A DNA stretch of 64,000 nucleotides from Aquiflexum gelatinilyticum (lineage in GTDB: Bacteria > Bacteroidota > Bacteroidia > Cytophagales > Cyclobacteriaceae): contig NZ_JANSUY010000012.1 of the NCBI RefSeq assembly GCF_024741135.1, positions 1 through 64,000 on the forward strand, written 5' to 3'. A model generated the notes under the pieces. That model saw only the letters and a list, made by a program, of their open reading frames with translations. It did no database searches and was not told where the DNA came from. Positions 1 to 64,000 of this stretch are shown in pieces (positions within the stretch are counted from its first letter, which is position 1; each line of letters opens with the position of its first letter). Made by a program: the position numbers and the translations under genes.

Positions 1-193
1 ACGCACAAGGCCTGGGCCGGCCCGGTCCGCCGTCATTCCTTCCCGCCTCGAACAAATGAATTTCAGTTTAGGGTAGGGATTCGGTATCTACGGTACTTCC
101 GTCTTCCGTCTTCCGGCCTGTCTGAATTAGGATAATGAGGCTTTTGCAAAGAGGCTGAAAATAAATTCACATTAACTCCAAAATAACCCAAAA
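1..193. other. Intergenic left edge with GC-rich stretch and CTTCCGT repeat
   Basis: No gene is visible before the regulator. The first 50 bases are strikingly GC-rich, with a perfect 10-bp palindrome (GGGCCGGCCC, 14-23). At 96-116 three 7-bp units (CTTCCGT, CTTCCGT, CTTCCGG) stand in tandem; on the other strand they read GGAAGNN, the same unit that forms an array at 17382-17416. Nothing here is clearly a promoter. Confidence 0.5.
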
Positions 194-1231
194 ATGACGA
201 TGTTCGACAAAATGGACAAAATCAACAACGGGTCCAAAACCCCGAAGTACCAGCAGGTAGTCAACCTGATCCTGGAAGATATCGAAAGCGGCAGGCTGAA
301 GATCGGAGAGCGGATCTCTTCGATCAACGAGATGAGCTTTGATTTTTTGCTTTCGAGGGATACCGTCGAAAAAGCGTACAACGAACTCAAAGACCGGGGC
401 ATCATCACTTCGGTCAAAGGGAAAGGCTTTTATGTGAGTTCGACCAACACTTCCAATAAACTCAAAGTCCTGCTCCTTTTCAACAAGCTCAGTTCCTACA
501 AGAAAATCATCTACTACTCGGTCTTGGAAACACTCGGCGAAAAAGCCACCGTGGACATCCATGTTCATCATTACAATAAGTCGATGGTGCAGGAACTGCT
601 CGAAAGGAATATGGGAAAATACCATTACTATGTGCTTGCACCCCATTTTTATGATGAAGATTCGCACCTGATGGATTCTTATGACATTGCACGGCAGTTT
701 CCCGAAAACAAACTGCTGATCATGGACCGTGCGGTCAAAGGCCACGAAAATGAATTCCCCGGCGTTTATCAGGATTTTGAAAAGGATATTTTCCATGCCT
801 TGGAAGATGGGATCGAGCATTTGAAAAAATACCAAAAACTCAAACTCGTCTATCCGCGGGGACTGATGTATCCGCCTGAGATTGTGGATGGGTTTAAGAA
901 ATTCTGCTTTTACTACAATTTTGACAATGTCATCCTTGACGGTATCGACGCCGAACCCCTGTACGAAGGTGATGTCTATATCACATTGGCGGAGACGGAC
1001 CTGGTGAATGTCGTCAAGAAAAGCCGGGAACAGGGTTTGGAATTGGGAAAGGCAGTGGGATTGATTTCTTATAATGACACGCCGCTAAAGGAAATTTTGG
1101 CGGATGGCATCACGACGATCTCCACGGATTTTGAGCATATGGGAAAAAGGATTGCAGAACTGATTTTGGGAAAAACCACCGAAAAAGTCTCCAAAAATCC
1201 ATTTAAGATGACGGTGAGGAAGACGCTGTGA
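194..1231 (+). CDS. GntR-family transcriptional regulator with LacI-type effector domain
   Basis: 345 residues. An N-terminal winged helix of GntR type spans about residues 12-80 (KYQQVVNLILEDIESGRL, then SRDTVEKAYNEL and GKGFYV at the wing). Residues about 85-335 look like a periplasmic-binding-protein fold of the LacI kind, so the effector is probably a sugar or sugar derivative rather than the acid bound by FadR/UTRA-type GntR proteins. This N-GntR/C-PBP architecture is common in Bacteroidota sugar clusters. Neighbouring lutABC and rhaM suggest control of rhamnose or lactate use; that is inference. ATG at 194 is preferred to the in-frame ATGs at 200 and 212 because it is the first, though all precede the domain. 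Confidence 0.88.
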   Translation: MTMFDKMDKINNGSKTPKYQQVVNLILEDIESGRLKIGERISSINEMSFDFLLSRDTVEKAYNELKDRGIITSVKGKGFYVSSTNTSNKLKVLLLFNKLSSYKKIIYYSVLETLGEKATVDIHVHHYNKSMVQELLERNMGKYHYYVLAPHFYDEDSHLMDSYDIARQFPENKLLIMDRAVKGHENEFPGVYQDFEKDIFHALEDGIEHLKKYQKLKLVYPRGLMYPPEIVDGFKKFCFYYNFDNVILDGIDAEPLYEGDVYITLAETDLVNVVKKSREQGLELGKAVGLISYNDTPLKEILADGITTISTDFEHMGKRIAELILGKTTEKVSKNPFKMTVRKTL

Positions 1232-1263
1232 GGTTTAAATCAGGTTTTTTCAATTATCCGATT

Positions 1264-2442
1264 TCAAAAAATCAGATGCTTTAATAAATAATTATTTGAT
1301 CCAACCACCTTATAAATCCCATACCTGATAAAGTCCTCCTCCACATCAGGATTGATCAATTGGATCAAAAGCCTGTTGCCAGGTAAAGTCATGGTTACTT
1401 TTCCATTAGTTGGCAGTGGAATGTCAGCACTTACTTGTTTGGTCCCATCAAACAAAATGAGTCTGTGGTACGCAGGATCTTCAAAATGATGATAAGTAGG
1501 ATCGTCAGCTTTCTTACTCTCATAAGTACCATATTCTATTCCCCGGATATAATCGAGAACAATCATTCCACCGTCAAGGGAAAACAATTTGCTGTTTTTA
1601 GGACTTAAACTGATTCTTCCATGAGACGGAAAATCATCATCTGATATCAGACTCTTTTTGACCATGCCAAAATCACCATGGTTAATCTTTATTCTTGACT
1701 CCAATTTCCGGGAAGTCAAATCATAAATAGTGATTTCATTGTCCAAATTCGTTGTCAAAAAAAGCTTCTTTTTCTTTGGGTCAATTTTGTAAATAATTGA
1801 ATGAAGATTATTTATTGTTGATTTATCGAATTTCTTATTCATGGACCTATCTAGGGCGGGGGACATTTTGTACAACTCCTCTTTCTCTACCTCATAAATT
1901 TCAATCAAATCAGAACTGTTTTCCCTATCAGGCCTGGTAGAATTTGTACCTGAGGGAGTGGTGATAAATGACAAACTTGATTGGGATTGATTTTGGTAGA
2001 AATAGGGAAAAAATTCCATTCTCCCATAAATATGCATTTTTGTACCCGACAGATAGCGGATCTTGTTTTTAACATTCAGCTTTTGGTTATAAAGAAAAAG
2101 CTGATAAGGCGTCTGAAGCCAAATATCACCTTCTTCTGTAAAAGCCATGGCATTGAATGCAGCCGAGGATTGATTAGGTCCTTCCCCTACCAAACCTTTA
2201 TTGATGACAAATTCTCCTTGTTCGTCTATCAGGACTATCCTCGTCCCTTTAGAATCGGAAATATATCCCAAGTAAAGTTTGCTCTCTGGATGGTAATCAA
2301 CGATTACGACCGGAAGCAAGGAGTTGATTTTAAACTCTTCCACCTTCTCTAATTGGTATTGGGAAAAGGAGTCTGTTGGCAAAAAGAGCATTGATAAAGA
2401 AAAAACAAATTCCAGCGATAGTTTTTGGGTTATTGTGGCCAT
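1264..2442 (-). CDS. Exported six-bladed beta-propeller-like protein
   Basis: 392 residues with an N-terminal signal peptide ending near SFSQ. The rest is rich in short beta-strand patterns (DEQGEFV, NLDNEITIYDL, SLDGGMIVLDYI) as in the 6-bladed beta-propeller proteins of Bacteroidota, so an extracytoplasmic binding role is likely; no catalytic motif is seen. It has no lipobox, unlike the next gene upstream in the same direction (2553-3716), which shows a similar strand pattern. The two probably form a pair on the minus strand with about 110 bp between them, and this gene converges on the GntR gene. Function unknown. Confidence 0.7.
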   Translation of the reverse strand: MATITQKLSLEFVFSLSMLFLPTDSFSQYQLEKVEEFKINSLLPVVIVDYHPESKLYLGYISDSKGTRIVLIDEQGEFVINKGLVGEGPNQSSAAFNAMAFTEEGDIWLQTPYQLFLYNQKLNVKNKIRYLSGTKMHIYGRMEFFPYFYQNQSQSSLSFITTPSGTNSTRPDRENSSDLIEIYEVEKEELYKMSPALDRSMNKKFDKSTINNLHSIIYKIDPKKKKLFLTTNLDNEITIYDLTSRKLESRIKINHGDFGMVKKSLISDDDFPSHGRISLSPKNSKLFSLDGGMIVLDYIRGIEYGTYESKKADDPTYHHFEDPAYHRLILFDGTKQVSADIPLPTNGKVTMTLPGNRLLIQLINPDVEEDFIRYGIYKVVGSNNYLLKHLIF

Positions 2443-2552
2443 GGTCTGGGGAAATAAATGGTTGAAAAGTGTTTGGATAAGGCGTATAACGATCTAAAAT
2501 AAGTTTAGGTTGTTATTCAAAATATTCATATTCCTCAAAAATACCCCTCACA

Positions 2553-3716
2553 TCATTCCTCTACTTTCAGCCCTACCCTGAACAACCTGAAATAATCTTT
2601 TTCTTCTTCCTCATTCGGTTTTTCCATCATCCAGAGTTCTCCGTTTCGGAGCAGCATACTTCTGGGTTCCAGACCTTCCGGAACAAAATCATTGATGACA
2701 TTTCCAAGTGAGTCTAGGATGGCAATTCTTTTTGGATACTTTTCCATCATCTTTTCTCTAAAAATCGATGCTTCTACTGGAGATTTGTTTTCAAAATTGG
2801 TTTCAGAATCTGTTTCATTATACCCCTGAAAATAGGCAACTATAAATACTCCATCAATCTTTTTGATATTGTCAATCCTACCTGAGGAAAAAAGCATACT
2901 TATAAACCTGAAATCGTTTGGATCTTCTGTTCCTTTAGAATAATTATAATCAGGAAGATTAAGTGGAATGGAGGATTTTAGAGAATAAGGCTCTTTAGCT
3001 TCATAAACATGAATTACAGGCTCTAAACCAAATGCTACATAAATATGCTCTTTATCAACGGTAAAAACAGGAAACCATGTGGGAGAAAAGAAATAGTTGC
3101 CATTTAAAAAAACACTGTTCTCCGGAAACCCGATGATTGCATTTCTTTTTCCACCTACGGGATCAATTACTGATAACAATTTGAGGTCTTTATATTGATG
3201 GACTTCCGAAGGCCTCGGCTCAAAATTAAGGTAAAGGAGCTTATCTGTTAAATTTTCCATACCAAATCCCATGGCCGTCATACGTTCGTTGGGAACATGA
3301 AAATCATCGTATTTTACCAAAGACAATAACTTCCCATCAAAATCATAAGTAAAAAAACCTTTATAGCCATACACCAAAAAAGAATCAGGTCCAGTAATTT
3401 TAATTGTGCTCATCAAAGCCCCATACGTATCAGGCATGTCACCGAACTTGGAAAAAGATGAAAGGATCTTACCCTCAAAGTCAGCGATAAAGATATCTTC
3501 CGAAAATTCTTTATGATCCATAAACAGAACCGTTCCGGATTTTGGATCAATATCATGAACAGTGGGAATGCCTAGGTAATCAATCTGGATACTATCCAGC
3601 TTTACCAAGGAAATTGATTTTTGAGGTGAAGAAGTCTCTATAACTTCTGTATCCTGATTTTTTGAATTGCAGGAGATAAATAAAATGAACAAAATAAAGA
3701 AGACCAGATACCGCAT
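2553..3716 (-). CDS. DUF4221-like beta-propeller lipoprotein
   Basis: 387 residues. The N-terminus (MRYLVFFILFILFISC) is a lipoprotein signal with Cys16 as the lipidated residue. The mature part is a series of strand-rich segments (GTVLFMD, GKILSSFSKFGD, DGVFIVAYFQGYNETD) matching the DUF4221/6-bladed propeller lipoproteins that are abundant in Cyclobacteriaceae. The residues after the lipobox (KNQDTEV...) lack an obvious export signal for the cell surface, so its side of the outer membrane is open. It is the upstream member of a minus-strand pair and resembles the gene at 35858-37030. Ligand and function are unknown. Confidence 0.72.
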   Translation of the reverse strand: MRYLVFFILFILFISCNSKNQDTEVIETSSPQKSISLVKLDSIQIDYLGIPTVHDIDPKSGTVLFMDHKEFSEDIFIADFEGKILSSFSKFGDMPDTYGALMSTIKITGPDSFLVYGYKGFFTYDFDGKLLSLVKYDDFHVPNERMTAMGFGMENLTDKLLYLNFEPRPSEVHQYKDLKLLSVIDPVGGKRNAIIGFPENSVFLNGNYFFSPTWFPVFTVDKEHIYVAFGLEPVIHVYEAKEPYSLKSSIPLNLPDYNYSKGTEDPNDFRFISMLFSSGRIDNIKKIDGVFIVAYFQGYNETDSETNFENKSPVEASIFREKMMEKYPKRIAILDSLGNVINDFVPEGLEPRSMLLRNGELWMMEKPNEEEEKDYFRLFRVGLKVEE

Positions 3717-3958
3717 AGGATCAATTTTTTTTAAAACCTGAACCGATTCCTGGAGTAAGTAGCTTTTTGGAATCGGGAGACAATTAAACCTAAAAAATAA
3801 ATTCTATACATCAAAATGAAATTATCCACCTAATCAAGATTCAGGAAAAATAATCTTAAGATTTAGGAAACCTGAATTCAAAAAATATTGATTTCGGCAT
3901 GCCAAATTAAGCCCAAAATAAAAAAACACACAAAGCTAATGGCTGATTTTTCAGATCG

Positions 3959-3990
3959 TAATCGAAAAATTAGGCGTATTTTTTCGATTA
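3959..3990. repeat. Long inverted repeat, possible operator or hairpin
   Basis: TAATCGAAAAAT at 3959-3970 faces ATTTTTTCGATTA at 3978-3990 across a 7-base loop; the arms match except for one extra T. It lies more than 230 bp from either flanking gene, in the divergent region before lutABC. It could be an operator or a transcript hairpin. It is not at the 3' end of any gene, so a simple terminator is unlikely. Confidence 0.55.
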
Positions 3991-4100
3991 GGGGAAAAGG
4001 AAATCCCACTTTCAAATTATTCTTATATCCCAAGACCCGACACTACAGGATATTTTATTAATCAGACTTTTTGAGATTGAGAAACAAAATTGTTTTAAAT

Positions 4101-4215
4101 GATATTGGTGGATACTAATTGATATTTATGGATATTAACAGACATTATAGAGCACTAATTGTACTGCATTTCCTTCACCAAAATATCAATCAATATCTCT
4201 GTATCCATTAATATC
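4101..4215. promoter_or_regulatory. Three 15-bp elements GATATTNNTGGATAY upstream of lutA
   Basis: GATATTGGTGGATAC (4101-4115) and GATATTTATGGATAT (4121-4135) are direct repeats 20 bp apart, about two helical turns. GTATCCATTAATATC (4201-4215) is the inverted form and ends 11 bp before the lutA start codon. Placement and phasing suit regulator binding sites, perhaps for the GntR protein at 194. The alternative is that they belong to the degenerate short-unit repeats found elsewhere in the window. Confidence 0.4.
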
Positions 4216-4226
4216 AAATTCATAAA

Positions 4227-4985
4227 ATGCCCGAGAATAAAATAAAAATAGGACTTTTCATCCCCTGTTACGTCGACCAGTTTTATCCCAAGGTGGCGAT
4301 TGCGACTTTGGAATTGCTTGAGAAATTGGGTTGTCAGGTGAAATACCCTATGGGTCAAACCTGTTGCGGGCAGCCCATGGCCAATGCGGGGTATGAACGG
4401 GATACAATTGCCACGACCAGGCATTTTATCAGGATTTTCAAGGACTTTGATTATGTCGTCGCCCCATCAGGAAGTTGCGTCCTCCATGTCAAAGAACATG
4501 CTCCCGTGATCGCAGGAATGGAAAAAGAACAGGCTGAGCTCCATGACAAGATTTTTGAACTGACGGAGTTTTTGACTGATATTCTGAAAATAGGGAACAT
4601 CAAAGGAAGCTTTCCACACAGGGTCGGCTTCCATGCCTCCTGCCATGGGCAACGGGGTTTGAGGCTTTCGTCCTCAAGTGAATTACACCAAACTCCTTTC
4701 AACAAAGCGAAGCAATTGATGGTTAATCTGGAAGGATTGGAATGGGTGGAATTGGAAAGGAAAGATGAATGCTGTGGTTTTGGAGGCACATTTGCGGTCA
4801 GCGAAGAAGCCCTTTCCATCCAAATGGGCAAAGACAGGTTGGCCGACCACCAAGAACACCAAGTCGAAATCCTGACCGGAGGCGACATGTCCTGCATCAT
4901 GCATTTGCAGGGAATCGCCAAACGAAACGGAAATCCGATCCAGTTTAAGCATATCGCCGAAATCCTTAACGAAGCCATCTCATGA
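4227..4985 (+). CDS. lutA: LutA/LldE-type (Fe-S)-binding lactate utilisation protein
   Basis: 252 residues, the usual LutA size. It carries two cysteine-rich CCG domains: C46-C47 (TCCGQPM) with an upstream Cys14 in the first, and SCHGQRG followed by ECCGFGG near residue 181 in the second. With LutB and LutC it forms the non-flavin L-lactate oxidase complex of B. subtilis LutABC / Shewanella LldEFG, which passes lactate electrons to the quinone pool. It leads a three-gene operon; its stop overlaps the lutB start (ATGA). Gene order and overlaps are the standard ones. No lactate permease is present nearby. Confidence 0.93.
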   Translation: MPENKIKIGLFIPCYVDQFYPKVAIATLELLEKLGCQVKYPMGQTCCGQPMANAGYERDTIATTRHFIRIFKDFDYVVAPSGSCVLHVKEHAPVIAGMEKEQAELHDKIFELTEFLTDILKIGNIKGSFPHRVGFHASCHGQRGLRLSSSSELHQTPFNKAKQLMVNLEGLEWVELERKDECCGFGGTFAVSEEALSIQMGKDRLADHQEHQVEILTGGDMSCIMHLQGIAKRNGNPIQFKHIAEILNEAIS

Positions 4986-6340
4986 GTCATCCCATCCAGG
5001 CAGCGGAATTTTTGCAGGATCAGGCCAAGTCCAAATGGCACGATGAAACCCTGTGGTTTGTCAGGGACAAGCGGGATAAAATCAGCAAATCCGTCCCCGA
5101 ATGGGAAAACCTCCGGGACCTTGCCTCCCAGATCAAAGACAATGTATTGGCCAATTTGGGCAGTTATCTGGAGGAATTTGAAAAAAATGCAAAAGCCAAC
5201 AACATCCATGTCCATTGGGCAAAGGATTCAGAAGAACATAACCGGATTGTCCTTGGGATTTTGAAGGAAAAGCGCTGCAAAGCCATCGTCAAAAGCAAAT
5301 CCATCCTGACAGAAGAATGTCACCTGAATCCCTATCTGGAAAAAAACGGCATCGAAGTCGTGGATACGGACCTTGGCGAGCGCATCGTACAGTTCCTTAA
5401 TCAGGCCCCAAGTCATATAGTATTACCTGCAATCCACCTGAAGAAAAGGGATATTTCTGAGATTTTTCACGAAAAACTCCATACCGAAAAAGGAAACGAA
5501 GATCCGGATTACCTCACCCACGCGGCAAGAATCCATTTGAGAGAAAAATTCCTTTCCGCAAAAGTGGCGATCACAGGAGTGAATTTCGGAGTGGCTGAGA
5601 CGGGGGAGTTTGTGGTCTGCACCAATGAAGGCAATGCCGATATGGGTGTCCACCTCGCAGATGTGCACATCGCCTGTATGGGAATAGAAAAAATCATCCC
5701 GAAGCGGGCCCATTTGGGGGTATTTCTCCGTCTGCTCGCAAGATCGGCAACAGGACAAAGCGTCACCAATTACACTTCCCATTTCAGAAGTCCATCTCCG
5801 GGAAAAGAAATCCATATCGTCTTGGTCGACAATGGCCGGACTGCCCAATTGGCAAGACCTAAATTCAAAAATTCCCTCAAATGCATCCGCTGTGGGGCCT
5901 GTATGAATACCTGTCCGATTTATAGGAGAAGCGGTGGTTTCAGCTATGAAAGCACTGTTCCCGGACCGATTGGGTCTATCCTTTCCCCCGGTATCGATTT
6001 ACAAAAACACAGTTCACTGCCTTTTGCCTCCACCCTTTGCGGCAGCTGCACCGACGTCTGTCCAGTGAAGATCAACATCCACGAGCAACTCTATGAGTGG
6101 CGGCAGGAAATTACCAAAGCACAGCCTGACAGGGCTAAAAGCCTGGCGATGAAGATTGCCAATGGGGTTTTTGCGGTTCCTTTTGCCTATAATCTGAGTG
6201 GAAATATGATGCGTGGCGCTTTGAAAATCCTGCCTGACAGCATCACCTATTCAGGTTTGAATACTTGGGGAAAGCAACGGGACTTGCCTGAGTTGCCAAA
6301 AGAATCATTCAAAGACTGGTATAAAAAGAACCGCAAATGA
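4982..6340 (+). CDS. lutB: LutB/LldF-type iron-sulfur protein of lactate oxidation
   Basis: 452 residues. The N-terminal two-thirds is a LUD domain (residues about 70-295, with GVNFGVAETGEFV). A ferredoxin-like segment follows: CIRCGACMNTCP (Cys301, 304, 307, 311) and CGSCTDVCP (Cys353, 356, 360), enough for two [4Fe-4S] clusters. It is the central electron-transfer subunit of LutABC. The start overlaps lutA by 4 bp and the stop overlaps lutC by 4 bp, so the three are translationally coupled. Length and motifs are complete, with no sign of damage. Confidence 0.94.
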   Translation: MSHPIQAAEFLQDQAKSKWHDETLWFVRDKRDKISKSVPEWENLRDLASQIKDNVLANLGSYLEEFEKNAKANNIHVHWAKDSEEHNRIVLGILKEKRCKAIVKSKSILTEECHLNPYLEKNGIEVVDTDLGERIVQFLNQAPSHIVLPAIHLKKRDISEIFHEKLHTEKGNEDPDYLTHAARIHLREKFLSAKVAITGVNFGVAETGEFVVCTNEGNADMGVHLADVHIACMGIEKIIPKRAHLGVFLRLLARSATGQSVTNYTSHFRSPSPGKEIHIVLVDNGRTAQLARPKFKNSLKCIRCGACMNTCPIYRRSGGFSYESTVPGPIGSILSPGIDLQKHSSLPFASTLCGSCTDVCPVKINIHEQLYEWRQEITKAQPDRAKSLAMKIANGVFAVPFAYNLSGNMMRGALKILPDSITYSGLNTWGKQRDLPELPKESFKDWYKKNRK

Positions 6341-6897
6341 GCAGCAGGGATCTGATATTGTCCAAAATCAAGGCTGTTCCTTTGGCAGCAAAGAAACTAC
6401 CTATTATCCCTGAATTTGAATTTGAGGGTGATTTGAAAGCCAGGTTTATAGCTTCCATCCAAGCCAACAAAGGTGAAGTAATTTCAAAGGCCGATCTTCT
6501 GGGCTTATTGGCTTCAGGGGTTTTCGAAAAAGTTTATTCCCGTATTGAAGATTTTTCTTCCTTCACCAATATCAGAATCACTGAAGACGCCCATCAACTC
6601 AATGACCTGAATCTTGCCATTATTCGGGGACAATTTGGGGTGGCAGAAAACGGGGCTATATGGCTGGAAGATCAGGATATGGGTTTGCGGGCACTGCCTT
6701 TCATCACGGAGCATTTGGTGATTGTACTGGATTCCGCCAATCTGGTGGGGAATATGCATCAGGCTTATGACATGATCGGCTTGCAGGAATCAGGTTTTGG
6801 GCTGTTTTTAGCTGGACCTTCCAAGACAGCTGACATCGAGCAGTCACTCGTCATCGGAGCCCATGGCGCAAAAAGTCTGAGGGTGGTATTTATGTAG
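6337..6897 (+). CDS. lutC: LutC/LldG-type LUD-domain protein
   Basis: 186 residues, a lone LUD domain with the family signature GQFGVAENGAIW around residue 100 and IEQSLVIGAHGAKSL near the C-terminus. It is the third subunit of the LutABC L-lactate oxidation complex. The start overlaps the lutB stop. The coding sequence for its last residues (AKSLRVVFM) occurs in a diverged second copy at 7452-7481, which marks this 3' end as a probable insertion point. After the stop comes a purine-rich stretch (GAAGCGAGAGTTTAGAATCGAG) of a kind also seen after fabG at about 35780. Confidence 0.93.
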   Translation: MSSRDLILSKIKAVPLAAKKLPIIPEFEFEGDLKARFIASIQANKGEVISKADLLGLLASGVFEKVYSRIEDFSSFTNIRITEDAHQLNDLNLAIIRGQFGVAENGAIWLEDQDMGLRALPFITEHLVIVLDSANLVGNMHQAYDMIGLQESGFGLFLAGPSKTADIEQSLVIGAHGAKSLRVVFM

Positions 6898-6962
6898 AAG
6901 CGAGAGTTTAGAATCGAGAAATGAGACTAGTGCCATAATGTTCCGGAGATAAAACTTAAAAA

Positions 6963-7015
6963 TAGAATTAACGTAAAGGAAAAAGCAGTTATAGATTTTT
7001 TGCGCTTTAATTCTA
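6963..7015. repeat. Short inverted repeat before the small lipoprotein gene
   Basis: TAGAATTAA (6963-6971) and TTAATTCTA (7007-7015) are perfect 9-bp inverted copies with 35 bases between them. The pair stands 30 bp before a lipoprotein gene and inside the segment that appears to have been inserted after lutC. It may be a regulatory site or an element end; nothing decides between them. Confidence 0.35.
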
Positions 7016-7045
7016 CATTTCATTCATGTCTTAATTACAGAAAAG

Positions 7046-7420
7046 ATGAAAAAGTTATCCTTCCTAATTTTATCGATTTTCTTTGGATCATTTTCTTGCC
7101 AAGAAAAAGCCGAAGAACCCACATTTGAGGTTTGCGGTGTAAAAGACCCTGTTAAAGAATTGGCTTGGCTGGCTGAAAGAATAGCATCTTCTGGACAATC
7201 TGAATTGAATAAATATTTTTTCATTACGGTAGCCGAATACAATGAAGAAAATATTTTTCTAATGAAAAACTGTTGTCCCTTTTGCAATTCAGTTGTGACA
7301 GCATATAATTGCGAAGGTACTTTCTTGGGTGTAGTAGGTCCGGAATCTGAAATTGATGGCATTCAATTATCAAATGAAAGAGTTATCTGGAGGCCTGTTA
7401 ATTCTTCTTGCTCAATTTGA
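7046..7420 (+). CDS. Small cysteine-rich lipoprotein of unknown function
   Basis: 124 residues with a lipoprotein signal (LILSIFFGSFSC, Cys18). The mature part has five further cysteines in a loose pattern (EVCGVKDP, NCCPFCN, YNCEG, SSCS), and the start VCGVKDPVKELAWL resembles a motif I associate with other small Cyclobacteriaceae lipoproteins. No enzymatic motif is visible. The gene sits between lutC and a partial repeat of the lutC tail, so it may be a late arrival at this site. Expression, if any, should be independent of lut, since 148 bp separate them. Confidence 0.7.
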   Translation: MKKLSFLILSIFFGSFSCQEKAEEPTFEVCGVKDPVKELAWLAERIASSGQSELNKYFFITVAEYNEENIFLMKNCCPFCNSVVTAYNCEGTFLGVVGPESEIDGIQLSNERVIWRPVNSSCSI

Positions 7421-7448
7421 TTTTATACTCTTATTTCAGGATCACTAT

Positions 7449-7481
7449 AAAGCAAAGAGTCTGAGGGTGGTGTTGGTTTGA
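7449..7481 (+). pseudogene. Remnant copy of the lutC 3' end
   Basis: Read in the frame ending at TGA 7479-7481, this stretch encodes AKSLRVVLV and then stop, against AKSLRVVFM and stop at the end of lutC (6870-6897). The shared core AGTCTGAGGGTGGT is identical. Upstream of residue A the similarity fades. It is far too short to function and is best read as a duplicated or displaced gene end left by an insertion or recombination event. Confidence 0.5.
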
Positions 7482-7527
7482 GATTGGAGTTTTTTATTTA
7501 AATTAGAGTTATTATAAATGCAGGAAC

Positions 7528-7746
7528 ATGAGAGAGGTCACCTTAAAAATTCCCGACGAAAAATTTGAGTTCTATATGGAGCTTTTTGAACAACTTGGTT
7601 TGGAAGCAGAGATGGAATATAACATTCCTGAAGAACACAAGGAGATCGTAAGGGAACGGATTAGGAATTCCAAGGCGGAAAACTTAATCCCTTGGAAGAA
7701 CGCCAAAAAAATGCTTGATCACATCGCTGATTCCGATGGGATTTGA
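7528..7746 (+). CDS. Type II antitoxin partner of a ParE/RelE-like toxin
   Basis: 72 residues, highly charged (MREVTLKIPDEKFEF; PEEHKEIVRERI; WKNAKKMLDHI). It matches the short antitoxins found throughout Bacteroidota immediately before ParE/RelE-type toxins, and its stop overlaps the toxin start by 11 bp, the usual arrangement. The N-terminal half predicts a DNA-binding or dimerising beta-strand and helix; the C-terminal helix normally wraps the toxin. The reading frame is intact, but the toxin gene beside it is broken, so it is now an orphan, possibly still able to neutralise related toxins. Confidence 0.68.
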   Translation: MREVTLKIPDEKFEFYMELFEQLGLEAEMEYNIPEEHKEIVRERIRNSKAENLIPWKNAKKMLDHIADSDGI

Positions 7747-8034
7747 AGTTGTAATTGAACCTGCTGCTCTGCAGGACATTCAAGATGCTGTTAATTATTA
7801 AAATTTACAAGCACCAGGCTTAGGATATAAATTTGAGGAAGAACTGGATCATTCTTTTGAAGTTCTTGAAAACACCCAATTTTTCAGATAAGATATGATG
7901 AGACAAGATGTCTTCCACTCAAAAGATTCCCTTATATGATTCATTACTCTGTGGATGAAAATAACAAATTGGTTATCATAAGGGCGATTTTCAATACTTC
8001 CCGAAACCCAAAAATCTGGAAATCAAGAGAATGA
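7736..8034 (+). pseudogene. Degraded ParE/RelE-family toxin gene
   Basis: Starts at ATG 7736 inside the antitoxin stop and reads MGFEVVIEPAALQDIQDAVNY, then TAA at 7799-7801. The same frame continues NLQAPGLGYKFEEEL to NTQFFR at 7888. After a frameshift at about 7886-7891 the third frame gives IRYDETRCLPLKRFPYMIHY and later LVIIRAIFNTSRNP, ending at TGA 8032-8034. Joined, these form a full-length toxin of about 98 residues with the family's C-terminal arginines. One nonsense codon and one frameshift inactivate it. Its last codon overlaps the rhaM start (ATGA). A sequencing error could explain one lesion, hardly both. Confidence 0.8.
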
Positions 8035-8354
8035 AAACAGAACATCGCACATTTGCCTTCAAGATGTCTATCCGTCCCGGCATGGAAGAAGAATACAGGC
8101 GGAGACATGATGAAATATGGCCCGAACTGAAAAAACTACTCGAGGATTCAGGAATTTCTGAATATTACATTTTTTTGGACAGAGAAACATCCACCCTATT
8201 TGCCTTTCAAAAAATAACCGGAAAGGGCAATTCCCAAGAACTTGGTAACCATCCTGTCGTACAAAAATGGTGGAAATACATGGCCGATATTTCTATTTCA
8301 AATCCAGACAATTCCCCTATTAGTGTTCCAATGGAGGAAGTATTCAGGTTGTGA
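8031..8354 (+). CDS. rhaM: L-rhamnose mutarotase
   Basis: 107 residues, the normal size. It interconverts alpha and beta anomers of L-rhamnose so that the isomerase gets its preferred form. Family features are clear: FKMSIRPGMEEEYRRRHDEIWPEL at the N-terminus with the active-site His of RRHDEIWP, DRETSTLFAFQ in the middle, and PVVQKWWKYMADI with the paired tryptophans near residue 80. The start ATG overlaps the stop of the broken toxin gene, so its translation may once have been coupled to that gene. It fits a rhamnose pathway ending in lactate, which lutABC upstream would oxidise. Confidence 0.92.
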   Translation: MKTEHRTFAFKMSIRPGMEEEYRRRHDEIWPELKKLLEDSGISEYYIFLDRETSTLFAFQKITGKGNSQELGNHPVVQKWWKYMADISISNPDNSPISVPMEEVFRL

Positions 8355-8446
8355 TTTTTCTTTCTTCCAACAATATCATTTTGGTAGTGTAAGAATTTAA
8401 AAGGAAAATTTTAAATTCCTAAATTGTAGACAAAACCCACCATACC

Positions 8447-8818
8447 ATGAAAAATTTCCCAAAATACTTCTTCATTTTCTGGTCGATTGTATTCTTGCTT
8501 TTTGCCTATTGGCAAGTCAACGACCCCGATCCTCAAATATGGGTATCCGTCTATATACTTGCAGCTATATTTAGCGGACTTGCCGTAATGGGAAAACATC
8601 CAATAATCCCTTTGGGAATAATTATTGTAGCCTGCATCGTCGGAGCGGTTTATTTCTATCCGACTTCGGTATCCGAGTGGGTCAATTATGAACTGGAAAA
8701 CAAGGACCTGACCATGAAAACCCAGGAATCCGAAGAAGCAAGGGAAACATTTGGCTTGCTTATCATTGCAGCAATCCTTTCCGTATCAGCCTATTTTGGC
8801 TGGAAAAACAAAATCTAA
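8447..8818 (+). CDS. TMEM220-like small membrane protein
   Basis: 123 residues with three or four membrane helices (about 6-25, 32-50, 54-72 and 100-118). The segment AYWQVNDPDPQIWVSVY matches the transmembrane 220 family, known from both animals and Bacteroidota and without an assigned function. The plus-strand genes rhaM, this and the NIPSNAP gene follow one another with gaps of 92 and 30 bp, so it is probably co-transcribed with the NIPSNAP gene. No catalytic residues are recognisable. Confidence 0.75.
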   Translation: MKNFPKYFFIFWSIVFLLFAYWQVNDPDPQIWVSVYILAAIFSGLAVMGKHPIIPLGIIIVACIVGAVYFYPTSVSEWVNYELENKDLTMKTQESEEARETFGLLIIAAILSVSAYFGWKNKI

Positions 8819-8848
8819 AATTACAGTCCAATTAAATTATAATTCCTT

Positions 8849-9601
8849 ATGAAAAAGTTTTCAATTATTATTTTGGTCCTTTGCGGCCTGATTCCCAATC
8901 TGATCCATGCTCAGGATACCCGGTATTTTGAAATGAGGACTTACACTGCACATGAAGGAAAAAGACCCGATCTGATCAAAAGATTTCAAGACCATACCCT
9001 AAAATTGTTTGAAAAAAACGGAATTGAAAACATTGCCTATTTCATTCCTACGGACGAAACCAATAACACCTTAACCTTCATTCTTGCCTATCCCAACAAA
9101 GAATCAAGGGATTTATTGTGGAATAAATTTGCCAACAGTCCCGAGTGGCAAGCCGCTGCGAAGGCCTCAGAAGCAAATGGTCCTTTGGTAGCGAAAGTTG
9201 AACAGGTATTTATGGAAAATGCACCTGACCTGACACCGGAAATCATCCGCGATGATTACCAAGGAGAAAGGGTTTTTGAATTGAGGACGTATACCATGAT
9301 GCCAGGAAAAGTGGACGCAATCCATGCGAGATTCAGGGATTATACACGTGAATTGTTCCAAAAACACGGCATGATCAATGTGATGTATTGGTACACTGTC
9401 GAAAAAGATCCTGCTGTACAGACCAAATTGGTTTATCTTTTGGCACACAAGAATGAAAAAGCTGGCAAAGCATCCTTCGAAAAATTCGGAAAAGATCCTT
9501 CTTGGATTGTGGTCCGAGATGCTTCAGAGCAAAACGGAAAAATAGTCGAAAAGATAACCTCGGTATACCTTAAGCCTCTCCCTTTTTCGCCTTTGAAGTA
9601 A
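8849..9601 (+). CDS. Exported NIPSNAP-family protein with two NIPSNAP domains
   Basis: 250 residues with a signal peptide (LILVLCGLIPNLIHAQ). Two ferredoxin-like NIPSNAP domains follow, at about 25-125 (YFEMRTYTAHEGK...FILAYPNKESRD) and 138-245 (VFELRTYTMMPGK...VYLLAHKNEKAG); the FE-RTYT motif repeats in both, showing internal duplication. NIPSNAP domains bind small hydrophobic or sugar-like compounds in dimeric alpha-beta barrels, but the substrate here is unknown. It is exported to the periplasm. A strong bidirectional hairpin terminator follows. Confidence 0.87.
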   Translation: MKKFSIIILVLCGLIPNLIHAQDTRYFEMRTYTAHEGKRPDLIKRFQDHTLKLFEKNGIENIAYFIPTDETNNTLTFILAYPNKESRDLLWNKFANSPEWQAAAKASEANGPLVAKVEQVFMENAPDLTPEIIRDDYQGERVFELRTYTMMPGKVDAIHARFRDYTRELFQKHGMINVMYWYTVEKDPAVQTKLVYLLAHKNEKAGKASFEKFGKDPSWIVVRDASEQNGKIVEKITSVYLKPLPFSPLK

Positions 9602-9638
9602 AGGAACATTTATTTGCTATTTTTCATTTTCAAATAAG

Positions 9639-9676
9639 AAAGCCCCAAGAAAATCTGTCGATTTTGTTGGGGCTTT
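9639..9676. terminator. Bidirectional rho-independent terminator
   Basis: Arms AAAGCCCCAA (9639-9648) and TTGGGGCTTT (9667-9676) are perfect, and inner AAAAT/ATTTT extends the stem past one G-G mismatch to a CTGTCG loop. T-rich DNA follows on the plus strand, and A-rich DNA precedes it. It lies between the NIPSNAP gene and the convergent ThuA gene and can serve both. Confidence 0.85.
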
Positions 9677-9726
9677 ACTTTTGACTGTAATCAATCGTGC
9701 TAATTAATGCAAACAAAGTCAGAGGC

Positions 9727-12700
9727 TTACTTGGCCTTGAATTCCGCAGATACCAAAATCGCTGTTGGTTCTCCTGCCGCCGCCGGTCTTGTTACAAAAT
9801 AAATATCGTGCTTTTTGCCATCAGTAATTGGTTCAATGGTGATGTTTGCCATTCCCCCTGCGCGTCCTCCGGGACCACCTGGATAAGTCATCAACTTGGT
9901 TTCGCCGATTTTCTTACCTGAAGGTGAATCCAATCTGACTTCAATGACAAAACCTTCATTACTAGGTTCCTGACCACCTCCCAATACCTGTATAGAGCCT
10001 ATATCAGTAAGGTCAATTCCTTCGAAAGCAAAAGATGCTTCTTTGTCAGGAATCATCATCAAGGTCATTCCGCCAAACGACATGGTTGAGAAATCGACGA
10101 GGTTTCTTGCCTGATCCATTCCCATCTTCGGATTTCGGAGGGTTACTGCACTGTTTCCTGTCAAAGGTTTGACTCCTTCTGCTCCTCTGTCCGTAAAACT
10201 TCCTGAAAGGACAAACACCCCATTGTCACTCAGGGCCTTACTAACCGTTGGGTCTACCGATCCAGATGCCGGTAGTGAAGGCTTTTCGACAGCATCTCTT
10301 CTTCCAAGTGAAAGGATATAGGCAACTACTTTTTTGGCATCATCATTCTTCAGGTTCGGGTTTGCAGGCATTACCGTTTCACCCCAAACACCGCCTCCTC
10401 CTTTTTGGATTTTATTCACAAGGTAAGTTGTTGCGGCTTCAGGGTTTCTTCTGTATTTCCGCGCCACATCCACATAAGCAGGGCCGATGGATGCTTCGTC
10501 TTCTTTGTGACAAGTCATACAAGTCAATGAACTTATTAGGCTCTTTCCTGTCATGGCTTCAGTCATAATCAGGTGACCTTTGCCTGCCTCTGCCTGATCC
10601 AATCCTGAAATATAGTCTGCTGAGACATACAAGGTCGAAAGATCATTGCCTGCATCGGCATCATCAGGATCTGATACAGAAACATTGTATGCTACTTTCT
10701 TACCAGGGAAATAGAATGTCTGATTCCCTTTGAGTTCAATGTTTACAATCGGGGCAACATTTCCTGCATAAACAGAAGCTATCGTACTTTTTGCACTCAA
10801 ATTGCTAGGATCGATGGCCGAAACCTGTACATCATAATCACCGACTGCAGTGAAAGTATGTGTCAATTTTGGTTCTGTGGTATTGACTGTTTCTCCGTTT
10901 CCAAGATCCCAAACAAAATTCAAGGGGTCGTTTTCGGGGTCATTGGCTTCTACAGTAAATGTTGCCGTGAAGGGAATTGAACCGGATTTTTTATCTACGG
11001 AAATTGATTGGACGACAGGGGTTCTGTTTCCTGCATTGAAATCAATTCTGGATAGTCCCGAATCCGCATTTTTGGTAAACCACCCATTTCCATATTCCAA
11101 CACATAGAATTTACCATCCGGGCCGACTTCCATATCGATCAGGGCATTGAATTTGGTTTTGGACATAAAGGGCTCCATTTTGTCAAAGTCACCGTTTGGC
11201 AACATAGTCACCACTTTGATCCAACCCCTTACCCAATCATACATAAAGAACTTCCCATCATAGTAGGAAGGATATTTTGTATCTGCAGGATACATGTCCG
11301 AGTAATAGACAGGACCTGCCATGGCATTTCTGCCGCCTGTACCGAGCTGTGGAAACTCAGCAGAAACTCCATATGGATACCATATAAATGCAGGCGACAT
11401 CGGCGCTACCACTTTCACCCCGGTATTGTTTTTGGAGTTGTTGGCTGGCTTCTCAGGATCGAAAGCCGCACCAGGAGTTCCTGTGGTGTAGTCAAATTCA
11501 CGGTAAGGGTAATTATTGCCAACAAAATACGGCCAACCAAAATTACCCGCTTTTCTTGCCTGATTGACTTCGTCATAACCTCTTGGACCTCTTGTATCCA
11601 AGCTGTCATTGGCTGCATCAGGACCTACCTCTCCCCAATAGAGGAATCCTGTTTTTTGATCCACGGAAATTCTATAAGGGTTTCTGTTTCCCTGAACATA
11701 GATTTCAGGTCTTGTGCCTTCTGTTCCTTTTGGATATAAATTGCCTTCTGGGATATCGTAGCTTCCGTCTTCGTTTACTTTGATTCTCAAAATCTTTCCT
11801 CTCAAATCATTGGCATTTCCCGAGCTTCTTCTAGCATCAAATTGCTCAAAACCATCTCTGTTGTCCAAAGGTGCAAAACCCCTATTGACAAATTTGCTGT
11901 CTTTCTGATCAAAAGGCGTAGAATTATCTCCTGTAGAAAGGTATAGTAATCCGTCTTTGTCAAAAGCAATGGAACCACCGGTATGACAGCATATTTCCCT
12001 TTGGGAAAACAATTCCAAAATGATTTTTTCAGAAGCCAAATCCAGCTTGTCATTTTCAAATTTAAACCTTGAAAGCCTGTTGACTTCCTTGCCCGTTGGG
12101 CTGTAATACATGAAAATAAAATTGTTTTCCGCGAAATTCGGATCTTTCTGAATACCCATCAAACCTTCCTCAGCATTGACACCAGGCGTACTTGTTTTCC
12201 AATACACATCCAGCTTGGCAATCTCTCGGACTGTGGAATCACCGTTTTTGTACAGCATGACCTCACCTCTTCTTTGTGCTATCAAGATGTCAAGATTGGG
12301 CAAAATGGTCATTTCGGTAGGTTCGGTAAATTCACCGACTACAAGGTTGATCTTTTCAAACCTGTTTTCTTCAGGAACTCTTTGGGTTTTTGCTTTGGAA
12401 TAATCAAGTTCTTTGTTATCTCCAATGGCATATTTGATTCCTTCCAAAACGTGCTGAAGGAAAAGCTCTTCTGTATATGATTCCTTGGTGTGACCGCCGG
12501 CTGTGTAGAATGCCCTTCCTCCGTCAAAATCATGGTACCAAGCCATCGGATGGAATCCCATCGGTTTGGTCTGCAAGTAGCTAGACTCATCGATGTCCAT
12601 CAAAACATTGACGTCAGGATTCATCTTTTTGAAATGATACCATTCGTCTCTTCTGTTCCAAATCTCCGGTAAAAAACGGGTGGTAGAATGATTCCTATCC

Positions 12701-13173
12701 GTAACATTCAATTTACCATCCTGAACATTTGGATGTGGGTCACCTATGCCGGGATGATAAGAAAAATTAGCGCCGGCAAGTCTACTATACCATCCCCACT
12801 CATATTCTGTATCCGCTGCAGCGTGGATACCTACATAACCCCCACCTGACTGGATGTATCTTTCAAAATCAGCTTCCTGATAATGATTGAGCACGTCACC
12901 TGTTGTACTTAACCAAATGACTGCTGAATATTGTTGAAGGTTCTCCTCCGTAAACATCTCCGCATTGGTCGTGGTGTCCACGTCAAATTCGTTTTCTGCA
13001 CCGAGCTTTTGGATAGCAGCTACCCCATCCACGATGGATTCATGATAAAATCCGGCTGTTTTACTAAATACTAGGACTTTTGGTTTTCCGCTTCTCTTAT
13101 TGCAGGACGAAAAAACCACCAAGACCATCACTAGAAGAAATAAACTTCTTTTCAAGGAATTCAAGGTTAACAT
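9727..13173 (-). CDS. Multidomain lipoprotein: ThuA, sugar dehydrogenase, PKD, cytochrome c, CBM
   Basis: 1148 residues with a lipoprotein signal (VVFSSC, Cys24). Domains in order: ThuA-like (about 32-250, VLVFSKTAGFYHES, GGYVGIHAAADTEYEW); glucose/sorbosone dehydrogenase beta-propeller of PQQ type (about 265-710, with the calcium and cofactor region SREICCHTGGSIAFD); PKD (about 725-800); a c-type cytochrome with heme motif CMTCH at 885-889 and MPANP as likely distal methionine; and a C-terminal CBM6-like beta-sandwich (about 985-1148). It would oxidise a sugar or derivative and pass electrons to its own heme. It diverges from the GH3 gene, which suggests shared work on a polysaccharide. Confidence 0.88.
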   Translation of the reverse strand: MLTLNSLKRSLFLLVMVLVVFSSCNKRSGKPKVLVFSKTAGFYHESIVDGVAAIQKLGAENEFDVDTTTNAEMFTEENLQQYSAVIWLSTTGDVLNHYQEADFERYIQSGGGYVGIHAAADTEYEWGWYSRLAGANFSYHPGIGDPHPNVQDGKLNVTDRNHSTTRFLPEIWNRRDEWYHFKKMNPDVNVLMDIDESSYLQTKPMGFHPMAWYHDFDGGRAFYTAGGHTKESYTEELFLQHVLEGIKYAIGDNKELDYSKAKTQRVPEENRFEKINLVVGEFTEPTEMTILPNLDILIAQRRGEVMLYKNGDSTVREIAKLDVYWKTSTPGVNAEEGLMGIQKDPNFAENNFIFMYYSPTGKEVNRLSRFKFENDKLDLASEKIILELFSQREICCHTGGSIAFDKDGLLYLSTGDNSTPFDQKDSKFVNRGFAPLDNRDGFEQFDARRSSGNANDLRGKILRIKVNEDGSYDIPEGNLYPKGTEGTRPEIYVQGNRNPYRISVDQKTGFLYWGEVGPDAANDSLDTRGPRGYDEVNQARKAGNFGWPYFVGNNYPYREFDYTTGTPGAAFDPEKPANNSKNNTGVKVVAPMSPAFIWYPYGVSAEFPQLGTGGRNAMAGPVYYSDMYPADTKYPSYYDGKFFMYDWVRGWIKVVTMLPNGDFDKMEPFMSKTKFNALIDMEVGPDGKFYVLEYGNGWFTKNADSGLSRIDFNAGNRTPVVQSISVDKKSGSIPFTATFTVEANDPENDPLNFVWDLGNGETVNTTEPKLTHTFTAVGDYDVQVSAIDPSNLSAKSTIASVYAGNVAPIVNIELKGNQTFYFPGKKVAYNVSVSDPDDADAGNDLSTLYVSADYISGLDQAEAGKGHLIMTEAMTGKSLISSLTCMTCHKEDEASIGPAYVDVARKYRRNPEAATTYLVNKIQKGGGGVWGETVMPANPNLKNDDAKKVVAYILSLGRRDAVEKPSLPASGSVDPTVSKALSDNGVFVLSGSFTDRGAEGVKPLTGNSAVTLRNPKMGMDQARNLVDFSTMSFGGMTLMMIPDKEASFAFEGIDLTDIGSIQVLGGGQEPSNEGFVIEVRLDSPSGKKIGETKLMTYPGGPGGRAGGMANITIEPITDGKKHDIYFVTRPAAAGEPTAILVSAEFKAK

Positions 13174-13328
13174 AGGTTATTGTATTTTGGAAATATTTGG
13201 AAAGATAGAGAGATTCTCAATATGCTTGCGGTTGAATCATTTAAGTGGGCATTTGGCCGTAAGATTGGTCGATTTCTTTGAACCAAAAGCAAATATTAAT
13301 TAATTAAATTGACCTGCAAAAATTTCAT

Positions 13329-13359
13329 TATGTATTTTTTACATTTTGAAATACATTTG
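13329..13359 (+). promoter_or_regulatory. Predicted Bacteroidota-type promoter of the GH3 gene
   Basis: TATG (13329-13332, against TTTG) and TACATTTG (13352-13359, a full TAnnTTTG match) are 19 bases apart, the spacing of the Bacteroidota housekeeping sigma factor. Transcription would begin near 13366, leaving a leader of about a dozen bases before ATG 13378, and excludes the longer start at 13309. Confidence 0.45.
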
Positions 13360-13377
13360 GATATAAATACGCTGACC

Positions 13378-15717
13378 ATGAAACAAATAACCAAAAAAAC
13401 CATCCCCATGTTTGCGATAGCAGCCATGTTGATGTCCTGCGAAAAAAATGTGGTGGAAGAAACCCCATTAGATGGAAATATCACCATCCTCACCCAATCA
13501 AAAGGTGCAAAACTCGGTTATTCAAAATCTTCGGGTGTCAATATTCTTGATGAAAAAGGGTTGAAATTCAAGGACCTGAACAAGAACGGAGAACTTGACA
13601 AATACGAAGACTGGAGGCTTTCCTTTAAGGATAGGGCAACTGACTTGGCCACCAAATTGTCAGTCGAACAGATTGCAGGACTGATGCTTTACAGTTCTCA
13701 CCAAGCCATCCCTGCTGCACCCGTGGGATTTGGTGCAGGTACATACGAAGGAAAACCACTTTCTGAAAGCGGTATGCCATCTTCCTCGCTTTCAGACCAA
13801 CAAAAGAAGTTTTTGACTGAAGACAATCTCAGGCATGTATTGATCACAGGGGTAGAAAGCCCTGAAGTAGCTGCCCAATGGAACAACAATGCCCAAGCTT
13901 ATGTCGAAGGTTTGGGTTTCGGAATCCCGACCAATAACAGTTCAGACCCAAGACACAGCCCAATCGCGAGTACGGAATACAACGCTGGCGCAGGAGGCAA
14001 TATCTCCATGTGGCCTGAAGCCCTAGGATTGGCAGCGACTTTTGATCCGGCTTTGGTGCAAAGGTTTGGAGAAGTTGCTTCCATAGAATACCGGGCTTTG
14101 GGATTGACGACAGCACTTTCTCCGCAGATAGACCTTGGTACCGAACCAAGGTGGAACAGATTGAAAGGGACTTTCGGAGAGGATTCAAGACTATCGGCGG
14201 ACATGGCACGGGGATATGTAGACGGATTTCAGTCTTCTGCACCTGAATATGAAATCTCCGGAGGTTGGGGCTTTCAAAGTGTCAATGCCATGGTCAAACA
14301 CTGGCCAAGTGGCGGACCTGAAGAAGGAGGAAGAGACGGACATTTTGCTTACGGAAAGTTTGCGGTGTATCCCGGGAACAACTTCGAAGAACATTTGGTA
14401 CCCTTCACAGAAGGCGCATTTAAGCTGAGCGGAAAAACCAAATCTGCTTCAGCAGTCATGCCTTACTATACCATTTCTTATGGGCAGGACAGCAAAAACG
14501 GAGAAAATGTAGCCAATGCCTACAGCGAATATCTCATTACCGATTTGTTGAGAGGAAAATATGGATATGAAGGCGTCGTCTGCACCGATTGGGGAGTGAC
14601 AGGCAATGAAAGAGACAATGTGGAAGTCTTCGCAGGAAAACCATGGGGCATGGAAACCGCCAGCATTGCCGAAAGACATTACCGGGTAATCATGGCAGGT
14701 GCCGATCAGTTTGGCGGCAACAATGACATCAAACCTGTCTTGGAAGCCTACCAGTTAGGCGTTAAAGAACATGGTGAAGAATGGATGAGAGCAAGATTTG
14801 AAAAGTCAGCGGTGAGGCTGTTGAGGAATATTTTCCAGACAGGCTTAATTGAAAATCCTTACCTCGAAATCGCCCATACCAGGGAAACTGTCGGTAATCC
14901 GGCATTTATGGAAGAAGGATTTCAGGCGCAAGTCAAGTCCGTGGTCATGTTGAAGAATAAAGAAAATGTCCTTCCCATCGCCAAAAACAGCAAGGTCTAT
15001 ATCCCTAAAAAATTTATTCCTTCAACTACCAATTGGTGGGGAATCAAATCGGAAGAACAATGGGTAGATGCAGTGAACCTTGAAATCGCCAAAAAATACT
15101 TTCAGGTTACCGAAAATCCCGAGGAAGCAGATTTTGCATTGGTCTTTGTCAGCAACCCTGAATCAGGAACGGGATATGACCCTGCAGACAGAATGAATGG
15201 AGGCAATGGCTATGTGCCCATCAGTCTCCAATATGGCACTTACACAGCTGCTACTGCCCGAGAACAAAGCCTTGCGGCAGGAGATCCGGTACTCGCTCCA
15301 CAGGTTACCAACAGGTCTTATAAAAACAAAACCATCACAGCTTCCAATCTGAAGGACCTTCAAAACATCATGGATACCAAAAAAGTCATAAACGGAAAAC
15401 CTGTTATAACCATTATTTCGGCCTCTAACCCAATGGTTTTTTCAGAATTTGAAAAAGAGGTTCAGGGAATCGTGTTGCACTTCAATGTTCAGGATCAGGC
15501 AATTTTAGATATTTTATCAGGAGCTGCAGAACCAAGCGGATTATTACCGGTACAGATGCCTGCCAATATGGAAACGGTAGAAAGCCAATTTGAAGATGTA
15601 GCCCATGATATGGATTGCCATGTAGATGAGGCAGGCAATACCTATGATTTCGCTTTTGGATTAAATTGGAAAGGAGTAATCAAAGACTCAAGAACAGAAA
15701 AGTATAAGAAAAAATAA
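13378..15717 (+). CDS. Glycoside hydrolase family 3 lipoprotein (beta-glucosidase-like)
   Basis: 779 residues from ATG 13378, chosen because it begins a lipoprotein signal (FAIAAMLMSC, Cys21); the frame stays open upstream to 13309 without a better start. The GH3 TIM barrel spans roughly 55-420: TEPRWNRLKGTFGEDS, the substrate-binding VKHWPSGG, and the nucleophile in VVCTDWG, Asp404. A C-terminal alpha/beta sandwich follows, and ends with the FGLNW typical of the family. DKYEDWRLSFKDRA near the start is the entry motif of Bacteroidota GH3. It probably removes terminal beta-linked sugars. The substrate is not predictable. It diverges from the ThuA/dehydrogenase gene. Confidence 0.9.
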   Translation: MKQITKKTIPMFAIAAMLMSCEKNVVEETPLDGNITILTQSKGAKLGYSKSSGVNILDEKGLKFKDLNKNGELDKYEDWRLSFKDRATDLATKLSVEQIAGLMLYSSHQAIPAAPVGFGAGTYEGKPLSESGMPSSSLSDQQKKFLTEDNLRHVLITGVESPEVAAQWNNNAQAYVEGLGFGIPTNNSSDPRHSPIASTEYNAGAGGNISMWPEALGLAATFDPALVQRFGEVASIEYRALGLTTALSPQIDLGTEPRWNRLKGTFGEDSRLSADMARGYVDGFQSSAPEYEISGGWGFQSVNAMVKHWPSGGPEEGGRDGHFAYGKFAVYPGNNFEEHLVPFTEGAFKLSGKTKSASAVMPYYTISYGQDSKNGENVANAYSEYLITDLLRGKYGYEGVVCTDWGVTGNERDNVEVFAGKPWGMETASIAERHYRVIMAGADQFGGNNDIKPVLEAYQLGVKEHGEEWMRARFEKSAVRLLRNIFQTGLIENPYLEIAHTRETVGNPAFMEEGFQAQVKSVVMLKNKENVLPIAKNSKVYIPKKFIPSTTNWWGIKSEEQWVDAVNLEIAKKYFQVTENPEEADFALVFVSNPESGTGYDPADRMNGGNGYVPISLQYGTYTAATAREQSLAAGDPVLAPQVTNRSYKNKTITASNLKDLQNIMDTKKVINGKPVITIISASNPMVFSEFEKEVQGIVLHFNVQDQAILDILSGAAEPSGLLPVQMPANMETVESQFEDVAHDMDCHVDEAGNTYDFAFGLNWKGVIKDSRTEKYKKK

Positions 15718-15736
15718 ATAGCCCTAAGCACGTAAA

Positions 15737-15970
15737 TCAAGACCCACAGTCAAAAGACTCATAGTCTTCTTTGAATATGGACCACAATTTACCGTCCTCA
15801 TCACGGTAGGTTATGGTCCCTGTTCTTGTATTCTGCCTGATGTCCTGACTCATTTCGATGGTGGTACCATCCTTAAGAAGGACAGTACATGTTCCTGAGA
15901 TTTCTTCGATATCGGATATACAACCTGCCAATCCCAGGATAAGGATGGATGTAAAAAAGATTTTTTTCAT
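15737..15970 (-). CDS. Small lipoprotein of unknown function
   Basis: 77 residues from ATG 15970. The start MKKIFFTSILILGLAGC is a clear lipoprotein signal (Cys17); the open frame runs further upstream to 16120 but there it overlaps the pgk terminator and lacks a signal. The mature part (SGTCTVLLKDGTTIEMSQDIR, ITYRDEDGKLWSIF) looks like a small beta-barrel or SH3-like fold with two cysteines. No family is recognised. It converges on the GH3 gene with 19 bp between the stops. Confidence 0.65.
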   Translation of the reverse strand: MKKIFFTSILILGLAGCISDIEEISGTCTVLLKDGTTIEMSQDIRQNTRTGTITYRDEDGKLWSIFKEDYESFDCGS

Positions 15971-16076
15971 GGGTGAAGATTTAACAATAAAGGCCAAAAT
16001 TACAATTTTGTAGCAAAACGCAAGGAGGATTGAATTATTCTTTCTTATATCATTTTTGGAGGTAAAGGACTGAAAG

Positions 16077-16106
16077 AAAAAAGGCCGACAATTACCGGCC
16101 TTTTTT
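16077..16106 (-). terminator. Rho-independent terminator of pgk
   Basis: An 11-bp perfect stem (AAAAAAGGCCG at 16077-16087 with CGGCCTTTTTT at 16096-16106) encloses an 8-base loop, 35 bp beyond the pgk stop on the minus strand. The T-run is built into the stem, so it may work in both directions. Confidence 0.85.
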
Positions 16107-16140
16107 CGTAATCTATTCACTTACTTTTTATTAACTTTTA

Positions 16141-17340
16141 TCAAGGCATTAAAGCTGCCACTCCTGGCAATACCTTGCCTTCCATGTGTTCTAGCAAAGC
16201 ACCTCCACCGGTAGACACATAAGATACTTTGTCACCAAAACCAAATTTGTTGACAGCCGCGGCCGAATCACCGCCACCGATCAAAGAAAATGCGCCGGCC
16301 TCTGTGGCGTCTGCGATAGCTTGGGCTACAGACACGGTTCCATTTAGGAAACTACTCATTTCAAAAACCCCCATTGGGCCGTTCCAGAGAATGGTTTTGG
16401 AGTTTTTGATGACATCTCCGAACAATTTCCTTGTTTCCGGTCCGATATCCAATCCCATCCAATTGTCAGGAATTTCTCCGGCTTTGGCCAGACCCTGTTC
16501 GGCATCATTGGCAAAAGCCTTAGAAGTAACCGTATCCAATGGAAGGATGATTTTCACTCCTTTTTGCTCTGCCTTTTTCATCAACTCCAACACATAGTCC
16601 AACTTGTCAGGCTCACAGAGAGAGTCTCCGATATTTCCACCCTTTGCTTTGGAAAAAGTATAGGACATTCCGCCGCCGATGATTAAGTTGTCGACTTTGT
16701 CCAATAACCTTTCGATGATCAAAATTTTATCAGAAATCTTTGCGCCGCCCATGATGGCTGTATAAGGTCGCTCAGGATTTTCAAGAACTTTGTCAGAATT
16801 GTCAAGTTCTGAAATCATCAGGTAACCGGCGGCTTTGGTATTGAAAAATTTGGCAATCACAGCCGTGGAAGCATGTGCACGGTGAGCGGTGCCAAAGGCA
16901 TCATTCACATACACATCACCCAATTTTGAAAGCTTTTCTGCAAAAGCTTCATCTCCTTTTTCTTCTTCTTTGTAAAACCTGAGATTTTCAAGCAAAAGCA
17001 CTTCCCCTGGTTTCAAGCCTGCAGCAAGGTTTTTGGCTTCCTCTCCGATACAGTCAGGAGCAAATTTCACCGATTGTCCCAATAATTTTTGGAGATTGCT
17101 GATGACATGTTTTAGGGAATATTTATCCACAGGACCATCTTTTGGCCTGCCAAGATGCGACATCAGGATCACTGAACCGCCGTCTTTCAATATTTTTTCG
17201 ATCGTGGGAATGGCCGCACTGATTCGCGTATCGTCTGTTACATTTTGATGCTCATCCAAAGGGACATTAAAATCTACCCTGACAAGGGCTCTCTTACCCT
17301 TAAAATCAAGATTGTCCACACTTTTGATTCTGTTGTTCAT
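16141..17340 (-). CDS. pgk: Phosphoglycerate kinase
   Basis: 399 residues, the usual length. It transfers phosphate from 1,3-bisphosphoglycerate to ADP in glycolysis. The signatures are complete: [14 protein letters not shown] near residue 15, [10 protein letters not shown] at about 57-66, [14 protein letters not shown] at about 150, GGAKISDKI at about 195, and the nucleotide-binding GGGDSAAAV at about 350. It appears to be transcribed alone, with a strong terminator downstream and a repeat-filled 209-bp gap upstream. Confidence 0.97.
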
Positions 17341-17381
17341 GTTTATTGTTGTTTAAAAGGTTTTGAAGATTAAAGAAAGTG

Positions 17382-17416
17382 GGAAGTAGGAAGTTAGAAG
17401 TAAGAAGTTGGAAGTA
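17382..17416. repeat. Tandem array of a 7-bp unit, GGAAGTW
   Basis: Five contiguous units: GGAAGTA, GGAAGTT, AGAAGTA, AGAAGTT, GGAAGTA. They fill part of the gap between pgk and the Sua5 gene. The unit matches, in the opposite orientation, the CTTCCGT array at 96-116. Nothing suggests coding. Confidence 0.8.
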
Positions 17417-17462
17417 ATTTTGGTTTTTTGACCTTTCATCGAATGAAGAAAATAATTCTGAC

Positions 17463-17555
17463 ACTGAAAACTGATCCACTGACACAGGTTTTTTACTGAA
17501 CACTGCCAACCGTAAACTGAATACTGTAAAACTGCCCACTGAAACCTGCCTACTG
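17463..17555. repeat. Degenerate ACTG-phased repeat running into the Sua5 stop codon
   Basis: ACTG occurs ten times in 93 bases, mostly 7 to 10 bases apart (for example ACTGAACACTG, ACTGAATACTG, ACTGCCCACTG). The last copy covers the stop codon of the Sua5-family gene (17550-17552), so the array reaches the 3' end of that gene. Confidence 0.7.
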
Positions 17556-18512
17556 AACAGCCGCTCTCCGCAGTCTGTCGTTGATCGCCCTACCCAATCC
17601 TTCTTCAGGCAAAAGCTCTGATAAAATTACGGAAACATCCATGGTATCCAAAGCCCGCATGGCAGCAAATAGATTTTTTGCTGCTTCATTCAAATCCTTT
17701 GTTCGGCTCAATTGGATTTGTTTGGATTGATCTAGGGATGAAAATTTTTGATGGAAAGATAAAATCGCGAATGGAATTCCTTTTGTGGAATATTCCAAAA
17801 CAAGATCTTCTAATTTACCAAGAATAAATGGTTTTGTGGGAGAATAATGGCTCTTGAGCATACCAGGTGACTTTGGATTGGAGCTCGAATGCGTCATTAC
17901 TTTCACTTCGCCCACCACTTCACGGATGGCATTCAGGTCCAAACCTCCCAAACGGTAGACTGTCACTTCTCCTTCTTCCAATCCTACGATTGTACTTTCC
18001 AGTCCGACTTCACAGTCTCCTCCGTCAAGGATATAAGCTATTTTGTTCCCCAATTGGTCATTGACATGGCTTGCTTTGGTAGGACTGATGTAGCCAAAGG
18101 GATTGGCACTCGGCGCTGCCAAAGGAAAAGCCAGTTCTGACAATAGCTCGTTGGTCAAGGAATGACTCGGCACCCTTACTGCCACGGTATCCAACCCACT
18201 TGTCACCAAGTCAGGTACAATTTCTTTTTTTGGCAAAAGCAAAGTCAGAGGCCCCGGCCAAAATTTTGATGCCAACAGATCCAAAGGAAAAGGGATTTCA
18301 TTGACAAAATCATGGACCCGTTCCATGGCCGAAGTATGCAAGATCAAAGGATCAAAATCCGGACGGTTTTTGGTTGCAAAAATCATGGCCACGGCGTCAG
18401 GATTGAGGGCATTGCCGGCCAATCCATAAACCGTTTCGGTTGGGATTCCGACCAATTGCCCTTGCTCGAGCAGGGTTTTTGCTTTTGATATATCCTTACC
18501 GATTGTGGCCAT
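17550..18512 (-). CDS. L-threonylcarbamoyladenylate synthase, Sua5 type
   Basis: 320 residues, the long Sua5 form with a YrdC domain (about 10-200) plus a C-terminal Sua5 domain (about 230-320). It makes threonylcarbamoyl-AMP for the t6A37 modification of ANN-decoding tRNAs. Motifs: GQLVGIPTETVYGLAGNA, KNRPDFDPLILH for substrate binding, and PSANPFGYISPT near residue 135. The linker is reached at SNPKSPGMLKSHYSPT, a conserved Sua5 feature. It is the last gene of a minus-strand run and overlaps the TPR lipoprotein gene by one base. Confidence 0.94.
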   Translation of the reverse strand: MATIGKDISKAKTLLEQGQLVGIPTETVYGLAGNALNPDAVAMIFATKNRPDFDPLILHTSAMERVHDFVNEIPFPLDLLASKFWPGPLTLLLPKKEIVPDLVTSGLDTVAVRVPSHSLTNELLSELAFPLAAPSANPFGYISPTKASHVNDQLGNKIAYILDGGDCEVGLESTIVGLEEGEVTVYRLGGLDLNAIREVVGEVKVMTHSSSNPKSPGMLKSHYSPTKPFILGKLEDLVLEYSTKGIPFAILSFHQKFSSLDQSKQIQLSRTKDLNEAAKNLFAAMRALDTMDVSVILSELLPEEGLGRAINDRLRRAAVQ

Positions 18513-19222
18513 TATTCTTTACAAAAATCGTCTATCCAGGTTTTTGCCTCGGCATATCCTAGGCTTAAGGCAAGCTTGAGATTGGCACAACCGTCTTCTT
18601 TCTGACCGAAAGCACTCATCTGCGTCACACCCAAAAGGTAATAGGCCGCTCCGTTTTGCTTGTCAAGGTTTACAGTATTGATCAGTGAGTTGATGGCTGA
18701 GACAGGGTCATTGTTGCCCAGTTGGGCTTTTGCTTTGTTGAATTGTGCCAAGGCATTGTTTGGATCCGACTGAAGCGCCACATCAAAATCGAAGATGGCA
18801 TCTTCATATTGTTCCAAAGCCAATAAGGCAAGCCCTCTGTTATAGTAAATGTCGTTTTGTTTTGGATCAAGTCCATTGGCAGTATTGTAATCCAACAGTG
18901 CTTCTTTGTAGGATTTTTTCTCCAAATAGGCATTGCCTCTGTTGAAGTACGGTTTGTAAGAAGTGGAATCCACATCAATTGAAGCTGAAAAAGAGGCTAT
19001 GGCTTCATCAAATTTACTTTGTTGGAAAAGGGCAACACCTTTTGCATTCAGTGCGGTGGTATTTGCAGGATTCTTTTCGATGGTCCTGTCAAAGAACTCA
19101 ATGGCTTTGTCATATTGCTCGGTTTCCATCATTTTGATTCCCTCATCTAAGAGCTCTTGCTCGGAAGGACTACAAGACCAAAACGAGATGATGGCCATCA
19201 GCCAAAGGAGATTTTTTTTCAC
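18512..19222 (-). CDS. TPR-repeat lipoprotein
   Basis: 236 residues starting at GTG 19222 with a lipoprotein signal (AIISFWSC, Cys17). At least five tetratricopeptide repeats follow from about residue 25 (EQYDKAIEFFDRTIEKNP, SKFDEAIASFSASI, KSYKEALLDYNTA, EQYEDAIFDFDVAL), giving a superhelical protein-binding surface. A C-terminal segment GQKEDGCANLKLALSLGY is commonly seen in Bacteroidota TPR lipoproteins. The target is unknown. The stop overlaps the Sua5 start by one base, so they are likely one operon. Confidence 0.88.
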   Translation of the reverse strand: MKKNLLWLMAIISFWSCSPSEQELLDEGIKMMETEQYDKAIEFFDRTIEKNPANTTALNAKGVALFQQSKFDEAIASFSASIDVDSTSYKPYFNRGNAYLEKKSYKEALLDYNTANGLDPKQNDIYYNRGLALLALEQYEDAIFDFDVALQSDPNNALAQFNKAKAQLGNNDPVSAINSLINTVNLDKQNGAAYYLLGVTQMSAFGQKEDGCANLKLALSLGYAEAKTWIDDFCKE

Positions 19223-19252
19223 GGTTTTTTAATTTTGGGCAAAGATAAAGAA

Positions 19253-19702
19253 TTATGCCTCTTTGGAAGATTTCCCCATTAATTTTAAAGCATACTCCTC
19301 GGGAACAGGGACAGGGCGCATTGTGTGCATGTCCACAAAAACCATAGTGGTATAAGCTTGGGCAAAGATTTTATCCCCGCCGTCTTTTGATTTCCCCATC
19401 AATACCTGCTCCAATACAAATGAAGTATTCCCGATTCCGGTACATTTTACATAGACATCGGGCTTGTCCTCTGCATGGATGGGAGTCCGATAGTCAATAT
19501 TAATATTGGCCACTACCGTACCTACTTTAAAAATATCCCATTCGCAGACCCTAAATAAAAATTCTGCCCGGGCATGCTCAAAATAATTGAAATAGATTCC
19601 GTTGTTGACGTGCATATAGCCATCGATATCCGAAAAGCGGACTTGGATTGGGACTGAAAAAGAAAAAGAGGACAGTACATCCTCAATTTTATATTTATTC
19701 AT
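19253..19702 (-). CDS. Acyl-CoA thioesterase, hotdog fold (YbgC/4HBT type)
   Basis: 149 residues. The hotdog-fold signature VRFSDIDGYMHVNNGIYFNYFEHARAEF is complete, with the catalytic Asp of the FSDIDGYMHVNN motif. Such enzymes cleave acyl-CoA thioesters to free acid and CoA; the natural acyl chain cannot be inferred. It lies between the Nudix gene (20 bp upstream) and the TPR lipoprotein gene (30 bp downstream) on the same strand. Confidence 0.88.
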   Translation of the reverse strand: MNKYKIEDVLSSFSFSVPIQVRFSDIDGYMHVNNGIYFNYFEHARAEFLFRVCEWDIFKVGTVVANINIDYRTPIHAEDKPDVYVKCTGIGNTSFVLEQVLMGKSKDGGDKIFAQAYTTMVFVDMHTMRPVPVPEEYALKLMGKSSKEA

Positions 19703-19722
19703 ATCATTTAATTATTGATGTA

Positions 19723-20274
19723 CTACATCAAAATTTCGGACTTAGAAGTTTTTTCCAACATCCTTAAAATAGATGGATTTAGCCCCACTATATCCTCCAC
19801 GGCATCAAACTGTATCCAGGCAAGATCCTTACTTTCTTCTGAAATCTGCAACGGCTCGTTCATTTCGGCTTCAAACAAAAACCGCACATCATAATGAAAA
19901 TGCTCAGGAACATCGCCTCTCTGCGGAATCGTGTGCCTGTCAATGTCAAAAATCCTTGAATCCACAATCCTCAAAGATGTCAACCCGCTTTCTTCCTGTG
20001 CTTCGGCCATGGCCACCTCGAGAAGGTTTTCATGCCCATCCGCATGGCCTCCTAGTTGGAGCCATTTGTTCAGTTTCCGGTGCAAAGTCAACAAAGTATG
20101 TGTCCTTCTCTTATTGACAATCCAAGCCGATCCGGTAAAATGTCCCTCCAGTCTTTCCCTGACATAGGCATTGTCATCAAAGGTCAGCTCGATGAAATCA
20201 TCCACAAAAGAGGATTCATCTTCAAAGGGTGTTCTGTAATTTTCAAGGTTTTCTCTAAGTGATTTTCGGTCCAT
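19723..20274 (-). CDS. Nudix hydrolase with altered Nudix box
   Basis: 183 residues from ATG 20274 (MDRKSLRENLENY), which fits the start of this Bacteroidota subfamily; the open frame to 20316 would overlap the next gene by 41 bp. The Nudix box at about residues 80-103 reads GGHADGHENLLEVAMAEAQE followed by ESGL. The spacing fits GX5EX7REUXEEXGU, but the conserved Arg before the first catalytic Glu is Ala here. The glutamates remain, so metal binding may persist with changed activity. Substrate unknown. Confidence 0.85.
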   Translation of the reverse strand: MDRKSLRENLENYRTPFEDESSFVDDFIELTFDDNAYVRERLEGHFTGSAWIVNKRRTHTLLTLHRKLNKWLQLGGHADGHENLLEVAMAEAQEESGLTSLRIVDSRIFDIDRHTIPQRGDVPEHFHYDVRFLFEAEMNEPLQISEESKDLAWIQFDAVEDIVGLNPSILRMLEKTSKSEILM

Positions 20275-20275
20275 A

Positions 20276-20869
20276 CTAAGGGTAGGTTTGAAATAAATCG
20301 TCGATAAACTGGTCAAAGGGCTTTGCGTTTTGATACAAATGGTCTGAATAGACCGTGACCAAAACTTTGAGGAAGCTGGGTTTATCGTTGATATTGACCT
20401 TTTCGATGCTCACATTGCCAAACATCTGGTCAATCTTTTGGGAAAAATCAGTGCTACTCAGGGGTGGCTTGAAATACTGTTTTTCAGTAGTCCTGACATT
20501 TTCCTGAATTTCTTCCATTTTTCTGTCCAGACTTACACGATGGTATCCCAAATCTAACATTCGTCTGCCAAAAGCAAAGAAAAGATGGGAAAAAGTTTTT
20601 TCGTCCAAAGGGCTTTCAAAAGAAACTGCAAATCCGTTGGCATATGGGGAATTGAGGATATGCACCTCAGGGGAACCCGTGATTCCTGACTTTTTGAAAT
20701 GGTAATTTTTATTGATGAGCTTCAGCGTCGCCAGCCCCTCCTCTGATTCCATCCAATTCGCGACCATGTCCTTTTCCCCTTCAGATTGGGAAAAATTCTC
20801 TTTCACGTTCATGGGAGCTGATTTTTTTGGAAAAAGTTTTCCCAAAATATCATCAATAAATGAAGCCAT
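20276..20869 (-). CDS. Conserved hypothetical protein
   Basis: 197 residues, no signal peptide or membrane helix. It starts MASFIDDILGKLFPKK and has a mixed alpha/beta pattern with LNSPYANGFAVSFESP and FFAFGRRMLDLGYHRVSLDRKMEE in the middle. I do not recognise the family. It is packed between recQ (one-base overlap, TGATG) and the Nudix gene, so it belongs to the same operon and may serve nucleotide or DNA metabolism; that is only context. Confidence 0.7.
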   Translation of the reverse strand: MASFIDDILGKLFPKKSAPMNVKENFSQSEGEKDMVANWMESEEGLATLKLINKNYHFKKSGITGSPEVHILNSPYANGFAVSFESPLDEKTFSHLFFAFGRRMLDLGYHRVSLDRKMEEIQENVRTTEKQYFKPPLSSTDFSQKIDQMFGNVSIEKVNINDKPSFLKVLVTVYSDHLYQNAKPFDQFIDDLFQTYP

Positions 20870-22779
20870 CAGCTTTTGATTTTATAGGTACCATTTGATT
20901 CAGTCATGATCAGTCCTTCTTCTTCGAGCTCTCTCAAAATCCTGACCGTAAAGTCATCGTTTTTTAATCCTGGAATTTCATGAAGATTATGGAGTGAAAA
21001 CAAGGTTCCTCCACTTAAAGTTTGAATAATCTTTTTCCTGAGCCTTTCTGCTTCGGTCTCATGGTGTTTTCGGTTTTCCAGACACACATCACAGATCCCG
21101 CAAAAATCATCGCTTTCTTCCCCAAAATAAGAGGAGATCTGATTTGCCCGGCAAAGCGAAGCGTTCTTGATATAGCCTAACATCGATTTGGCTTTGGAAA
21201 TGGCGTTTTGCCTCCTTTCCTCAATTCTCTTTGCATTCAAGGGAAGCTTTCCGGCATCAAACCTCGCTGTCAGAAAAGTGATTTGGGGTTTGTCTTTTCT
21301 GGGATGGTAAGCCAAAATCCCAACCTGATCCAGGTATTCGAGTTGTTTGATCAGGTCAGACTCTTCCATCTTAGCGTTTTTGGCCACTTTAGATTCTTGG
21401 ATTTTGAGGTATTCGACAAAAAGCTCCCCGCCATAGGTCCGCATCAAGACTTTGATCAAAGGGTCCAATTTGGCATTGGCGATCTGAAATTCGTAGAGTT
21501 TGCTTTGGTCCACCAAAAAATGAATAGTCGAAGGTGAATAAAATCCTTCATTCAGCTCCAAAAACCCTTCTTCTTGAAGAACTTTCAAAGCATTATACGT
21601 GGTCAGCAAATCAAGCCCATAAGTCGACGTAAAGGAAGACATGTCAAAATCATAACTGACCATAAATCCGCTTCCCACCGCAATCCTGTATTGGTTTGCC
21701 AGACTTTGGTATACCTTCTTCAAGAAATCAATCGGAGGATAAGCCATTGCCGCACGCTCCTCCAAGACCATCATGTCCTGCTCATTGGTGAGCAAAACCC
21801 CATAAGCTTTGTGTTCATCCCGCCCTGCACGACCTGCTTCCTGATAGTAGTTTTCCAGGTTTTCGGGCAGGTCCATATGGATTACTACCCTGACATCAGG
21901 TTTGTCTATACCCATCCCAAAGGCATTGGTGGCGACAATGACCCGGATTTGGTTTTTCTTCCATTCATTTTGCCGCTTGTCTCTCGTCTCATTGTCTAGG
22001 CCGGCATGGTAAAAACTCGCCGAAATCCCCATCTGATTGAGCACATTGGCGATATCCTTGGTGCCTTTCCGGTTTCTGACATAGATAATGGCCGAGCCGG
22101 GGATTTTATTCAAAATCTCAATGGCTTTTTCCAGTTTGTTTTCTACTAATCTGACCGAATAGCTGAGGTTTTTTCTGGAAAAAGAACGGACAAATACCGA
22201 TGGTTTTTTGAGCTCCAACTTCTCAATGACGTCTGCCTTTACTTTCAAAGTAGCGGAAGCAGTCAGGGCAAGACATGGAACATTCGGGTGGAATTCACGG
22301 ATCAGCGCAATCTCCAAATAAGGCGGTCTGAAATCATATCCCCATTGTGAGATGCAATGCGCCTCATCAACAGCGATCAGATTGACTTTCATTTTTTTGA
22401 AGCGCTCAATAAAAATCTCGGTTTTGAGCCGCTCTGGGGAAACGTAAAGGAACTTGTAATTACCGTAAATGCAGTTGTCCAATACGGTATCGATCTCTCT
22501 TTTTCCCATCCCTGAATAAATCGCTGCAGCCAAAACCCCCTTTTTCCGAAGGTTGTCCACCTGATCTTTCATCAAAGCAATCAGCGGGCTTACCACCACA
22601 CAGATTCCGTCCATCGTCAGAGCCGGAACCTGGAAACAAATGGATTTCCCCCCCCCGGTGGGCAAAAGGGCAAGCGTATCCTTTCCTTCCAAAACAGAAA
22701 GCACGATCTCCAACTGAACAGGACGGAAGTCACTGTATCCAAAAACCGTACTGAGAATATGGAAAGCCTTTTCTCTCAA
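20869..22779 (-). CDS. recQ: RecQ-family ATP-dependent DNA helicase, no HRDC domain
   Basis: 636 residues. Motif I LLPTGGGKS near residue 40, motif II VDEAHCISQWGYDFRP near 137-152, motif VI YYQEAGRAGRD near 313. The RecQ zinc cluster follows (SLCRANQISSYFG then DDFCGICDVC, about 546-569), with a winged helix at the C-terminus (TVRILRELEEEGLIM). No HRDC domain follows, as in a class of shorter RecQ homologues. The first codon is TTG at 22779; no in-frame ATG exists between it and upstream stops, and the next Met is inside the helicase core. It follows the enoyl-CoA hydratase stop by one base. Confidence 0.92.
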   Translation of the reverse strand: MREKAFHILSTVFGYSDFRPVQLEIVLSVLEGKDTLALLPTGGGKSICFQVPALTMDGICVVVSPLIALMKDQVDNLRKKGVLAAAIYSGMGKREIDTVLDNCIYGNYKFLYVSPERLKTEIFIERFKKMKVNLIAVDEAHCISQWGYDFRPPYLEIALIREFHPNVPCLALTASATLKVKADVIEKLELKKPSVFVRSFSRKNLSYSVRLVENKLEKAIEILNKIPGSAIIYVRNRKGTKDIANVLNQMGISASFYHAGLDNETRDKRQNEWKKNQIRVIVATNAFGMGIDKPDVRVVIHMDLPENLENYYQEAGRAGRDEHKAYGVLLTNEQDMMVLEERAAMAYPPIDFLKKVYQSLANQYRIAVGSGFMVSYDFDMSSFTSTYGLDLLTTYNALKVLQEEGFLELNEGFYSPSTIHFLVDQSKLYEFQIANAKLDPLIKVLMRTYGGELFVEYLKIQESKVAKNAKMEESDLIKQLEYLDQVGILAYHPRKDKPQITFLTARFDAGKLPLNAKRIEERRQNAISKAKSMLGYIKNASLCRANQISSYFGEESDDFCGICDVCLENRKHHETEAERLRKKIIQTLSGGTLFSLHNLHEIPGLKNDDFTVRILRELEEEGLIMTESNGTYKIKS

Positions 22780-22780
22780 T

Positions 22781-23557
22781 TTACCATTTGATTTGCTCTT
22801 TATTCAAAAATGCGGTGACGCCTTTTTTACAATCATCTGTTCCTCTAGCCTTGGCATTCATCGAAGCTCCATATTCCAAAGCCTCTTCCAAAGTCCTTTC
22901 CTGCACCCTTCCGATCATTTCTTTGGTAAGCGACATGGCTTCACCCGAGTTTTGTTCAATCAGTTTTTGCGCAAAAGCATAAACCTTTTCCTCTAACTCG
23001 GCGGCTTCGACCACCCTGTTGATCAGTCCAATGGATTGGGCATAGGTAGCAGAAATCAGGTCTCCTTCCAGAAGCAGCTGCTTGGCTTTGCCTTCACCGA
23101 GTTTCCGAAGGAGAAAAACCATAACAATCGCGGGAATAAATCCGATTTTGACTTCAGTATAACCAAATTTTGCTTCGGAAACGGCAAATGAAAAATCACA
23201 GATACTTGCCAATCCACATCCCCCGGCCAAAGCATGTCCCTGAATCTGTGCGATGATAACTTTCGGAAAAGTATAAATTTTGTGAAAAAGGTCTTTAAGA
23301 CCACGGCTGTCCATCAGATTTTCCTCGAAAGAATTGAACTGAAGTGCATGCAATGCTGCAAGGTCAGCGCCTGAACAAAAAACTTTCCCTTCCGCTTTTA
23401 TAACAATTACTTTGACTGCGTCATCCCTTTCAAAATCCGTCAGTGCAGCATCAAGATAAGCGATCATTTCGCCGTTTAAAGCATTTCTTTTTTCGGGTCT
23501 GTTGAGGATGATGTAACCTATCCTGTCTTTGATCTGCGTTATTATCGGTTGGTCCAT
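22781..23557 (-). CDS. Enoyl-CoA hydratase/isomerase family protein
   Basis: 258 residues, typical crotonase size. It contains LNRPEKRNALN at the N-terminus, the oxyanion segment FCSGADLAALHAL (about residue 60-72), and QGHALAGGCGLASICDFSFA (about 106-125). The usual first catalytic Glu is found near EVKIGFIPA (TEVKIGF). It may act in beta-oxidation, or as a methylglutaconyl-CoA hydratase-like step in leucine breakdown; motifs cannot separate these. It heads the recQ-containing run and its stop is one base from the recQ start. Confidence 0.88.
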   Translation of the reverse strand: MDQPIITQIKDRIGYIILNRPEKRNALNGEMIAYLDAALTDFERDDAVKVIVIKAEGKVFCSGADLAALHALQFNSFEENLMDSRGLKDLFHKIYTFPKVIIAQIQGHALAGGCGLASICDFSFAVSEAKFGYTEVKIGFIPAIVMVFLLRKLGEGKAKQLLLEGDLISATYAQSIGLINRVVEAAELEEKVYAFAQKLIEQNSGEAMSLTKEMIGRVQERTLEEALEYGASMNAKARGTDDCKKGVTAFLNKEQIKW

Positions 23558-23630
23558 GGCGACGGAAAATTCTTAAAGCTTGTGAAAATCGATAATTGAA
23601 AGATAGCCGACTGCTTCTGCTCTTCCAAGA

Positions 23631-25598
23631 TTAGGGTGAGTTTAATATTATTTTGTACGAATGTGAATCCATCAAAATAGAATCTGATTTGGTAACAGAT
23701 GTCCATTTGTTTTCCTCCCATCTAAAAATTGAAAAATCAATGCCCCCACCGGCAAAGTGAATAGTGTTCTTTTGAATTACAAGATTTTGACTCTGTCCGG
23801 GAATCGGGATTTCAAGCCCGTTTTCGGTTTCAAAAGCAACCATTGGAAATCGGGATTTAGCCGTGGATGCATTTCGGTTTGGCAATACCTTGAAGCTGAT
23901 ATCCTGCTCTGAAGCTTGGTCATACCAAAAAAGAGTTTCACCGAAATGGTAATCTAAGGCCATTCCTTTTCCGGCAGCATATAAAGTGATTTCATTTTTC
24001 TCTTTTGGAATAAAAGCAAAAACCAACCGCGAAATCCCAACCAATCCTAACATTACCAATATAGTATAGGCCATTTTTCTGCCGGGATAGAGCCAAAGTA
24101 AAATGAATAATGAAAGCATCAGCCAATACACCCAAATGAAATTTAAAGAAAAATAAATATCTGAAATCCTTGAACCGGGCAATTCCTGAAACCAAAAAAT
24201 CAGTGTATTGACCACAATAATCGTTTTTTCGGTCACCCAAGCCAAGACCAGAGAAATATAAGGAACCTTGATCAGAACCATAAGGGGAACTCCCAAAGCC
24301 ATCATCAAAAATGCCCCGGGAATGGCCACCAAGTTGGCGATTGCAAAATATGTAGGGAAGACGTGAAAGTAGTAAGCTGAGATTGGAAAAGTGGCCAGTT
24401 GTGCTGCAAAACTGACTGTTGTAATTTGCCAGATATAGTCGACAATCCTGTTTGTGGGACTCCAAAGACGAACCAATAGAGGCTGAATTACCAAAATTCC
24501 GATCAGTGCCAGGTAGGAAAGCTGAAACCCCACAGCATAGATCAGAAAAGGGTCATAAACTAATAAAACCACCGCTGACAAGGCAATGGCATTGAAAATG
24601 GAAGGATTTCGGGATTTCATTTGCGCCAAAGCCATCAGAGAAAACATCGTCGCTGCCCGCATAACAGAAGGCGACATTCCCGTCAACAAAGCATATCCCC
24701 AAATCAATAAAATAATTATGCTGAGATAAATGATCCTTTTTTTGACTTTGAGCCGATAGGGTTTTATAAACAAAAAGAAAAACCCATACACAATCCCGAC
24801 ATGCAATCCAGAAACTGCCAGAATATGCATGGCTCCCGCAGTGACATAGGCATCTGAAATATCCCGATCCATATCTTTCTTTTGTCCCAACAAAATCGCC
24901 TTCGCGACCTGATTTGCCTGCCTGTTATGTATGAGACTGTCCATTCCTGAGAGGATTTCGGACCTGATGTTGATAAAAAAAGTCTCGATTGGGTTTTCAG
25001 TCAGTTTTCCAATTTTTTCAAATTTTTCGCCTATAAAGTGCTGGTGAGAGACCTGTTGGTTTTGCATGAATTTGCGGTAATCAAATTCAAAAGGATTGGT
25101 GGGTCCTTGGATGTTTTGCGGACTGCCCGAAATCAGTAACAAATCTCCGGAAGAAAGTCCCTGAGCTGAGCGGTGGTAAATCAAAACCTCTCCCTGTTTT
25201 TCTTCCCAAACTTTCCCGTCAAATACTTTTTTTACATTGATCCTGTTTGCTATCGAATTGGGCTTTGGTTCGTCATAGCTTATTACCGTACCCATATAAG
25301 CCTTGATTTCCTTGTTGGAATTCAGAAGATGGTTTGGGTGATTTTTGATGTCTTTTTGATAAGTGAAAAAAAAACCGGCGGCGGCCAATTGAAGGTAAGC
25401 CAAAAGTGGAAGGATGATTTGGAATTTATACCTTCTGCGATCGTCATTGGCAAAAACCAAAAAAAGGTAAATCAAACCAGAAGCGGCTGCAACTCCAATT
25501 ATAACCCAAATCCCGATTTTGCTTAAAACGGGATATAAAACTATCCCGAGGATAAAGAATAGAGCATATCGCAAAAAAGGAAACTCCGAAAAACGCAT
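23631..25598 (-). CDS. comEC: ComEC/Rec2-family membrane protein
   Basis: 655 residues. An N-terminal pair of helices is followed by the DUF4131 region (about 30-190, GDLLLISGSPQNI, NPFEFDYRKFM), then the competence domain with about eight helices from AKAILLGQKKDMDRDISDAYVTAGAMHILAVSGLHVG to the PGAFLMMALGVPL region. This part forms the DNA uptake channel in transformable bacteria. The C-terminal 130 residues are not a recognisable metallo-beta-lactamase domain, which many ComEC proteins have. Its presence alone does not prove competence. It is probably transcribed alone, with a terminator upstream belonging to the barrel gene. Confidence 0.88.
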   Translation of the reverse strand: MRFSEFPFLRYALFFILGIVLYPVLSKIGIWVIIGVAAASGLIYLFLVFANDDRRRYKFQIILPLLAYLQLAAAGFFFTYQKDIKNHPNHLLNSNKEIKAYMGTVISYDEPKPNSIANRINVKKVFDGKVWEEKQGEVLIYHRSAQGLSSGDLLLISGSPQNIQGPTNPFEFDYRKFMQNQQVSHQHFIGEKFEKIGKLTENPIETFFINIRSEILSGMDSLIHNRQANQVAKAILLGQKKDMDRDISDAYVTAGAMHILAVSGLHVGIVYGFFFLFIKPYRLKVKKRIIYLSIIILLIWGYALLTGMSPSVMRAATMFSLMALAQMKSRNPSIFNAIALSAVVLLVYDPFLIYAVGFQLSYLALIGILVIQPLLVRLWSPTNRIVDYIWQITTVSFAAQLATFPISAYYFHVFPTYFAIANLVAIPGAFLMMALGVPLMVLIKVPYISLVLAWVTEKTIIVVNTLIFWFQELPGSRISDIYFSLNFIWVYWLMLSLFILLWLYPGRKMAYTILVMLGLVGISRLVFAFIPKEKNEITLYAAGKGMALDYHFGETLFWYDQASEQDISFKVLPNRNASTAKSRFPMVAFETENGLEIPIPGQSQNLVIQKNTIHFAGGGIDFSIFRWEENKWTSVTKSDSILMDSHSYKIILNSP

Positions 25599-25637
25599 GG
25601 GAAAATTGTTTCTCGGAATTTAAAAACAAAAAAAGAA

Positions 25638-25661
25638 AAAGGAGTCATCCCTGACTCCTTT
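25638..25661 (-). terminator. Rho-independent terminator after the barrel gene
   Basis: AAAGGAGTCA (25638-25647) pairs perfectly with TGACTCCTTT (25652-25661) across a TCCC loop. On the minus strand it is followed by a T-rich tract. It ends transcription from the outer-membrane protein gene at 25689 before comEC. Confidence 0.85.
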
Positions 25662-25688
25662 AACCCTAATTTAAACGTTTAATATTTT

Positions 25689-26225
25689 TTAGAAACGGTA
25701 ACCGACGTTGAAACCGGCATTCAATTCTACAGCCGAAAACCTATTTTGTACTTCTTGGGAAAATTGCCTGTTGACAGATCCAAATGGTCCAAAAGCAAAA
25801 TTATTGAAATTCCATCTATAGCCCGCGGTAAGTCCTATTGCTCCACTGTTCATGCTTGTGACTGTAGTTGTATTGCTTACGGTTTCAACAAATTCCCCAA
25901 ACCTGTATTTCAAAAAAGGAGAGATATAGATTTTACCGTTGCCATCTCCTGCAAAGTAAAAATTGTAGGAAGCTAAAATTGAAGTGGTAGAAAAGTCCCT
26001 TGAATCATTTTGGCTTCTATAGCTGAAGCGGTCATTTAAATGCAACTCAAGACCAAGAGATTGATCAGGTTTGAAGAAACTTTCATACCCGATTTCAACA
26101 GATCCCAAGATAATGGTATTCAAAAAGTTGAGCCTGATTTCACCTTTAGGATCTTCAAGCGATTGGGCATATGAACCAAAGGTAATTAAGGTAATGCAGG
26201 CAAGGGTAAACAATGATTTTTTCAT
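25689..26225 (-). CDS. Small outer-membrane beta-barrel protein (DUF3575-like)
   Basis: 178 residues with signal peptide MKKSLFTLACITLITFGSYAQ. The mature protein has alternating hydrophobic strands with aromatic girdles (LNFLNTIILGSVEIGYESF, SILASYNFYFAG, AGYRWNFNNFAFGPFG) and ends with an aromatic residue (NVGYRF), the usual mark for outer-membrane insertion. It resembles DUF3575-type 8-stranded barrels of Bacteroidota. No function is assigned. It is a single gene with its own terminator. Confidence 0.8.
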   Translation of the reverse strand: MKKSLFTLACITLITFGSYAQSLEDPKGEIRLNFLNTIILGSVEIGYESFFKPDQSLGLELHLNDRFSYRSQNDSRDFSTTSILASYNFYFAGDGNGKIYISPFLKYRFGEFVETVSNTTTVTSMNSGAIGLTAGYRWNFNNFAFGPFGSVNRQFSQEVQNRFSAVELNAGFNVGYRF

Positions 26226-26266
26226 ATCACTAAAGTTGGTTTATGGTAAATCAATCCTTCCGGATT

Positions 26267-26731
26267 TCACAAATATAATTCCATTTTAAAATGTTTGATA
26301 TTGCACTCTTCGAACATGTCTCCAACTTGCCGGAAACCAAATTTGGCATAGAGTGGCATCGCATCCAATTGGGCATGTAGGTAAAGCTTCTTTCCCTTGG
26401 CATCGGGGTTAAGTTTGATGTCCTCTACCACTGCATTGACCAATGCATACCCGACGCCCTTTCCCCGCTTGGATTTCAATACAGCGAATCTTTCCAGTTT
26501 AACACCCTTGTCAGTAAATCTCCACCTCGCAGTGCCGGCAGGTTCTCCATCAGATTTTGCCAAAAAGTGAAGAGAAATATCCTCAAACTCATCATATTCC
26601 TCTGAAGGATCTACTTCCTGTTCGATGACAAATACTTCCTCTCTGATGCCAAAAACCGTATCAAGCTGTTCCTTGGTCTGTACTTTTTCTACGGAGATAG
26701 GCTTCTCTTCTTTCATCTCTTTGGGATTCAT
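26267..26731 (-). CDS. GNAT-family N-acetyltransferase
   Basis: 154 residues. GNAT motif A is plain: ERFAVLKSKRGKGVGYALVNAV with the R/Q-x-x-G-x-G/A acetyl-CoA loop (about residues 83-95), and motif B is LYLHAQLDAMPLYAKFGFRQVG. The N-terminal FGIREEVFVIEQEVDP is shared with ElaA-type members. Acceptor substrate unknown. Its 5' end overlaps the 3' end of phoH by up to 71 bp; an in-frame ATG at 26716 would cut the overlap to 56 bp. Confidence 0.88.
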   Translation of the reverse strand: MNPKEMKEEKPISVEKVQTKEQLDTVFGIREEVFVIEQEVDPSEEYDEFEDISLHFLAKSDGEPAGTARWRFTDKGVKLERFAVLKSKRGKGVGYALVNAVVEDIKLNPDAKGKKLYLHAQLDAMPLYAKFGFRQVGDMFEECNIKHFKMELYL

Positions 26732-27662
26732 CTTTTTCGTATGCTTCTATGATCGATTTGACTAATTTATGACGGATGACATCTTTGCCGCTTAAGCTCA
26801 CCACCCCGATTCCTTTGACATCCTTCAGGATATGTAGGGCTTCAGTCAACCCTGATTTCTTTTTAGATGGAAGATCGACTTGGCTTTGATCACCGGTAAT
26901 GATGACTTTGGAATTGGGGCCCATCCTGGTCAGGAACATTTTGATCTGCTCGCTGGTTGTATTCTGTGCTTCATCTAACAGAACAAAAGCATCGTGCAAA
27001 GTTCTTCCCCTCATATATGCAAGTGGGGCGATTTCAATCACCCTGGTTTCTTGGTAATATTTGAGTTTCTCTGCCGGCACCATGTCTGCCAATGCATCAT
27101 AAATGGGCCTTAGGTATGGATCCAACTTTTCCTGCAAATCCCCCGGAAGAAAGCCGAGGTTTTCTCCTGCTTCCACAGCTGGACGGGTGATAATGATTCT
27201 TTTGACTTCCCTGTTTTTCAATGCCCTGACTGCAAGTGCAACAGCAATGTAAGTTTTGCCTGTACCGGCAGGTCCTAATGCAAAAACCAAATCATTTTTA
27301 AATGCAGACTCAACGAGTTTGCGTTGATTTGGGGATTTTGGTTTGACTACTAGGCCTTTGTTGCCATATAGGATAACATCGTTATTCTCATTTTCGGTAA
27401 AAGGCTGTCCTTCCAACGCAATATATTCCTTGACATTGTCGGGAGTCACATGACCGAATCTGTGAAAGTGCTGCAAGAGCATATTGATCACATCATTGAT
27501 TCTGAGGATTTCGGGTGCACGTCCCTGAATCCGAATTTCATTGCCTCGGGATACTATCTTGCTTTCGGGAAAAGCATCGGCAATCCGGCGGATATTTTCG
27601 TTTTCTGAGCCTAAAAAATCCAGCAAAGGGATGTTTTCCAGTGTGATTATTTTTTCTACCAA
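26661..27662 (-). CDS. phoH: PhoH-family P-loop ATPase
   Basis: 333 residues. An N-terminal KH-like part (about 1-105) precedes the ATPase domain with Walker A FALGPAGTGKTYIA (about 131-145) and Walker B AFVLLDEAQNTT (about 231-242). PhoH proteins (PhoH/YbeZ) are linked to RNA metabolism and ribosome maturation. In most bacteria ybeY follows, but a GNAT gene does so here. The first codon is TTG at 27662, as the in-frame upstream sequence has only stops and no ATG; MVEKIITLEN is nonetheless the normal start in this phylum. Confidence 0.92.
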   Translation of the reverse strand: MVEKIITLENIPLLDFLGSENENIRRIADAFPESKIVSRGNEIRIQGRAPEILRINDVINMLLQHFHRFGHVTPDNVKEYIALEGQPFTENENNDVILYGNKGLVVKPKSPNQRKLVESAFKNDLVFALGPAGTGKTYIAVALAVRALKNREVKRIIITRPAVEAGENLGFLPGDLQEKLDPYLRPIYDALADMVPAEKLKYYQETRVIEIAPLAYMRGRTLHDAFVLLDEAQNTTSEQIKMFLTRMGPNSKVIITGDQSQVDLPSKKKSGLTEALHILKDVKGIGVVSLSGKDVIRHKLVKSIIEAYEKDESQRDERREAYLRRKSTDQGTA

Positions 27663-27765
27663 TCTAATTTCCTTGAATTGTGAAGTCTATTGAAGGTATA
27701 AGGATAAAATCCCTAATTTTGTTCCAACCCCTACAAAAGTACAAAATTTTAACAGACTTGCTTCC

Positions 27766-28539
27766 ATGGCATTGATAACATTCACCTCAGATTTTGGAGA
27801 CGCCGACTACTATGTACCGGCGGTGAAGGCCAAAATGTTATCCATCAATCCCCAATTGAACATTGTCGACATCACTCATAAAATCGATATCTATGATATC
27901 GCCCATGCGGCTTTTGTCCTTAAAGCGATCTACAAAGATTTCCCAAAAGGAACGGTCCACCTTGTTGCCATGAACAGCACAAGTGCCAGCACAGAAGGCT
28001 ATATTGGTATTAAGTTGGAAGAACATATTTTCCTTGGACCAAACAACGGCGTACTCAGTTTGCTTTCCGATTATGACCCAGGGATTTGTGTTCTTTTTTC
28101 TGAAATGCATATTAAAGAAAGTACCTTTCCGGTAAAGGATATCCTTGCCCCTATTGCCGCCAAAGTGGCCTCAGGTGCTGCGATTCATGATTTTGGTGGA
28201 CCTTTGATGCAGATCAAAAAGATGATTCCCAGACAATTCAAAGCCACCAAAAAACAGATAATCGGACATGTCATCAGGGTTGACAATTATGGAAACCTGA
28301 TCACCAACATCCCTAAGGAGGTTTTTGAGAAACTCAATCCGGGCAAATACAATGTGGAGTTTGGACGGGAAAAAATCAGCAGGCTCAACAAAACCTATGA
28401 CAATGTCGAAGCAGGAGACTGCTTTGCATTTTTCAACAGCATAGACATGCTGGAAATCGGGATCAACCATGGGCATGGGGCTGACTTGTTGGGATTGAGG
28501 CATGACAGTCCGGTATTTATCAATTTTGAAACCGAATGA
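27766..28539 (+). CDS. SAM hydrolase (SAM hydroxide adenosyltransferase, DUF62 family)
   Basis: 257 residues. The family start LITFTSDFGDADYYVPAVKA with its Asp, the TFPVKDILAPIAAKVASG segment, and the C-terminal GDCFAFFNSIDMLEIGINHG and GADLLGL match the fluorinase/chlorinase/DUF62 fold. Family members without the halogenase loop hydrolyse S-adenosylmethionine to adenosine and methionine using an Asp-Arg-His water-activating set; the physiological purpose is unclear. It diverges from phoH across 103 bp and runs into the ABM gene. Confidence 0.9.
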   Translation: MALITFTSDFGDADYYVPAVKAKMLSINPQLNIVDITHKIDIYDIAHAAFVLKAIYKDFPKGTVHLVAMNSTSASTEGYIGIKLEEHIFLGPNNGVLSLLSDYDPGICVLFSEMHIKESTFPVKDILAPIAAKVASGAAIHDFGGPLMQIKKMIPRQFKATKKQIIGHVIRVDNYGNLITNIPKEVFEKLNPGKYNVEFGREKISRLNKTYDNVEAGDCFAFFNSIDMLEIGINHGHGADLLGLRHDSPVFINFETE

Positions 28540-28540
28540 T

Positions 28541-28837
28541 ATGCTGATCCGGATAGTGAGGATGACTTTTAGAGAGGAAGCGGTGGAAGCGTTTTTGGAA
28601 AATTTTGAAGGAAACAAGGAAAAAATCAGAAATTTTTCAGGCTGCAGCCATTTGGAATTGTGGAAGGATGAAAACAGCAAAAATATTTTTATGACTTTCA
28701 GCCATTGGGAAAGCGAGGAAGCTTTGAATCAATACCGTGATTCCGAGCTATTTAAAACTGTGTGGTCGTTTACCAAAACCCTTTTTGCAGAAAAACCTGT
28801 TGCTTTCAGTTCCAAAAAAATCCAAGAACTGCCCTGA
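28541..28837 (+). CDS. ABM-domain monooxygenase-like protein
   Basis: 98 residues from ATG 28541, which follows the SAM hydrolase stop by one base; the longer frame from 28502 overlaps that gene. The sequence IRIVRMTFREEAVEAFLENF and GCSHLELWKDENSKNIFMTFSHWESEEAL is typical of the antibiotic biosynthesis monooxygenase (ABM) dimeric alpha-beta barrel, such as YgiN quinol monooxygenase. Cofactor-free oxidation or heme handling is possible, but no decisive residue is seen. It is co-transcribed with the SAM hydrolase gene and stops just before the tRNA promoter. Confidence 0.82.
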   Translation: MLIRIVRMTFREEAVEAFLENFEGNKEKIRNFSGCSHLELWKDENSKNIFMTFSHWESEEALNQYRDSELFKTVWSFTKTLFAEKPVAFSSKKIQELP

Positions 28838-28843
28838 AAGGTC

Positions 28844-28874
28844 TTGCAGGAAAAAAAATCTTTACTCATATTTG
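28844..28874 (+). promoter_or_regulatory. Predicted promoter of tRNA-Leu
   Basis: TTG (28844-28846) and CATATTTG (28867-28874) are 20 bases apart, close to the TTTG-N19/20-TAnnTTTG pattern with one mismatch in the second box. The mature tRNA begins 37 bases after the box, allowing a short 5' leader. A GGGACGGGC-rich segment lies between. Confidence 0.45.
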
Positions 28875-28910
28875 CATCCCGTTCAGAAAGGGACGGGCAA
28901 TGATTGAAAT

Positions 28911-28994
28911 GCCCAGATGGCGGAATTGGTAGACGCGTTGGTCTCAAACACCAATGAGGTTACACTCGTGCCGGTTCGACTCCGGCTCTGGGTA
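28911..28994 (+). tRNA. tRNA-Leu (anticodon CAA)
   Basis: A class II tRNA with long variable arm. The acceptor stem is GCCCAGA/TCTGGGT with a G-T first pair and A as discriminator. The D arm is GGCGGAATTGGTAGACGC. The anticodon stem TTGGT/ACCAA closes loop CTCAAAC, giving anticodon CAA for UUG. The T arm is CCGGTTCGACTCCGG. CCA is not encoded. A terminator follows at once, so it is a single-gene unit. Confidence 0.95.
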
Positions 28995-29000
28995 CAGAGA

Positions 29001-29030
29001 AGCTCGCAGAAATGCGGGCTTTTTTTGTTT
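29001..29030 (+). terminator. Terminator of tRNA-Leu
   Basis: AGCTCGCA (29001-29008) pairs with TGCGGGCT (29013-29020), one T-G pair, around a GAAA tetraloop, then a run of T with one G. It begins 7 bases after the tRNA. Confidence 0.88.
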
Positions 29031-29174
29031 CGTTGTTTTTTGGGAATTGAAATGTTTTCGGGAATTCAATTCAAACCTGCGATTTTATTTTGGGTAGAAA
29101 ACGAATCTCTTTTTATTTTACAGTGCAGGTACCATTACTGAACCTGTAAAATCTTCCAGTATTTCTGCTTAAAT

Positions 29175-29214
29175 TATTTCAACCTATTTCGCAAAACGTA
29201 TTTCTATCTTATTT
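29175..29214. repeat. Degenerate ATTTC repeat over the threonine aldolase 3' end
   Basis: ATTTC recurs at 29175, 29185, 29199 and 29210, spaced 10, 14 and 11 bases. The stop codon of the aldolase gene (29204-29206) and its last codons lie inside. The unit recalls the 11-bp array on the other side of this gene at 30306-30392. Confidence 0.5.
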
Positions 29215-30220
29215 CCTTGACCCTTTTCCCAAACTCCTCCAATCCCTCATCCCCAAAATCCAAGTGGGTCACAAACCTGATCTGATCCTTGCCAAAGCGT
29301 ACTGCTTTAATACTAACAACATCTAGCTTTTGGAGCATTTCGGCAGGGGTGATATCTTTTAATCTGGCGATTACAATATTGGTGACAACGGGAAAAACTT
29401 CAGATACTAAAGGATGTTGCTCCAGGATATGCCCTAATTTCTTTGCCCTGTCATGGTCCTCTGCCAGTCTTTTGACTTGGTGATCTAGCGCATAAATTCC
29501 CGCAGCGGCCAAAAAACCTGCCTGCCTCATCCCGCCACCAAAAGATTTTCTGACTTTTCTTGCATGCTTGATATCTGATTTGGTTCCCAAAAGGACAGAG
29601 CCTACCGGACAACCCAAACCTTTACTCAGACAAACCGAAATGGTATCGAACATCGCTCCCCAAGCTTTGGGACTTTCACCTGTGACTTCTAGTGCATTGA
29701 AAATCCTGGCTCCATCAAGGTGAAGTTTCAAACCATGCTGATCACATAGGGCTTTAATGGGTTTGATTTCCTCTAAAGTATAAATACTGCCGCCACCCTT
29801 ATTCATGGTGTTTTCAAGAGAAACCAAGGTAGTTTCGGGCGCATGAATATCATCAGGATTGATGGCATCGGCGATGTCGGAGGGACTGATTTTTCCATAT
29901 TCCCCGTCCAAAAGTTTTACCGAAGCATGCGAATTGGACATAATTCCTCCTCCTTCATAAAGGTAGATATGGGAATATTTATGACAGATCAGTTCGGTTT
30001 GTGGCCGGGTATGAAGACGGATGGCAATCTGATTGGTCATGGTACCCGAAGGACAAAAAATCCCTGCTTCCATACCAAACATGTCCGCCATCTTCTGCTC
30101 CAGGGCATTGACAGTCGGATCTTCTCCAAATACATCATCTCCAACTTGAGCTGACCACATGGCTTCCAACATGCCTTGGGTAGGCTTGGTGAGGGTATCT
30201 GAACGTAAGTCTATAATCAT
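29204..30220 (-). CDS. ltaE: Low-specificity L-threonine aldolase
   Basis: 338 residues. This PLP enzyme of fold type I splits L-threonine or L-allo-threonine to glycine and acetaldehyde. It shows the family start [46 protein letters not shown] and the PLP lysine in [14 protein letters not shown] (near residue 205). Length is normal. ATG 30220 has no competitor. ATTTC-type repeats flank it on both sides. Confidence 0.94.
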
Positions 30221-30240
30221 TTGGATGAATGGTTTAAAAG

Positions 30241-30286
30241 AAATATGCTTCGCGAAATAAATGGAAATATGCCTTCGGCGAAATAA
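30241..30286. repeat. Imperfect direct repeat with palindromic core upstream of ltaE
   Basis: AAATATGCTTCGCGAAATAA (30241-30260) and AAATATGCCTTCGGCGAAAT followed by AA (30265-30286) are near copies 24 bp apart; each has a self-complementary core (TTCGCGAA; GCCTTCGGC). They stand 20-66 bp before the ltaE start on its upstream side, a suitable place for a control site. Confidence 0.5.
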
Positions 30287-30305
30287 TTTTACAACATCTA
30301 GCCTT

Positions 30306-30392
30306 ATTTCTTTTTATATCAACTTTATTTCAATTGTATTTCAATTGTATTTCAATTGTATTTCTATTTTATTTCTATTTTATTTCAAAATA
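30306..30392. repeat. Tandem 11-bp repeat ATTTCAATTGT/ATTTCTATTTT
   Basis: Three perfect ATTTCAATTGT units (30327-30359), two perfect ATTTCTATTTT units (30360-30381) and one degenerate unit (30382-30392) follow without gaps. A looser unit, ATTTCTTTTTA, starts at 30306. The stop codon of the glycerophosphodiesterase gene (30375-30377) and its last codons are made of repeat units, so the array has grown into, or given rise to, that C-terminus. Confidence 0.88.
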
Positions 30393-31328
30393 TTTGTTTT
30401 TCGAACTTTCCTTAGGAATAAGGGCTTTGATCGCCTCAGCAGCCTCAATCGGCCGGTCGGTAGCAAGGATATCTGCTCCCTTCCTTACAAAATCAACATA
30501 TATCTGGTCACCATTTGCCATCGCACTTTTATCCAAATTTCCGAGTACTCCTAAAATGGTAAACACGCCCATTTCATGAAGCTTGGAATTGAACTCGGAA
30601 GGTCTTTCTGAAGTGCCTGTAAATGCAATCCACTGCTCTATTGGAATGCCGGAATCTTCAAATCTTTTCAGTTCCTCCTCATTCCTGATAGTTACTGAAA
30701 GCATCAGGTCAGGGTGAAGGCTATGAACTTTTTTGGCTGCGTCTACACTATAGGTGATGACTGCAGCATAGGCCTCGGCTTTGTGTTTTTTGATTGCATC
30801 CACTACCATTTCAAATGGAACTTCACGCTTGATGTCCACTGTAAACAACACCTTTCCTTTTCCCCATATCAAAGCCTCTTCCAAAGTCGGCACTTGATAA
30901 CCTGTCTCTTTTCCATCATTATCCACCAATCTGAGTTTTCTAATTTCATCAAAAGTTTGGTCAATGACTTTTCCTGAACCATTGGTTGTCCTATCCAAAG
31001 TATTGTCGTGCATAAGTACCAAGACGGAGTCTTTGGAAAGCGCCACGTCAAATTCAATAATCGAAGGAGTTTGCTCAATAACATTTTGAAATGTCTCGAT
31101 GGCATTTTCAGGAAAACCAGGGTATGGTCCGCCCCGGTGCGCACTGACCAACGGTATCCGATCCGAAGTCCAGGTATAAAAACTTTTGGCTTCCTCTACT
31201 GATTTTAATGAAATATAGTATTCCGCAGGTTTTGAAGAGTGTACTACTTTTCCTGTTTTGGAAGAATTACAGGAAAAAAGGATTATTGCCAGAAGTGAAA
31301 CCCTAAACACGCTTTTTAATTTACTCAT
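30375..31328 (-). CDS. Glycerophosphodiester phosphodiesterase-family lipoprotein
   Basis: 317 residues from ATG 31328, which opens a lipoprotein signal (SLLAIILFSC, Cys20) and overlaps the upstream DUF2721 stop by 8 bp (ATGAGTAA). GDPD motifs are complete: VSAHRGGPYPGFPENAIETF with the first catalytic His, FDVALSKDSVLVLMHDNTLDRTT with metal ligands and the second His. The enzyme would release alcohols from glycerophosphodiesters. The C-terminal residues (NKYFEIK) are encoded by an 11-bp repeat array and are probably not functional. Lipid anchoring places it in the envelope. Confidence 0.92.
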   Translation of the reverse strand: MSKLKSVFRVSLLAIILFSCNSSKTGKVVHSSKPAEYYISLKSVEEAKSFYTWTSDRIPLVSAHRGGPYPGFPENAIETFQNVIEQTPSIIEFDVALSKDSVLVLMHDNTLDRTTNGSGKVIDQTFDEIRKLRLVDNDGKETGYQVPTLEEALIWGKGKVLFTVDIKREVPFEMVVDAIKKHKAEAYAAVITYSVDAAKKVHSLHPDLMLSVTIRNEEELKRFEDSGIPIEQWIAFTGTSERPSEFNSKLHEMGVFTILGVLGNLDKSAMANGDQIYVDFVRKGADILATDRPIEAAEAIKALIPKESSKNKYFEIK

Positions 31329-31773
31329 CGTTTTTTTCTTTTTTGAACCAAAAATCCAAACCGCTTTTCCGTTTTTCAAATATATTTTCCATGTCCTGCA
31401 ATTCGAGTTTTAGGGCTTGGTTAGAAATAAAAATCTCCACCAAAGAAATGCCCAATGAAATCAGCAATGTCAGCATACTGGCAATAAACACATAATCTGC
31501 AGCAGGCTGAATCTCCATAAATATGAGGTACATACATACCACGCAAAGGAAAAAACTCAAAACCCCACACAGCTGCATGTATTTGATCATGCTGAGACGG
31601 CGTTTAAGGTTGTGAATCTGGTCAATGATAATTTCATGATCGGGGTTTTCCAAAAATTTTTTATGAAGTCCCCGAATCAGACTCGCAACGGCCAAAAACC
31701 TGTTGGTAAAAGCAAGCATCATCAAGGTAATGGCTGAAAATAATAAAGCCGGTGTTGAAATCTGAAGTTCCAT
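31321..31773 (-). CDS. DUF2721 membrane protein
   Basis: 150 residues from ATG 31773 (MELQISTPALLFSAITLMML), which is the normal start of DUF2721; the frame upstream to 31830 crosses the anti-sigma terminator. Three membrane helices are likely (about 7-28, 70-92, 98-120), with RFLAVASLIRGLHKKF and IHNLKRRLSMIKYMQ between. Function unknown. It is translationally coupled to the phosphodiesterase gene downstream. Confidence 0.82.
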   Translation of the reverse strand: MELQISTPALLFSAITLMMLAFTNRFLAVASLIRGLHKKFLENPDHEIIIDQIHNLKRRLSMIKYMQLCGVLSFFLCVVCMYLIFMEIQPAADYVFIASMLTLLISLGISLVEIFISNQALKLELQDMENIFEKRKSGLDFWFKKEKNDE

Positions 31774-31820
31774 AGGTTGTGGTTTTGGTTGGTAAGTTGG
31801 GGAATAAACAAGAAAAATAA

Positions 31821-31842
31821 AACCCGACATCGCTGCCGGGTT
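31821..31842 (-). terminator. Terminator of the sigma/anti-sigma operon
   Basis: AACCCGACA (31821-31829) and TGCCGGGTT (31834-31842) form a 9-bp stem with one G-T pair and, on the minus strand, a GCGA (GNRA-type) tetraloop followed by TTATTTTTC. It separates the anti-sigma gene from DUF2721. Confidence 0.87.
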
Positions 31843-31873
31843 CTATTTACCAATAACTTAATACTCTTATTCT

Positions 31874-32692
31874 TTAACCCACATTTCCAATTACCACTAA
31901 CTTCTCCAAGGTAGGACTTTGACTTCCTCCTTTTGGTTCGATGGTGATGGCAAATGTACCTGCTGAGGCTACAGCTTCCATTTGTTGGAGCGAAAACTTT
32001 TGGTCAGCATTGACCAAGCCGATTCCTACAGGACCTTGGTCACCAATAGCCCATAACTGGTAATCGTATTGATCTTCCAAGCTCGAGAGGTTATTGACAG
32101 ATACAAAAACCGAATTGGCTCCCTTATCCCACCACACATCTACAAGGGCATCTTTTTCTATCTCAAACCCATCACCTTTCATTGAAACCTTTTCGAAATT
32201 ACCTGCAAGAAGGGTCTCCAATTGGACATCTGTCTTTTCAAAGTTTACCTTGTATTGGTTCAATTCCTCTGCCAAAACAGACTGTTCCTGAACCAAAGCA
32301 GTAAATTTTTGATCGATGTCAAAATACTGGTTGGCATAATAAATGGCTGCAAAAGTTGCCAAAACTGCTGCTATACATGCAGCAGCAAAATAGGTTTTCC
32401 AAGGCTGCATCGGAATAACCTTTGCCGGCGAAACTTCTCTGACGGGCGACTTCACTTCCTTGACTAAGTCAGCCTCCAAAGTCTTGAAGATTTTATTTTT
32501 CACCGAATCAGAAGGAGCAATTCCGGATTTTTGGTCAATTTCCAAAAAAGCATCTTGCAACTGATCCAATTCCTTTTGGATTTCAGGGTATTTTTTGGCC
32601 ATTCGGACCACTTCCTCCCTTTCTCTTTCACCCAACTCCCCCAATAGAAAGAGTTCGAGTTTTCCTGACGATATGTAAGCTTGAATATCCAC
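31874..32692 (-). CDS. Anti-sigma factor, RskA type
   Basis: 272 residues. The cytoplasmic N-terminus (about 1-100, ISSGKLELFLLGELGEREREEV) is an anti-sigma domain without the CHCC zinc motif. A membrane helix is at about 98-117 (TYFAAACIAAVLATFAAIYY), and the periplasmic part is an RskA-like beta domain (VSVNNLSSLEDQYDYQLWAI, GTFAITIEPKGGSQSPT). It binds the ECF sigma factor encoded just upstream. The start is GTG 32692, directly after the sigma stop codon, so the two are coupled. Release probably needs regulated proteolysis, as for SigK-RskA in actinobacteria. Confidence 0.9.
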   Translation of the reverse strand: MDIQAYISSGKLELFLLGELGEREREEVVRMAKKYPEIQKELDQLQDAFLEIDQKSGIAPSDSVKNKIFKTLEADLVKEVKSPVREVSPAKVIPMQPWKTYFAAACIAAVLATFAAIYYANQYFDIDQKFTALVQEQSVLAEELNQYKVNFEKTDVQLETLLAGNFEKVSMKGDGFEIEKDALVDVWWDKGANSVFVSVNNLSSLEDQYDYQLWAIGDQGPVGIGLVNADQKFSLQQMEAVASAGTFAITIEPKGGSQSPTLEKLVVIGNVG

Positions 32693-33226
32693 TTAAATCT
32701 TTCCTAAGTTCTTTTTTAATACATTTATTGCGGCACGAATTCGAGACTTGACGGTGCCAAGGGGAATATCAAATTCCTCGGATACTTCAGAATGGGTATA
32801 TCCTTTGAAATAAATACACTCCACCATAAAGCGCTGTTCTTCATTGAGGTCGTCCAAGAGTTCTTTGACTCCTATAGCATCGACCAAATCTGAAGTCCCT
32901 GATGCACTCTCCAAACCATATACGTAATCATCGATCGTATTGGTCTTACTGCTATTGGAGAACTCTTTCGACCTCGTCCGATCAATCGCTGCATTCCTGC
33001 ATATATTGGACATCCAGGTATACAGTCTTCCTTTAGACTCTTCGTAACTGTCGATTTTCCGGGTGATTTTGATAAAGGCATCATGAAAAACTTCTTCAGC
33101 AATGTCTTTGTCAATAATGATCCTCGAAATCACAGTAAACAGGGCTTTTGAATATTTATCATATAAGTATTCAATAGTCTTTCTATCCTTCGCCCTTAAT
33201 CCTGCAATGAGTTGTGGCTCTTCCAA
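32693..33226 (-). CDS. ECF-type RNA polymerase sigma factor
   Basis: 177 residues. Region 2 spans about 20-90 (IIDKDIAEEVFHDAFIKI, GRLYTWMSNICRNAAIDRTRS) and region 4 about 120-172 (LNEEQRFMVECIYFKGYTHS, IPLGTVKSRIRAAI). It directs RNA polymerase to stress or envelope genes when freed from the anti-sigma factor that follows. The first codon is TTG 33226; a stop lies two codons upstream in frame, so no ATG start is possible. Probably autoregulated; I cannot identify its promoter motif. Confidence 0.92.
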   Translation of the reverse strand: MEEPQLIAGLRAKDRKTIEYLYDKYSKALFTVISRIIIDKDIAEEVFHDAFIKITRKIDSYEESKGRLYTWMSNICRNAAIDRTRSKEFSNSSKTNTIDDYVYGLESASGTSDLVDAIGVKELLDDLNEEQRFMVECIYFKGYTHSEVSEEFDIPLGTVKSRIRAAINVLKKNLGKI

Positions 33227-33266
33227 ATTTTAATTTTTTTACGCTACTGGTTTTGTTTAAAAAGAA

Positions 33267-33299
33267 AAACACAAGACCTATTGGTATGGCCTTGTGTTT
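33267..33299 (-). terminator. Terminator of lpdA
   Basis: AAACACAAG (33267-33275) pairs perfectly with CTTGTGTTT (33291-33299); CC/GG may extend the stem inside. On the minus strand a TTTCTTTTT tract follows. It is 24 bp beyond the lpdA stop and before the sigma gene. Confidence 0.82.
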
Positions 33300-33322
33300 C
33301 GAAGATAATGATTTTTATAAAA

Positions 33323-34723
33323 TTAAAGGTGGATTACTTCACCATAAGCTTGTGCTGCTGCTTCCATAATGGCCTCAGACATTGTGGGATGTGGATGTAC
33401 AGTCTTGATCAGATCCATACCTGTTGTCTCCAATTTTCGAATAGCTACGATTTCAGCGATCATTTCAGTCACATTGGCTCCTATCATGTGCGCTCCGAGA
33501 AGCTCTCCGTATTTGGCATCAAAAACAAGTTTTACAAACCCGTCTTTGGCTCCTGCCGCTGATGCTTTTCCAGAGGCAGAAAAAGGGAACTTGCCCACTT
33601 TCACTTCATAGCCTGCTTCTTTTGCTTTGGCTTCGGTATATCCTACTGAAGAAATCTCAGGAATACAATAAGTACAGCCCGGGATATTGTTGTAATCAAG
33701 CGGTTCTGGATGGTGGTTGGCGATTTTCTCTACACAAATGATTCCTTCGGCTGAAGCAACGTGTGCCAAGGCCGGTCCCGTTGTCACATCACCGATGGCA
33801 TAGTAACCGGGCATATTGGTGCGGTAATATTCGTCTGTTTTGATTTTGCCACGCTCAACCAAAATCCCTACATCTTCCAAACCGATATTTTCGACATTAG
33901 ACACTACTCCAACAGCGGATAAGACCACGTCACATTCGATGACTGTTTCTGCTCCCTTCTTATCTTTTACGGTTACTTTACAGCCTTTGCCTTTGGTGTC
34001 CACTGCAGTCACCTCCGTGGAGGTCATGATTTTCAATCCGTTTTTCTTATATATTTTTTCCAAGGCTTTAGAAACCTCCTCATCTTCATTCGGTACAATC
34101 CTGTCCATAAACTCTACTATGGTCACTTCTGTACCTATAGAGCTGTAAACATATGCGAATTCAACACCGATGGCTCCTGAACCTACCACAACCATTTTTT
34201 CAGGCTTCTTTTCCAAAACCATGGCTTTGCGATAGCCAATTATTTTTTCGTTGTCGATTTTTACAGCAGGAAGCTCACGGGCACGGCCACCTGTAGCGAT
34301 GATGATATGGTCAGCAGAATAGACTGTCTTTTTACCCTCACTGTCTTCTACTTCAATTTTCTTACCGGGCTGTACTTTTCCCCAGCCTAAAAGTTGGTCG
34401 ATTTTATTTTTTTTAAGCAAAAACTGAATCCCTTTGGACATGCCTCCTGCTACATCACGGCTTCTTTTGACCATGGCCGTGAAATCCACTTCTGCACCTT
34501 TTACCTTGATTCCATAATCTTCTGCATGGTGGATATATTCAAAAACTTGAGCACTTTTGATCAATGCTTTTGTCGGGATGCAACCCCAATTGAGGCAGAT
34601 TCCACCGAGTTCAGCAGCTTCTACCACTGCAGTTTTCAAACCCAATTGGGCAGCACGGATGGCAGCTACATAACCACCGGGACCGGAACCCAAAACAATC
34701 ACATCATATTTTGTTGAAGACAT
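33323..34723 (-). CDS. lpdA: Dihydrolipoyl dehydrogenase (E3)
   Basis: 466 residues, standard length. FAD-binding GSGPGGYVAAIRAAQLG at the N-terminus; the redox disulfide is in GGICLNWGCIPTKAL (Cys about 43 and 48), with Trp where Val is more usual; NAD-binding VVGSGAIGVEFAY near 180; and the C-terminal His-Glu pair in HPHPTMSEAIMEA. It reoxidises lipoamide in pyruvate and 2-oxoglutarate dehydrogenase complexes or the glycine cleavage system. It is a single gene with promoter and terminator of its own, so it probably supplies all complexes. Confidence 0.96.
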   Translation of the reverse strand: MSSTKYDVIVLGSGPGGYVAAIRAAQLGLKTAVVEAAELGGICLNWGCIPTKALIKSAQVFEYIHHAEDYGIKVKGAEVDFTAMVKRSRDVAGGMSKGIQFLLKKNKIDQLLGWGKVQPGKKIEVEDSEGKKTVYSADHIIIATGGRARELPAVKIDNEKIIGYRKAMVLEKKPEKMVVVGSGAIGVEFAYVYSSIGTEVTIVEFMDRIVPNEDEEVSKALEKIYKKNGLKIMTSTEVTAVDTKGKGCKVTVKDKKGAETVIECDVVLSAVGVVSNVENIGLEDVGILVERGKIKTDEYYRTNMPGYYAIGDVTTGPALAHVASAEGIICVEKIANHHPEPLDYNNIPGCTYCIPEISSVGYTEAKAKEAGYEVKVGKFPFSASGKASAAGAKDGFVKLVFDAKYGELLGAHMIGANVTEMIAEIVAIRKLETTGMDLIKTVHPHPTMSEAIMEAAAQAYGEVIHL

Positions 34724-34754
34724 ATTTTTACTGTTTATTTTAATATAAGCTTCG

Positions 34755-34785
34755 CAAAAATAGGGCTTTTAGGCTGAGAAAAAAA
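34755..34785 (-). promoter_or_regulatory. Predicted lpdA promoter
   Basis: On the minus strand, TATTTTTG (34762-34755) is a full TAnnTTTG box and TTTT (34785-34782) stands 19 bases before it in place of TTTG. The start codon is about 32 bases downstream of the box, a plausible leader. Confidence 0.5.
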
Positions 34786-34940
34786 TCTAAAAAAGACATA
34801 AGATGAGAGATTTGAGACATGAAACTTACTCAATAAATTGTGAAAATTTGCCAAATATTCGATTTATGGATTTAAAATTCAATTTGTTTTAGGCAGCAAA
34901 TAAATCCTTCGATGTATTCCTCATTCAACTTTGATCATTC

Positions 34941-34968
34941 TTTTGCGTCTTCGCGTCTCTGCGTGAGT
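34941..34968. repeat. Degenerate GCGTC repeat (TTTGCGTCTTCGCGTCTCTGCG)
   Basis: GCGTC or GCGTG recurs three times at 8- and 9-base spacing, a GC-rich island in AT-rich intergenic DNA. Very similar strings are familiar to me from intergenic DNA of unrelated bacteria, though I cannot confirm that here. Function unknown. Confidence 0.6.
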
Positions 34969-34992
34969 AATAATCCTAAAATAAAAATTCCT

Positions 34993-35000
34993 TATTTTTG
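34993..35000 (+). promoter_or_regulatory. Possible -7 box of fabG
   Basis: TATTTTTG fits TAnnTTTG and lies 33 bases before ATG 35034. The expected TTTG 19-20 bases upstream is absent (ATAA there), so the promoter is either weak or activated. Confidence 0.35.
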
Positions 35001-35033
35001 GGTTTTTAACAGAAACCTATCAAAGAAAATAAC

Positions 35034-35780
35034 ATGGGATTATTAAGCGGAAAAACAGCTCTGATCACCGGAGCATCCAAAGGAATCGGTAAAGCAATAG
35101 CTGTAAGATTTGCCCAAGAAGGTGCCAATGTAGCCTTCACGTACTTGTCAAGTGTAGAAAAAGGACAGGCTCTTGAGGCAGAATTGACGGCATTTGGGAT
35201 CAAAGCAAAAGGGTACCGTTCGGATGCCTCTGACTTCAAAGCTGCTGAGGAACTTGTCAATGGTGTGGTGGCTGAATTTGGCAGTTTGGACATCTTGGTC
35301 AACAATGCGGGTATCACTCGCGACAATCTCCTGATGAGAATGACCGAGGAAGCTTGGGATGAAGTCATAGGAGTCAACCTAAAATCCTGCTTTAATACCG
35401 TCAAAGCCGCAACGCGTCCAATGATGAAAGCCAAGTCAGGTTCCATCATAAACATCACTTCTGTGGTAGGCATCAAAGGGAATGCCGGACAAGCCAATTA
35501 TGCAGCTTCCAAATCCGGGATTATCGGCTTTACCAAGTCAGTAGCTTTGGAATTGGGTTCAAGAAATATCAGGGCAAATGCCGTGGCACCGGGATTTATC
35601 GAAACGGAAATGACAGCGGTATTGGATGAGAAAACTGTTCAGGGCTGGAGGGACGGTATCCCGATGAAGCGCGGCGGCCAACCTGAAGAAGTTGCCAATG
35701 CCTGCGTTTTCCTGGCTTCGGATATGAGTTCGTATATCTCAGGACAAGTCATCCAAGTAGATGGAGCGATGCTAACTTGA
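35034..35780 (+). CDS. fabG: 3-oxoacyl-ACP reductase
   Basis: 248 residues. A classical SDR: cofactor loop TGASKGIGKAIA (about 12-23), NNAG at about 90, catalytic Ser in NITSVVGIKG (about 141), and YAASKSG (Tyr about 155, Lys 159). The tail GQVIQVDGAM is typical for FabG, which reduces 3-oxoacyl-ACP with NADPH in fatty acid elongation. FabG rather than another SDR is supported by length and by MRMTEEAWDEVIGVNLKSCF. The gene is not with other fab genes here. A purine-rich tract and a terminator follow. Confidence 0.93.
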   Translation: MGLLSGKTALITGASKGIGKAIAVRFAQEGANVAFTYLSSVEKGQALEAELTAFGIKAKGYRSDASDFKAAEELVNGVVAEFGSLDILVNNAGITRDNLLMRMTEEAWDEVIGVNLKSCFNTVKAATRPMMKAKSGSIINITSVVGIKGNAGQANYAASKSGIIGFTKSVALELGSRNIRANAVAPGFIETEMTAVLDEKTVQGWRDGIPMKRGGQPEEVANACVFLASDMSSYISGQVIQVDGAMLT

Positions 35781-35832
35781 GAAGCGTGAGATTAGAGGCG
35801 ATAAAGTAGAAAATTTAGAATTTAGAATGTTC

Positions 35833-35868
35833 AAAAACCCTGAGCGGAATATCCCGGTCAGGGTTTTT
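35833..35868. terminator. Terminator of fabG overlapping the convergent gene end
   Basis: AAAAACCCTGA (35833-35843) pairs perfectly with TCAGGGTTTTT (35858-35868) over a 14-base loop, with T-runs on both strands. The right arm includes the stop codon of the convergent lipoprotein gene, so one hairpin serves both. Confidence 0.85.
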
Positions 35869-37030
35869 TGATTTTGCTGAGATCCAATCTATAAAACTCG
35901 TATTGGTCTTCAGAAACCTGATCGGGTTTATTCAGATAAAAACCGTCTGAAGCTATAAAGTAATTTTCCAATTTGGATCCGGGACCAAAATCGAATGTGT
36001 ATTCGGATATTGGATTTAGATCCGCATCATATATGCTGAGTAGGTGATGTTTTGTTCTTTCCCGGGTGGTTTCACCAGCGCCGGATTCATTTATTTTTGA
36101 AATCCTGATAAATACATTTCTGTACTTATCGTAAAGAAAATCTAAATGAGAACTAGCCTCTTTTTTTAATTCAACATAACCGTATTCCCCTCTAACGATG
36201 TTTTCACCGCCAATGAAATTAAATTCAACTCCGGAGTCTAGTTTTTTTCTGTCAACTATTTTGAAATCGGACATGACAAATACGGAATCAGAATATGGAA
36301 ATAAAACATAATTCTTACTGTCCATAATTTCAACGATTGGTGGATAAGACAAGTGGTCTTCAACAAAATCTGATCTATATCCAAAAGGAAAAGTTAGATT
36401 CTGAACAGCTGCCTTGTTTTCTTTCGAATCAAAAATGATAATCCATTCTTCGATTTTATCAAAGGCCTTTGTTTTTCCTGAAAAATTGCTACTTGGTGCA
36501 ACCAGTGGAACTACTGAAATTTGATACTGACTTTCAGAGACTTTGGTAAAATTGTTCCTCCTTCCATGGTACATGCTACTGTAATACGTATTTGGAAATT
36601 CCAGTTTCGAATCAATATGTTCCTCTTTTATTCTATTACCTTGATAATAGTCATAAAACCAACCGTCCATATTTACTATGGTCAAGGAATCCATCCCTTC
36701 AGCTATTAACAAGCCAATGTAACCTTTGAAGCTGTCTGGCCCATCAAAAGGAAGTTTGATTTCCTTGACTTTTTCTCCAGTTTGGATTGAATAATACTGG
36801 ATCGTCCTCTCCCTATCAGCCAAGGAAATGATAAAATCAATTCCTTGATGATGGATTACCTGTTTGACTTCTATATTTTTTGTCAAACTATCTTTCTTGA
36901 CGAGTAGATCGCCTGCTACCAATTCTTCAATTTTCCCAACATATATTTCATCAGAAGCCTTTTCCCCACAAGAAAACAGGGTAATCGAAAGAAGAAAAAC
37001 CAGAATTTGGGAAAAGGGACTTTTGAACAT
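35858..37030 (-). CDS. DUF4221-like beta-propeller lipoprotein
   Basis: 390 residues from ATG 37030, where MFKSPFSQILVFLLSITLFSC forms a lipoprotein signal (Cys21); the first Met of the frame (37066) lies upstream of it. The mature part has repeated strand segments (IDFIISLADRERTIQYYSI, SLTIVNMDGWFYDYYQG, YVLFPYSDSVFVMSDF) like the DUF4221/6-bladed propeller lipoproteins, and resembles the protein at 2553-3716. No catalytic motif. It probably acts as an envelope binding or sensing protein, but no partner gene adjoins it. Confidence 0.72.
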   Translation of the reverse strand: MFKSPFSQILVFLLSITLFSCGEKASDEIYVGKIEELVAGDLLVKKDSLTKNIEVKQVIHHQGIDFIISLADRERTIQYYSIQTGEKVKEIKLPFDGPDSFKGYIGLLIAEGMDSLTIVNMDGWFYDYYQGNRIKEEHIDSKLEFPNTYYSSMYHGRRNNFTKVSESQYQISVVPLVAPSSNFSGKTKAFDKIEEWIIIFDSKENKAAVQNLTFPFGYRSDFVEDHLSYPPIVEIMDSKNYVLFPYSDSVFVMSDFKIVDRKKLDSGVEFNFIGGENIVRGEYGYVELKKEASSHLDFLYDKYRNVFIRISKINESGAGETTRERTKHHLLSIYDADLNPISEYTFDFGPGSKLENYFIASDGFYLNKPDQVSEDQYEFYRLDLSKIKKP

Positions 37031-37132
37031 AATCCAAAAATAACAGATTAGTCGAAAAAATTTCATTCTTTTTGTAACTTTTTAAATCAAAGAAAGTATA
37101 TTGCATTGATATCATTTTAATATCATAACAAT

Positions 37133-37981
37133 ATGGAAAAAATAACTAAACCTATTTCCGGCTACTTGATGGTTTTGGTGGTCATCGCACTGATTCCGGC
37201 CACAGCATTTTCATTTATCAATGAATGGCATCTTTTGGGGGCAATCCTCGGGTTTGCCTTTATCATGATCACGCCAGGGTTTTTTACACTCCAGCCTAAC
37301 ATGGCGATGGTACTTGTCTTATTCGGTGCTTATAAAGGCACGGTGAAGGACACCGGTTTCTTCTGGGTCAATCCATTTATGACCAAAAGGAAAATCTCTC
37401 TCCGTGTCAAGAATTTTGAAAACAAACCCCTCAAAGTCAATGACAAAATCGGTAACCCGGTCATGGTCGGCACGATTGTGGTCTGGCAGGTAGAGGACAC
37501 CTTCAAAGCATCATTTGAAGTGGAAGATTATGAAAACTTCGTCCACCTACAGACTGATGCCGCAGTCCGAAAAATGGCAGGTTTGTATCCTTATGACGAT
37601 TTTGAGCATCAACATGCCGAAGTGACCCTCCGCTCGGGTGTGGAAGAAGTCAACCATTCATTGGAAGCAGAAATCATCGACAGACTGAAGTCTGCCGGAA
37701 TCAAAGTCATCGAAGCCCGTATCTCCCACTTGGCTTATGCTTCAGAAATCGCCTCGGCCATGCTCCAAAGACAACAAGCTACTGCTATTGTCGCCGCCCG
37801 TAGAATGATCGTTGACGGAGCAGTAGGCATGGTCGAAATGGCCTTGGAAGACCTCAAAATTAAAGGCATCATCGACTTTGAAGAATCCAAAAAAGCCGCA
37901 ATGGTCAGTAACCTGATGGTAGTGCTCTGCTCTGACAGAAGTGCAAGTCCGGTTCTGAATGTGGGAACTTTGAACCAATAG
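37133..37981 (+). CDS. SPFH-domain (stomatin-like) membrane protein
   Basis: 282 residues. Two N-terminal membrane segments (about 9-28 and 35-55) are followed by an SPFH/band-7 domain (about 58-230: MVLVLFGAYKGTVKDTGFFWVNPF, VMVGTIVVWQVEDTFKASFEV, IEARISHLAYASEIASAMLQRQQA). The tail IIDFEESKKAAMVSNLMVVLCSDRSA is characteristic of a Bacteroidota subgroup. SPFH proteins oligomerise to organise membrane patches. It begins a four-gene set with two PH-like membrane proteins and an Arc-type protein. Confidence 0.9.
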   Translation: MEKITKPISGYLMVLVVIALIPATAFSFINEWHLLGAILGFAFIMITPGFFTLQPNMAMVLVLFGAYKGTVKDTGFFWVNPFMTKRKISLRVKNFENKPLKVNDKIGNPVMVGTIVVWQVEDTFKASFEVEDYENFVHLQTDAAVRKMAGLYPYDDFEHQHAEVTLRSGVEEVNHSLEAEIIDRLKSAGIKVIEARISHLAYASEIASAMLQRQQATAIVAARRMIVDGAVGMVEMALEDLKIKGIIDFEESKKAAMVSNLMVVLCSDRSASPVLNVGTLNQ

Positions 37982-37984
37982 AAA

Positions 37985-38479
37985 ATGGTAGTCAATGAGA
38001 CACAAAGTTTCAGGGGAAGTTTCATCATGTTTGGAATGATCATGCTGGAAGTCCCCACCTTGGTGCTTTTGATTGTACTTTGGCAAAAAGGAAAACTGGG
38101 AGAAGATGGTTTGCCGGCGATATTGTTTGTCGGAGCGATCATTTTGATCACTTTCCTTTTTCTGATGAGCATCAAACTGGAATTGAGAATGGACGATAAA
38201 TCCATTGCTTTCAGAAATCCTCCACTGAAAAATAAATGGCAGAAAATCCCATTCTCGGAAATAAATTCGATTCAAGTCAAAAAAATGGATGGGCTGTTGG
38301 AATATGGAGGTATTGGAGTGAGATATTCAAAAAATGTAAAGGCATACATTTTCTTTTCTGATCATGTAGTGGAAGTTCAGCTTCAAACCAAAAAGCTGGT
38401 CTTCAGCACCAGAAAGCACAATGAAGTCAAAGAGATGATTGAAGTTTGGAATGAAAACGGATTTGAAAACAAGACCTAA
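37985..38479 (+). CDS. PH-like membrane protein (first of two)
   Basis: 164 residues. Two membrane helices (about 11-33 and 42-62) lead to a cytoplasmic beta-rich domain that looks like a bacterial PH domain (DDKSIAFRNPPLKNKWQKIPFSEINSIQV, GLLEYGGIGVRYS, TKKLVFSTRKHNEVKEM). The motif WEYGG/LEYGG-hGhRY is shared with the next gene, so the two arose by duplication. It starts 3 bp after the SPFH stop; function unknown. Confidence 0.75.
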   Translation: MVVNETQSFRGSFIMFGMIMLEVPTLVLLIVLWQKGKLGEDGLPAILFVGAIILITFLFLMSIKLELRMDDKSIAFRNPPLKNKWQKIPFSEINSIQVKKMDGLLEYGGIGVRYSKNVKAYIFFSDHVVEVQLQTKKLVFSTRKHNEVKEMIEVWNENGFENKT

Positions 38480-38480
38480 C

Positions 38481-38966
38481 ATGAAGCATTTTATATTTAA
38501 AGAAACCCAAAAATTCACTCAACTGTGGATTTGGATGCTATTGGTTGTTGTGGCAGTAATCGTATTGCTCAGCATTATCAGTATTGAAGATTTTAATCTT
38601 TCAGACAAATTGATCCCAATCGGAATCGTTGGACTCGTATTTGTACTGTTTCTCTCACTGACGCTCAAAACCACGATTGACTCAAAATCATTGTCATTTA
38701 GCTATTTTCCTTTTGTAGGAAAAAAGACGTTTGGCTTTAATGATATTGAAACCATGGCCTTGATCGAGTACAACTCACTTTGGGAATATGGGGGATGGGG
38801 GTTGAGGTACAATTTTGATTCCTGGGCCTACAATACTGGTGGTAAATTCGGTATCATGGTCACCACCAAAGACAAAAAATTCCTCCTTGGCACGCACATG
38901 CCTGAGGAAGCTCAAAAAGCCATTGAGATGTTTGAAGCATACAAATCCAAAAATCATGGCAGCTAA
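38481..38966 (+). CDS. PH-like membrane protein (second of two)
   Basis: 161 residues from ATG 38481, one base after the preceding stop. Two helices (about 10-32, 42-62) precede a PH-like domain (DSKSLSFSYFPFVGKKTFGFNDIETM, LWEYGGWGLRYN, FGIMVTTKDKKFLLGTHMPEEA). The match to the previous gene in both parts supports a tandem duplication. Its stop overlaps the Arc-type gene by 11 bp. Confidence 0.76.
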   Translation: MKHFIFKETQKFTQLWIWMLLVVVAVIVLLSIISIEDFNLSDKLIPIGIVGLVFVLFLSLTLKTTIDSKSLSFSYFPFVGKKTFGFNDIETMALIEYNSLWEYGGWGLRYNFDSWAYNTGGKFGIMVTTKDKKFLLGTHMPEEAQKAIEMFEAYKSKNHGS

Positions 38967-39132
38967 GAAACCGTTTGCCTTACGGATAGATGAAAACCTC
39001 ATGAAGGCTGTAGAGAAATGGGCAGAGGATGAATTTCGCAGTGCCAACGGGCAACTGGAATGGATCATCCATGAAGCCTTAAAAAAATCCGGAAGGTTAC
39101 CTTCCACACTAAAAAAAGACCCGGAATCTTAA
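38956..39132 (+). CDS. Arc-type ribbon-helix-helix-like small protein
   Basis: 58 residues from ATG 38956 (MAAKKPFALRIDENLMKAVE), too short for many gene finders. The beta-strand KPFALRID followed by two helices (ENLMKAVEKWAEDEFRSANG, QLEWIIHEALKKSGR) is the Arc-like ribbon-helix-helix pattern, which binds DNA as a dimer. Many of these gene sets in Bacteroidota keep it, with the SPFH gene. The gene overlaps the preceding PH gene by 11 bp, and the terminator hairpin overlaps its 3' end. A role as repressor of its operon is possible. Confidence 0.78.
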   Translation: MAAKKPFALRIDENLMKAVEKWAEDEFRSANGQLEWIIHEALKKSGRLPSTLKKDPES

Positions 39133-39144
39133 TAGGTTCCGGGT
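39119..39144. terminator. Terminator of the SPFH set
   Basis: ACCCGGAA (39119-39126) pairs perfectly with TTCCGGGT (39137-39144) over a 10-base loop, then TTTGTTTTT. The left arm lies in the last codons of the Arc-type gene. Preceding A-rich DNA lets it also act on the convergent tolC-type gene. Confidence 0.85.
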
Positions 39145-39151
39145 TTTGTTT

Positions 39152-40633
39152 TTAATCTGCATCAGGATTGTACAGCAATTGCCTGAATTCAAAATCATAT
39201 AAAGTCAACTGACGCATCTCATAAAAGGCTGTCCAATAATCCCTCAAGGACTGGATGTAAGCCCTTCGGTTTTGGTCTTTTTCCTGCTGCGCAATATTCA
39301 GGTCGGTGATGGTCACATTTCCATTTTGATACCTTCGCAAGGAAATCTCATAGCGTTTTTCCGCTACCTCATCAGAAAGTTCAGTAATTTTAAGCCTGTC
39401 ACGCAGCATGGCAAAATTCTTTACTTTCGTAAAAATCTCCTGCTCAAAATTGATGATATCCTGCTCGACGGTATATTCTACTAATTGCTTGTTTGCCTGT
39501 GCCTGACCCATTCTTGCTTTATTTCTACCCCAATCGAGAATAGGGATCGAAAAGCCGAGATTGATAAGGGTCTGCCTGTTGGGATCGACGTAAATATCTC
39601 CCCAAGTCAAACCTGCATTATTGAGACCGTAACTCGCATTCAACAGGACATTGAAGCGCTGTCCCCTTGCCTGTGCCAGGTCCGATTCAGCTTCCAGTTT
39701 TCTCCGGTCAAATCCCATCGCATCTGCCCTGTTGAGAAAAGCAAACTCGATTGCCTCCTCCACTTTGATATCGATAGGGACGATCACATTGGGAGGAATG
39801 AGGGTCAGTTCAGAAGTCTCGTTAAGTCCAATGTATGATTTGAGTCTAAGGTTGTTGGCCTCCAGGTCCAATTGGGCCTGGGCGAGATCTTGTCTCGCCT
39901 GCAAAACCTGTAACTCTACCTGAAGGAGTTTGTCCTCATATGTGGTCCCGATATTGTACCTCCCCTGTTCGATTTTGAGGATTTCCTGTGTATTGCTCAG
40001 GTTTTTTGTCGCGATTTCCAGATTGACCTGAGATACCAAAAAGTCAAAAAACAAAGCAGTTACGGTCATCCCGATCTGTTCCATTTCCTCTACATATCCC
40101 CTCTTGCTTTCCTCAAAAATCAGAGGTTCAATTTTTCTGTCCCATTTCAGGGGATTGAAAGCAAAAATAGGTTGCCTCAACCGAACATTGACAGGCACAC
40201 CACTCCATTGGGTCTGAGGAGAAGTGACCGGTGCCAGAAAATTATCAAACCTGTTGGTGGAGGAATTGATGGAAATATTGCCACCGGTAGCGGCTATTTC
40301 TTGTTCAATACCTAATTCCAAATCCATGAAGTTTTGCCTCACTTCTCTAAATTCGATGGTTCCATCAGGTTGGGTGACATTGTTGAATGCCTGTGAAAAT
40401 CCCGGGATGGTACCGCTCAGCCTGAGCTGGGGATTATAATTGGATTGGTAAAAACGGTAATTCCAATACCTGTTTTCTTTTCTCGTTTGTGCCCTCAGTG
40501 CAGCCGGAGACCTTGCCTTGGCCCTGGCTACCATCTCCTCGAGGGTAAATGTTACTCTTTCTTGGGAATAAGATTGGATGGAAAAACCAAACATCCAAAC
40601 TATTAAAATACTCAAATAATAATGTTTACTCAT
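39152..40633 (-). CDS. TolC-family outer-membrane efflux protein
   Basis: 493 residues with signal peptide ending YSQ at about residue 23. Two OEP repeats follow: FTLEEMVARAKARSPAALRAQ to about 250, and the second to the end (AIEFAFLNRADAMGFDRRKLEAE, AEKRYEISLRRYQNGNVTITDLNIAQQEKDQN). It forms the trimeric outer-membrane exit duct. It is the last gene of an adaptor-permease-duct operon and overlaps the permease stop by 8 bp. Confidence 0.93.
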   Translation of the reverse strand: MSKHYYLSILIVWMFGFSIQSYSQERVTFTLEEMVARAKARSPAALRAQTRKENRYWNYRFYQSNYNPQLRLSGTIPGFSQAFNNVTQPDGTIEFREVRQNFMDLELGIEQEIAATGGNISINSSTNRFDNFLAPVTSPQTQWSGVPVNVRLRQPIFAFNPLKWDRKIEPLIFEESKRGYVEEMEQIGMTVTALFFDFLVSQVNLEIATKNLSNTQEILKIEQGRYNIGTTYEDKLLQVELQVLQARQDLAQAQLDLEANNLRLKSYIGLNETSELTLIPPNVIVPIDIKVEEAIEFAFLNRADAMGFDRRKLEAESDLAQARGQRFNVLLNASYGLNNAGLTWGDIYVDPNRQTLINLGFSIPILDWGRNKARMGQAQANKQLVEYTVEQDIINFEQEIFTKVKNFAMLRDRLKITELSDEVAEKRYEISLRRYQNGNVTITDLNIAQQEKDQNRRAYIQSLRDYWTAFYEMRQLTLYDFEFRQLLYNPDAD

Positions 40634-41963
40634 ACCTTAAAGAAGTTATAGGATCTTGCATTGCTGCTTTTCTTGCCGGGGCGATTCCAAAAATCAATCC
40701 GACGGTAGCTGCGACGCCAAATGATAGGACGATGGAGGGAAGGGTGATGATGGTCGGAAAATCCCCAAAAGTAGATACCAAATGGGCCAATAAAATCCCC
40801 AATATTACGCCTATTATCCCTCCTGAAATACTGATCATGACGGCTTCAAACAGAAACTGATTGACAATATCGGATTTTTTTGCTCCCAACGAAAGCCTTA
40901 ATCCTATTTCCTTTATTCTTTCCATCACGGAGGCAAGCATGATGTTCATAATCCCAATACCACCCACCAAAAGTGAAATGCCTGCTATTGCCCCTAGGAC
41001 AATATTGAAAATATTCTGCGTCCGCTGCTGTTGTTTGAGCAATAGCTCAGGGATGGTAATTTCAAAGTCCACCACATTCATATGCCTCCTTTCCAAAAGC
41101 TTTGAAATCACTTCTGCAGTGGGATTGAGGGATTCACTCTCTACCACTTGAACTACTATTTTATCTATCTGATGGTAATTGGGGTCAACAGAAAGGGAGG
41201 CAGACTCTTGATCCATCACCCCTGCACCTGTGACCAAATCCCTGTTTTTGAACCGGATCAACATCGTCTGAATAGGAACATAGACATCCATATTGAAATC
41301 CCGGATACCCAACTTGGAAATACTCTGCTCTGATACCAACCGCTCCTCCATCACGCCAATGACTTCAAGCCATTGGTTTCCACTTTTTATCATCTTTCCG
41401 ATGGGGTTTTCCTTAGAGAAAAATTTGGTTTGAACGGATCTTCCGATGATACAGACAGGATCGCCGTTGAGGAGGTTCATTTCCGAAAACATTTTTCCTT
41501 CTCTAAGGTGAAAATCCAATACTTCAAAATAAGCCGGCGTGACACCGACAAGTTTGGCAGACCTCCTGATCCCACTCTTGACAAGATTCGTTTCCAAAAC
41601 GATTTCAGGACTGATATTTTTAATTCCGGGGATGGTTTTCACAATGGATTCTACATCCGAAAGTTTCAATCCAGGAGAATACTTTCCTTTTTCTTCTTCA
41701 AGATCAGAATCTTCCGCTAGGTTTTCTTCCACCTGATTGACCACAGGTGTGATGACGATATTGTTGACACCGACCAATCTGATCTGTTCGAGGATTTCCT
41801 GCTGTGCGCCATTGCCGATAGCGAGCATGGCGATTACTGCTGCCACTCCAAAAATTATCCCCAAAGCCGTCAACAGCGACCTCAATTTGTTGGCGAGAAC
41901 TGCTTCAAGGGCGATGTGGAAATTGGCTTTTAATCTTTCATTACGATCGAAAATGAGACTCAT
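40626..41963 (-). CDS. MacB/FtsX-type ABC transporter permease
   Basis: 445 residues. N-terminal helix in ALEAVLANKLRSLLTALGIIFGVAAVIAMLA, a periplasmic MacB-PCD domain (about 50-285), then the FtsX domain with three helices (LGAIAGISLLVGGIGIMNIMLASVMERIKEIGLRLSLGAKKSDI through PSIVLSFGVAATVGLIFG, and the family end PARKAAMQDPITSLRYE). The N-terminal nucleotide-binding domain of MacB is absent, so an ATPase subunit must come from elsewhere. Start ATG 41963, 8 bp after the adaptor stop. Such pumps export peptides, lipids or macrolide-like compounds. Confidence 0.93.
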   Translation of the reverse strand: MSLIFDRNERLKANFHIALEAVLANKLRSLLTALGIIFGVAAVIAMLAIGNGAQQEILEQIRLVGVNNIVITPVVNQVEENLAEDSDLEEEKGKYSPGLKLSDVESIVKTIPGIKNISPEIVLETNLVKSGIRRSAKLVGVTPAYFEVLDFHLREGKMFSEMNLLNGDPVCIIGRSVQTKFFSKENPIGKMIKSGNQWLEVIGVMEERLVSEQSISKLGIRDFNMDVYVPIQTMLIRFKNRDLVTGAGVMDQESASLSVDPNYHQIDKIVVQVVESESLNPTAEVISKLLERRHMNVVDFEITIPELLLKQQQRTQNIFNIVLGAIAGISLLVGGIGIMNIMLASVMERIKEIGLRLSLGAKKSDIVNQFLFEAVMISISGGIIGVILGILLAHLVSTFGDFPTIITLPSIVLSFGVAATVGLIFGIAPARKAAMQDPITSLRYE

Positions 41964-41971
41964 AGGTAGAT

Positions 41972-43306
41972 TTAGTTTCTGACAGGCCTGATTTGATACC
42001 CGGGTCTCATGGTGGAATCCGCCTCAGAAGTTATCTCTTCCCTGTTAAGGTTTCGTTTTCCGTCCAATTCTGCCAATAAACTGATACTTGTATCCTGAGA
42101 CCATTCAGGTGTGGAAAGAAAAATACCCTGTCCTTCTTCCAAGCCCATCTCAATAATGACGTCATTGGAATTTGCCAAACCTAATTTTACTTCCTGTTTT
42201 TTGCCGTTTTTAAGATAAACGTAATTGATACTGTCACTTTCGACATTGATGGCCTCCAAAGGAACATAGACCACATCGCCTTTTTCTTCTATCAAAATCG
42301 AGTTGCTTGTAGTCATGGCAGGTCTAAGGAGCACGTCACTTTCATTGACCCTGACCAACACCTCAAATACCTTCGCATCTGAGTTTGGTCTTTGCTGCCC
42401 AACATTGGCTACCTGGATCACCTGACCTGACAGTTTTTTGTCAGGAAAAGCATCCAACCCGATTTGCACAGTCTGACCTACTTTGACCTTTCTGATATCC
42501 ACTTCATTGATGTAGGTGATGCTCTGCATGGTGCTGAGGTCAGGGAGTGTAGCCACCACAGGATCCCATGAACTGATCTGTGAGCCTTCCTTGACTTTTC
42601 CTCCCCTCCCCTGACGGTAGATAACCATGCCGTTTTGTGGAGCCAAAACTGTAAACTTTTCCAAAGCTTCCTGCATTTGGGACACTTCCAGTTCCGCCTC
42701 TCTCAACCTTGCGGATACCTCGACCATTCTAGCTTTTTCCTGAAGCGTCTTGATCCTGTACCGCTCTTTGGCCTGCTGCAGGTCACGAATGGCCTTTTGG
42801 TAATTATATTCGTTTTGTTTGATGATTGCAGGCGGTTCATATTGGGACTGATCCAAGACAAGCTTCTTGGCGCCAACTTCATAATCCAGGTTGATCAGGT
42901 TATCCCTTTCCAACCGCAGTACCAAAGAAGTATCCAATTGGGTTTGTTCAAAAGCCGCACGTGTCTGTTCCAAATCAAGCCTTCGGTCCTCAAGGCGTCC
43001 AAAAAGTTCTGTTTTGTCCAGTGAAGCAATGAAGTCGCCCTTTTTGACCACTGTGCCCTCATCCACCATAGTCTCAATGGTGAAGTTTCCTATTCTATAT
43101 CTTCGCGCTTCAATAGGCCCGAGTATCTCAATGGAATTGAGCGCCTGCAATTCTCCTGAGGAGGTGATTTCGACCTTGAATTGGCCTTTTTTGACTTCTG
43201 ACAATATTTCAAAGCCTTCTTTCTTTCCGGAGGAAAAAAATAGCCAATACAGTGCAATGAGCCCAACAAAAATCCCTAATCCTATATAAATATTCTTCTT
43301 TTGCAT
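41972..43306 (-). CDS. Efflux periplasmic adaptor (HlyD/MFP family)
   Basis: 444 residues. A membrane anchor (about 6-24) is followed by a barrel/lipoyl half-motif (ITSSGELQALNSIEILGP, FIASLDKTELFGRLEDRRLDLEQ), a long alpha hairpin (about 115-215) and the second lipoyl half with AYGMVIYRQG-like sequence (VLAPQNGMVIYRQGRGG), then beta-barrel and membrane-proximal domains. It bridges the permease and the TolC duct. It is the first gene of the operon; nothing upstream within 200 bp encodes the ATPase. Confidence 0.92.
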   Translation of the reverse strand: MQKKNIYIGLGIFVGLIALYWLFFSSGKKEGFEILSEVKKGQFKVEITSSGELQALNSIEILGPIEARRYRIGNFTIETMVDEGTVVKKGDFIASLDKTELFGRLEDRRLDLEQTRAAFEQTQLDTSLVLRLERDNLINLDYEVGAKKLVLDQSQYEPPAIIKQNEYNYQKAIRDLQQAKERYRIKTLQEKARMVEVSARLREAELEVSQMQEALEKFTVLAPQNGMVIYRQGRGGKVKEGSQISSWDPVVATLPDLSTMQSITYINEVDIRKVKVGQTVQIGLDAFPDKKLSGQVIQVANVGQQRPNSDAKVFEVLVRVNESDVLLRPAMTTSNSILIEEKGDVVYVPLEAINVESDSINYVYLKNGKKQEVKLGLANSNDVIIEMGLEEGQGIFLSTPEWSQDTSISLLAELDGKRNLNREEITSEADSTMRPGYQIRPVRN

Positions 43307-43506
43307 GGTTGGTAAGCTATTTTGGTTATTTCAAAGTTAGCCAAAAATAGGCTCAAAATCAGCCCAATAAGCATGCTATAAAGCCATTAAAGTAATTTTT
43401 AATTAATCCTGTGGACAGAAAGAGAAAACCGAAAAATTGAAATGGTTTTGATAAATTGCGCGCTTATTGGGGAAATAAAATCCCAAAAAACCGAGCAAAT
43501 CCAGAT

Positions 43507-44271
43507 ATGAAGTCATTGATCAGTTTTATTATCCGATACATTCCAAGGAAATATTTACAGCTAGTTTCCCACTTTTTCCTGAGAATTATGGCGGTATTTT
43601 ATCAGGGAAATCAGGTGACGTGCAATGTCTGTGACCATTCTTTCCGGAAATTTTTGCCTTATGGAAGAAAGGGACGTGACAATGCACTCTGCCCAAACTG
43701 CCTTGCTTTGGAAAGGCACAGGCTGATGTGGCTTTTTTTGCAGCAGGAGACAAACTTCTTTACTGATAAACTCAAAGTCCTTCATATCGCACCTGAACTT
43801 TGCTTTATTGACCGGATGGAGGCCATGAAAAACCTTGATTACATCACCGCTGATATTGAGTCTCCTTTGGCCAAAGTCAAAATGGATGTCCATCAGATCC
43901 CATTTGAGGCCAATACATTCGATGTGGTATTCTGTAACCATGTCATGGAACATGTCGACGATGATATCCTCGCATGCAGCGAGATCAACCGCGTGCTCAA
44001 ACCAAACGGTTGGGGAATCATCCAATCTCCGGTCTATGACATTCCCGAGACCATAGAAGACAAAACCATCACCGATGCCGCCGAGCGCGAAAGGCTCTTC
44101 GGCCAAAGGGACCACGTCCGCAAATACGGGCATGACTACGCCAAGCGCCTCAGCCAATCAGGACTCGATGTCCAAGAAAACCTCTTTGTCAAAACCCTTG
44201 ATCCCGCTGTTGTCCTGAAAAATGCTTTGCCGGAGAATGAGGTGATTTTTTATTGTGAAAAAGGGAGATAA
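43507..44271 (+). CDS. Class I SAM-dependent methyltransferase with zinc-ribbon N-terminus
   Basis: 254 residues from ATG 43507 (MKSLISFIIRYIPRK), preferred over the earlier non-homologous start at 43456. A Cys4 cluster precedes the catalytic domain: CNVCDHSFRKF and LCPNCLALERHRL (about residues 41-75). The Rossmann domain has ITADIESPLAKVKMDVHQIPF (SAM ribose and adenine contacts) and FDVVFCNHVMEHVDDDI, the motif IV/post-I region of Methyltransf_11 proteins. Zn-finger methyltransferases of this type often act on polysaccharide or glycosyl acceptors; the substrate is unknown. Confidence 0.87.
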   Translation: MKSLISFIIRYIPRKYLQLVSHFFLRIMAVFYQGNQVTCNVCDHSFRKFLPYGRKGRDNALCPNCLALERHRLMWLFLQQETNFFTDKLKVLHIAPELCFIDRMEAMKNLDYITADIESPLAKVKMDVHQIPFEANTFDVVFCNHVMEHVDDDILACSEINRVLKPNGWGIIQSPVYDIPETIEDKTITDAAERERLFGQRDHVRKYGHDYAKRLSQSGLDVQENLFVKTLDPAVVLKNALPENEVIFYCEKGR

Positions 44272-44348
44272 AAGGTGAAGGGTGAGGGATACGATTTGAC
44301 TCGCTTTTGAAATAAAAAATTTATAAGCAATTTGAAATTAGGATCCAA

Positions 44349-45329
44349 TTACTGGTCAATTTCAATTTTAAACAGTTCGTGTAGTTTTTGTTGTAAAAGT
44401 TTTTTGTCCGGCATTTGGGTTTTATACTCTGAAACCATTGTCGAAGGAAGACTTCTGCTTAAAGCATATTCTACAACTTCATTGTCTTTGTCCTTGCAAA
44501 GCAAAACTCCAATACTCGGATTTTCATTTGGCTTTTTAACATCCCTGTCTAATGCCTCTAAGTAGAAATTCAATTGTCCTAAGTGGTCGGGCTTAAACTT
44601 GTCTGCTTTAAATTCAAAAGCGACCAAACATTGAAGTCCACGGTGGTAGAAAAGCAGGTCAATGTAAAAGTCGCTGTTACCAACTTGCAGTTTATATTCT
44701 TCTCCAATAAATAGAAAGTCTTTGCCAAGTTCAAGAATGAAATTTTTTATTTGACTTACTAGTCCTCGTTGTAAGTCGCTTTCATTGTGTGGCTCTGCCA
44801 GGTTTAGAAATTCAAAAATGTAACTATCTCTGAAGGTATTGCTTAAGTCACTTTTACTTTCTCTCAACACTGTTGAGAGTTTTGTATTACCTATCAAGGT
44901 ACGCTCAAATAAGCTAGCAGAAATTTGACGGTCGAGTTCACGGAAGCTGTAACTCTCTTGTTTAGATAGTTTTAAATAAAATTCCCTTTCTTCAGTAGTC
45001 TTGCACCTTGAAAATATTGCCAAATTATGCGACCAACCAATTTCTCTCAACAGTGGTGAGAGTTTTGGAAAATCTTTATAAGTCTCGTAAAACTGCTTCA
45101 TCCTCCAAATGTTCTTATCGGAAAAGCCTTTTATTTCAGGCTCATTTTGTTGAATGTATTTGGCCAATTCAGATACCACAGAATCACCCCACTCCGATTG
45201 TTCAATTTTCTTGCTAATATAATCCCCAATATTCCAATATAGATTAATAAGTTCAGCATTTACGGCTCTTATCGCGTTAGTCCGAGATTGATTTATTAGC
45301 TTAATTATGTCCGTAAAGCGATTATCCAT
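44349..45329 (-). CDS. DUF1016/YhcG-family PD-(D/E)XK nuclease
   Basis: 326 residues. The N-terminal DUF1016 helical domain spans about 8-150 (NLYWNIGDYISKKIEQSEWGDSVV, FSDKNIWRMKQFYETY, REIGWSHNLAIFSR). The C-terminal nuclease domain (about 175-325) has FIGEEYKLQVGNSDFYIDLLFYH and LVAFEFKADKFKPDHLGQLNFYL, giving the core D-x(n)-ExK residues. Relatives occur near restriction systems and in defence or mobile regions. Here no modification gene adjoins it. Base composition is more AT-rich than in neighbouring genes, which suggests transfer. Two near-identical palindromes lie inside the coding sequence (44861-44879, 45044-45062). Confidence 0.9.
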   Translation of the reverse strand: MDNRFTDIIKLINQSRTNAIRAVNAELINLYWNIGDYISKKIEQSEWGDSVVSELAKYIQQNEPEIKGFSDKNIWRMKQFYETYKDFPKLSPLLREIGWSHNLAIFSRCKTTEEREFYLKLSKQESYSFRELDRQISASLFERTLIGNTKLSTVLRESKSDLSNTFRDSYIFEFLNLAEPHNESDLQRGLVSQIKNFILELGKDFLFIGEEYKLQVGNSDFYIDLLFYHRGLQCLVAFEFKADKFKPDHLGQLNFYLEALDRDVKKPNENPSIGVLLCKDKDNEVVEYALSRSLPSTMVSEYKTQMPDKKLLQQKLHELFKIEIDQ

Positions 45330-45622
45330 TTTTAGTCTGAAAAGTTTATTTTTTTAGGTAATTTATTTACCCATCAGTTGATATTAATACCATTGTGCAA
45401 ATGTTTTGTTTTTATGATTGTTGATCTTTCAAAGCAAATCTTTTTCACACATTGCCGAAATAAAACTAACTTAAAAATAAGAGTGCCACATGCACCTAGA
45501 TTTACAAGATTTTGGCAGACTACCTTTCGTCCGACCATTTATTTATACAAAACTGTATCTTCTTATAATTTTGAAAGAGAAACAAAACGTTGGTTGCTAA
45601 CAATTAAAGGTTAAATGTATAA
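45330..45622. other. AT-rich intergenic gap with no supported gene
   Basis: 293 bp, strongly AT-rich, between two minus-strand genes. A plus-strand frame of 78 codons exists but has no recognisable sequence or start site, so I leave it out. The end, AACGTTGGTTGCTAAC, contains the GTT/AAC core pair seen in recombination sites, but no folded attC structure could be made. Confidence 0.45.
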
Positions 45623-46306
45623 CTAAGTTTGCATTGTATCCCTAATCTTCTTTCTCTTTAGTCTTTTTACGAAATACATTATAAATAAAACAATTAGTCC
45701 TAAAATAAGTAAATAACCAATAATTTGTCCAATTAGATAGCTTATATTATAAGAAGTTGAGCCTTGAACTACTTGACTCTTTTGATCCTCCATTGTCGCA
45801 GTGGAAGGAAACTTTATAGAAGAAAATAATTTTTCCCTAATTTCACTCATTTCGTTTGACATTGATTCAAGTTCCCAAAAATTTAACATATAAATATTAT
45901 CGTTAAGAAAGACAATTAAAAAATGTCTGATTTGCCTTTCATTTTCCATTATAGCTGAAATTGAAAATCTTAAAATCTTAAGTGCTTCTTTATCAAGTAT
46001 TTCCTCTTTAATCAATTGTCCATTTTGTGAACGGGTAACTCCTCTTTGAATTCCTTTATATGCTTCAATCAAATCGTTTTCGTTTTGAATATTGAGCTTT
46101 GTTTTTCCTTTATTCTGCATTACCGTGAGTAAAATCAGTCCATTGTCAATTTGAGCTATTACTCCTTTTTGTCCTAAGGTATCAGTCAATTCGTAATTTT
46201 CTGGGATTGTAATTGTCAGTGAAGGATCAACCTGGAATTCAATCCATTGTTGACCAAAACTGTTAATTGTAACCAAACTCAGAATTATTAGTAAGATATT
46301 TCTCAT
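45623..46306 (-). CDS. Exported protein with C-terminal membrane anchor, unknown function
   Basis: 227 residues, AT-rich codons. Signal peptide MRNILLIILSLVTINSFGQQ; a mature domain of about 150 residues (WIEFQVDPSLTITIPENYEL, GVIAQIDNGLILLTVMQNKGK, RHFLIVFLNDNIYMLNFWELES) with a PsbP/photosystem-like or lipid-binding beta layout, then a membrane helix at about 193-214 (SYLIGQIIGYLLILGLIVLFIMY) and a basic tail (KRLKRKKIR). It is anchored to the inner membrane with its domain in the periplasm. No family is recognised with confidence. Confidence 0.68.
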   Translation of the reverse strand: MRNILLIILSLVTINSFGQQWIEFQVDPSLTITIPENYELTDTLGQKGVIAQIDNGLILLTVMQNKGKTKLNIQNENDLIEAYKGIQRGVTRSQNGQLIKEEILDKEALKILRFSISAIMENERQIRHFLIVFLNDNIYMLNFWELESMSNEMSEIREKLFSSIKFPSTATMEDQKSQVVQGSTSYNISYLIGQIIGYLLILGLIVLFIMYFVKRLKRKKIRDTMQT

Positions 46307-46481
46307 TGCAAATTGTATTTTTAATTCAGTTGGATCATTAACATGTAGCCTTGTATGGCTTTCAAAAGTTTGGTTCTCTCAATCATTTGACCATGTATTT
46401 CAATTACCTAAACATAAAACTAATACCCTAAAAATCCAACCAAACTTCTTGACTATTTGCATGTAAAAAGTTAATAGGATG

Positions 46482-47462
46482 TTACCCCCTAAAAACCTTC
46501 CTCACCCATTCCGTCATTAATCCTACGCCGTAGCTACTCAGCTGCCCAAATGCAGTAAAAATAGAAAGGAATCCTACCCAAGGTGATTTGTTTATGAAAG
46601 TAGAATGAACGAAAACAGCTAGAATCCAAAGCCCATAAACCAAGAACCCTGCTGTCAAGAAAAATAAGAAGGTGGGAAGCCAATAACCAATAACAATTAA
46701 CCCAATTACCATCATCCAACCCAACAAAAAGAACGCCGGCATCAGATGCACCAACTTCACCGCATTGGGGTGGTAACGGCTAACGTTGATCCGGTTTTGG
46801 CCAAAGGAATAACTCTGCCTGAAAAATGTCTTCCAGGTGTTTTTCCTTTTGTGGTACACAAAGGCTTCCTCCACCAATTCCAACCTAAATCTCATTTTTT
46901 TGAGCCGAATGCTGAGCTCGATATCCTCTCCCCTATTTGGGTCGACAAAACCTTTGGTCGCTTCAAATGCTTTTTTGGAAAGTCCCATATTGAATCCACG
47001 GGCTTGGTACTTGGATGGATCTTTTAATTTCCCCCTGATTCCTCCAGTAGTCAATACAGAGGTCATACTATAATTGATTGCTTTTTGGAAGTTGGAAAAA
47101 CCCTCCTCAGCAGCATCCGGACCACCATGGGCATCGAGCTTCCGGGTTTTGATGGCTTTATTCAAAACCTCAAAATAATGAGAAGGAATAATGCAATCGG
47201 AATCAAAAAGCACAAAATAATCGCCTTTGGCAAGCTTCATCCCGAAGTTCCGGGCAAAGCCTTGGGCAATATTTTCAATCCAAAAATACCTGACTTTGAG
47301 ATTTTCATTAAAGGATTCCACTGTAAGTCGGCATGGATTATCTGATCCGTCATCTACTACGATCACCTCAAAATCTGTAAAAGTCTGTAAAGTCAGACTC
47401 TGAAGCAATTCCCTGATTTCATCGGGACGGTTGTACACCGGTATGATAACCGAAAAAACCAT
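46482..47462 (-). CDS. Family 2 glycosyltransferase with C-terminal membrane helices
   Basis: 326 residues. GT-A fold at the N-terminus: VIIPVYNRPDEI, VVDDGSDN, and the DXD-like DSDCIIPSHYF (about 92-102); the acceptor side has GEDIELSIRLKKMRF (ED, catalytic base). Three membrane helices fill about 220-320. It overlaps the next GT2 gene by one base and is last in the operon. Donor and acceptor are unknown; surface polysaccharide or lipid glycosylation is likely. Confidence 0.9.
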   Translation of the reverse strand: MVFSVIIPVYNRPDEIRELLQSLTLQTFTDFEVIVVDDGSDNPCRLTVESFNENLKVRYFWIENIAQGFARNFGMKLAKGDYFVLFDSDCIIPSHYFEVLNKAIKTRKLDAHGGPDAAEEGFSNFQKAINYSMTSVLTTGGIRGKLKDPSKYQARGFNMGLSKKAFEATKGFVDPNRGEDIELSIRLKKMRFRLELVEEAFVYHKRKNTWKTFFRQSYSFGQNRINVSRYHPNAVKLVHLMPAFFLLGWMMVIGLIVIGYWLPTFLFFLTAGFLVYGLWILAVFVHSTFINKSPWVGFLSIFTAFGQLSSYGVGLMTEWVRKVFRG

Positions 47463-48424
47463 CAGTCTTTTAAATTCAGTTCGGAGTCAATGTTGTAATC
47501 TGATTTTCGGCTGCTGTTGGAGGTCATCATCTCAGCGAGAAATCCCGTCAAAAACAACTGAACACCCACAATCAATGCCACCAATGCCAAAAAGAACAAA
47601 GGCTGTGCGGTGATTTCCCTTACCGCTCGGCCTTGATAAAGTCCATAAATTTTTTGAAAAATAAGCCAAGAAGTAATGAAAAAACCTGCCAAAAAGGATA
47701 CTGTACCCAAGGTCCCAAAGAAATGCATGGGACGCTTTTTATATCTGTTGACAAAAGAAACGGAAATCAGGTCGAGGAAACCATTCAAAAATCTTTCCCA
47801 ACCAAATTTGGTATAGCCATATTTTCTCGGTCTGTGTTCGACTACTTTTTCACCGATTTTGGAGAAACCTGCCCACTTTGCAATCAGAGGAATATAGCGG
47901 TGCATCTCTCCGTAGAGGTGGATATTTTTAACGACTTTTCTGTCGTAAGCCTTAAGCCCACAGTTGAAATCATGAAGTTTTATACCTGAAATCACACGGG
48001 TCACCCAATTAAAAAATCTTGAAGGAATGGTCTTGCTGATCGGGTCATGTCTTTTCTTTTTCCAGCCGGACACAATTTCAAAACCGTCCCTGACGATCAT
48101 TTCATACATTTCGGGGATTTCATCCGGACTGTCCTGCAAGTCCGCATCCAAGGTAAAAACCACATCTCCTGAGACTTTGCTGAATCCCATATCCAAGGCA
48201 GCAGATTTACCATAATTCCTGCCAAAACTGATCCCTTTTACAAAAGGATTGAGATTGGCGAGCTTTTGGATTTGGTCCCATGAACCGTCGTTGCTGCCGT
48301 CATTGATAAAAATGATTTCATAAGAAAAGCCGTGTCCTTCCATGACACGGCATATCCAATTGTGTAATTCTGCAAGTGATTCCTGTTCATTAAAAACAGG
48401 GATAACTACTGAGATTTGGGTCAT
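47462..48424 (-). CDS. Family 2 glycosyltransferase, DPM/ArnC-like
   Basis: 320 residues. VVIPVFNEQESLAELHNWI, FINDGSNDGSW, FTLDADLQDSPDEIPEMY (the DXD metal site), then GWKKKRHDPISKTIPSRFFN and two C-terminal helices (about 233-256 and 268-292). This matches polyprenyl-phosphate sugar transferases such as DPM1, GtrB or ArnC. It would load a sugar on a lipid carrier at the inner face for later transfer. It sits between the DUF4199 pair and another GT2 gene, with a 6-bp gap and a one-base overlap. Confidence 0.92.
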   Translation of the reverse strand: MTQISVVIPVFNEQESLAELHNWICRVMEGHGFSYEIIFINDGSNDGSWDQIQKLANLNPFVKGISFGRNYGKSAALDMGFSKVSGDVVFTLDADLQDSPDEIPEMYEMIVRDGFEIVSGWKKKRHDPISKTIPSRFFNWVTRVISGIKLHDFNCGLKAYDRKVVKNIHLYGEMHRYIPLIAKWAGFSKIGEKVVEHRPRKYGYTKFGWERFLNGFLDLISVSFVNRYKKRPMHFFGTLGTVSFLAGFFITSWLIFQKIYGLYQGRAVREITAQPLFFLALVALIVGVQLFLTGFLAEMMTSNSSRKSDYNIDSELNLKD

Positions 48425-48430
48425 TTCTGT

Positions 48431-48976
48431 TTAGTAGTCCAATGATTTGTCTCTTTTCTTCAATATCGCTCCTAGGATCAAAGCTATAATAGCATATACG
48501 ATCACGATAATCCCGAAGGCCTTCAACTGTCCAACTATGGTATAGCCACTTTCAAGATTGCTCCTGATTTCATCAATCTGTTCGGATGTCATGGAGTCAG
48601 CTGCACCAAAACGCTCCAGCATAGCCATTTGGGTTTCCATCTGACTTTCTATCAATACACCTGGAAGCGCAGGATCCACCACATGGTACAGCAATTGGCT
48701 GCCCAACATACTTATAACTCCTGATACAACCATTGCAATGAAAGCAAAATTAAATGCTGTTCCAAAAGGCATAAAACCTCCGATTGAATTCCTGTATTGG
48801 ATACCATAATAAATGATCAAGCCGATATACAATACCAAAATCCCGATGCCCACATACCATGCGACCAACAAAGTAGGGTCAATAAAATAAACGATGTAAG
48901 TAATTACAATTGAAATAATCCCCAAGATCAATCCTGAATTGAGTCCTGCTTTGAATGGCGATTCTTGATTTTCCAT
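48431..48976 (-). CDS. DUF4199 membrane protein (first of two)
   Basis: 181 residues from ATG 48976 (MENQESPFKAGLNSGLILG); the open frame further upstream overlaps the preceding gene. Four membrane helices (about 15-32, 40-58, 72-95, 155-178) with a periplasmic loop that ends METQMAMLERFGAADSMTSEQIDEI. DUF4199 proteins are Bacteroidota membrane proteins without known function and are often found in pairs beside glycosyltransferases. The gene is 5 bp after the second DUF4199 gene. Confidence 0.88.
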   Translation of the reverse strand: MENQESPFKAGLNSGLILGIISIVITYIVYFIDPTLLVAWYVGIGILVLYIGLIIYYGIQYRNSIGGFMPFGTAFNFAFIAMVVSGVISMLGSQLLYHVVDPALPGVLIESQMETQMAMLERFGAADSMTSEQIDEIRSNLESGYTIVGQLKAFGIIVIVYAIIALILGAILKKRDKSLDY

Positions 48977-48981
48977 ATAGT

Positions 48982-49494
48982 TTAAAGTTTTGTTCTCCTT
49001 AAAATTATTGAAATAATGATTGTAAAAAATAAACCTGGCAGGATTTTCCAAATAAAATCATTCATGGCAATATCCAAAGCCGTCATTGCCTGTATTTTTT
49101 CATAGGTAAAGTCAAAAGATTCCTGACCTAATTGTCCCACTATAAGCTCCTCGTTGGTTTCCATCACGGCAACTTTTGCGGCTTTGATTTCCTCAAAGAA
49201 CCCAGGGCTCAAAGACAAAACCAACCATATCCCCAAGCCTGCGACTATCCCTATCATGGTATATATCAAAAACCCTATGGTCATACCGTGGGCAAAGGAA
49301 AGCTCTCCCCCATTGATGTCATTCCTGAAATACCGGATTCCCAAAAACACAAATATCGGAATCAGCACATACCCAAAGAGCATGCTGAGGTTGGTGGCAT
49401 CAAATCCGATCCATTTGAATAGCAGAAAAGCAAGGACACAAAAAACACCCCCGATTAATCCAAACAAGTACGTAGATCCAAGATAGCGCTTCAT
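48982..49494 (-). CDS. DUF4199 membrane protein (second of two)
   Basis: 170 residues with four helices (about 7-25, 33-52, 68-92, 143-163). NGGELSFAHGMTIGFLIYTMIG is the central DUF4199 feature, paralogous to IGGFMPFGTAFNFAFIAM in the neighbour. It ends in a basic tail, ILRRTKL. It directly follows the dihydroorotase-like gene (start codon adjacent to its stop), so the operon is: dihydroorotase-like, DUF4199, DUF4199, GT2, GT2. Confidence 0.87.
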   Translation of the reverse strand: MKRYLGSTYLFGLIGGVFCVLAFLLFKWIGFDATNLSMLFGYVLIPIFVFLGIRYFRNDINGGELSFAHGMTIGFLIYTMIGIVAGLGIWLVLSLSPGFFEEIKAAKVAVMETNEELIVGQLGQESFDFTYEKIQAMTALDIAMNDFIWKILPGLFFTIIISIILRRTKL

Positions 49495-50736
49495 CTAGAT
49501 TTTGACAAAACGGCCTTTGTTGATGACAAATTTAACTTTCCCTTTCAATTTGGTATTGAACCAAGGCATATTGGCAGAAAGTGATTTATTCGATTTTTGG
49601 TCAAAAACCCAATTTTCTTCCGGGTCAAAGACGGTAAGGTTATCCATTTTGGAAAGTTCATTTTGTAAAACCTTTGCCGGCCCTTCCGTAATTTTGGAAA
49701 TCAGAAGGGGCCAAGTGAGTTCTTCGGCCAATTTTACCATCCCGGGCAAGAAAGTCTGCAAACCTGCCATGCCAAAAGCTGCCAAATCAAATTCCATAAA
49801 TTTGGAATCAAAATCTTGCGGCTGATGATTGGAAACAATTGCATCAATGGTACCGTCTTTCAGGCCTTTTATTAAAGCCTTCCTGTCTTCTTTTCCTCTG
49901 AAAGGTGGCATTACCTTAAGGTTGGTATCAAATGAAGCCATGTCCTCATCCGAGAACAGCAATTGGTAAAGAGATACATCTGCCGTGATTTTCAGTCCTT
50001 CTTTTTTGGCTTCACGGATTTTGTCCACCGCTCCTTTGGTACTGATGGTCTGCAGATGCAATTTCCCACCTGCATATTTGAGGATCTCAAGGTTGCGGTG
50101 GACGGCGATTTCTTCCGATAGATTTGGAATTCCTTTCATCCCAAGCCTTGTAGAGGCGACACCTTCGTGCATCTGCCCAAAAAGTGATAGGTACGGATCA
50201 TAAGTCTGGTCAAATAACAGCCCTCCAAATTTCTGCAGGTATTGCAAGATCTTCAAAAGACGGTCAGGATTGGAAATAGGATGGGTCCCATCTCCTAATA
50301 CAAAAACCCCTTCGTGGTGCAAATCAAGGATATCAGTAAAATCTTCTCCTTTGCAATCTTTGGTTGCCGCTGCCTGAATCAACAAATCCGTAATCCAGCC
50401 AGAGGCTTTGGACTGCACATATTGGACTTCATTCTTGGTTTGGATAGCAGGTTTGGTATTGGGCATCAACACGGCTTTGGTAAATCCGCTAACTGCAAGC
50501 AATTCTCCCAGACTATCCAAGGATTCACGGTATTCTTCCCCGGGTTCGCCTGACATACACCTCAGGTCGATCCATCCCCTAGAAGCAAAAAAAGTCGAAC
50601 AATCGATGGTTTCTTTGATTTTCAACCCAGAATCACCATTGTCTTCTACGATTTCAGAACCTGTAAAAATGTAATTTTTGGGAGGGTGGATCCTTTGCGG
50701 GTCTATTAACCTGAGCGATTGGAGCAGTACGGCCAT
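49495..50736 (-). CDS. Dihydroorotase-like protein lacking catalytic metal ligands
   Basis: 413 residues from ATG 50736 (MAVLLQSLRLIDPQ). The amidohydrolase barrel is recognisable: KAVLMPNTKPAI, GIPNLSEEIAVHRNLEILKYAGG, KVMPPFRGKEDRKALIKGLKDGTIDAIVS, FGMAGLQTFLP. Metal-binding positions have changed, though: the usual HVHLREPG is RCMSGEPG, HVST's His is Thr (HLQTIST), the HH of the next motif is LYQ, and DHAPH is NHQPQ. It should not bind the zinc pair, so it is a pseudo-dihydroorotase like those that scaffold aspartate transcarbamoylase in some bacteria. It leads the DUF4199/GT2 operon. Confidence 0.85.
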   Translation of the reverse strand: MAVLLQSLRLIDPQRIHPPKNYIFTGSEIVEDNGDSGLKIKETIDCSTFFASRGWIDLRCMSGEPGEEYRESLDSLGELLAVSGFTKAVLMPNTKPAIQTKNEVQYVQSKASGWITDLLIQAAATKDCKGEDFTDILDLHHEGVFVLGDGTHPISNPDRLLKILQYLQKFGGLLFDQTYDPYLSLFGQMHEGVASTRLGMKGIPNLSEEIAVHRNLEILKYAGGKLHLQTISTKGAVDKIREAKKEGLKITADVSLYQLLFSDEDMASFDTNLKVMPPFRGKEDRKALIKGLKDGTIDAIVSNHQPQDFDSKFMEFDLAAFGMAGLQTFLPGMVKLAEELTWPLLISKITEGPAKVLQNELSKMDNLTVFDPEENWVFDQKSNKSLSANMPWFNTKLKGKVKFVINKGRFVKI

Positions 50737-50897
50737 AAAGGTTATTATTTGTGCAAAACTGCAATAATATTCCAAAAAATGAAAGGAAAATCAGCTTGAG
50801 GATATGTAACCGTTTCAAAAAGGCGAAATAGGAGTATGATTCAAGGACCTGTTGGATCGGCTATTTTTTTAAAGGAAAGATTGAATCAATGCGAATT

Positions 50898-52226
50898 TCA
50901 TTTTTGGGTTAATCCCAATAACTCCAACAATCTTTCATTTTCAGGATGGGTGAAAAACTGATCAAATTCCAGGTAATATCCGCCAGGATCAAAACCGACA
51001 AATCCTTTGAATTTGCCTTCAGGGCCGACCTCGAGGCTATCTTGTCTCAAAGGAAATGCATTATTGTTTCTGACATAGTCAAACCATCCCTCCACATCCT
51101 CGACCAAAAAAGAAACATTCACGGCCTTGGTTTCTGAAAAAGTATGCATGCCACGGCGTTCGTCCACGAGGCCGATATAGCCTGTCTCCGACACCTGATA
51201 TACTTTGGCCCAACCCTGATCCACGATCAACCGCAGTCCCATGATTTCCTCATAAAACTTCTCAGCTTCCACCATGTCTTGGTAATAGGTCCAAGTCACC
51301 GCTCCGTAAAAACCCAATCCAGCTGCCACACCTTCCGAAACCGTAGGCAAAGCAGAATATTTCCTCATCTGAGGTACCAGCCATTCGTTCTCTTCGTGTT
51401 GCTTAAACATTTCAAATTCCAACAGATATCCTTCAGGATCGATGGCCACAAATCCATCATGGGCATTGTTTTCTTTGGGTTTGTAAGTGTATTTGATCGG
51501 GACATTTTTGCTTTGGAGGTACTCGTACCAATCAGGAAGTTGGTCGGTCAGCAAGGCAATGGCTACAGTCTTGGGTTCGGTGGCTTTATGCATGCCTTCG
51601 GATTCATCCACCAAAGTCAGGAAAGCATCATGGGAAATCCTGAAGGTTGCCGCAAAACCATAATCCGAAACCATTTCCATCCCCAAAATCTCATTATAAA
51701 ATTTCTTGGCTACAGCCAGATCTTTGTAATACAAAAAAACATTTGTACCCAATATCCCAAAATCTGGCATAGTCCGGAATTCGGTATTTTTGGCCAAAAG
51801 CGAATTGATGTGGTGGTTTGGATAGCCCAACAATCTCCCAAATCGGCGCGCTTCAGCGGTACTGTTATTCCCCTCCATAATTGTTTTTTTCAAATCAAGG
51901 TATGCCTCCAAAGTATTCGGTTTGTGGAATATCATGACTTCTTTTCCCTCTGCAACAGACTCGGGAAATAGCATTGTTTTGATGAGATCAGACTCCCTGT
52001 ATACCTCCACCCCATAACCTTTAGCAATTTCCTGGGCATCTGTCCACAAATTCTCTGCTTCATGGGAAGTAAGAGGCTCACTCAAAGCAATAGGCTTGAC
52101 ATCAGCAGCTACCATTTCCGCCATGGCGACCATGTTTCCAAGGTGTTTCAGATGGTCGCTATCCTTTTGATCATGACAAGAAAAAGAAAACAAAACGATA
52201 GCTAATATTAAGATTGGGTTTTTCAT
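50898..52226 (-). CDS. Lipoprotein with two VOC (glyoxalase-like) domains
   Basis: 442 residues from ATG 52226, which opens a lipoprotein signal (LILAIVLFSFSC, Cys17); the frame extends upstream to 52364 without a signal. Two homologous VOC domains lie at about 160-285 (VFLYYKDLAVAKKFYNEILGMEMV ... DPEGYLLEFEMF) and about 305-430 (TWTYYQDMVEAEKFYEEIMGLRLI ... DPGGYYLEFDQF). The conserved glutamates near each end fit metal binding, but the enzyme reaction is unknown. An N-terminal helical part of 130 residues is not recognised. Envelope location is odd for this fold. Confidence 0.87.
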   Translation of the reverse strand: MKNPILILAIVLFSFSCHDQKDSDHLKHLGNMVAMAEMVAADVKPIALSEPLTSHEAENLWTDAQEIAKGYGVEVYRESDLIKTMLFPESVAEGKEVMIFHKPNTLEAYLDLKKTIMEGNNSTAEARRFGRLLGYPNHHINSLLAKNTEFRTMPDFGILGTNVFLYYKDLAVAKKFYNEILGMEMVSDYGFAATFRISHDAFLTLVDESEGMHKATEPKTVAIALLTDQLPDWYEYLQSKNVPIKYTYKPKENNAHDGFVAIDPEGYLLEFEMFKQHEENEWLVPQMRKYSALPTVSEGVAAGLGFYGAVTWTYYQDMVEAEKFYEEIMGLRLIVDQGWAKVYQVSETGYIGLVDERRGMHTFSETKAVNVSFLVEDVEGWFDYVRNNNAFPLRQDSLEVGPEGKFKGFVGFDPGGYYLEFDQFFTHPENERLLELLGLTQK

Positions 52227-52350
52227 ATTGGAAATTGAAGATGTAGGGAATTGCCGAAGCTTAAACTTAGCCTGCCAAAACTTAAAGTCAAAAAGCTGAT
52301 AAAAAATAATCAGGGGGCAAAACTTAATTTTGGCAATTTCCCTGTCAAGG

Positions 52351-52902
52351 TCAATAAGAAACACCCTCTATATGGGCGTAAATTTCCTCAAAACTGAAAA
52401 TCCTTTCTTTGCTTGAATTTGTAAAATCAAGCAATTCCGGCAAAGGCAAGCCACCACTTTTGCCGATAGCAGGCCATTTTGGAGGAGTTGAAATCCAATT
52501 GCCATGATCATCCTTCATATGTCCCCGATCAGAAATAAAAGAGTGGATAAAATCCCCAGATGTGATGGCTTTGAATCCTGGAAGGTCTTTGCTTTCTTGA
52601 GAATGATCAGTCGGAAAAGTAGCTTCCAAATAACTTTTTAACGAGGAAGGAAATTCGAGGGTTGAATCAAAATCATAGATCAATTGGGATTCATGGTTAG
52701 AAGCCAACAAAACCACATGGTAATCCCACCAAACCACTTCGTCGCCGTTGGGGGATTTTTGGAATCTGAAGGAACAATTTCTGCTGCTGTTGGAGATGAT
52801 CAACACCTTTTTGGTAAATCCATCAAGTTCAGGATTCTGACATAGGTGCCAGATGTTTTCTTCGCAAAAATTTTCGGAGTACTTGAAGGTTTTGATTTTC
52901 AT
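52351..52902 (-). CDS. Protein N-terminal glutamine amidohydrolase, NTAQ1-like
   Basis: 183 residues from ATG 52902. It carries the whole NTAQ1 signature: NFCEENIWHLC with catalytic Cys13, WWDYHVVLL with His62, and IYDFDS with the Asp of the triad near 77. The C-terminal FISDRGHMKDDHGNW and PPKWPAI also match the animal and plant proteins. NTAQ1 deamidates N-terminal Gln to Glu, the first step of the Arg/N-degron pathway in eukaryotes. Bacterial homologues exist but have no settled role. No amino-acyl transferase (aat, bpt) gene is in the window. Cytosolic, no signal. Confidence 0.9.
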   Translation of the reverse strand: MKIKTFKYSENFCEENIWHLCQNPELDGFTKKVLIISNSSRNCSFRFQKSPNGDEVVWWDYHVVLLASNHESQLIYDFDSTLEFPSSLKSYLEATFPTDHSQESKDLPGFKAITSGDFIHSFISDRGHMKDDHGNWISTPPKWPAIGKSGGLPLPELLDFTNSSKERIFSFEEIYAHIEGVSY

Positions 52903-53017
52903 TGGCTGCCGCAAAAGTAACACAGACTTTGGCAATTGGCAGCATCTCCAAATTTATAATTTGGAAGAAAGAAATTGAATTGGAAATAGGAACAAAGAGA
53001 ATTCAGTCCAAATCGGG

Positions 53018-53608
53018 TTAAATCAGGTTCTCGGAGAGCACAAGGTCTTCTTTTGTGCGTTCCCTACAGATTTCTATTAATTGATAAATATCAGAGTCGA
53101 GGTAATCCGATTTTTTGATCTGAATGTCATTTTCATTCCTGAAGGAAAAACGCAGACCTCCCGATGAATCTATATGGTCAATCTTGGTCAAACCTGAAAT
53201 GTTGCGGTGAAACACGATGACACCCCGGAATTTCAATTGATAGCCGTCCAGGACTAAAGTGATTGGATTTAGATTTTTGACCAAAAGAAATAAAAAACAC
53301 TCATACAAAACGATCAACCAAAAGAGCACCAATGTCCATTTAGGTATTGGAACTCCCACAAAAAACAATAGGGTACCTACCACAGCAAGGGCTATAGTCC
53401 ATGTTTTGAAACTCTTCTTTTGCCTGCGCAAAAACAATTCCCCACCTACTCCCCTTGTCACCAATTTGTAATGCTCCCTTCCGTAAAAGGCAAACATCAA
53501 AATCAGACAAAAAGAGATAAGCCAATGATGATGACGAAGGTCCAAAACCAGAATCAAAACAATGGAAAGTATCAAAAAAGCTGTAACAATGATTTGTCTT
53601 TTTCTCAT
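53018..53608 (-). CDS. Membrane protein of unknown function
   Basis: 196 residues with four membrane helices in two hairpins (about 7-45 and 70-108), then a cytoplasmic strand-rich domain of about 80 residues (ITLVLDGYQLKFRGVIVFHRNISGLTKIDHI, GLRFSFRNENDIQI). The tail domain recalls the PH-like domains at 37985-38966, but the similarity is only by pattern. It begins MRKRQIIVTAF with positive residues, so the N-terminus is cytoplasmic. Standing alone; 115 bp from the NTAQ1-like gene upstream on the same strand. Confidence 0.65.
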   Translation of the reverse strand: MRKRQIIVTAFLILSIVLILVLDLRHHHWLISFCLILMFAFYGREHYKLVTRGVGGELFLRRQKKSFKTWTIALAVVGTLLFFVGVPIPKWTLVLFWLIVLYECFLFLLVKNLNPITLVLDGYQLKFRGVIVFHRNISGLTKIDHIDSSGGLRFSFRNENDIQIKKSDYLDSDIYQLIEICRERTKEDLVLSENLI

Positions 53609-53733
53609 AAATCTGAAGGAAAATAAACTGTGGATGAAAAAATCTTGGCGTCTAAGAAATTGTCATGTTTCAAATTAACTGATTCTGAACAATAATTAAA
53701 ATCTTTAGCAGAATGAAAATGCTGAAAAAGCAA

Positions 53734-53765
53734 AAAGAAGGAACATATTTACCTGTTCCTTCTTT
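53734..53765 (-). terminator. Terminator of guaA
   Basis: A 12-bp perfect stem, AAAGAAGGAACA (53734-53745) with TGTTCCTTCTTT (53754-53765), 8-base loop, 25 bp after the guaA stop. T-rich DNA follows on the minus strand. The end of the opposing frame is also T-rich, so it may work both ways. Confidence 0.85.
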
Positions 53766-53789
53766 CATTTTATGGATTTTGTTGTTTTT

Positions 53790-55319
53790 CTATTCCCACT
53801 CAATAGTAGCCGGTGGCTTCGAAGATATGTCATAAACAACTCTGTTGACGCCTTTGACACGGTTGATGATTTCGTTGGACATTTTACCCAGAAACTCATA
53901 AGGCAAATGGATCCAATCCGCAGTCATACCATCGACAGAACCTACAGCTCTTAAGGCTACAACTTTTTCATAAGTACGCTCATCTCCCATGACACCTACA
54001 GATTGAATGGGAAGGAGGATTGCACCTGCCTGCCATACCTGATTGTACAATCCTGAGTCTTTGAGGCCTTGGATAAAGATGTAATCGACTTCCTGAAGGG
54101 TTTTTACTTTCTCAGCAGTAATGTCTCCCAAAATCCTGATAGCAAGTCCCGGACCTGGAAAAGGATGTCTTCCGATGATTGCCTCCGGTATGTCCAAAGC
54201 CCTTCCAACTTCCCTCACCTCATCCTTGAATAAGGTATTCAAAGGCTCTACCACAGAAAGCTTCATAAAGTCCGGCAAGCCTCCCACATTGTGGTGGGAT
54301 TTGATAGTGGCAGAAGGTCCTTTGACAGATACCGATTCGATCACGTCAGGATAGATGGTACCTTGTCCAAGCCATTTGACACCTTCGATCTTGTGGGCTT
54401 CGTCATCAAAAACTTCGATAAATGCACGGCCTATTGCTTTTCGCTTTGCTTCAGGATCTGACAATCCCGCCAAGGCATCATAAAAACGTTTCTTGGCATC
54501 AACTCCGATCACATTCAAACCAAGAGTTTTGTAAGATTCTAAAACTTCTTCGTATTCATTTTTGCGGAGCAATCCATTGTCCACAAAAACACAATAGAGG
54601 TTTTTGCCGATAGCCCTATGGATCAATGTCGCAGCCACTGAAGAATCTACTCCCCCTGAAAGGCCCATGACTACATTGTCGTTTCCGATTTTTTCTTTGA
54701 GCTGAGCGACAGTGCTGTCTATAAATGTATCAGAAGTCCAATCTTGTGAACAACCACAGATATGGACCACAAAATTTCTAAGCAGGTTTTTACCTTCCAA
54801 TGAGTGTGTTACCTCGGGATGGAATTGGATCCCGTAGGTGACTTCGCCCTGGATTTTGAAGGCCGCTACTTTGACGGAGGCAGTACTTGCAATGATGTCA
54901 AAACCTTCCGGGAGTGTCTTGATGGTATCCCCATGAGACATCCAAACCTGAGAACCATGGGTCATTTCTTTCAACAAATCATGGTGCAGGTCAATGTGGT
55001 CGAGGTTTGCACGGCCATATTCCCGGATTTCTGAAGGAAGCACTTCTCCTCCGTATTTGTTTGCCAACAACTGCGCTCCATAGCAAACCCCCAAAAGCGG
55101 CAATTTACCCCGGAGGCTGTCAAGGTCCAAATCAGGGGAACCAGCATCTCTTACGGAACATGGACTGCCTGAAAGGATCACTCCTTTGATATCAGGGGTA
55201 ATTTCAGGAATCTTATTGAAGGGGTGAATTTCGCAATATACATTGAGTTCCCTCACGCGTCGGGCGATGAGTTGTGTGTATTGGGAACCAAAGTCTAGGA
55301 TGAGGATTTGTTCTGCCAT
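53790..55319 (-). CDS. guaA: GMP synthase (glutamine-hydrolysing)
   Basis: 509 residues from ATG 55319 ([13 protein letters not shown]). The class I amidotransferase domain (about 1-195) has [12 protein letters not shown] (nucleophile Cys) and QFHPEVTHS (His, Glu). The synthetase domain has P-loop [16 protein letters not shown] near 218. The C-terminal dimerisation domain ends with [14 protein letters not shown]. It converts XMP to GMP. It is transcribed alone with a strong terminator. Confidence 0.97.
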
Positions 55320-55383
55320 GCGCAAAGGTACATAGGGCAGCCATAACGGGAAAAGGATTTCAGAAGATTATTTTGGAAAATGG

Positions 55384-55423
55384 GATTGGAAAATTAGAAA
55401 ATTGGAAGATTGGAAAATTGGGG
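55384..55423. repeat. Degenerate GGAAAATT tandem repeat
   Basis: GATTGGAAAATTAGAAAATT then GGAAGATTGGAAAATTGGGG: four to five units of (R)GAAAATT, 8 to 9 bases each, in the 193-bp gap upstream of guaA. It belongs with the other short-unit arrays in this window. Confidence 0.7.
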
Positions 55424-55512
55424 AGCTAATGGGTATTAAGTTAATTGGTTATAGGGTTATTTGTTAACCTGCTTCCCTGTTATCCTTTTTCTCCTGAAGC
55501 AAGATGGATTTT

Positions 55513-56523
55513 TTACCTGTTTTTTAATTTAACCGAGAATGCCTTCGAAGGATTTTTGATCAACATCAAATCCAATTCAGTTTGTGTAAATCCCTTTTCT
55601 TTCAGCATAGGGATCAATTCATCAAACAATGCAGTAAACCCTTTAAAATCCCCGCCATTTACTTCACCAGGGCTATACCATCCGGCATCGTGTGACAAAA
55701 GTACATGGTCCAAAAGCCCATTTTCCTTGCAGAAAGCTATCCTTTCCAAATGACCCGGTATATCCCAAGCTATGCCATCCAAGCTGATCCAAACTCCTTC
55801 ATTTTTGGCTTCAATGTATTTTTGAAAATCTTTTTCTGCCTGTGCATGCACCCATACAAAATGACCAAGGGCAACCTTTTCATTTTTCAGAACTTCGATT
55901 TGGGCTTTGGCTGTCTCCCATGTCCCTGTATGGGATACGATCAAAAGACCGGTTTTCTTGTAGGTCAAGGCAGCTGTCTTGACCAATTTCTCATCCATTT
56001 CTGAAAGTGAAGGACCACTGTTAACTGATATTTTGATAAAGCCCGGCTTGATTCCGGTATCTTCGATTCCATTTTGAAATTCTGCAATCCACCTTTTTGA
56101 AAGTTCTTCAACGGATTCTGAATAGGCATGGGACGGGAGATATTTACCCTCCACTGCGCCGTAGTAGCCAGTATTGGTAATAAACTGAATACCGGTAGCT
56201 CCTGTAAGCTTTTGGAGTAAAACAGGATCTTTACCCAAATAAGAAGGCGTACATTCAACCAAGGTTTTGACACCTCTTGCTTTTATTTCCGCCAAAAAAG
56301 GCAAAACCTTTTGCACCACGGAATCCTTATCCCAACGGTGATATCCTGTAGAATCTGCTCCGATAAAGTCCACCAAAATATGTTCATGGATCAATGTCAG
56401 GCCTATCTCCTCAGGGGAAATTTCTCCTGATACGGTAAGAATTTTACCCTCATCAATCTTTTGAGGCGAACATGCAAATAAGATTAGCAATAATAAAACG
56501 GGGAAGAATGTTCTCATGGGCAT
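55513..56523 (-). CDS. Phosphotriesterase-homology (amidohydrolase) lipoprotein
   Basis: 336 residues from ATG 56523, which has AAGGG eight bases upstream; an ATG at 56517 is also possible. Lipoprotein signal FPVLLLLILFAC (Cys about 18). The barrel keeps the PTE metal ligands: GLTLIHEHILVDF (HxH), GFIKISV (bridging Lys), LIVSHTGTW (His), HFVWVHAQA (His) and LLSHDAGW (Asp). PTE-homology proteins hydrolyse lactones or phosphate esters; the substrate is unknown. Lipid anchoring is unusual for a PTE homologue but not unique in Bacteroidota. Confidence 0.9.
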   Translation of the reverse strand: MPMRTFFPVLLLLILFACSPQKIDEGKILTVSGEISPEEIGLTLIHEHILVDFIGADSTGYHRWDKDSVVQKVLPFLAEIKARGVKTLVECTPSYLGKDPVLLQKLTGATGIQFITNTGYYGAVEGKYLPSHAYSESVEELSKRWIAEFQNGIEDTGIKPGFIKISVNSGPSLSEMDEKLVKTAALTYKKTGLLIVSHTGTWETAKAQIEVLKNEKVALGHFVWVHAQAEKDFQKYIEAKNEGVWISLDGIAWDIPGHLERIAFCKENGLLDHVLLSHDAGWYSPGEVNGGDFKGFTALFDELIPMLKEKGFTQTELDLMLIKNPSKAFSVKLKNR

Positions 56524-56554
56524 TGATTTTTCCCTTAAGGTAAAAAAAAATAGG

Positions 56555-57562
56555 CTAAGAATCCTCCAAATTGCTGTTTTCCCCTTCAAACAAAGTCTTC
56601 AATTCGACTGCGTGGATTTTCTCCACTTCTTCTAAATACCTTCCAAAAACCGCCGTGCTTCCATGGGTCAGGTATACCTTTTCAGCTTCAGTGGCTTTGA
56701 TGGCTGATATCAATCCTTCCCAATCCGCATGGTCTGACAAGACAAATCCGGCATCTGCTGCCCGTCTCCTCCTTGCTCCCCGGATATTCATCCATCCCGA
56801 ACATATGCCTGTTTGATAAGGCGAAAATTGCTTCATCCATTGAGAACCCATAGCCGATGGCGGGGCAATGATCATGGTTCCTCTAAACCGACTCTTTGGA
56901 ATTTCTTGATTGACTTTTGGGATCTCAGTTACTTTTACCCCATTTGCGAGAAGGGCCTGATTGGTATTCCAGATTGCCCCATGTGCAAAAACTTCTCCGA
57001 TAGAAAGATCAAGATGATTGATAATCCTTTGGGCTTTGCCCAAGGAATAAGCAAAAAGCACCGAGTTTCTACCTAAAGATGAATTTTGCTTCCACCAGGC
57101 GTTAATCGAAGTGAAAATTTCTTTTTGGCTTTGCCATTTGTATATAGGCATACCAAAAGTACATTCAGACACAAACTCATGGCATTTTATCGGTTCAAAA
57201 GGTTGGGAAAGTCCATCGTCTTCCGTCTTATAATCTCCTGAAATTACCACGGTTTTTCCTTTGTATTCCAACCTGACTTGTGCCGATCCGGGAATATGGC
57301 CCGCAGGATGCAGAGATAAAATCACCCCATTGATTTCCAAGCTTTCTTCATAGTCCATAGTTTCCAAAGAAATCTCCTGACCGAGACGGAGCTTCATGAC
57401 TTCGGCAGAATGATGATGAGAAAGATAATGTTTCATTCCCCATCGGGCGTGATCAGAATGTGCATGGGTGATGACTGCCTTGTCAACAGGTCTCCAAGGA
57501 TCTATAAAAATATCTGCTTGAGGGCAATACAATCCAGAAGGTGTCAATTCAAGTAGGTTCAT
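56555..57562 (-). CDS. Ligase-associated DNA exonuclease (metallo-beta-lactamase fold)
   Basis: 335 residues. MBL-fold motif ITHAHSDHARWGMK (about 32-45), GHIPGSAQVRL (His/Gly, about 88), VISGDYKTEDD (Asp metal ligand, about 110-120), and the beta-CASP region FAYSLGKAQRI, SGWMNIRGARRRR, SDHADW and LTHGS. This fits the mRNA 3'-processing-factor-like exonuclease that accompanies an ATP-dependent DNA ligase and an Lhr-type helicase in bacteria, as a DNA repair module. Neither partner is next to it, nor within this window. It overlaps no gene. Confidence 0.88.
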   Translation of the reverse strand: MNLLELTPSGLYCPQADIFIDPWRPVDKAVITHAHSDHARWGMKHYLSHHHSAEVMKLRLGQEISLETMDYEESLEINGVILSLHPAGHIPGSAQVRLEYKGKTVVISGDYKTEDDGLSQPFEPIKCHEFVSECTFGMPIYKWQSQKEIFTSINAWWKQNSSLGRNSVLFAYSLGKAQRIINHLDLSIGEVFAHGAIWNTNQALLANGVKVTEIPKVNQEIPKSRFRGTMIIAPPSAMGSQWMKQFSPYQTGICSGWMNIRGARRRRAADAGFVLSDHADWEGLISAIKATEAEKVYLTHGSTAVFGRYLEEVEKIHAVELKTLFEGENSNLEDS

Positions 57563-57621
57563 CTTTCTATATTTTTTCTTTACCTTCTTAAAAAATCAAT
57601 TCCTTTACCTTCGTCCCTTTT

Positions 57622-58251
57622 CTAAATTTCCTCCAATTCTTTTCCGGGCTTGGGATAGCTTAATCTGGCGATTTTCTTCCCAACATGGTATTCATCCAAA
57701 CCTGTTACTGTAACTGTTCCCAAGAGATTCAAGTCAAGAGAACCATCTGATCGCAGGCCTTTTTTATCTACCCAAACATGTTCGATGGCTCCGATAAGAA
57801 GCTCAGTCCCGTTGACTTTCAAGGTTTGGGACTCTACAAAACTACAACCTAGTTTTACCTTACTTTTGACAACAAAAGGTGCAAAAAAATCTCCGAGATA
57901 TTCTTCCTCCAATCCTGTGGCTTCAAATTCAGACCCGGAATACCTTGCCGCAGATTGGTGGGCTTCTCTGTAAAATTCTTCTGTTACGTGGTTAAGGGTG
58001 AAATAACCTGTTTCAAGAATATTTTCTAAAGTGTGTCTTTCGACAGTATGCGGTCTAAACAATATCCCAACCAAAGGTGGCGTAGCTCCGATATGAAAAA
58101 CCTGAGAAAACGGAGAAAGATTAGAAATGCCTTTCAGGCTCTTGGTGCCGATGAGATTTAGGCTTTTATATCCTGAAAGGCAGTTGATAAAATCCCTTCT
58201 AAAAGCCGATTCAGCCTCCATGATGGAAGCTTTATCGAAATGCTTCATCAT
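57622..58251 (-). CDS. Flavin reductase family protein
   Basis: 209 residues from ATG 58251 (MMKHFDKAS); that start overlaps the upstream stop as ATGA. FMN-binding split-barrel motifs: FRRDFINCLSGYKSLNLIGTKSLKGISNLSPFS (phosphate and isoalloxazine contacts), ATPPLVGILFRPH and HTLENILETGYFTLNHV. It reduces or carries flavin. In this phylum, close homologues sit next to photolyase-type genes, folE and an SDR, as here apart from the photolyase. Confidence 0.86.
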   Translation of the reverse strand: MMKHFDKASIMEAESAFRRDFINCLSGYKSLNLIGTKSLKGISNLSPFSQVFHIGATPPLVGILFRPHTVERHTLENILETGYFTLNHVTEEFYREAHQSAARYSGSEFEATGLEEEYLGDFFAPFVVKSKVKLGCSFVESQTLKVNGTELLIGAIEHVWVDKKGLRSDGSLDLNLLGTVTVTGLDEYHVGKKIARLSYPKPGKELEEI

Positions 58252-58691
58252 ATCAAAATGGCTTCTTCGATGGAATTGCAATATTTGATGTCTAACAAAT
58301 GGATGATGTTGTCAGGATTATTTTTCATGATTTGCTCTTTGGCGATCATTACCATTTTTTCAAACCATTTTTCTTCTGGCAGTATTTTTCGATGCTGATC
58401 CAATCCAAGCTCGAGCATTTTGTTTTTCCAGTTTAGAAAATACCATTCCATGCTAGGCTGGTGAAAGGCACGAAGGGATCTTTTGTCGAAAATGAATTTT
58501 TTGTATTTCCCTTTTTCAACGATCTCAGTGATATTGATAAAGGTATTTTTGAAATCATCAATCGGGATATAATCTGTCAATAACTCACAGATGATCATTC
58601 CCTTTTCTTGATTGGCATATACCTTGGCATATCTTTCTTCAAACATCAGTTCAAAGTTATTTAGCTCGATGGTATTGGCAGTAATATTCAT
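58248..58691 (-). CDS. Conserved hypothetical, STAS-like pattern
   Basis: 147 residues, no signal or membrane helix. A strand-helix alternation (FEERYAKVYANQEKGMIICELLTDYIPIDDFKNTF, KYKKFIFDKRSLRAFHQPSMEWYF) recalls the STAS/SpoIIAA-like single-domain proteins common in Cyclobacteriaceae. No partner kinase lies nearby. It is between a coiled-coil protein gene (20 bp upstream) and the flavin reductase (4-bp overlap). Confidence 0.62.
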   Translation of the reverse strand: MNITANTIELNNFELMFEERYAKVYANQEKGMIICELLTDYIPIDDFKNTFINITEIVEKGKYKKFIFDKRSLRAFHQPSMEWYFLNWKNKMLELGLDQHRKILPEEKWFEKMVMIAKEQIMKNNPDNIIHLLDIKYCNSIEEAILI

Positions 58692-58711
58692 GATTGTGTC
58701 TGGGGTAGAAA

Positions 58712-59086
58712 TTAGTGAAACGACCTGTTTTTCATGTTTTTACCATTTGTAACTTCTTCTTTGAAGCTACCTAGATTCTCTTCAAGACGTATGGCATAAT
58801 CCAAAGTTGTCTTAATTAGTTCTTGTTGGGAATGAATCTGCTCTTTCAGCCTTGAAAGCTCCCTATTCATGTCCCCTAATTTGGCTTCATACTCTTTCTT
58901 AAGCCTTTCCTTTTCCAGTCTGGCCTTTTCCAGTTCTTCCTTGAAAATCAAAAATGATTCTGGTGGAGTCCTCATAACATTAAATACTTTATACTCTGGG
59001 AGAATACCCAACTCTAATACAATTATCCTTACCAATTGTTTGAAATCTTTGAAATCACATACTTTTGACTGAGGACATACCTCCAT
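58712..59086 (-). CDS. Coiled-coil protein of unknown function
   Basis: About 124 residues. The centre (about 50-112) is a strongly charged heptad pattern, EELEKARLEKERLKKEYEAKL and REISRLKEQIHSQQEL-like sequence, so a dimeric coiled coil is likely. The start is uncertain: ATG 59086 overlaps the SDR gene by 32 bp; an in-frame ATG at the MRTPPESF position would remove the overlap but drop about 38 residues. No domain is known. It precedes the STAS-like gene by 20 bp. Confidence 0.55.
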   Translation of the reverse strand: MEVCPQSKVCDFKDFKQLVRIIVLELGILPEYKVFNVMRTPPESFLIFKEELEKARLEKERLKKEYEAKLGDMNRELSRLKEQIHSQQELIKTTLDYAIRLEENLGSFKEEVTNGKNMKNRSFH

Positions 59087-59741
59087 CAAGATGTAATACC
59101 TGCCCTGTCATCCAAGACGCATCTTTGGAAAGTAAAAAAACAGCAGCTCCGGCAATATCTTCCGCCTGACCATATCTTCCTAATGGGTGCCTTTTATTTG
59201 AAGCTTCTTTCTTGTCTTCATTGCCCAGGAGTGCCGAAGCCAAGGGTGTGTCAGTCAATGATGGCGCAACCACGTTAACCCTGATTTTATTTGGAGCCCA
59301 TTCTGCTGCGAGTGACTTTGCAAGTCCTTCGACTGCACCTTTGGCACTAGAAATAGAAGAATGAAACCCAAGCCCCACCTGTACAGCGACGGTGCTGAAA
59401 AGTACCACAGAAGCTGATTCGGATTTTTTTAGCCCTTTGAGACAAGCTTGCAATACTTTTACTGCTCCCAAAACATTGACTTCATAATCCCTTTGAAAAT
59501 CTTCAACAGAAAATCTGTGAAATGGCTTCAGATTGATAGTTCCCGGACAATAAACCAAGCCATCAATTACCTCAGGAAGTCCCTCAATGCTTTCAAATCG
59601 GGCTGTAACATCGAGTTGCTCTAGACCTTCTCCCGAACGGTGGTACACAAAGATGTTTGCGCCTTCACTTTCAAGTTTTTCAGTGATTGACTTTCCTATA
59701 CCGGAGTTGCCGCCGATGACCACAATGTTTTTATTATTCAT
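59055..59741 (-). CDS. Short-chain dehydrogenase/reductase
   Basis: 228 residues. Cofactor loop VIGGNSGIGKSI (about 8-19); YCPGTIN in place of NNAG; catalytic Ser in VVLFSTVAVQVG; and the YxxxK position reads SISSAKGAV, so Ser replaces the usual Tyr (FHSSISSAKG). The C-terminus GQVLHLDGGMSS is standard. Altered Tyr is notable, since it is the proton donor. Context with folE and PTPS suggests pteridine work, such as a sepiapterin reductase-like role; photolyase-linked homologues are the other option. Confidence 0.83.
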   Translation of the reverse strand: MNNKNIVVIGGNSGIGKSITEKLESEGANIFVYHRSGEGLEQLDVTARFESIEGLPEVIDGLVYCPGTINLKPFHRFSVEDFQRDYEVNVLGAVKVLQACLKGLKKSESASVVLFSTVAVQVGLGFHSSISSAKGAVEGLAKSLAAEWAPNKIRVNVVAPSLTDTPLASALLGNEDKKEASNKRHPLGRYGQAEDIAGAAVFLLSKDASWMTGQVLHLDGGMSSVKSM

Positions 59742-59802
59742 AATTCGCTTTATTATAAAATCGTTTTGTAAATAAAATGTTTGAAAATTTCAGGGTATAA
59801 AA

Positions 59803-59826
59803 AAACCGGAATCAAAGTCCCGGTTT
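59803..59826 (-). terminator. Terminator of folE
   Basis: AAACCGG (59803-59809) pairs with CCGGTTT (59820-59826) over a 10-base loop; on the minus strand TTTTTTTATA follows. It lies 26 bp beyond the folE stop and separates folE from the SDR gene. Confidence 0.78.
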
Positions 59827-59851
59827 GGTTTGGTCTAGTTTTCAAACTTTT

Positions 59852-60550
59852 TTACTTCATGCTGATATATTTCATGAACTCATTTCTTGAGTGTTCATCT
59901 TTTTCAAATTTTCCGCTGTAAAATGAGGTGACAGTAGCGCTGTTCACGTCCTGTATTCCCCTACTTGACACACACATGTGGTGTGCATCAATGATTACGG
60001 CTACGTCATCTGTACCCAGCATTTCTTTAAGTTCATTGCCGATCTGCATGGTCAGTCTTTCCTGTACCTGCGGACGTTTTGCAAAATACTGTACGATCCT
60101 GTTGATTTTGGAAAGGCCAATTACAGTTCCGTTGGAAATATAGGCGACGTGTGCTTTGCCGACTATCGGTACAAAATGGTGCTCGCAGTTGGAGTGGAAG
60201 GTGATATCTTTCTCCACCAGCATTTCATTGTATTTGTATTTGTTTTCAAAAAGTTTGACTTCAGGTTTGTTTTTTGGATCAAGCCCGCTGAAAATTTCTT
60301 TGATATACATTTTGGCCACCCTTTTTGGGGTGCCTTTAAGGCTGTCATCTGTCAGGTCAAGACCCAAAACATGCATTATTTCTCTAAAATGCTTTTCGAT
60401 CAGCTCCATTTTGAGCTCATCATCCATTTCAAAAGCATCCTCTCTCAGCGGAGTATCGTGGGAAGTCCCGATATGTTCGTCCCCCATTTCATCATAGGAT
60501 TGAGAAAAATTAATTCCCATCGTATTCAACAAAGTTTCTTTCTGTTTCAT
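59852..60550 (-). CDS. folE: GTP cyclohydrolase I
   Basis: 232 residues. The C-terminal catalytic domain has TFHSNCEHHFVPIVGKAHVAYI (zinc Cys and His), NRIVQYFAKRPQVQERLTMQI and DAHHMCVSSRGIQ (second zinc Cys). It converts GTP to 7,8-dihydroneopterin triphosphate, the shared first step to folate, biopterin and queuosine precursors. The start at 60550 overlaps ptpS by 41 bp; a later ATG (60520) would still overlap by 11. Immediate coupling to the PTPS gene points to the biopterin or queuosine branch. Confidence 0.95.
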   Translation of the reverse strand: MKQKETLLNTMGINFSQSYDEMGDEHIGTSHDTPLREDAFEMDDELKMELIEKHFREIMHVLGLDLTDDSLKGTPKRVAKMYIKEIFSGLDPKNKPEVKLFENKYKYNEMLVEKDITFHSNCEHHFVPIVGKAHVAYISNGTVIGLSKINRIVQYFAKRPQVQERLTMQIGNELKEMLGTDDVAVIIDAHHMCVSSRGIQDVNSATVTSFYSGKFEKDEHSRNEFMKYISMK

Positions 60551-60920
60551 ATAGTCGAATCGTTAAGTCGTATTTCGTGTCAATTTTTTTTCTTAAAATA
60601 TTCCAAATAGCCACAGCAATGTTTTCCGCTGTTGGGTTAAGATTTCTGAATTCATCTGTATCTAAGTTTAAATTTTTATGATCAAATTTATTTAGCACAT
60701 GTGTTTTGATTAAATCACTCAAGATCTTCATGTCATAAACATAACCCGTACCCGGATCGATTGGTCCAAGTAACTTCACAATCAATTCGTAGTTATGACC
60801 GTGAAAATTGGGATTATTACACTTCCCAAAAACACGCTCATTTTCTTCCGCTGACCATTCCGGATTATGTAACCTGTGAGCTGCGTTAAAATGCTCTTTT
60901 CTATATACTGCTACTTTCAT
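60510..60920 (-). CDS. 6-pyruvoyltetrahydropterin synthase-like (PTPS-I type)
   Basis: 136 residues. Zinc ligands are His15 (FNAAHRL) and His40/His42 (HGHNY). The catalytic Cys34 is in GKCNNPNFHGHNY, so the spacing is C-X5-HGH, as in animal PTPS; bacterial QueD and folate-type PTPS-III have shorter spacing. LYETERNFVEY at the end is also the animal-type Glu motif. It should turn dihydroneopterin triphosphate into 6-pyruvoyltetrahydropterin, on the way to biopterin-like cofactors. QueD function is the alternative. It precedes folE and leads the pair. Confidence 0.88.
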   Translation of the reverse strand: MKVAVYRKEHFNAAHRLHNPEWSAEENERVFGKCNNPNFHGHNYELIVKLLGPIDPGTGYVYDMKILSDLIKTHVLNKFDHKNLNLDTDEFRNLNPTAENIAVAIWNILRKKIDTKYDLTIRLYETERNFVEYDGN

Positions 60921-61223
60921 TGTTTACCAAACAGGAGTTAATCAATTTTTGTTTAATATTTTTAATTTTTCTTTAAACAAAATTTTCAATCGATTGATAA
61001 TCAGTCAGGAATATCTGTAATTTTTATGAATATTTTCCCAAGAGAAATCAGCAATGCTTTCTAACATGTATCTATGGGAAAACAGTTCCAAATTATTAAG
61101 TGCATATTTAGTTTAAATAAGAGCCTAAAAATAAAGGAGAAAAATGGAATTATATGGCATTTGATTTGTGTTTATGGCCATAGATAATTTCATTTGCAAC
61201 TACCAGACTATCAAATAAATATA
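60921..61223. other. Divergent intergenic region PTPS-transpeptidase
   Basis: 303 bp, AT-rich, between the minus-strand PTPS gene and a plus-strand transpeptidase gene. It contains a plausible promoter with a central palindrome (61165-61196). The rest shows poly-A/T runs near the PTPS start (60930-60990) but no clear second promoter and no ORF. Confidence 0.55.
61165..61196 (+). promoter_or_regulatory. Predicted promoter with palindromic spacer
   Basis: TTTG (61165-61168) and TTCATTTG (61189-61196) are 20 bases apart, close to TTTG-N19/20-TAnnTTTG. The spacer holds TATGGCCATA (61173-61182), a perfect 10-bp palindrome that a repressor could use. ATG 61224 follows by 27 bases. Confidence 0.48.
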
Positions 61224-61934
61224 ATGCGGAAACTCACTTTATTTCTCATTTTATTGCTAGGCAGCTCGATTTCCACTCATTTCTTTGTCAATAGCTCACC
61301 CTCTTCCATTCTGAGAGACCTTTCTTTTGAAAATAACATCATAGAGCTTGTCAGTTCCAATTCTGCCAATTTAGAGTTTAAAATACCCGAAAGGGAAATT
61401 TTGTCTTACGGCATCAAAGGTTATTTGAAAATGCAGGAAGATGGAAAAATATCACCGGGTAAGCCACTTACTGTGATTGATTTTTCACTGCCTTCCTCTG
61501 AAAAAAGGATGTGGATCATAGATATGAAAGACGGAATGATTCTTCATTATGGCCTTGTTTCTCATGGAAGAAATTCCGGAGACCTGATGGCGCAGAAGTT
61601 TTCAAATATAAGTTCTTCTTATATGAGCAGTCTGGGATTTTACCTGACAGGAGAAACTTACCAAGGCAAACATGGATATTCCTTGAGGCTTGACGGCTTG
61701 GAAAAGGGCTTCAATGACAAAGCAAGAGAACGTGCAATAGTAATACACGGCGCAGACTATGCCCATGAAAACTTCATCCACCAGACCGGAAGATTAGGAA
61801 GAAGTCTTGGATGTCCTGCCCTCCCAAATGAAATTGCCAACGAGGTGATTGATTTGATCAAAGAGCAATCTCTTCTGTTTATTTATGGCAAAGACAAAGA
61901 GTATCTCAATAAATCAGCTTTCTTAAATACCTGA
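61224..61934 (+). CDS. Murein L,D-transpeptidase catalytic domain family protein
   Basis: 236 residues from ATG 61224, chosen for its signal peptide (MRKLTLFLILLLGSSISTHF) and promoter distance; 61194 lies too close to the predicted transcription start. The catalytic core is VIHGADYAHE (His) and GRSLGCPALP (Ser-x-Gly-Cys, nucleophile Cys near 200), the family's YkuD-like end. It would cross-link or attach to peptidoglycan through meso-diaminopimelate, in the periplasm. The stop overlaps the convergent L,D-transpeptidase gene by 12 bp. Confidence 0.87.
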   Translation: MRKLTLFLILLLGSSISTHFFVNSSPSSILRDLSFENNIIELVSSNSANLEFKIPEREILSYGIKGYLKMQEDGKISPGKPLTVIDFSLPSSEKRMWIIDMKDGMILHYGLVSHGRNSGDLMAQKFSNISSSYMSSLGFYLTGETYQGKHGYSLRLDGLEKGFNDKARERAIVIHGADYAHENFIHQTGRLGRSLGCPALPNEIANEVIDLIKEQSLLFIYGKDKEYLNKSAFLNT

Positions 61935-63614
61935 TTTTTTGATTCTGGTTTCTTTAAGAGCCTGATAAATCTCCCCATCTCTATCATAAATATCGTTTCT
62001 AAAATAGAGATTCCCCCTTGAATCTGCCCAATGGGTAAGGTATATTAATGCCACTGGTATCTTTCTATCGAGATTGACTGTTACTTCTTTTGATTGGTGC
62101 ATTGCGGAAGTAATTTTTTCATCAGTCCATGAGGGTTGGTTGGAAAGCAAAATTTTGGCAAACTCAAAAGGCTTTTGGATCCTGATACAACCATGACTCA
62201 GGGCCCGGTCCTCCCTGGCAAACAGCGTTCTTGAAGGAGTATCATGAATGTAGACGCTGTTTTTATTGGGGAACATAAATTTAACCAGTCCTAAAGAATT
62301 GTGGTCACCAGGCTCTTGTCTCACAGTATAAGGAAATGACCGGGCACTAACCTTGCCCCAATCAATGGAGGACGGATCCACTCTGCTTCCTGATGAATTC
62401 AACAAAACCATGTTGTTTTTGGCAAGATAATTTGGGTCCTTTTTGATCTTAGGGACAATCTCGTTTCGGGTGATTGAAGTAGGTACCGTCCATGTAGGAC
62501 TGAATACAATGTATGACATCAGGGCACTGAACTGTGGGGTGGAGTGATAGCTCTTTCCTACAATCACTCTAGAAGTGAGGACAGTATCTAATTTTTGGAT
62601 AAAGTCAAGCTGAAAATTTGCAGTGTTGACCAGTATCAATTCTATATCTTTTATTGTATCAGGAAACCATCTTAATCTCTCCAGGTTAACAGATGCTGTG
62701 GCAATAATATCTAAGGGTTTTTGGTTAAATGCATGGATTGTCCCTTGACCGATCACGCCATCAGGTTCCATCCCGAATCTTCTTTGGATTGTTTTGATCC
62801 CTTCTATCATCAGGCTGTCATACATCTTATCATCAACAGGTTGATAAGGTTTTAAAAATCCCCAAAAATAAAGTCTCTCCCTGATTTCAGGCATTTGGTT
62901 ATGAGTATCACCCGGTTTGATAGATTTATCAATTTTGAGGTTCTTCCAGATTGCGACAGGCTCTTTTTCAAAGCGTTTTTGCTCCTCAAAAAGCTGCCTT
63001 AAACCGTCGCGCATTTTTTTGTAAATAGAAAATGCAGGATAATATCCTTCAATGCTTGCTCTGAGGCTGCCTGACTGGATAGCCGCCGAGAGCTTTCGGT
63101 CAATCATCAATTCCGGTACATTCCGCTGAATGCTCCAAGTTGTCTTTAGGCTTTCAGGATCAACTTTTCCCAAAAAAAGATGCGAGGAAAGCATGATGTA
63201 GGCATCAGTGAGAAGCACATCTACCGCAGCGAGGTCAATGGTATTCATTTTTTCTCCCGCCTTTTTTGCGGACTCAAAACGGTCGAAATAAGCATTGATG
63301 GCCTGAAAATGATAATCGTCCGGATTCAGTCCGTCAAATTTGGCCTGACCGATTTCATAGCGCATTTCATAGGCGATTTCGGGTAACTTATGGTCTTTGA
63401 CCCATGCAGGTTCAAAATTCCTTTCCCCATAAAACCTGTGGATCACCACCGTACTGAAAAGTTCATTTTCCCCGATTTTTGGCTTTTCCTCGGGGCTGTT
63501 GCTTTCCAAAAATCTTCTTATAAATGAATCAATCCCATTTTCTGATGGGGCTTGCTGGGCAAATAGGGCTCTCTGAATCATAAACAGGAGCAAAATCAAA
63601 CAAATCCTTTTCAT
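61923..63614 (-). CDS. L,D-transpeptidase (YcbB/LdtD-like) with peptidoglycan-binding domain
   Basis: 563 residues with signal peptide (LILLLFMIQRALFAQQ). An N-terminal helical domain (about 40-240) includes GLNPDDYHFQAINAYFDRF, typical of the scaffold of YcbB. A peptidoglycan-binding domain lies at about 270-310 (IKTIQRRFGMEPDGVIGQGTI), and a YkuD domain at about 330-500 with SYHSTPQFSALMSYIVFSPTWTVP and the catalytic YIHDTPSRTLF ... LSHGCIRIQKP (His, Cys). It forms 3-3 cross-links. It is convergent with another transpeptidase gene across a 12-bp overlap. Confidence 0.92.
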   Translation of the reverse strand: MKRICLILLLFMIQRALFAQQAPSENGIDSFIRRFLESNSPEEKPKIGENELFSTVVIHRFYGERNFEPAWVKDHKLPEIAYEMRYEIGQAKFDGLNPDDYHFQAINAYFDRFESAKKAGEKMNTIDLAAVDVLLTDAYIMLSSHLFLGKVDPESLKTTWSIQRNVPELMIDRKLSAAIQSGSLRASIEGYYPAFSIYKKMRDGLRQLFEEQKRFEKEPVAIWKNLKIDKSIKPGDTHNQMPEIRERLYFWGFLKPYQPVDDKMYDSLMIEGIKTIQRRFGMEPDGVIGQGTIHAFNQKPLDIIATASVNLERLRWFPDTIKDIELILVNTANFQLDFIQKLDTVLTSRVIVGKSYHSTPQFSALMSYIVFSPTWTVPTSITRNEIVPKIKKDPNYLAKNNMVLLNSSGSRVDPSSIDWGKVSARSFPYTVRQEPGDHNSLGLVKFMFPNKNSVYIHDTPSRTLFAREDRALSHGCIRIQKPFEFAKILLSNQPSWTDEKITSAMHQSKEVTVNLDRKIPVALIYLTHWADSRGNLYFRNDIYDRDGEIYQALKETRIKKSGI

Positions 63615-63643
63615 GAATTATTGTTGTTAAGAAAAATTGAAGT

Positions 63644-64000
63644 CTATTGTACTGAAAAATCCCGATACTTTTGACCGAGTTCCCAAGTCTCTTTGAGCAT
63701 AATAAGAAATTCCTTCATTTTATTCAAAGGGATGAGGTTTGGACCATCGCTGAGTGCTTTTGCGGGATCAGGATGGGTTTCTATAAAAAACCCATCAACA
63801 CCCGCAGCAGCAGCTGCCCTTGCCAAAAAAGGAGCGAACTCTCTCTGCCCACCACTTGAACCTCCCATTCCTCCCGGCTGCTGTACGCTATGGGTAATGT
63901 CAAAAACCACAGGAGCGAATTGTCTCATGATTGGCAATGCCCGCATGTCGACCACGAGGTAATGGTAGCCTAGGGTAAATCCACGTTCTGTGAGGCAGAC
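63644..64000 (-). CDS. kdsA: 3-deoxy-8-phosphooctulonate synthase, 3' part
   Basis: The last 119 codons lie in the window; the gene enters from the right edge. [25 protein letters not shown] and [12 protein letters not shown] match KDO-8-phosphate synthase, with [22 protein letters not shown] near the C-terminus. The enzyme joins phosphoenolpyruvate and arabinose 5-phosphate to make Kdo-8-P for lipid A core. An apparent GTG start at 63955 is internal to the family alignment and is not used. It is followed by the L,D-transpeptidase gene on the same strand, 29 bp on. Confidence 0.93.

Follow-up and report, generated by a model that had tools for sequence, protein, structure and literature searches.

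An NTAQ1-type N-terminal glutamine amidohydrolase in Aquiflexum gelatinilyticum and other Cyclobacteriaceae, found with ClpS and without the known N-degron transferases

The gene at 52351-52902 on the minus strand of the window (the whole 64,000-nucleotide stretch of Aquiflexum gelatinilyticum DNA analysed here) is a new member of an already known enzyme family, the NTAQ family of N-terminal glutamine amidohydrolases, as was rightly recognised in the initial annotation. The deamidation of N-terminal Gln is known as the step that opens a degradation route in eukaryotes, and no paper describing a bacterial NTAQ1 was found in a literature search whose reach left out most subscription journals. 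The unusual part is the company that the gene keeps: every NTAQ1-bearing Cyclobacteriaceae genome tested also encodes ClpS, and none encodes the transferases by which NTAQ1 and ClpS could be linked. We consider it likely (probability about 0.7) that the protein is a genuine cytosolic NTAQ enzyme, laterally acquired and, in this host, not working within the known N-degron chain. As it stands, NTAQ1 in Cyclobacteriaceae is not yet a new system.

The reading frame is intact and encodes 183 aa, with an ATG at 52902 and a stop at 52351; the mechanical ORF begins at a TTG at 52935, and the relatives start at the ATG equivalent to 52902. PF09764 (Nt_Gln_amidase, cut-off of 27 bits) matches residues 8-163 of the protein with an E value of 4e-41, none of the NCBIfam models matches it, and the genome of A. 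gelatinilyticum carries one NTAQ1 copy. Human NTAQ1 (4w79, 3c9q) was found with an E value of 1.8e-24 in a single-sequence search. The AlphaFold2 model (mean pLDDT of 89.8, pTM of 0.87) aligned with 4w79 over 180 residues with an rmsd of 2.6, and Foldseek assigned it to NTAQ1 with a probability of 1.00. The next unrelated fold was SseI, with a Z score of 7, and protein-glutaminase reached a Z of about 6, far below the NTAQ1 match. The initial annotation had called the protein a full bacterial homologue of NTAQ1 and had proposed a PF09764 search as a check; this is borne out by the 141 bits scored with PF09764, by the full-length match of human NTAQ1 to a 36-sequence profile (E value of about 2e-55), and by the Z of 21.8 between the model and 4w79. 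The likeness to human, animal, and plant NTAQ1 (WDYHV1, C8orf32; PF09764; 4w79) covers the whole fold, the Cys-His-Asp triad, the substrate strand, the SDRxHM motif, and the proline pair, with 37% identity to human NTAQ1 over the aligned core. The difference lies in the host, a bacterium without the ubiquitin route and, in this case, also without a known transferase for the product. By fold, the sole viral relative is a predicted NTAQ1 homologue of Clandestinovirus (BFVD A0A8F8KLD3; Foldseek E value of 1.5e-11).

In the sequence alignment, Cys13, His62, and Asp77 correspond to Cys28, His81, and Asp97 of human NTAQ1, the catalytic triad of its crystal structure (PMC4214742). The initial annotation had noted Cys13, His62, and a following Asp, leaving the choice between Asp77 and Asp79 open, and the alignment assigns the catalytic position to Asp77. 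The codons of the predicted nucleophile Cys13 (52864..52866), the predicted catalytic base His62 (52717..52719), and the predicted third triad residue Asp77 (52672..52674) are on the minus strand, as are all those given below, and superposition on the human structure suggests the triad geometry in the model. In human NTAQ1, the N-terminus of the substrate runs along residues 76-80, with contacts made by Trp78, Asp79, and Tyr80 (PMC4214742). The corresponding strand in the alignment, from human Val76 to Tyr80, is Val57-Trp58-Trp59-Asp60-Tyr61 (52720..52734), which is predicted to bind the substrate and in which Trp59, Asp60, and Tyr61 occupy the places of the three residues that hold the N-terminus. 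The C-terminal blocks pointed out at the outset are also kept, SDRxHM and two prolines being common to the bacterial and human sequences: SDRGHMK (residues 124-130; 52513..52533) contains Arg126, His128, and Met129, which are invariant in 83 sequences, and PPKWP (residues 140-144; 52471..52485) contains the invariant Pro141 as well as Pro140, present in 76 of the 83. Cys13 is invariant in the same set, a conservation that is, like that of His62, partly a search artefact, since both residues are inside the two peptide patterns ([NC][YF]CEEN[IV]W and VxWDYHV[VI][LM]) with which the sequences were gathered. The conservation of Arg126, His128, Met129, and Pro141 and that of Asp77, also invariant, is no such artefact, because these residues are outside both patterns. 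The equivalent of Asp60, which in human NTAQ1 (Asp79) contacts the N-terminus of the substrate, is Asn in 9 of the 83 sequences; this was seen in the inspected Algoriphagus copies (L037-L043, L058), where the replacement could change the specificity.

The framing of the gene as a lone bacterial copy of a eukaryotic enzyme proved too narrow, although sequence, profile, and fold comparison all upheld that it is a full NTAQ1 homologue whose triad is intact. When 84,980 species genomes were scanned, 121 bacterial relatives turned up; they come from about ten phyla and are patchily distributed in all of them. PF09764 was found in 2 of 395 genomes sampled from the class and, above the cut-off, in 28 of 390 genomes of Cyclobacteriaceae. 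Besides this family, the relatives belong to Desulfocapsaceae, Gammaproteobacteria, Obscuribacterales/Melainabacteria, Myxococcota, Acidobacteriota, Planctomycetota, Lentisphaeria, Hydrogenedentota, and Spirochaetota, and one is labelled Alphaproteobacteria. Many of the genomes are metagenome bins, possibly misbinned, but isolates also carry the gene (Desulfopila sp. IMCC35008, Desulfosediminicola flagellatus, Psychromonas ossibalaenae, and Parendozoicomonas callyspongiae). The presence of relatives in many phyla, isolates included, thus speaks for a patchy bacterial family and not for a lone eukaryote-like gene. The copies from Bacteroidota form one clade (support of 99/89), which contains all those from Cyclobacteriaceae; the Desulfopila/Desulfosediminicola pair of Desulfocapsaceae is its sister (100/98). 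The direction of transfer is not given by this tree, because it is unrooted and represents the eukaryotes by one human sequence. The simplest reading is that the Cyclobacteriaceae copies would go back to one gene, probably gained laterally, which has since been moved or lost many times. In one genome (G540), the full copy is accompanied, at a distance of about 700 bases, by a second PF09764 match (contig C11:367095-367232), which is partial (profile positions 122-166) and perhaps the remnant of a duplication.

In three Cognataquiflexum genomes and in Aquiflexum sp. TKW24L, NTAQ1 is syntenic together with its neighbours, among them guaA, a phosphotriesterase-like gene, a gene for a VOC-domain protein, and a dihydroorotase-like gene. 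Against four close copies from Cognataquiflexum/Aquiflexum, Ka/Ks was 0.10-0.13 with Ks near saturation, and a ratio near 0.1 against congeners indicates that the gene is under selection. That the locus might be contamination or a nonfunctional relic, as its patchy presence could be taken to suggest, is hardly credible: the same flanking genes accompany it in the four close genomes, the frame is intact, and the genome has a contamination of 0.06%, so that synteny, Ka/Ks, and the intact frame together argue against contamination or decay. Directly upstream of NTAQ1, at 53018-53608 (minus strand), is the gene of a 196-aa protein, apparently with membrane segments, which is 86-89% conserved in close relatives and has no match in Pfam, NCBIfam, or PHROGs. 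The neighbourhoods of NTAQ1 differ among the genera of Cyclobacteriaceae. In the 80 loci kept from the 121 relatives, no neighbour gene is common across genera, and no clpS, aat, or bpt was recognised beside NTAQ1; we therefore rejected an operon logic. One locus (L089), in a genome without a PF04377 match, gave one match to the automatically picked ORF of another locus (L150). An origin in a mobile element, phage, or defence system was likewise rejected, since no relative was found in phage or plasmid records or viral contigs, and the lack of matches in PHROGs and PADLOC was counted against it as well.

In the bacterial N-end rule, Aat (acting on Arg/Lys) and Bpt (acting on Asp/Glu) operate together with ClpS, and the Bpt of Vibrio vulnificus makes N-terminal Asp and Glu destabilising (PMC3692480). 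The V. vulnificus pathway (Aat, Bpt, ClpS/ClpAP) resembles the present case in that the substrate of Bpt, N-terminal Glu, is the product of NTAQ1 and in that ClpS is present, but it has been described without an N-terminal amidase, a word absent from PMC3692480, and the genome of the window has no Bpt or Aat. It had been noted before that no aat or bpt gene is nearby, and this can be widened to the whole A. gelatinilyticum genome, which is 99.99% complete and in which neither PF04377 (Bpt/ATE) nor PF03588 (Aat) has a match. The two profiles are also without a match in every other NTAQ1-bearing genome of Cyclobacteriaceae tested (0 of 28, the window genome and 27 relatives), whereas in 18 genomes of the family lacking NTAQ1, PF04377 occurs in three and Aat in one. 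Outside Bacteroidota, 48 of 50 NTAQ1-bearing genomes have at least one of the transferases (PF04377 in 37, Aat in 46, both in 35), including the Desulfocapsaceae genomes of the two nearest outside relatives (L056 and L059), each with both Aat and Bpt/ATE. This contrast between Cyclobacteriaceae and other hosts gave a p value of 4e-19 with relatedness not accounted for. It is sharp but is in itself no proof that NTAQ1 and Bpt cooperate, because Bpt/ATE is common in the background of Pseudomonadota: PF04377 was present in 20 of 26 NTAQ1-bearing genomes, assigned to the phylum by hand from record titles, and in 271 of 398 sampled ones (p of 0.39), and an enrichment of Bpt there was rejected as not significant.

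ClpS is encoded in the A. gelatinilyticum genome (PF02617, E value of 2.1e-17, contig C33) and in all Cyclobacteriaceae examined, both those with NTAQ1 (28/28) and those without (18/18). Asn34, Asp35, and His66 are kept in 46 of 46 ClpS sequences; following the E. coli literature, and in E. coli numbering, we take these residues to hold the alpha-amino group. At the pocket positions examined, no difference among the 46 sequences goes consistently with the presence or absence of NTAQ1, and there is no sign of a retuning for Glu; an altered ClpS specificity in NTAQ1-bearing genomes was rejected on this ground. With a pocket nearly identical in the two groups and no known transferase, nothing ties ClpS to NTAQ1 here. 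ClpS is universal in these 46 genomes, whereas Aat occurs in 1 and PF04377 in 3, and ClpS in Cyclobacteriaceae thus seems to function with neither of the known transferases.

By analogy with the human enzyme, the biochemical step is very probably the deamidation of N-terminal Gln to Glu. The protein would be a papain-like cysteine amidohydrolase of the cytosol: the free N-terminus of a protein or peptide would be bound along the Val57-Tyr61 strand, and Cys13, His62, and Asp77 would convert the N-terminal Gln to Glu, presumably via a Cys13 thioester, with the release of ammonia. A drift to another amidase substrate, either internal Gln of proteins, as for the protein-glutaminase of Chryseobacterium and Flavobacterium, or a small molecule, is improbable. 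Protein-glutaminase, a pro-enzyme acting on internal Gln, shares the broad papain-like fold and the Gln-to-Glu chemistry, and the distant fold likeness to it and to SseI could speak for such a drift. However, the full-length match of fold and sequence to NTAQ1 is far stronger, protein-glutaminase gave no match in PDB sequence searches, the N-terminus-binding residues of human NTAQ1 are conserved, and neither a signal peptide or pro-region nor an N-terminal hydrophobic stretch was found by eye in the 183 aa. Nor was any signal-like N-terminal stretch seen in the Cyclobacteriaceae copies when their sequences were judged by eye. The Q-rule of Bacteroidetes also concerns N-terminal Gln in Bacteroidota: products of signal peptidase I with N-terminal Gln are cyclised by glutaminyl cyclase at the periplasmic face (PMC5837995). 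Because this chemistry is on the periplasmic face and no export signal is seen in NTAQ1, the enzyme should not meet these N-termini, and we rejected the Q-rule as a direct partner.

The known bacterial N-degron chain is closed to N-terminal Glu, the product of NTAQ1, in A. gelatinilyticum, since its genome lacks both Bpt and Aat. It is unlikely that NTAQ1 feeds ClpS/ClpAP here nonetheless, either with the help of a transferase that has escaped recognition and places a primary destabilising residue on N-terminal Glu or because N-terminal Glu is recognised directly. The presence of ClpS in every genome tested, with the residues for the alpha-amino group kept, the precedent of V. vulnificus Bpt (PMC3692480), and the frequency of Bpt/ATE in NTAQ1-bearing genomes elsewhere would favour such a link, but the window genome and its 27 NTAQ1-bearing relatives are without PF04377 and PF03588, the ClpS pocket shows no consistent difference, and no clpS, aat, or bpt was recognised next to NTAQ1 in the loci compared. 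We favour housekeeping of Gln peptides because, without a transferase, the Glu produced is no known degron. N-terminal Gln otherwise cyclises to pyroglutamate, and the most likely role of the enzyme, which we put forward tentatively, might be to clear N-terminal Gln from cytosolic peptides and fragments before pyroglutamate forms, with ordinary peptidases finishing the work. In the loci compared, no conserved neighbour gene points to this role.

For most other hosts, in which a known transferase is present, no unknown enzyme needs to be assumed, and a route from Gln to Glu to Leu-Glu to ClpS is possible. There NTAQ1 may form a tertiary layer of the Leu N-degron pathway, the Cyclobacteriaceae gene being a transferred piece put to an unrelated use; this is a serious possibility, somewhat short of even odds, which concerns the other hosts and is compatible with our explanation for the window. 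The transferases in 48 of the 50 genomes outside Bacteroidota, and both of them in the two Desulfocapsaceae, are consistent with it, but Bpt/ATE is frequent in Pseudomonadota in any case, and gene linkage was absent from the 80 loci. Extended to about ten phyla, the proposal would be that many bacteria have a three-tier N-degron pathway, a hierarchy so far regarded as eukaryotic, in which NTAQ turns N-terminal Gln into a tertiary destabilising residue ahead of Bpt and ClpS, and that Cyclobacteriaceae retain an uncoupled amidase with another, transferase-free use, which we offer as a tentative generalisation. A conserved and selected bacterial NTAQ family would mean either an extra tier in bacterial N-degron pathways, of which we found no report, or a function that has nothing to do with degradation. 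Cyclobacteriaceae, which have the amidase and ClpS and no known transferase, provide a natural test of the latter, and Bpt-bearing hosts provide one of the former. Among the other hosts, two Spirochaetota genomes (G804 and G816, with the loci L086 and L099) carry two PF03588 matches each and no PF04377; the second match is far weaker (E value of about 1e-24) and might represent a divergent Aat paralogue acting on other N-termini.
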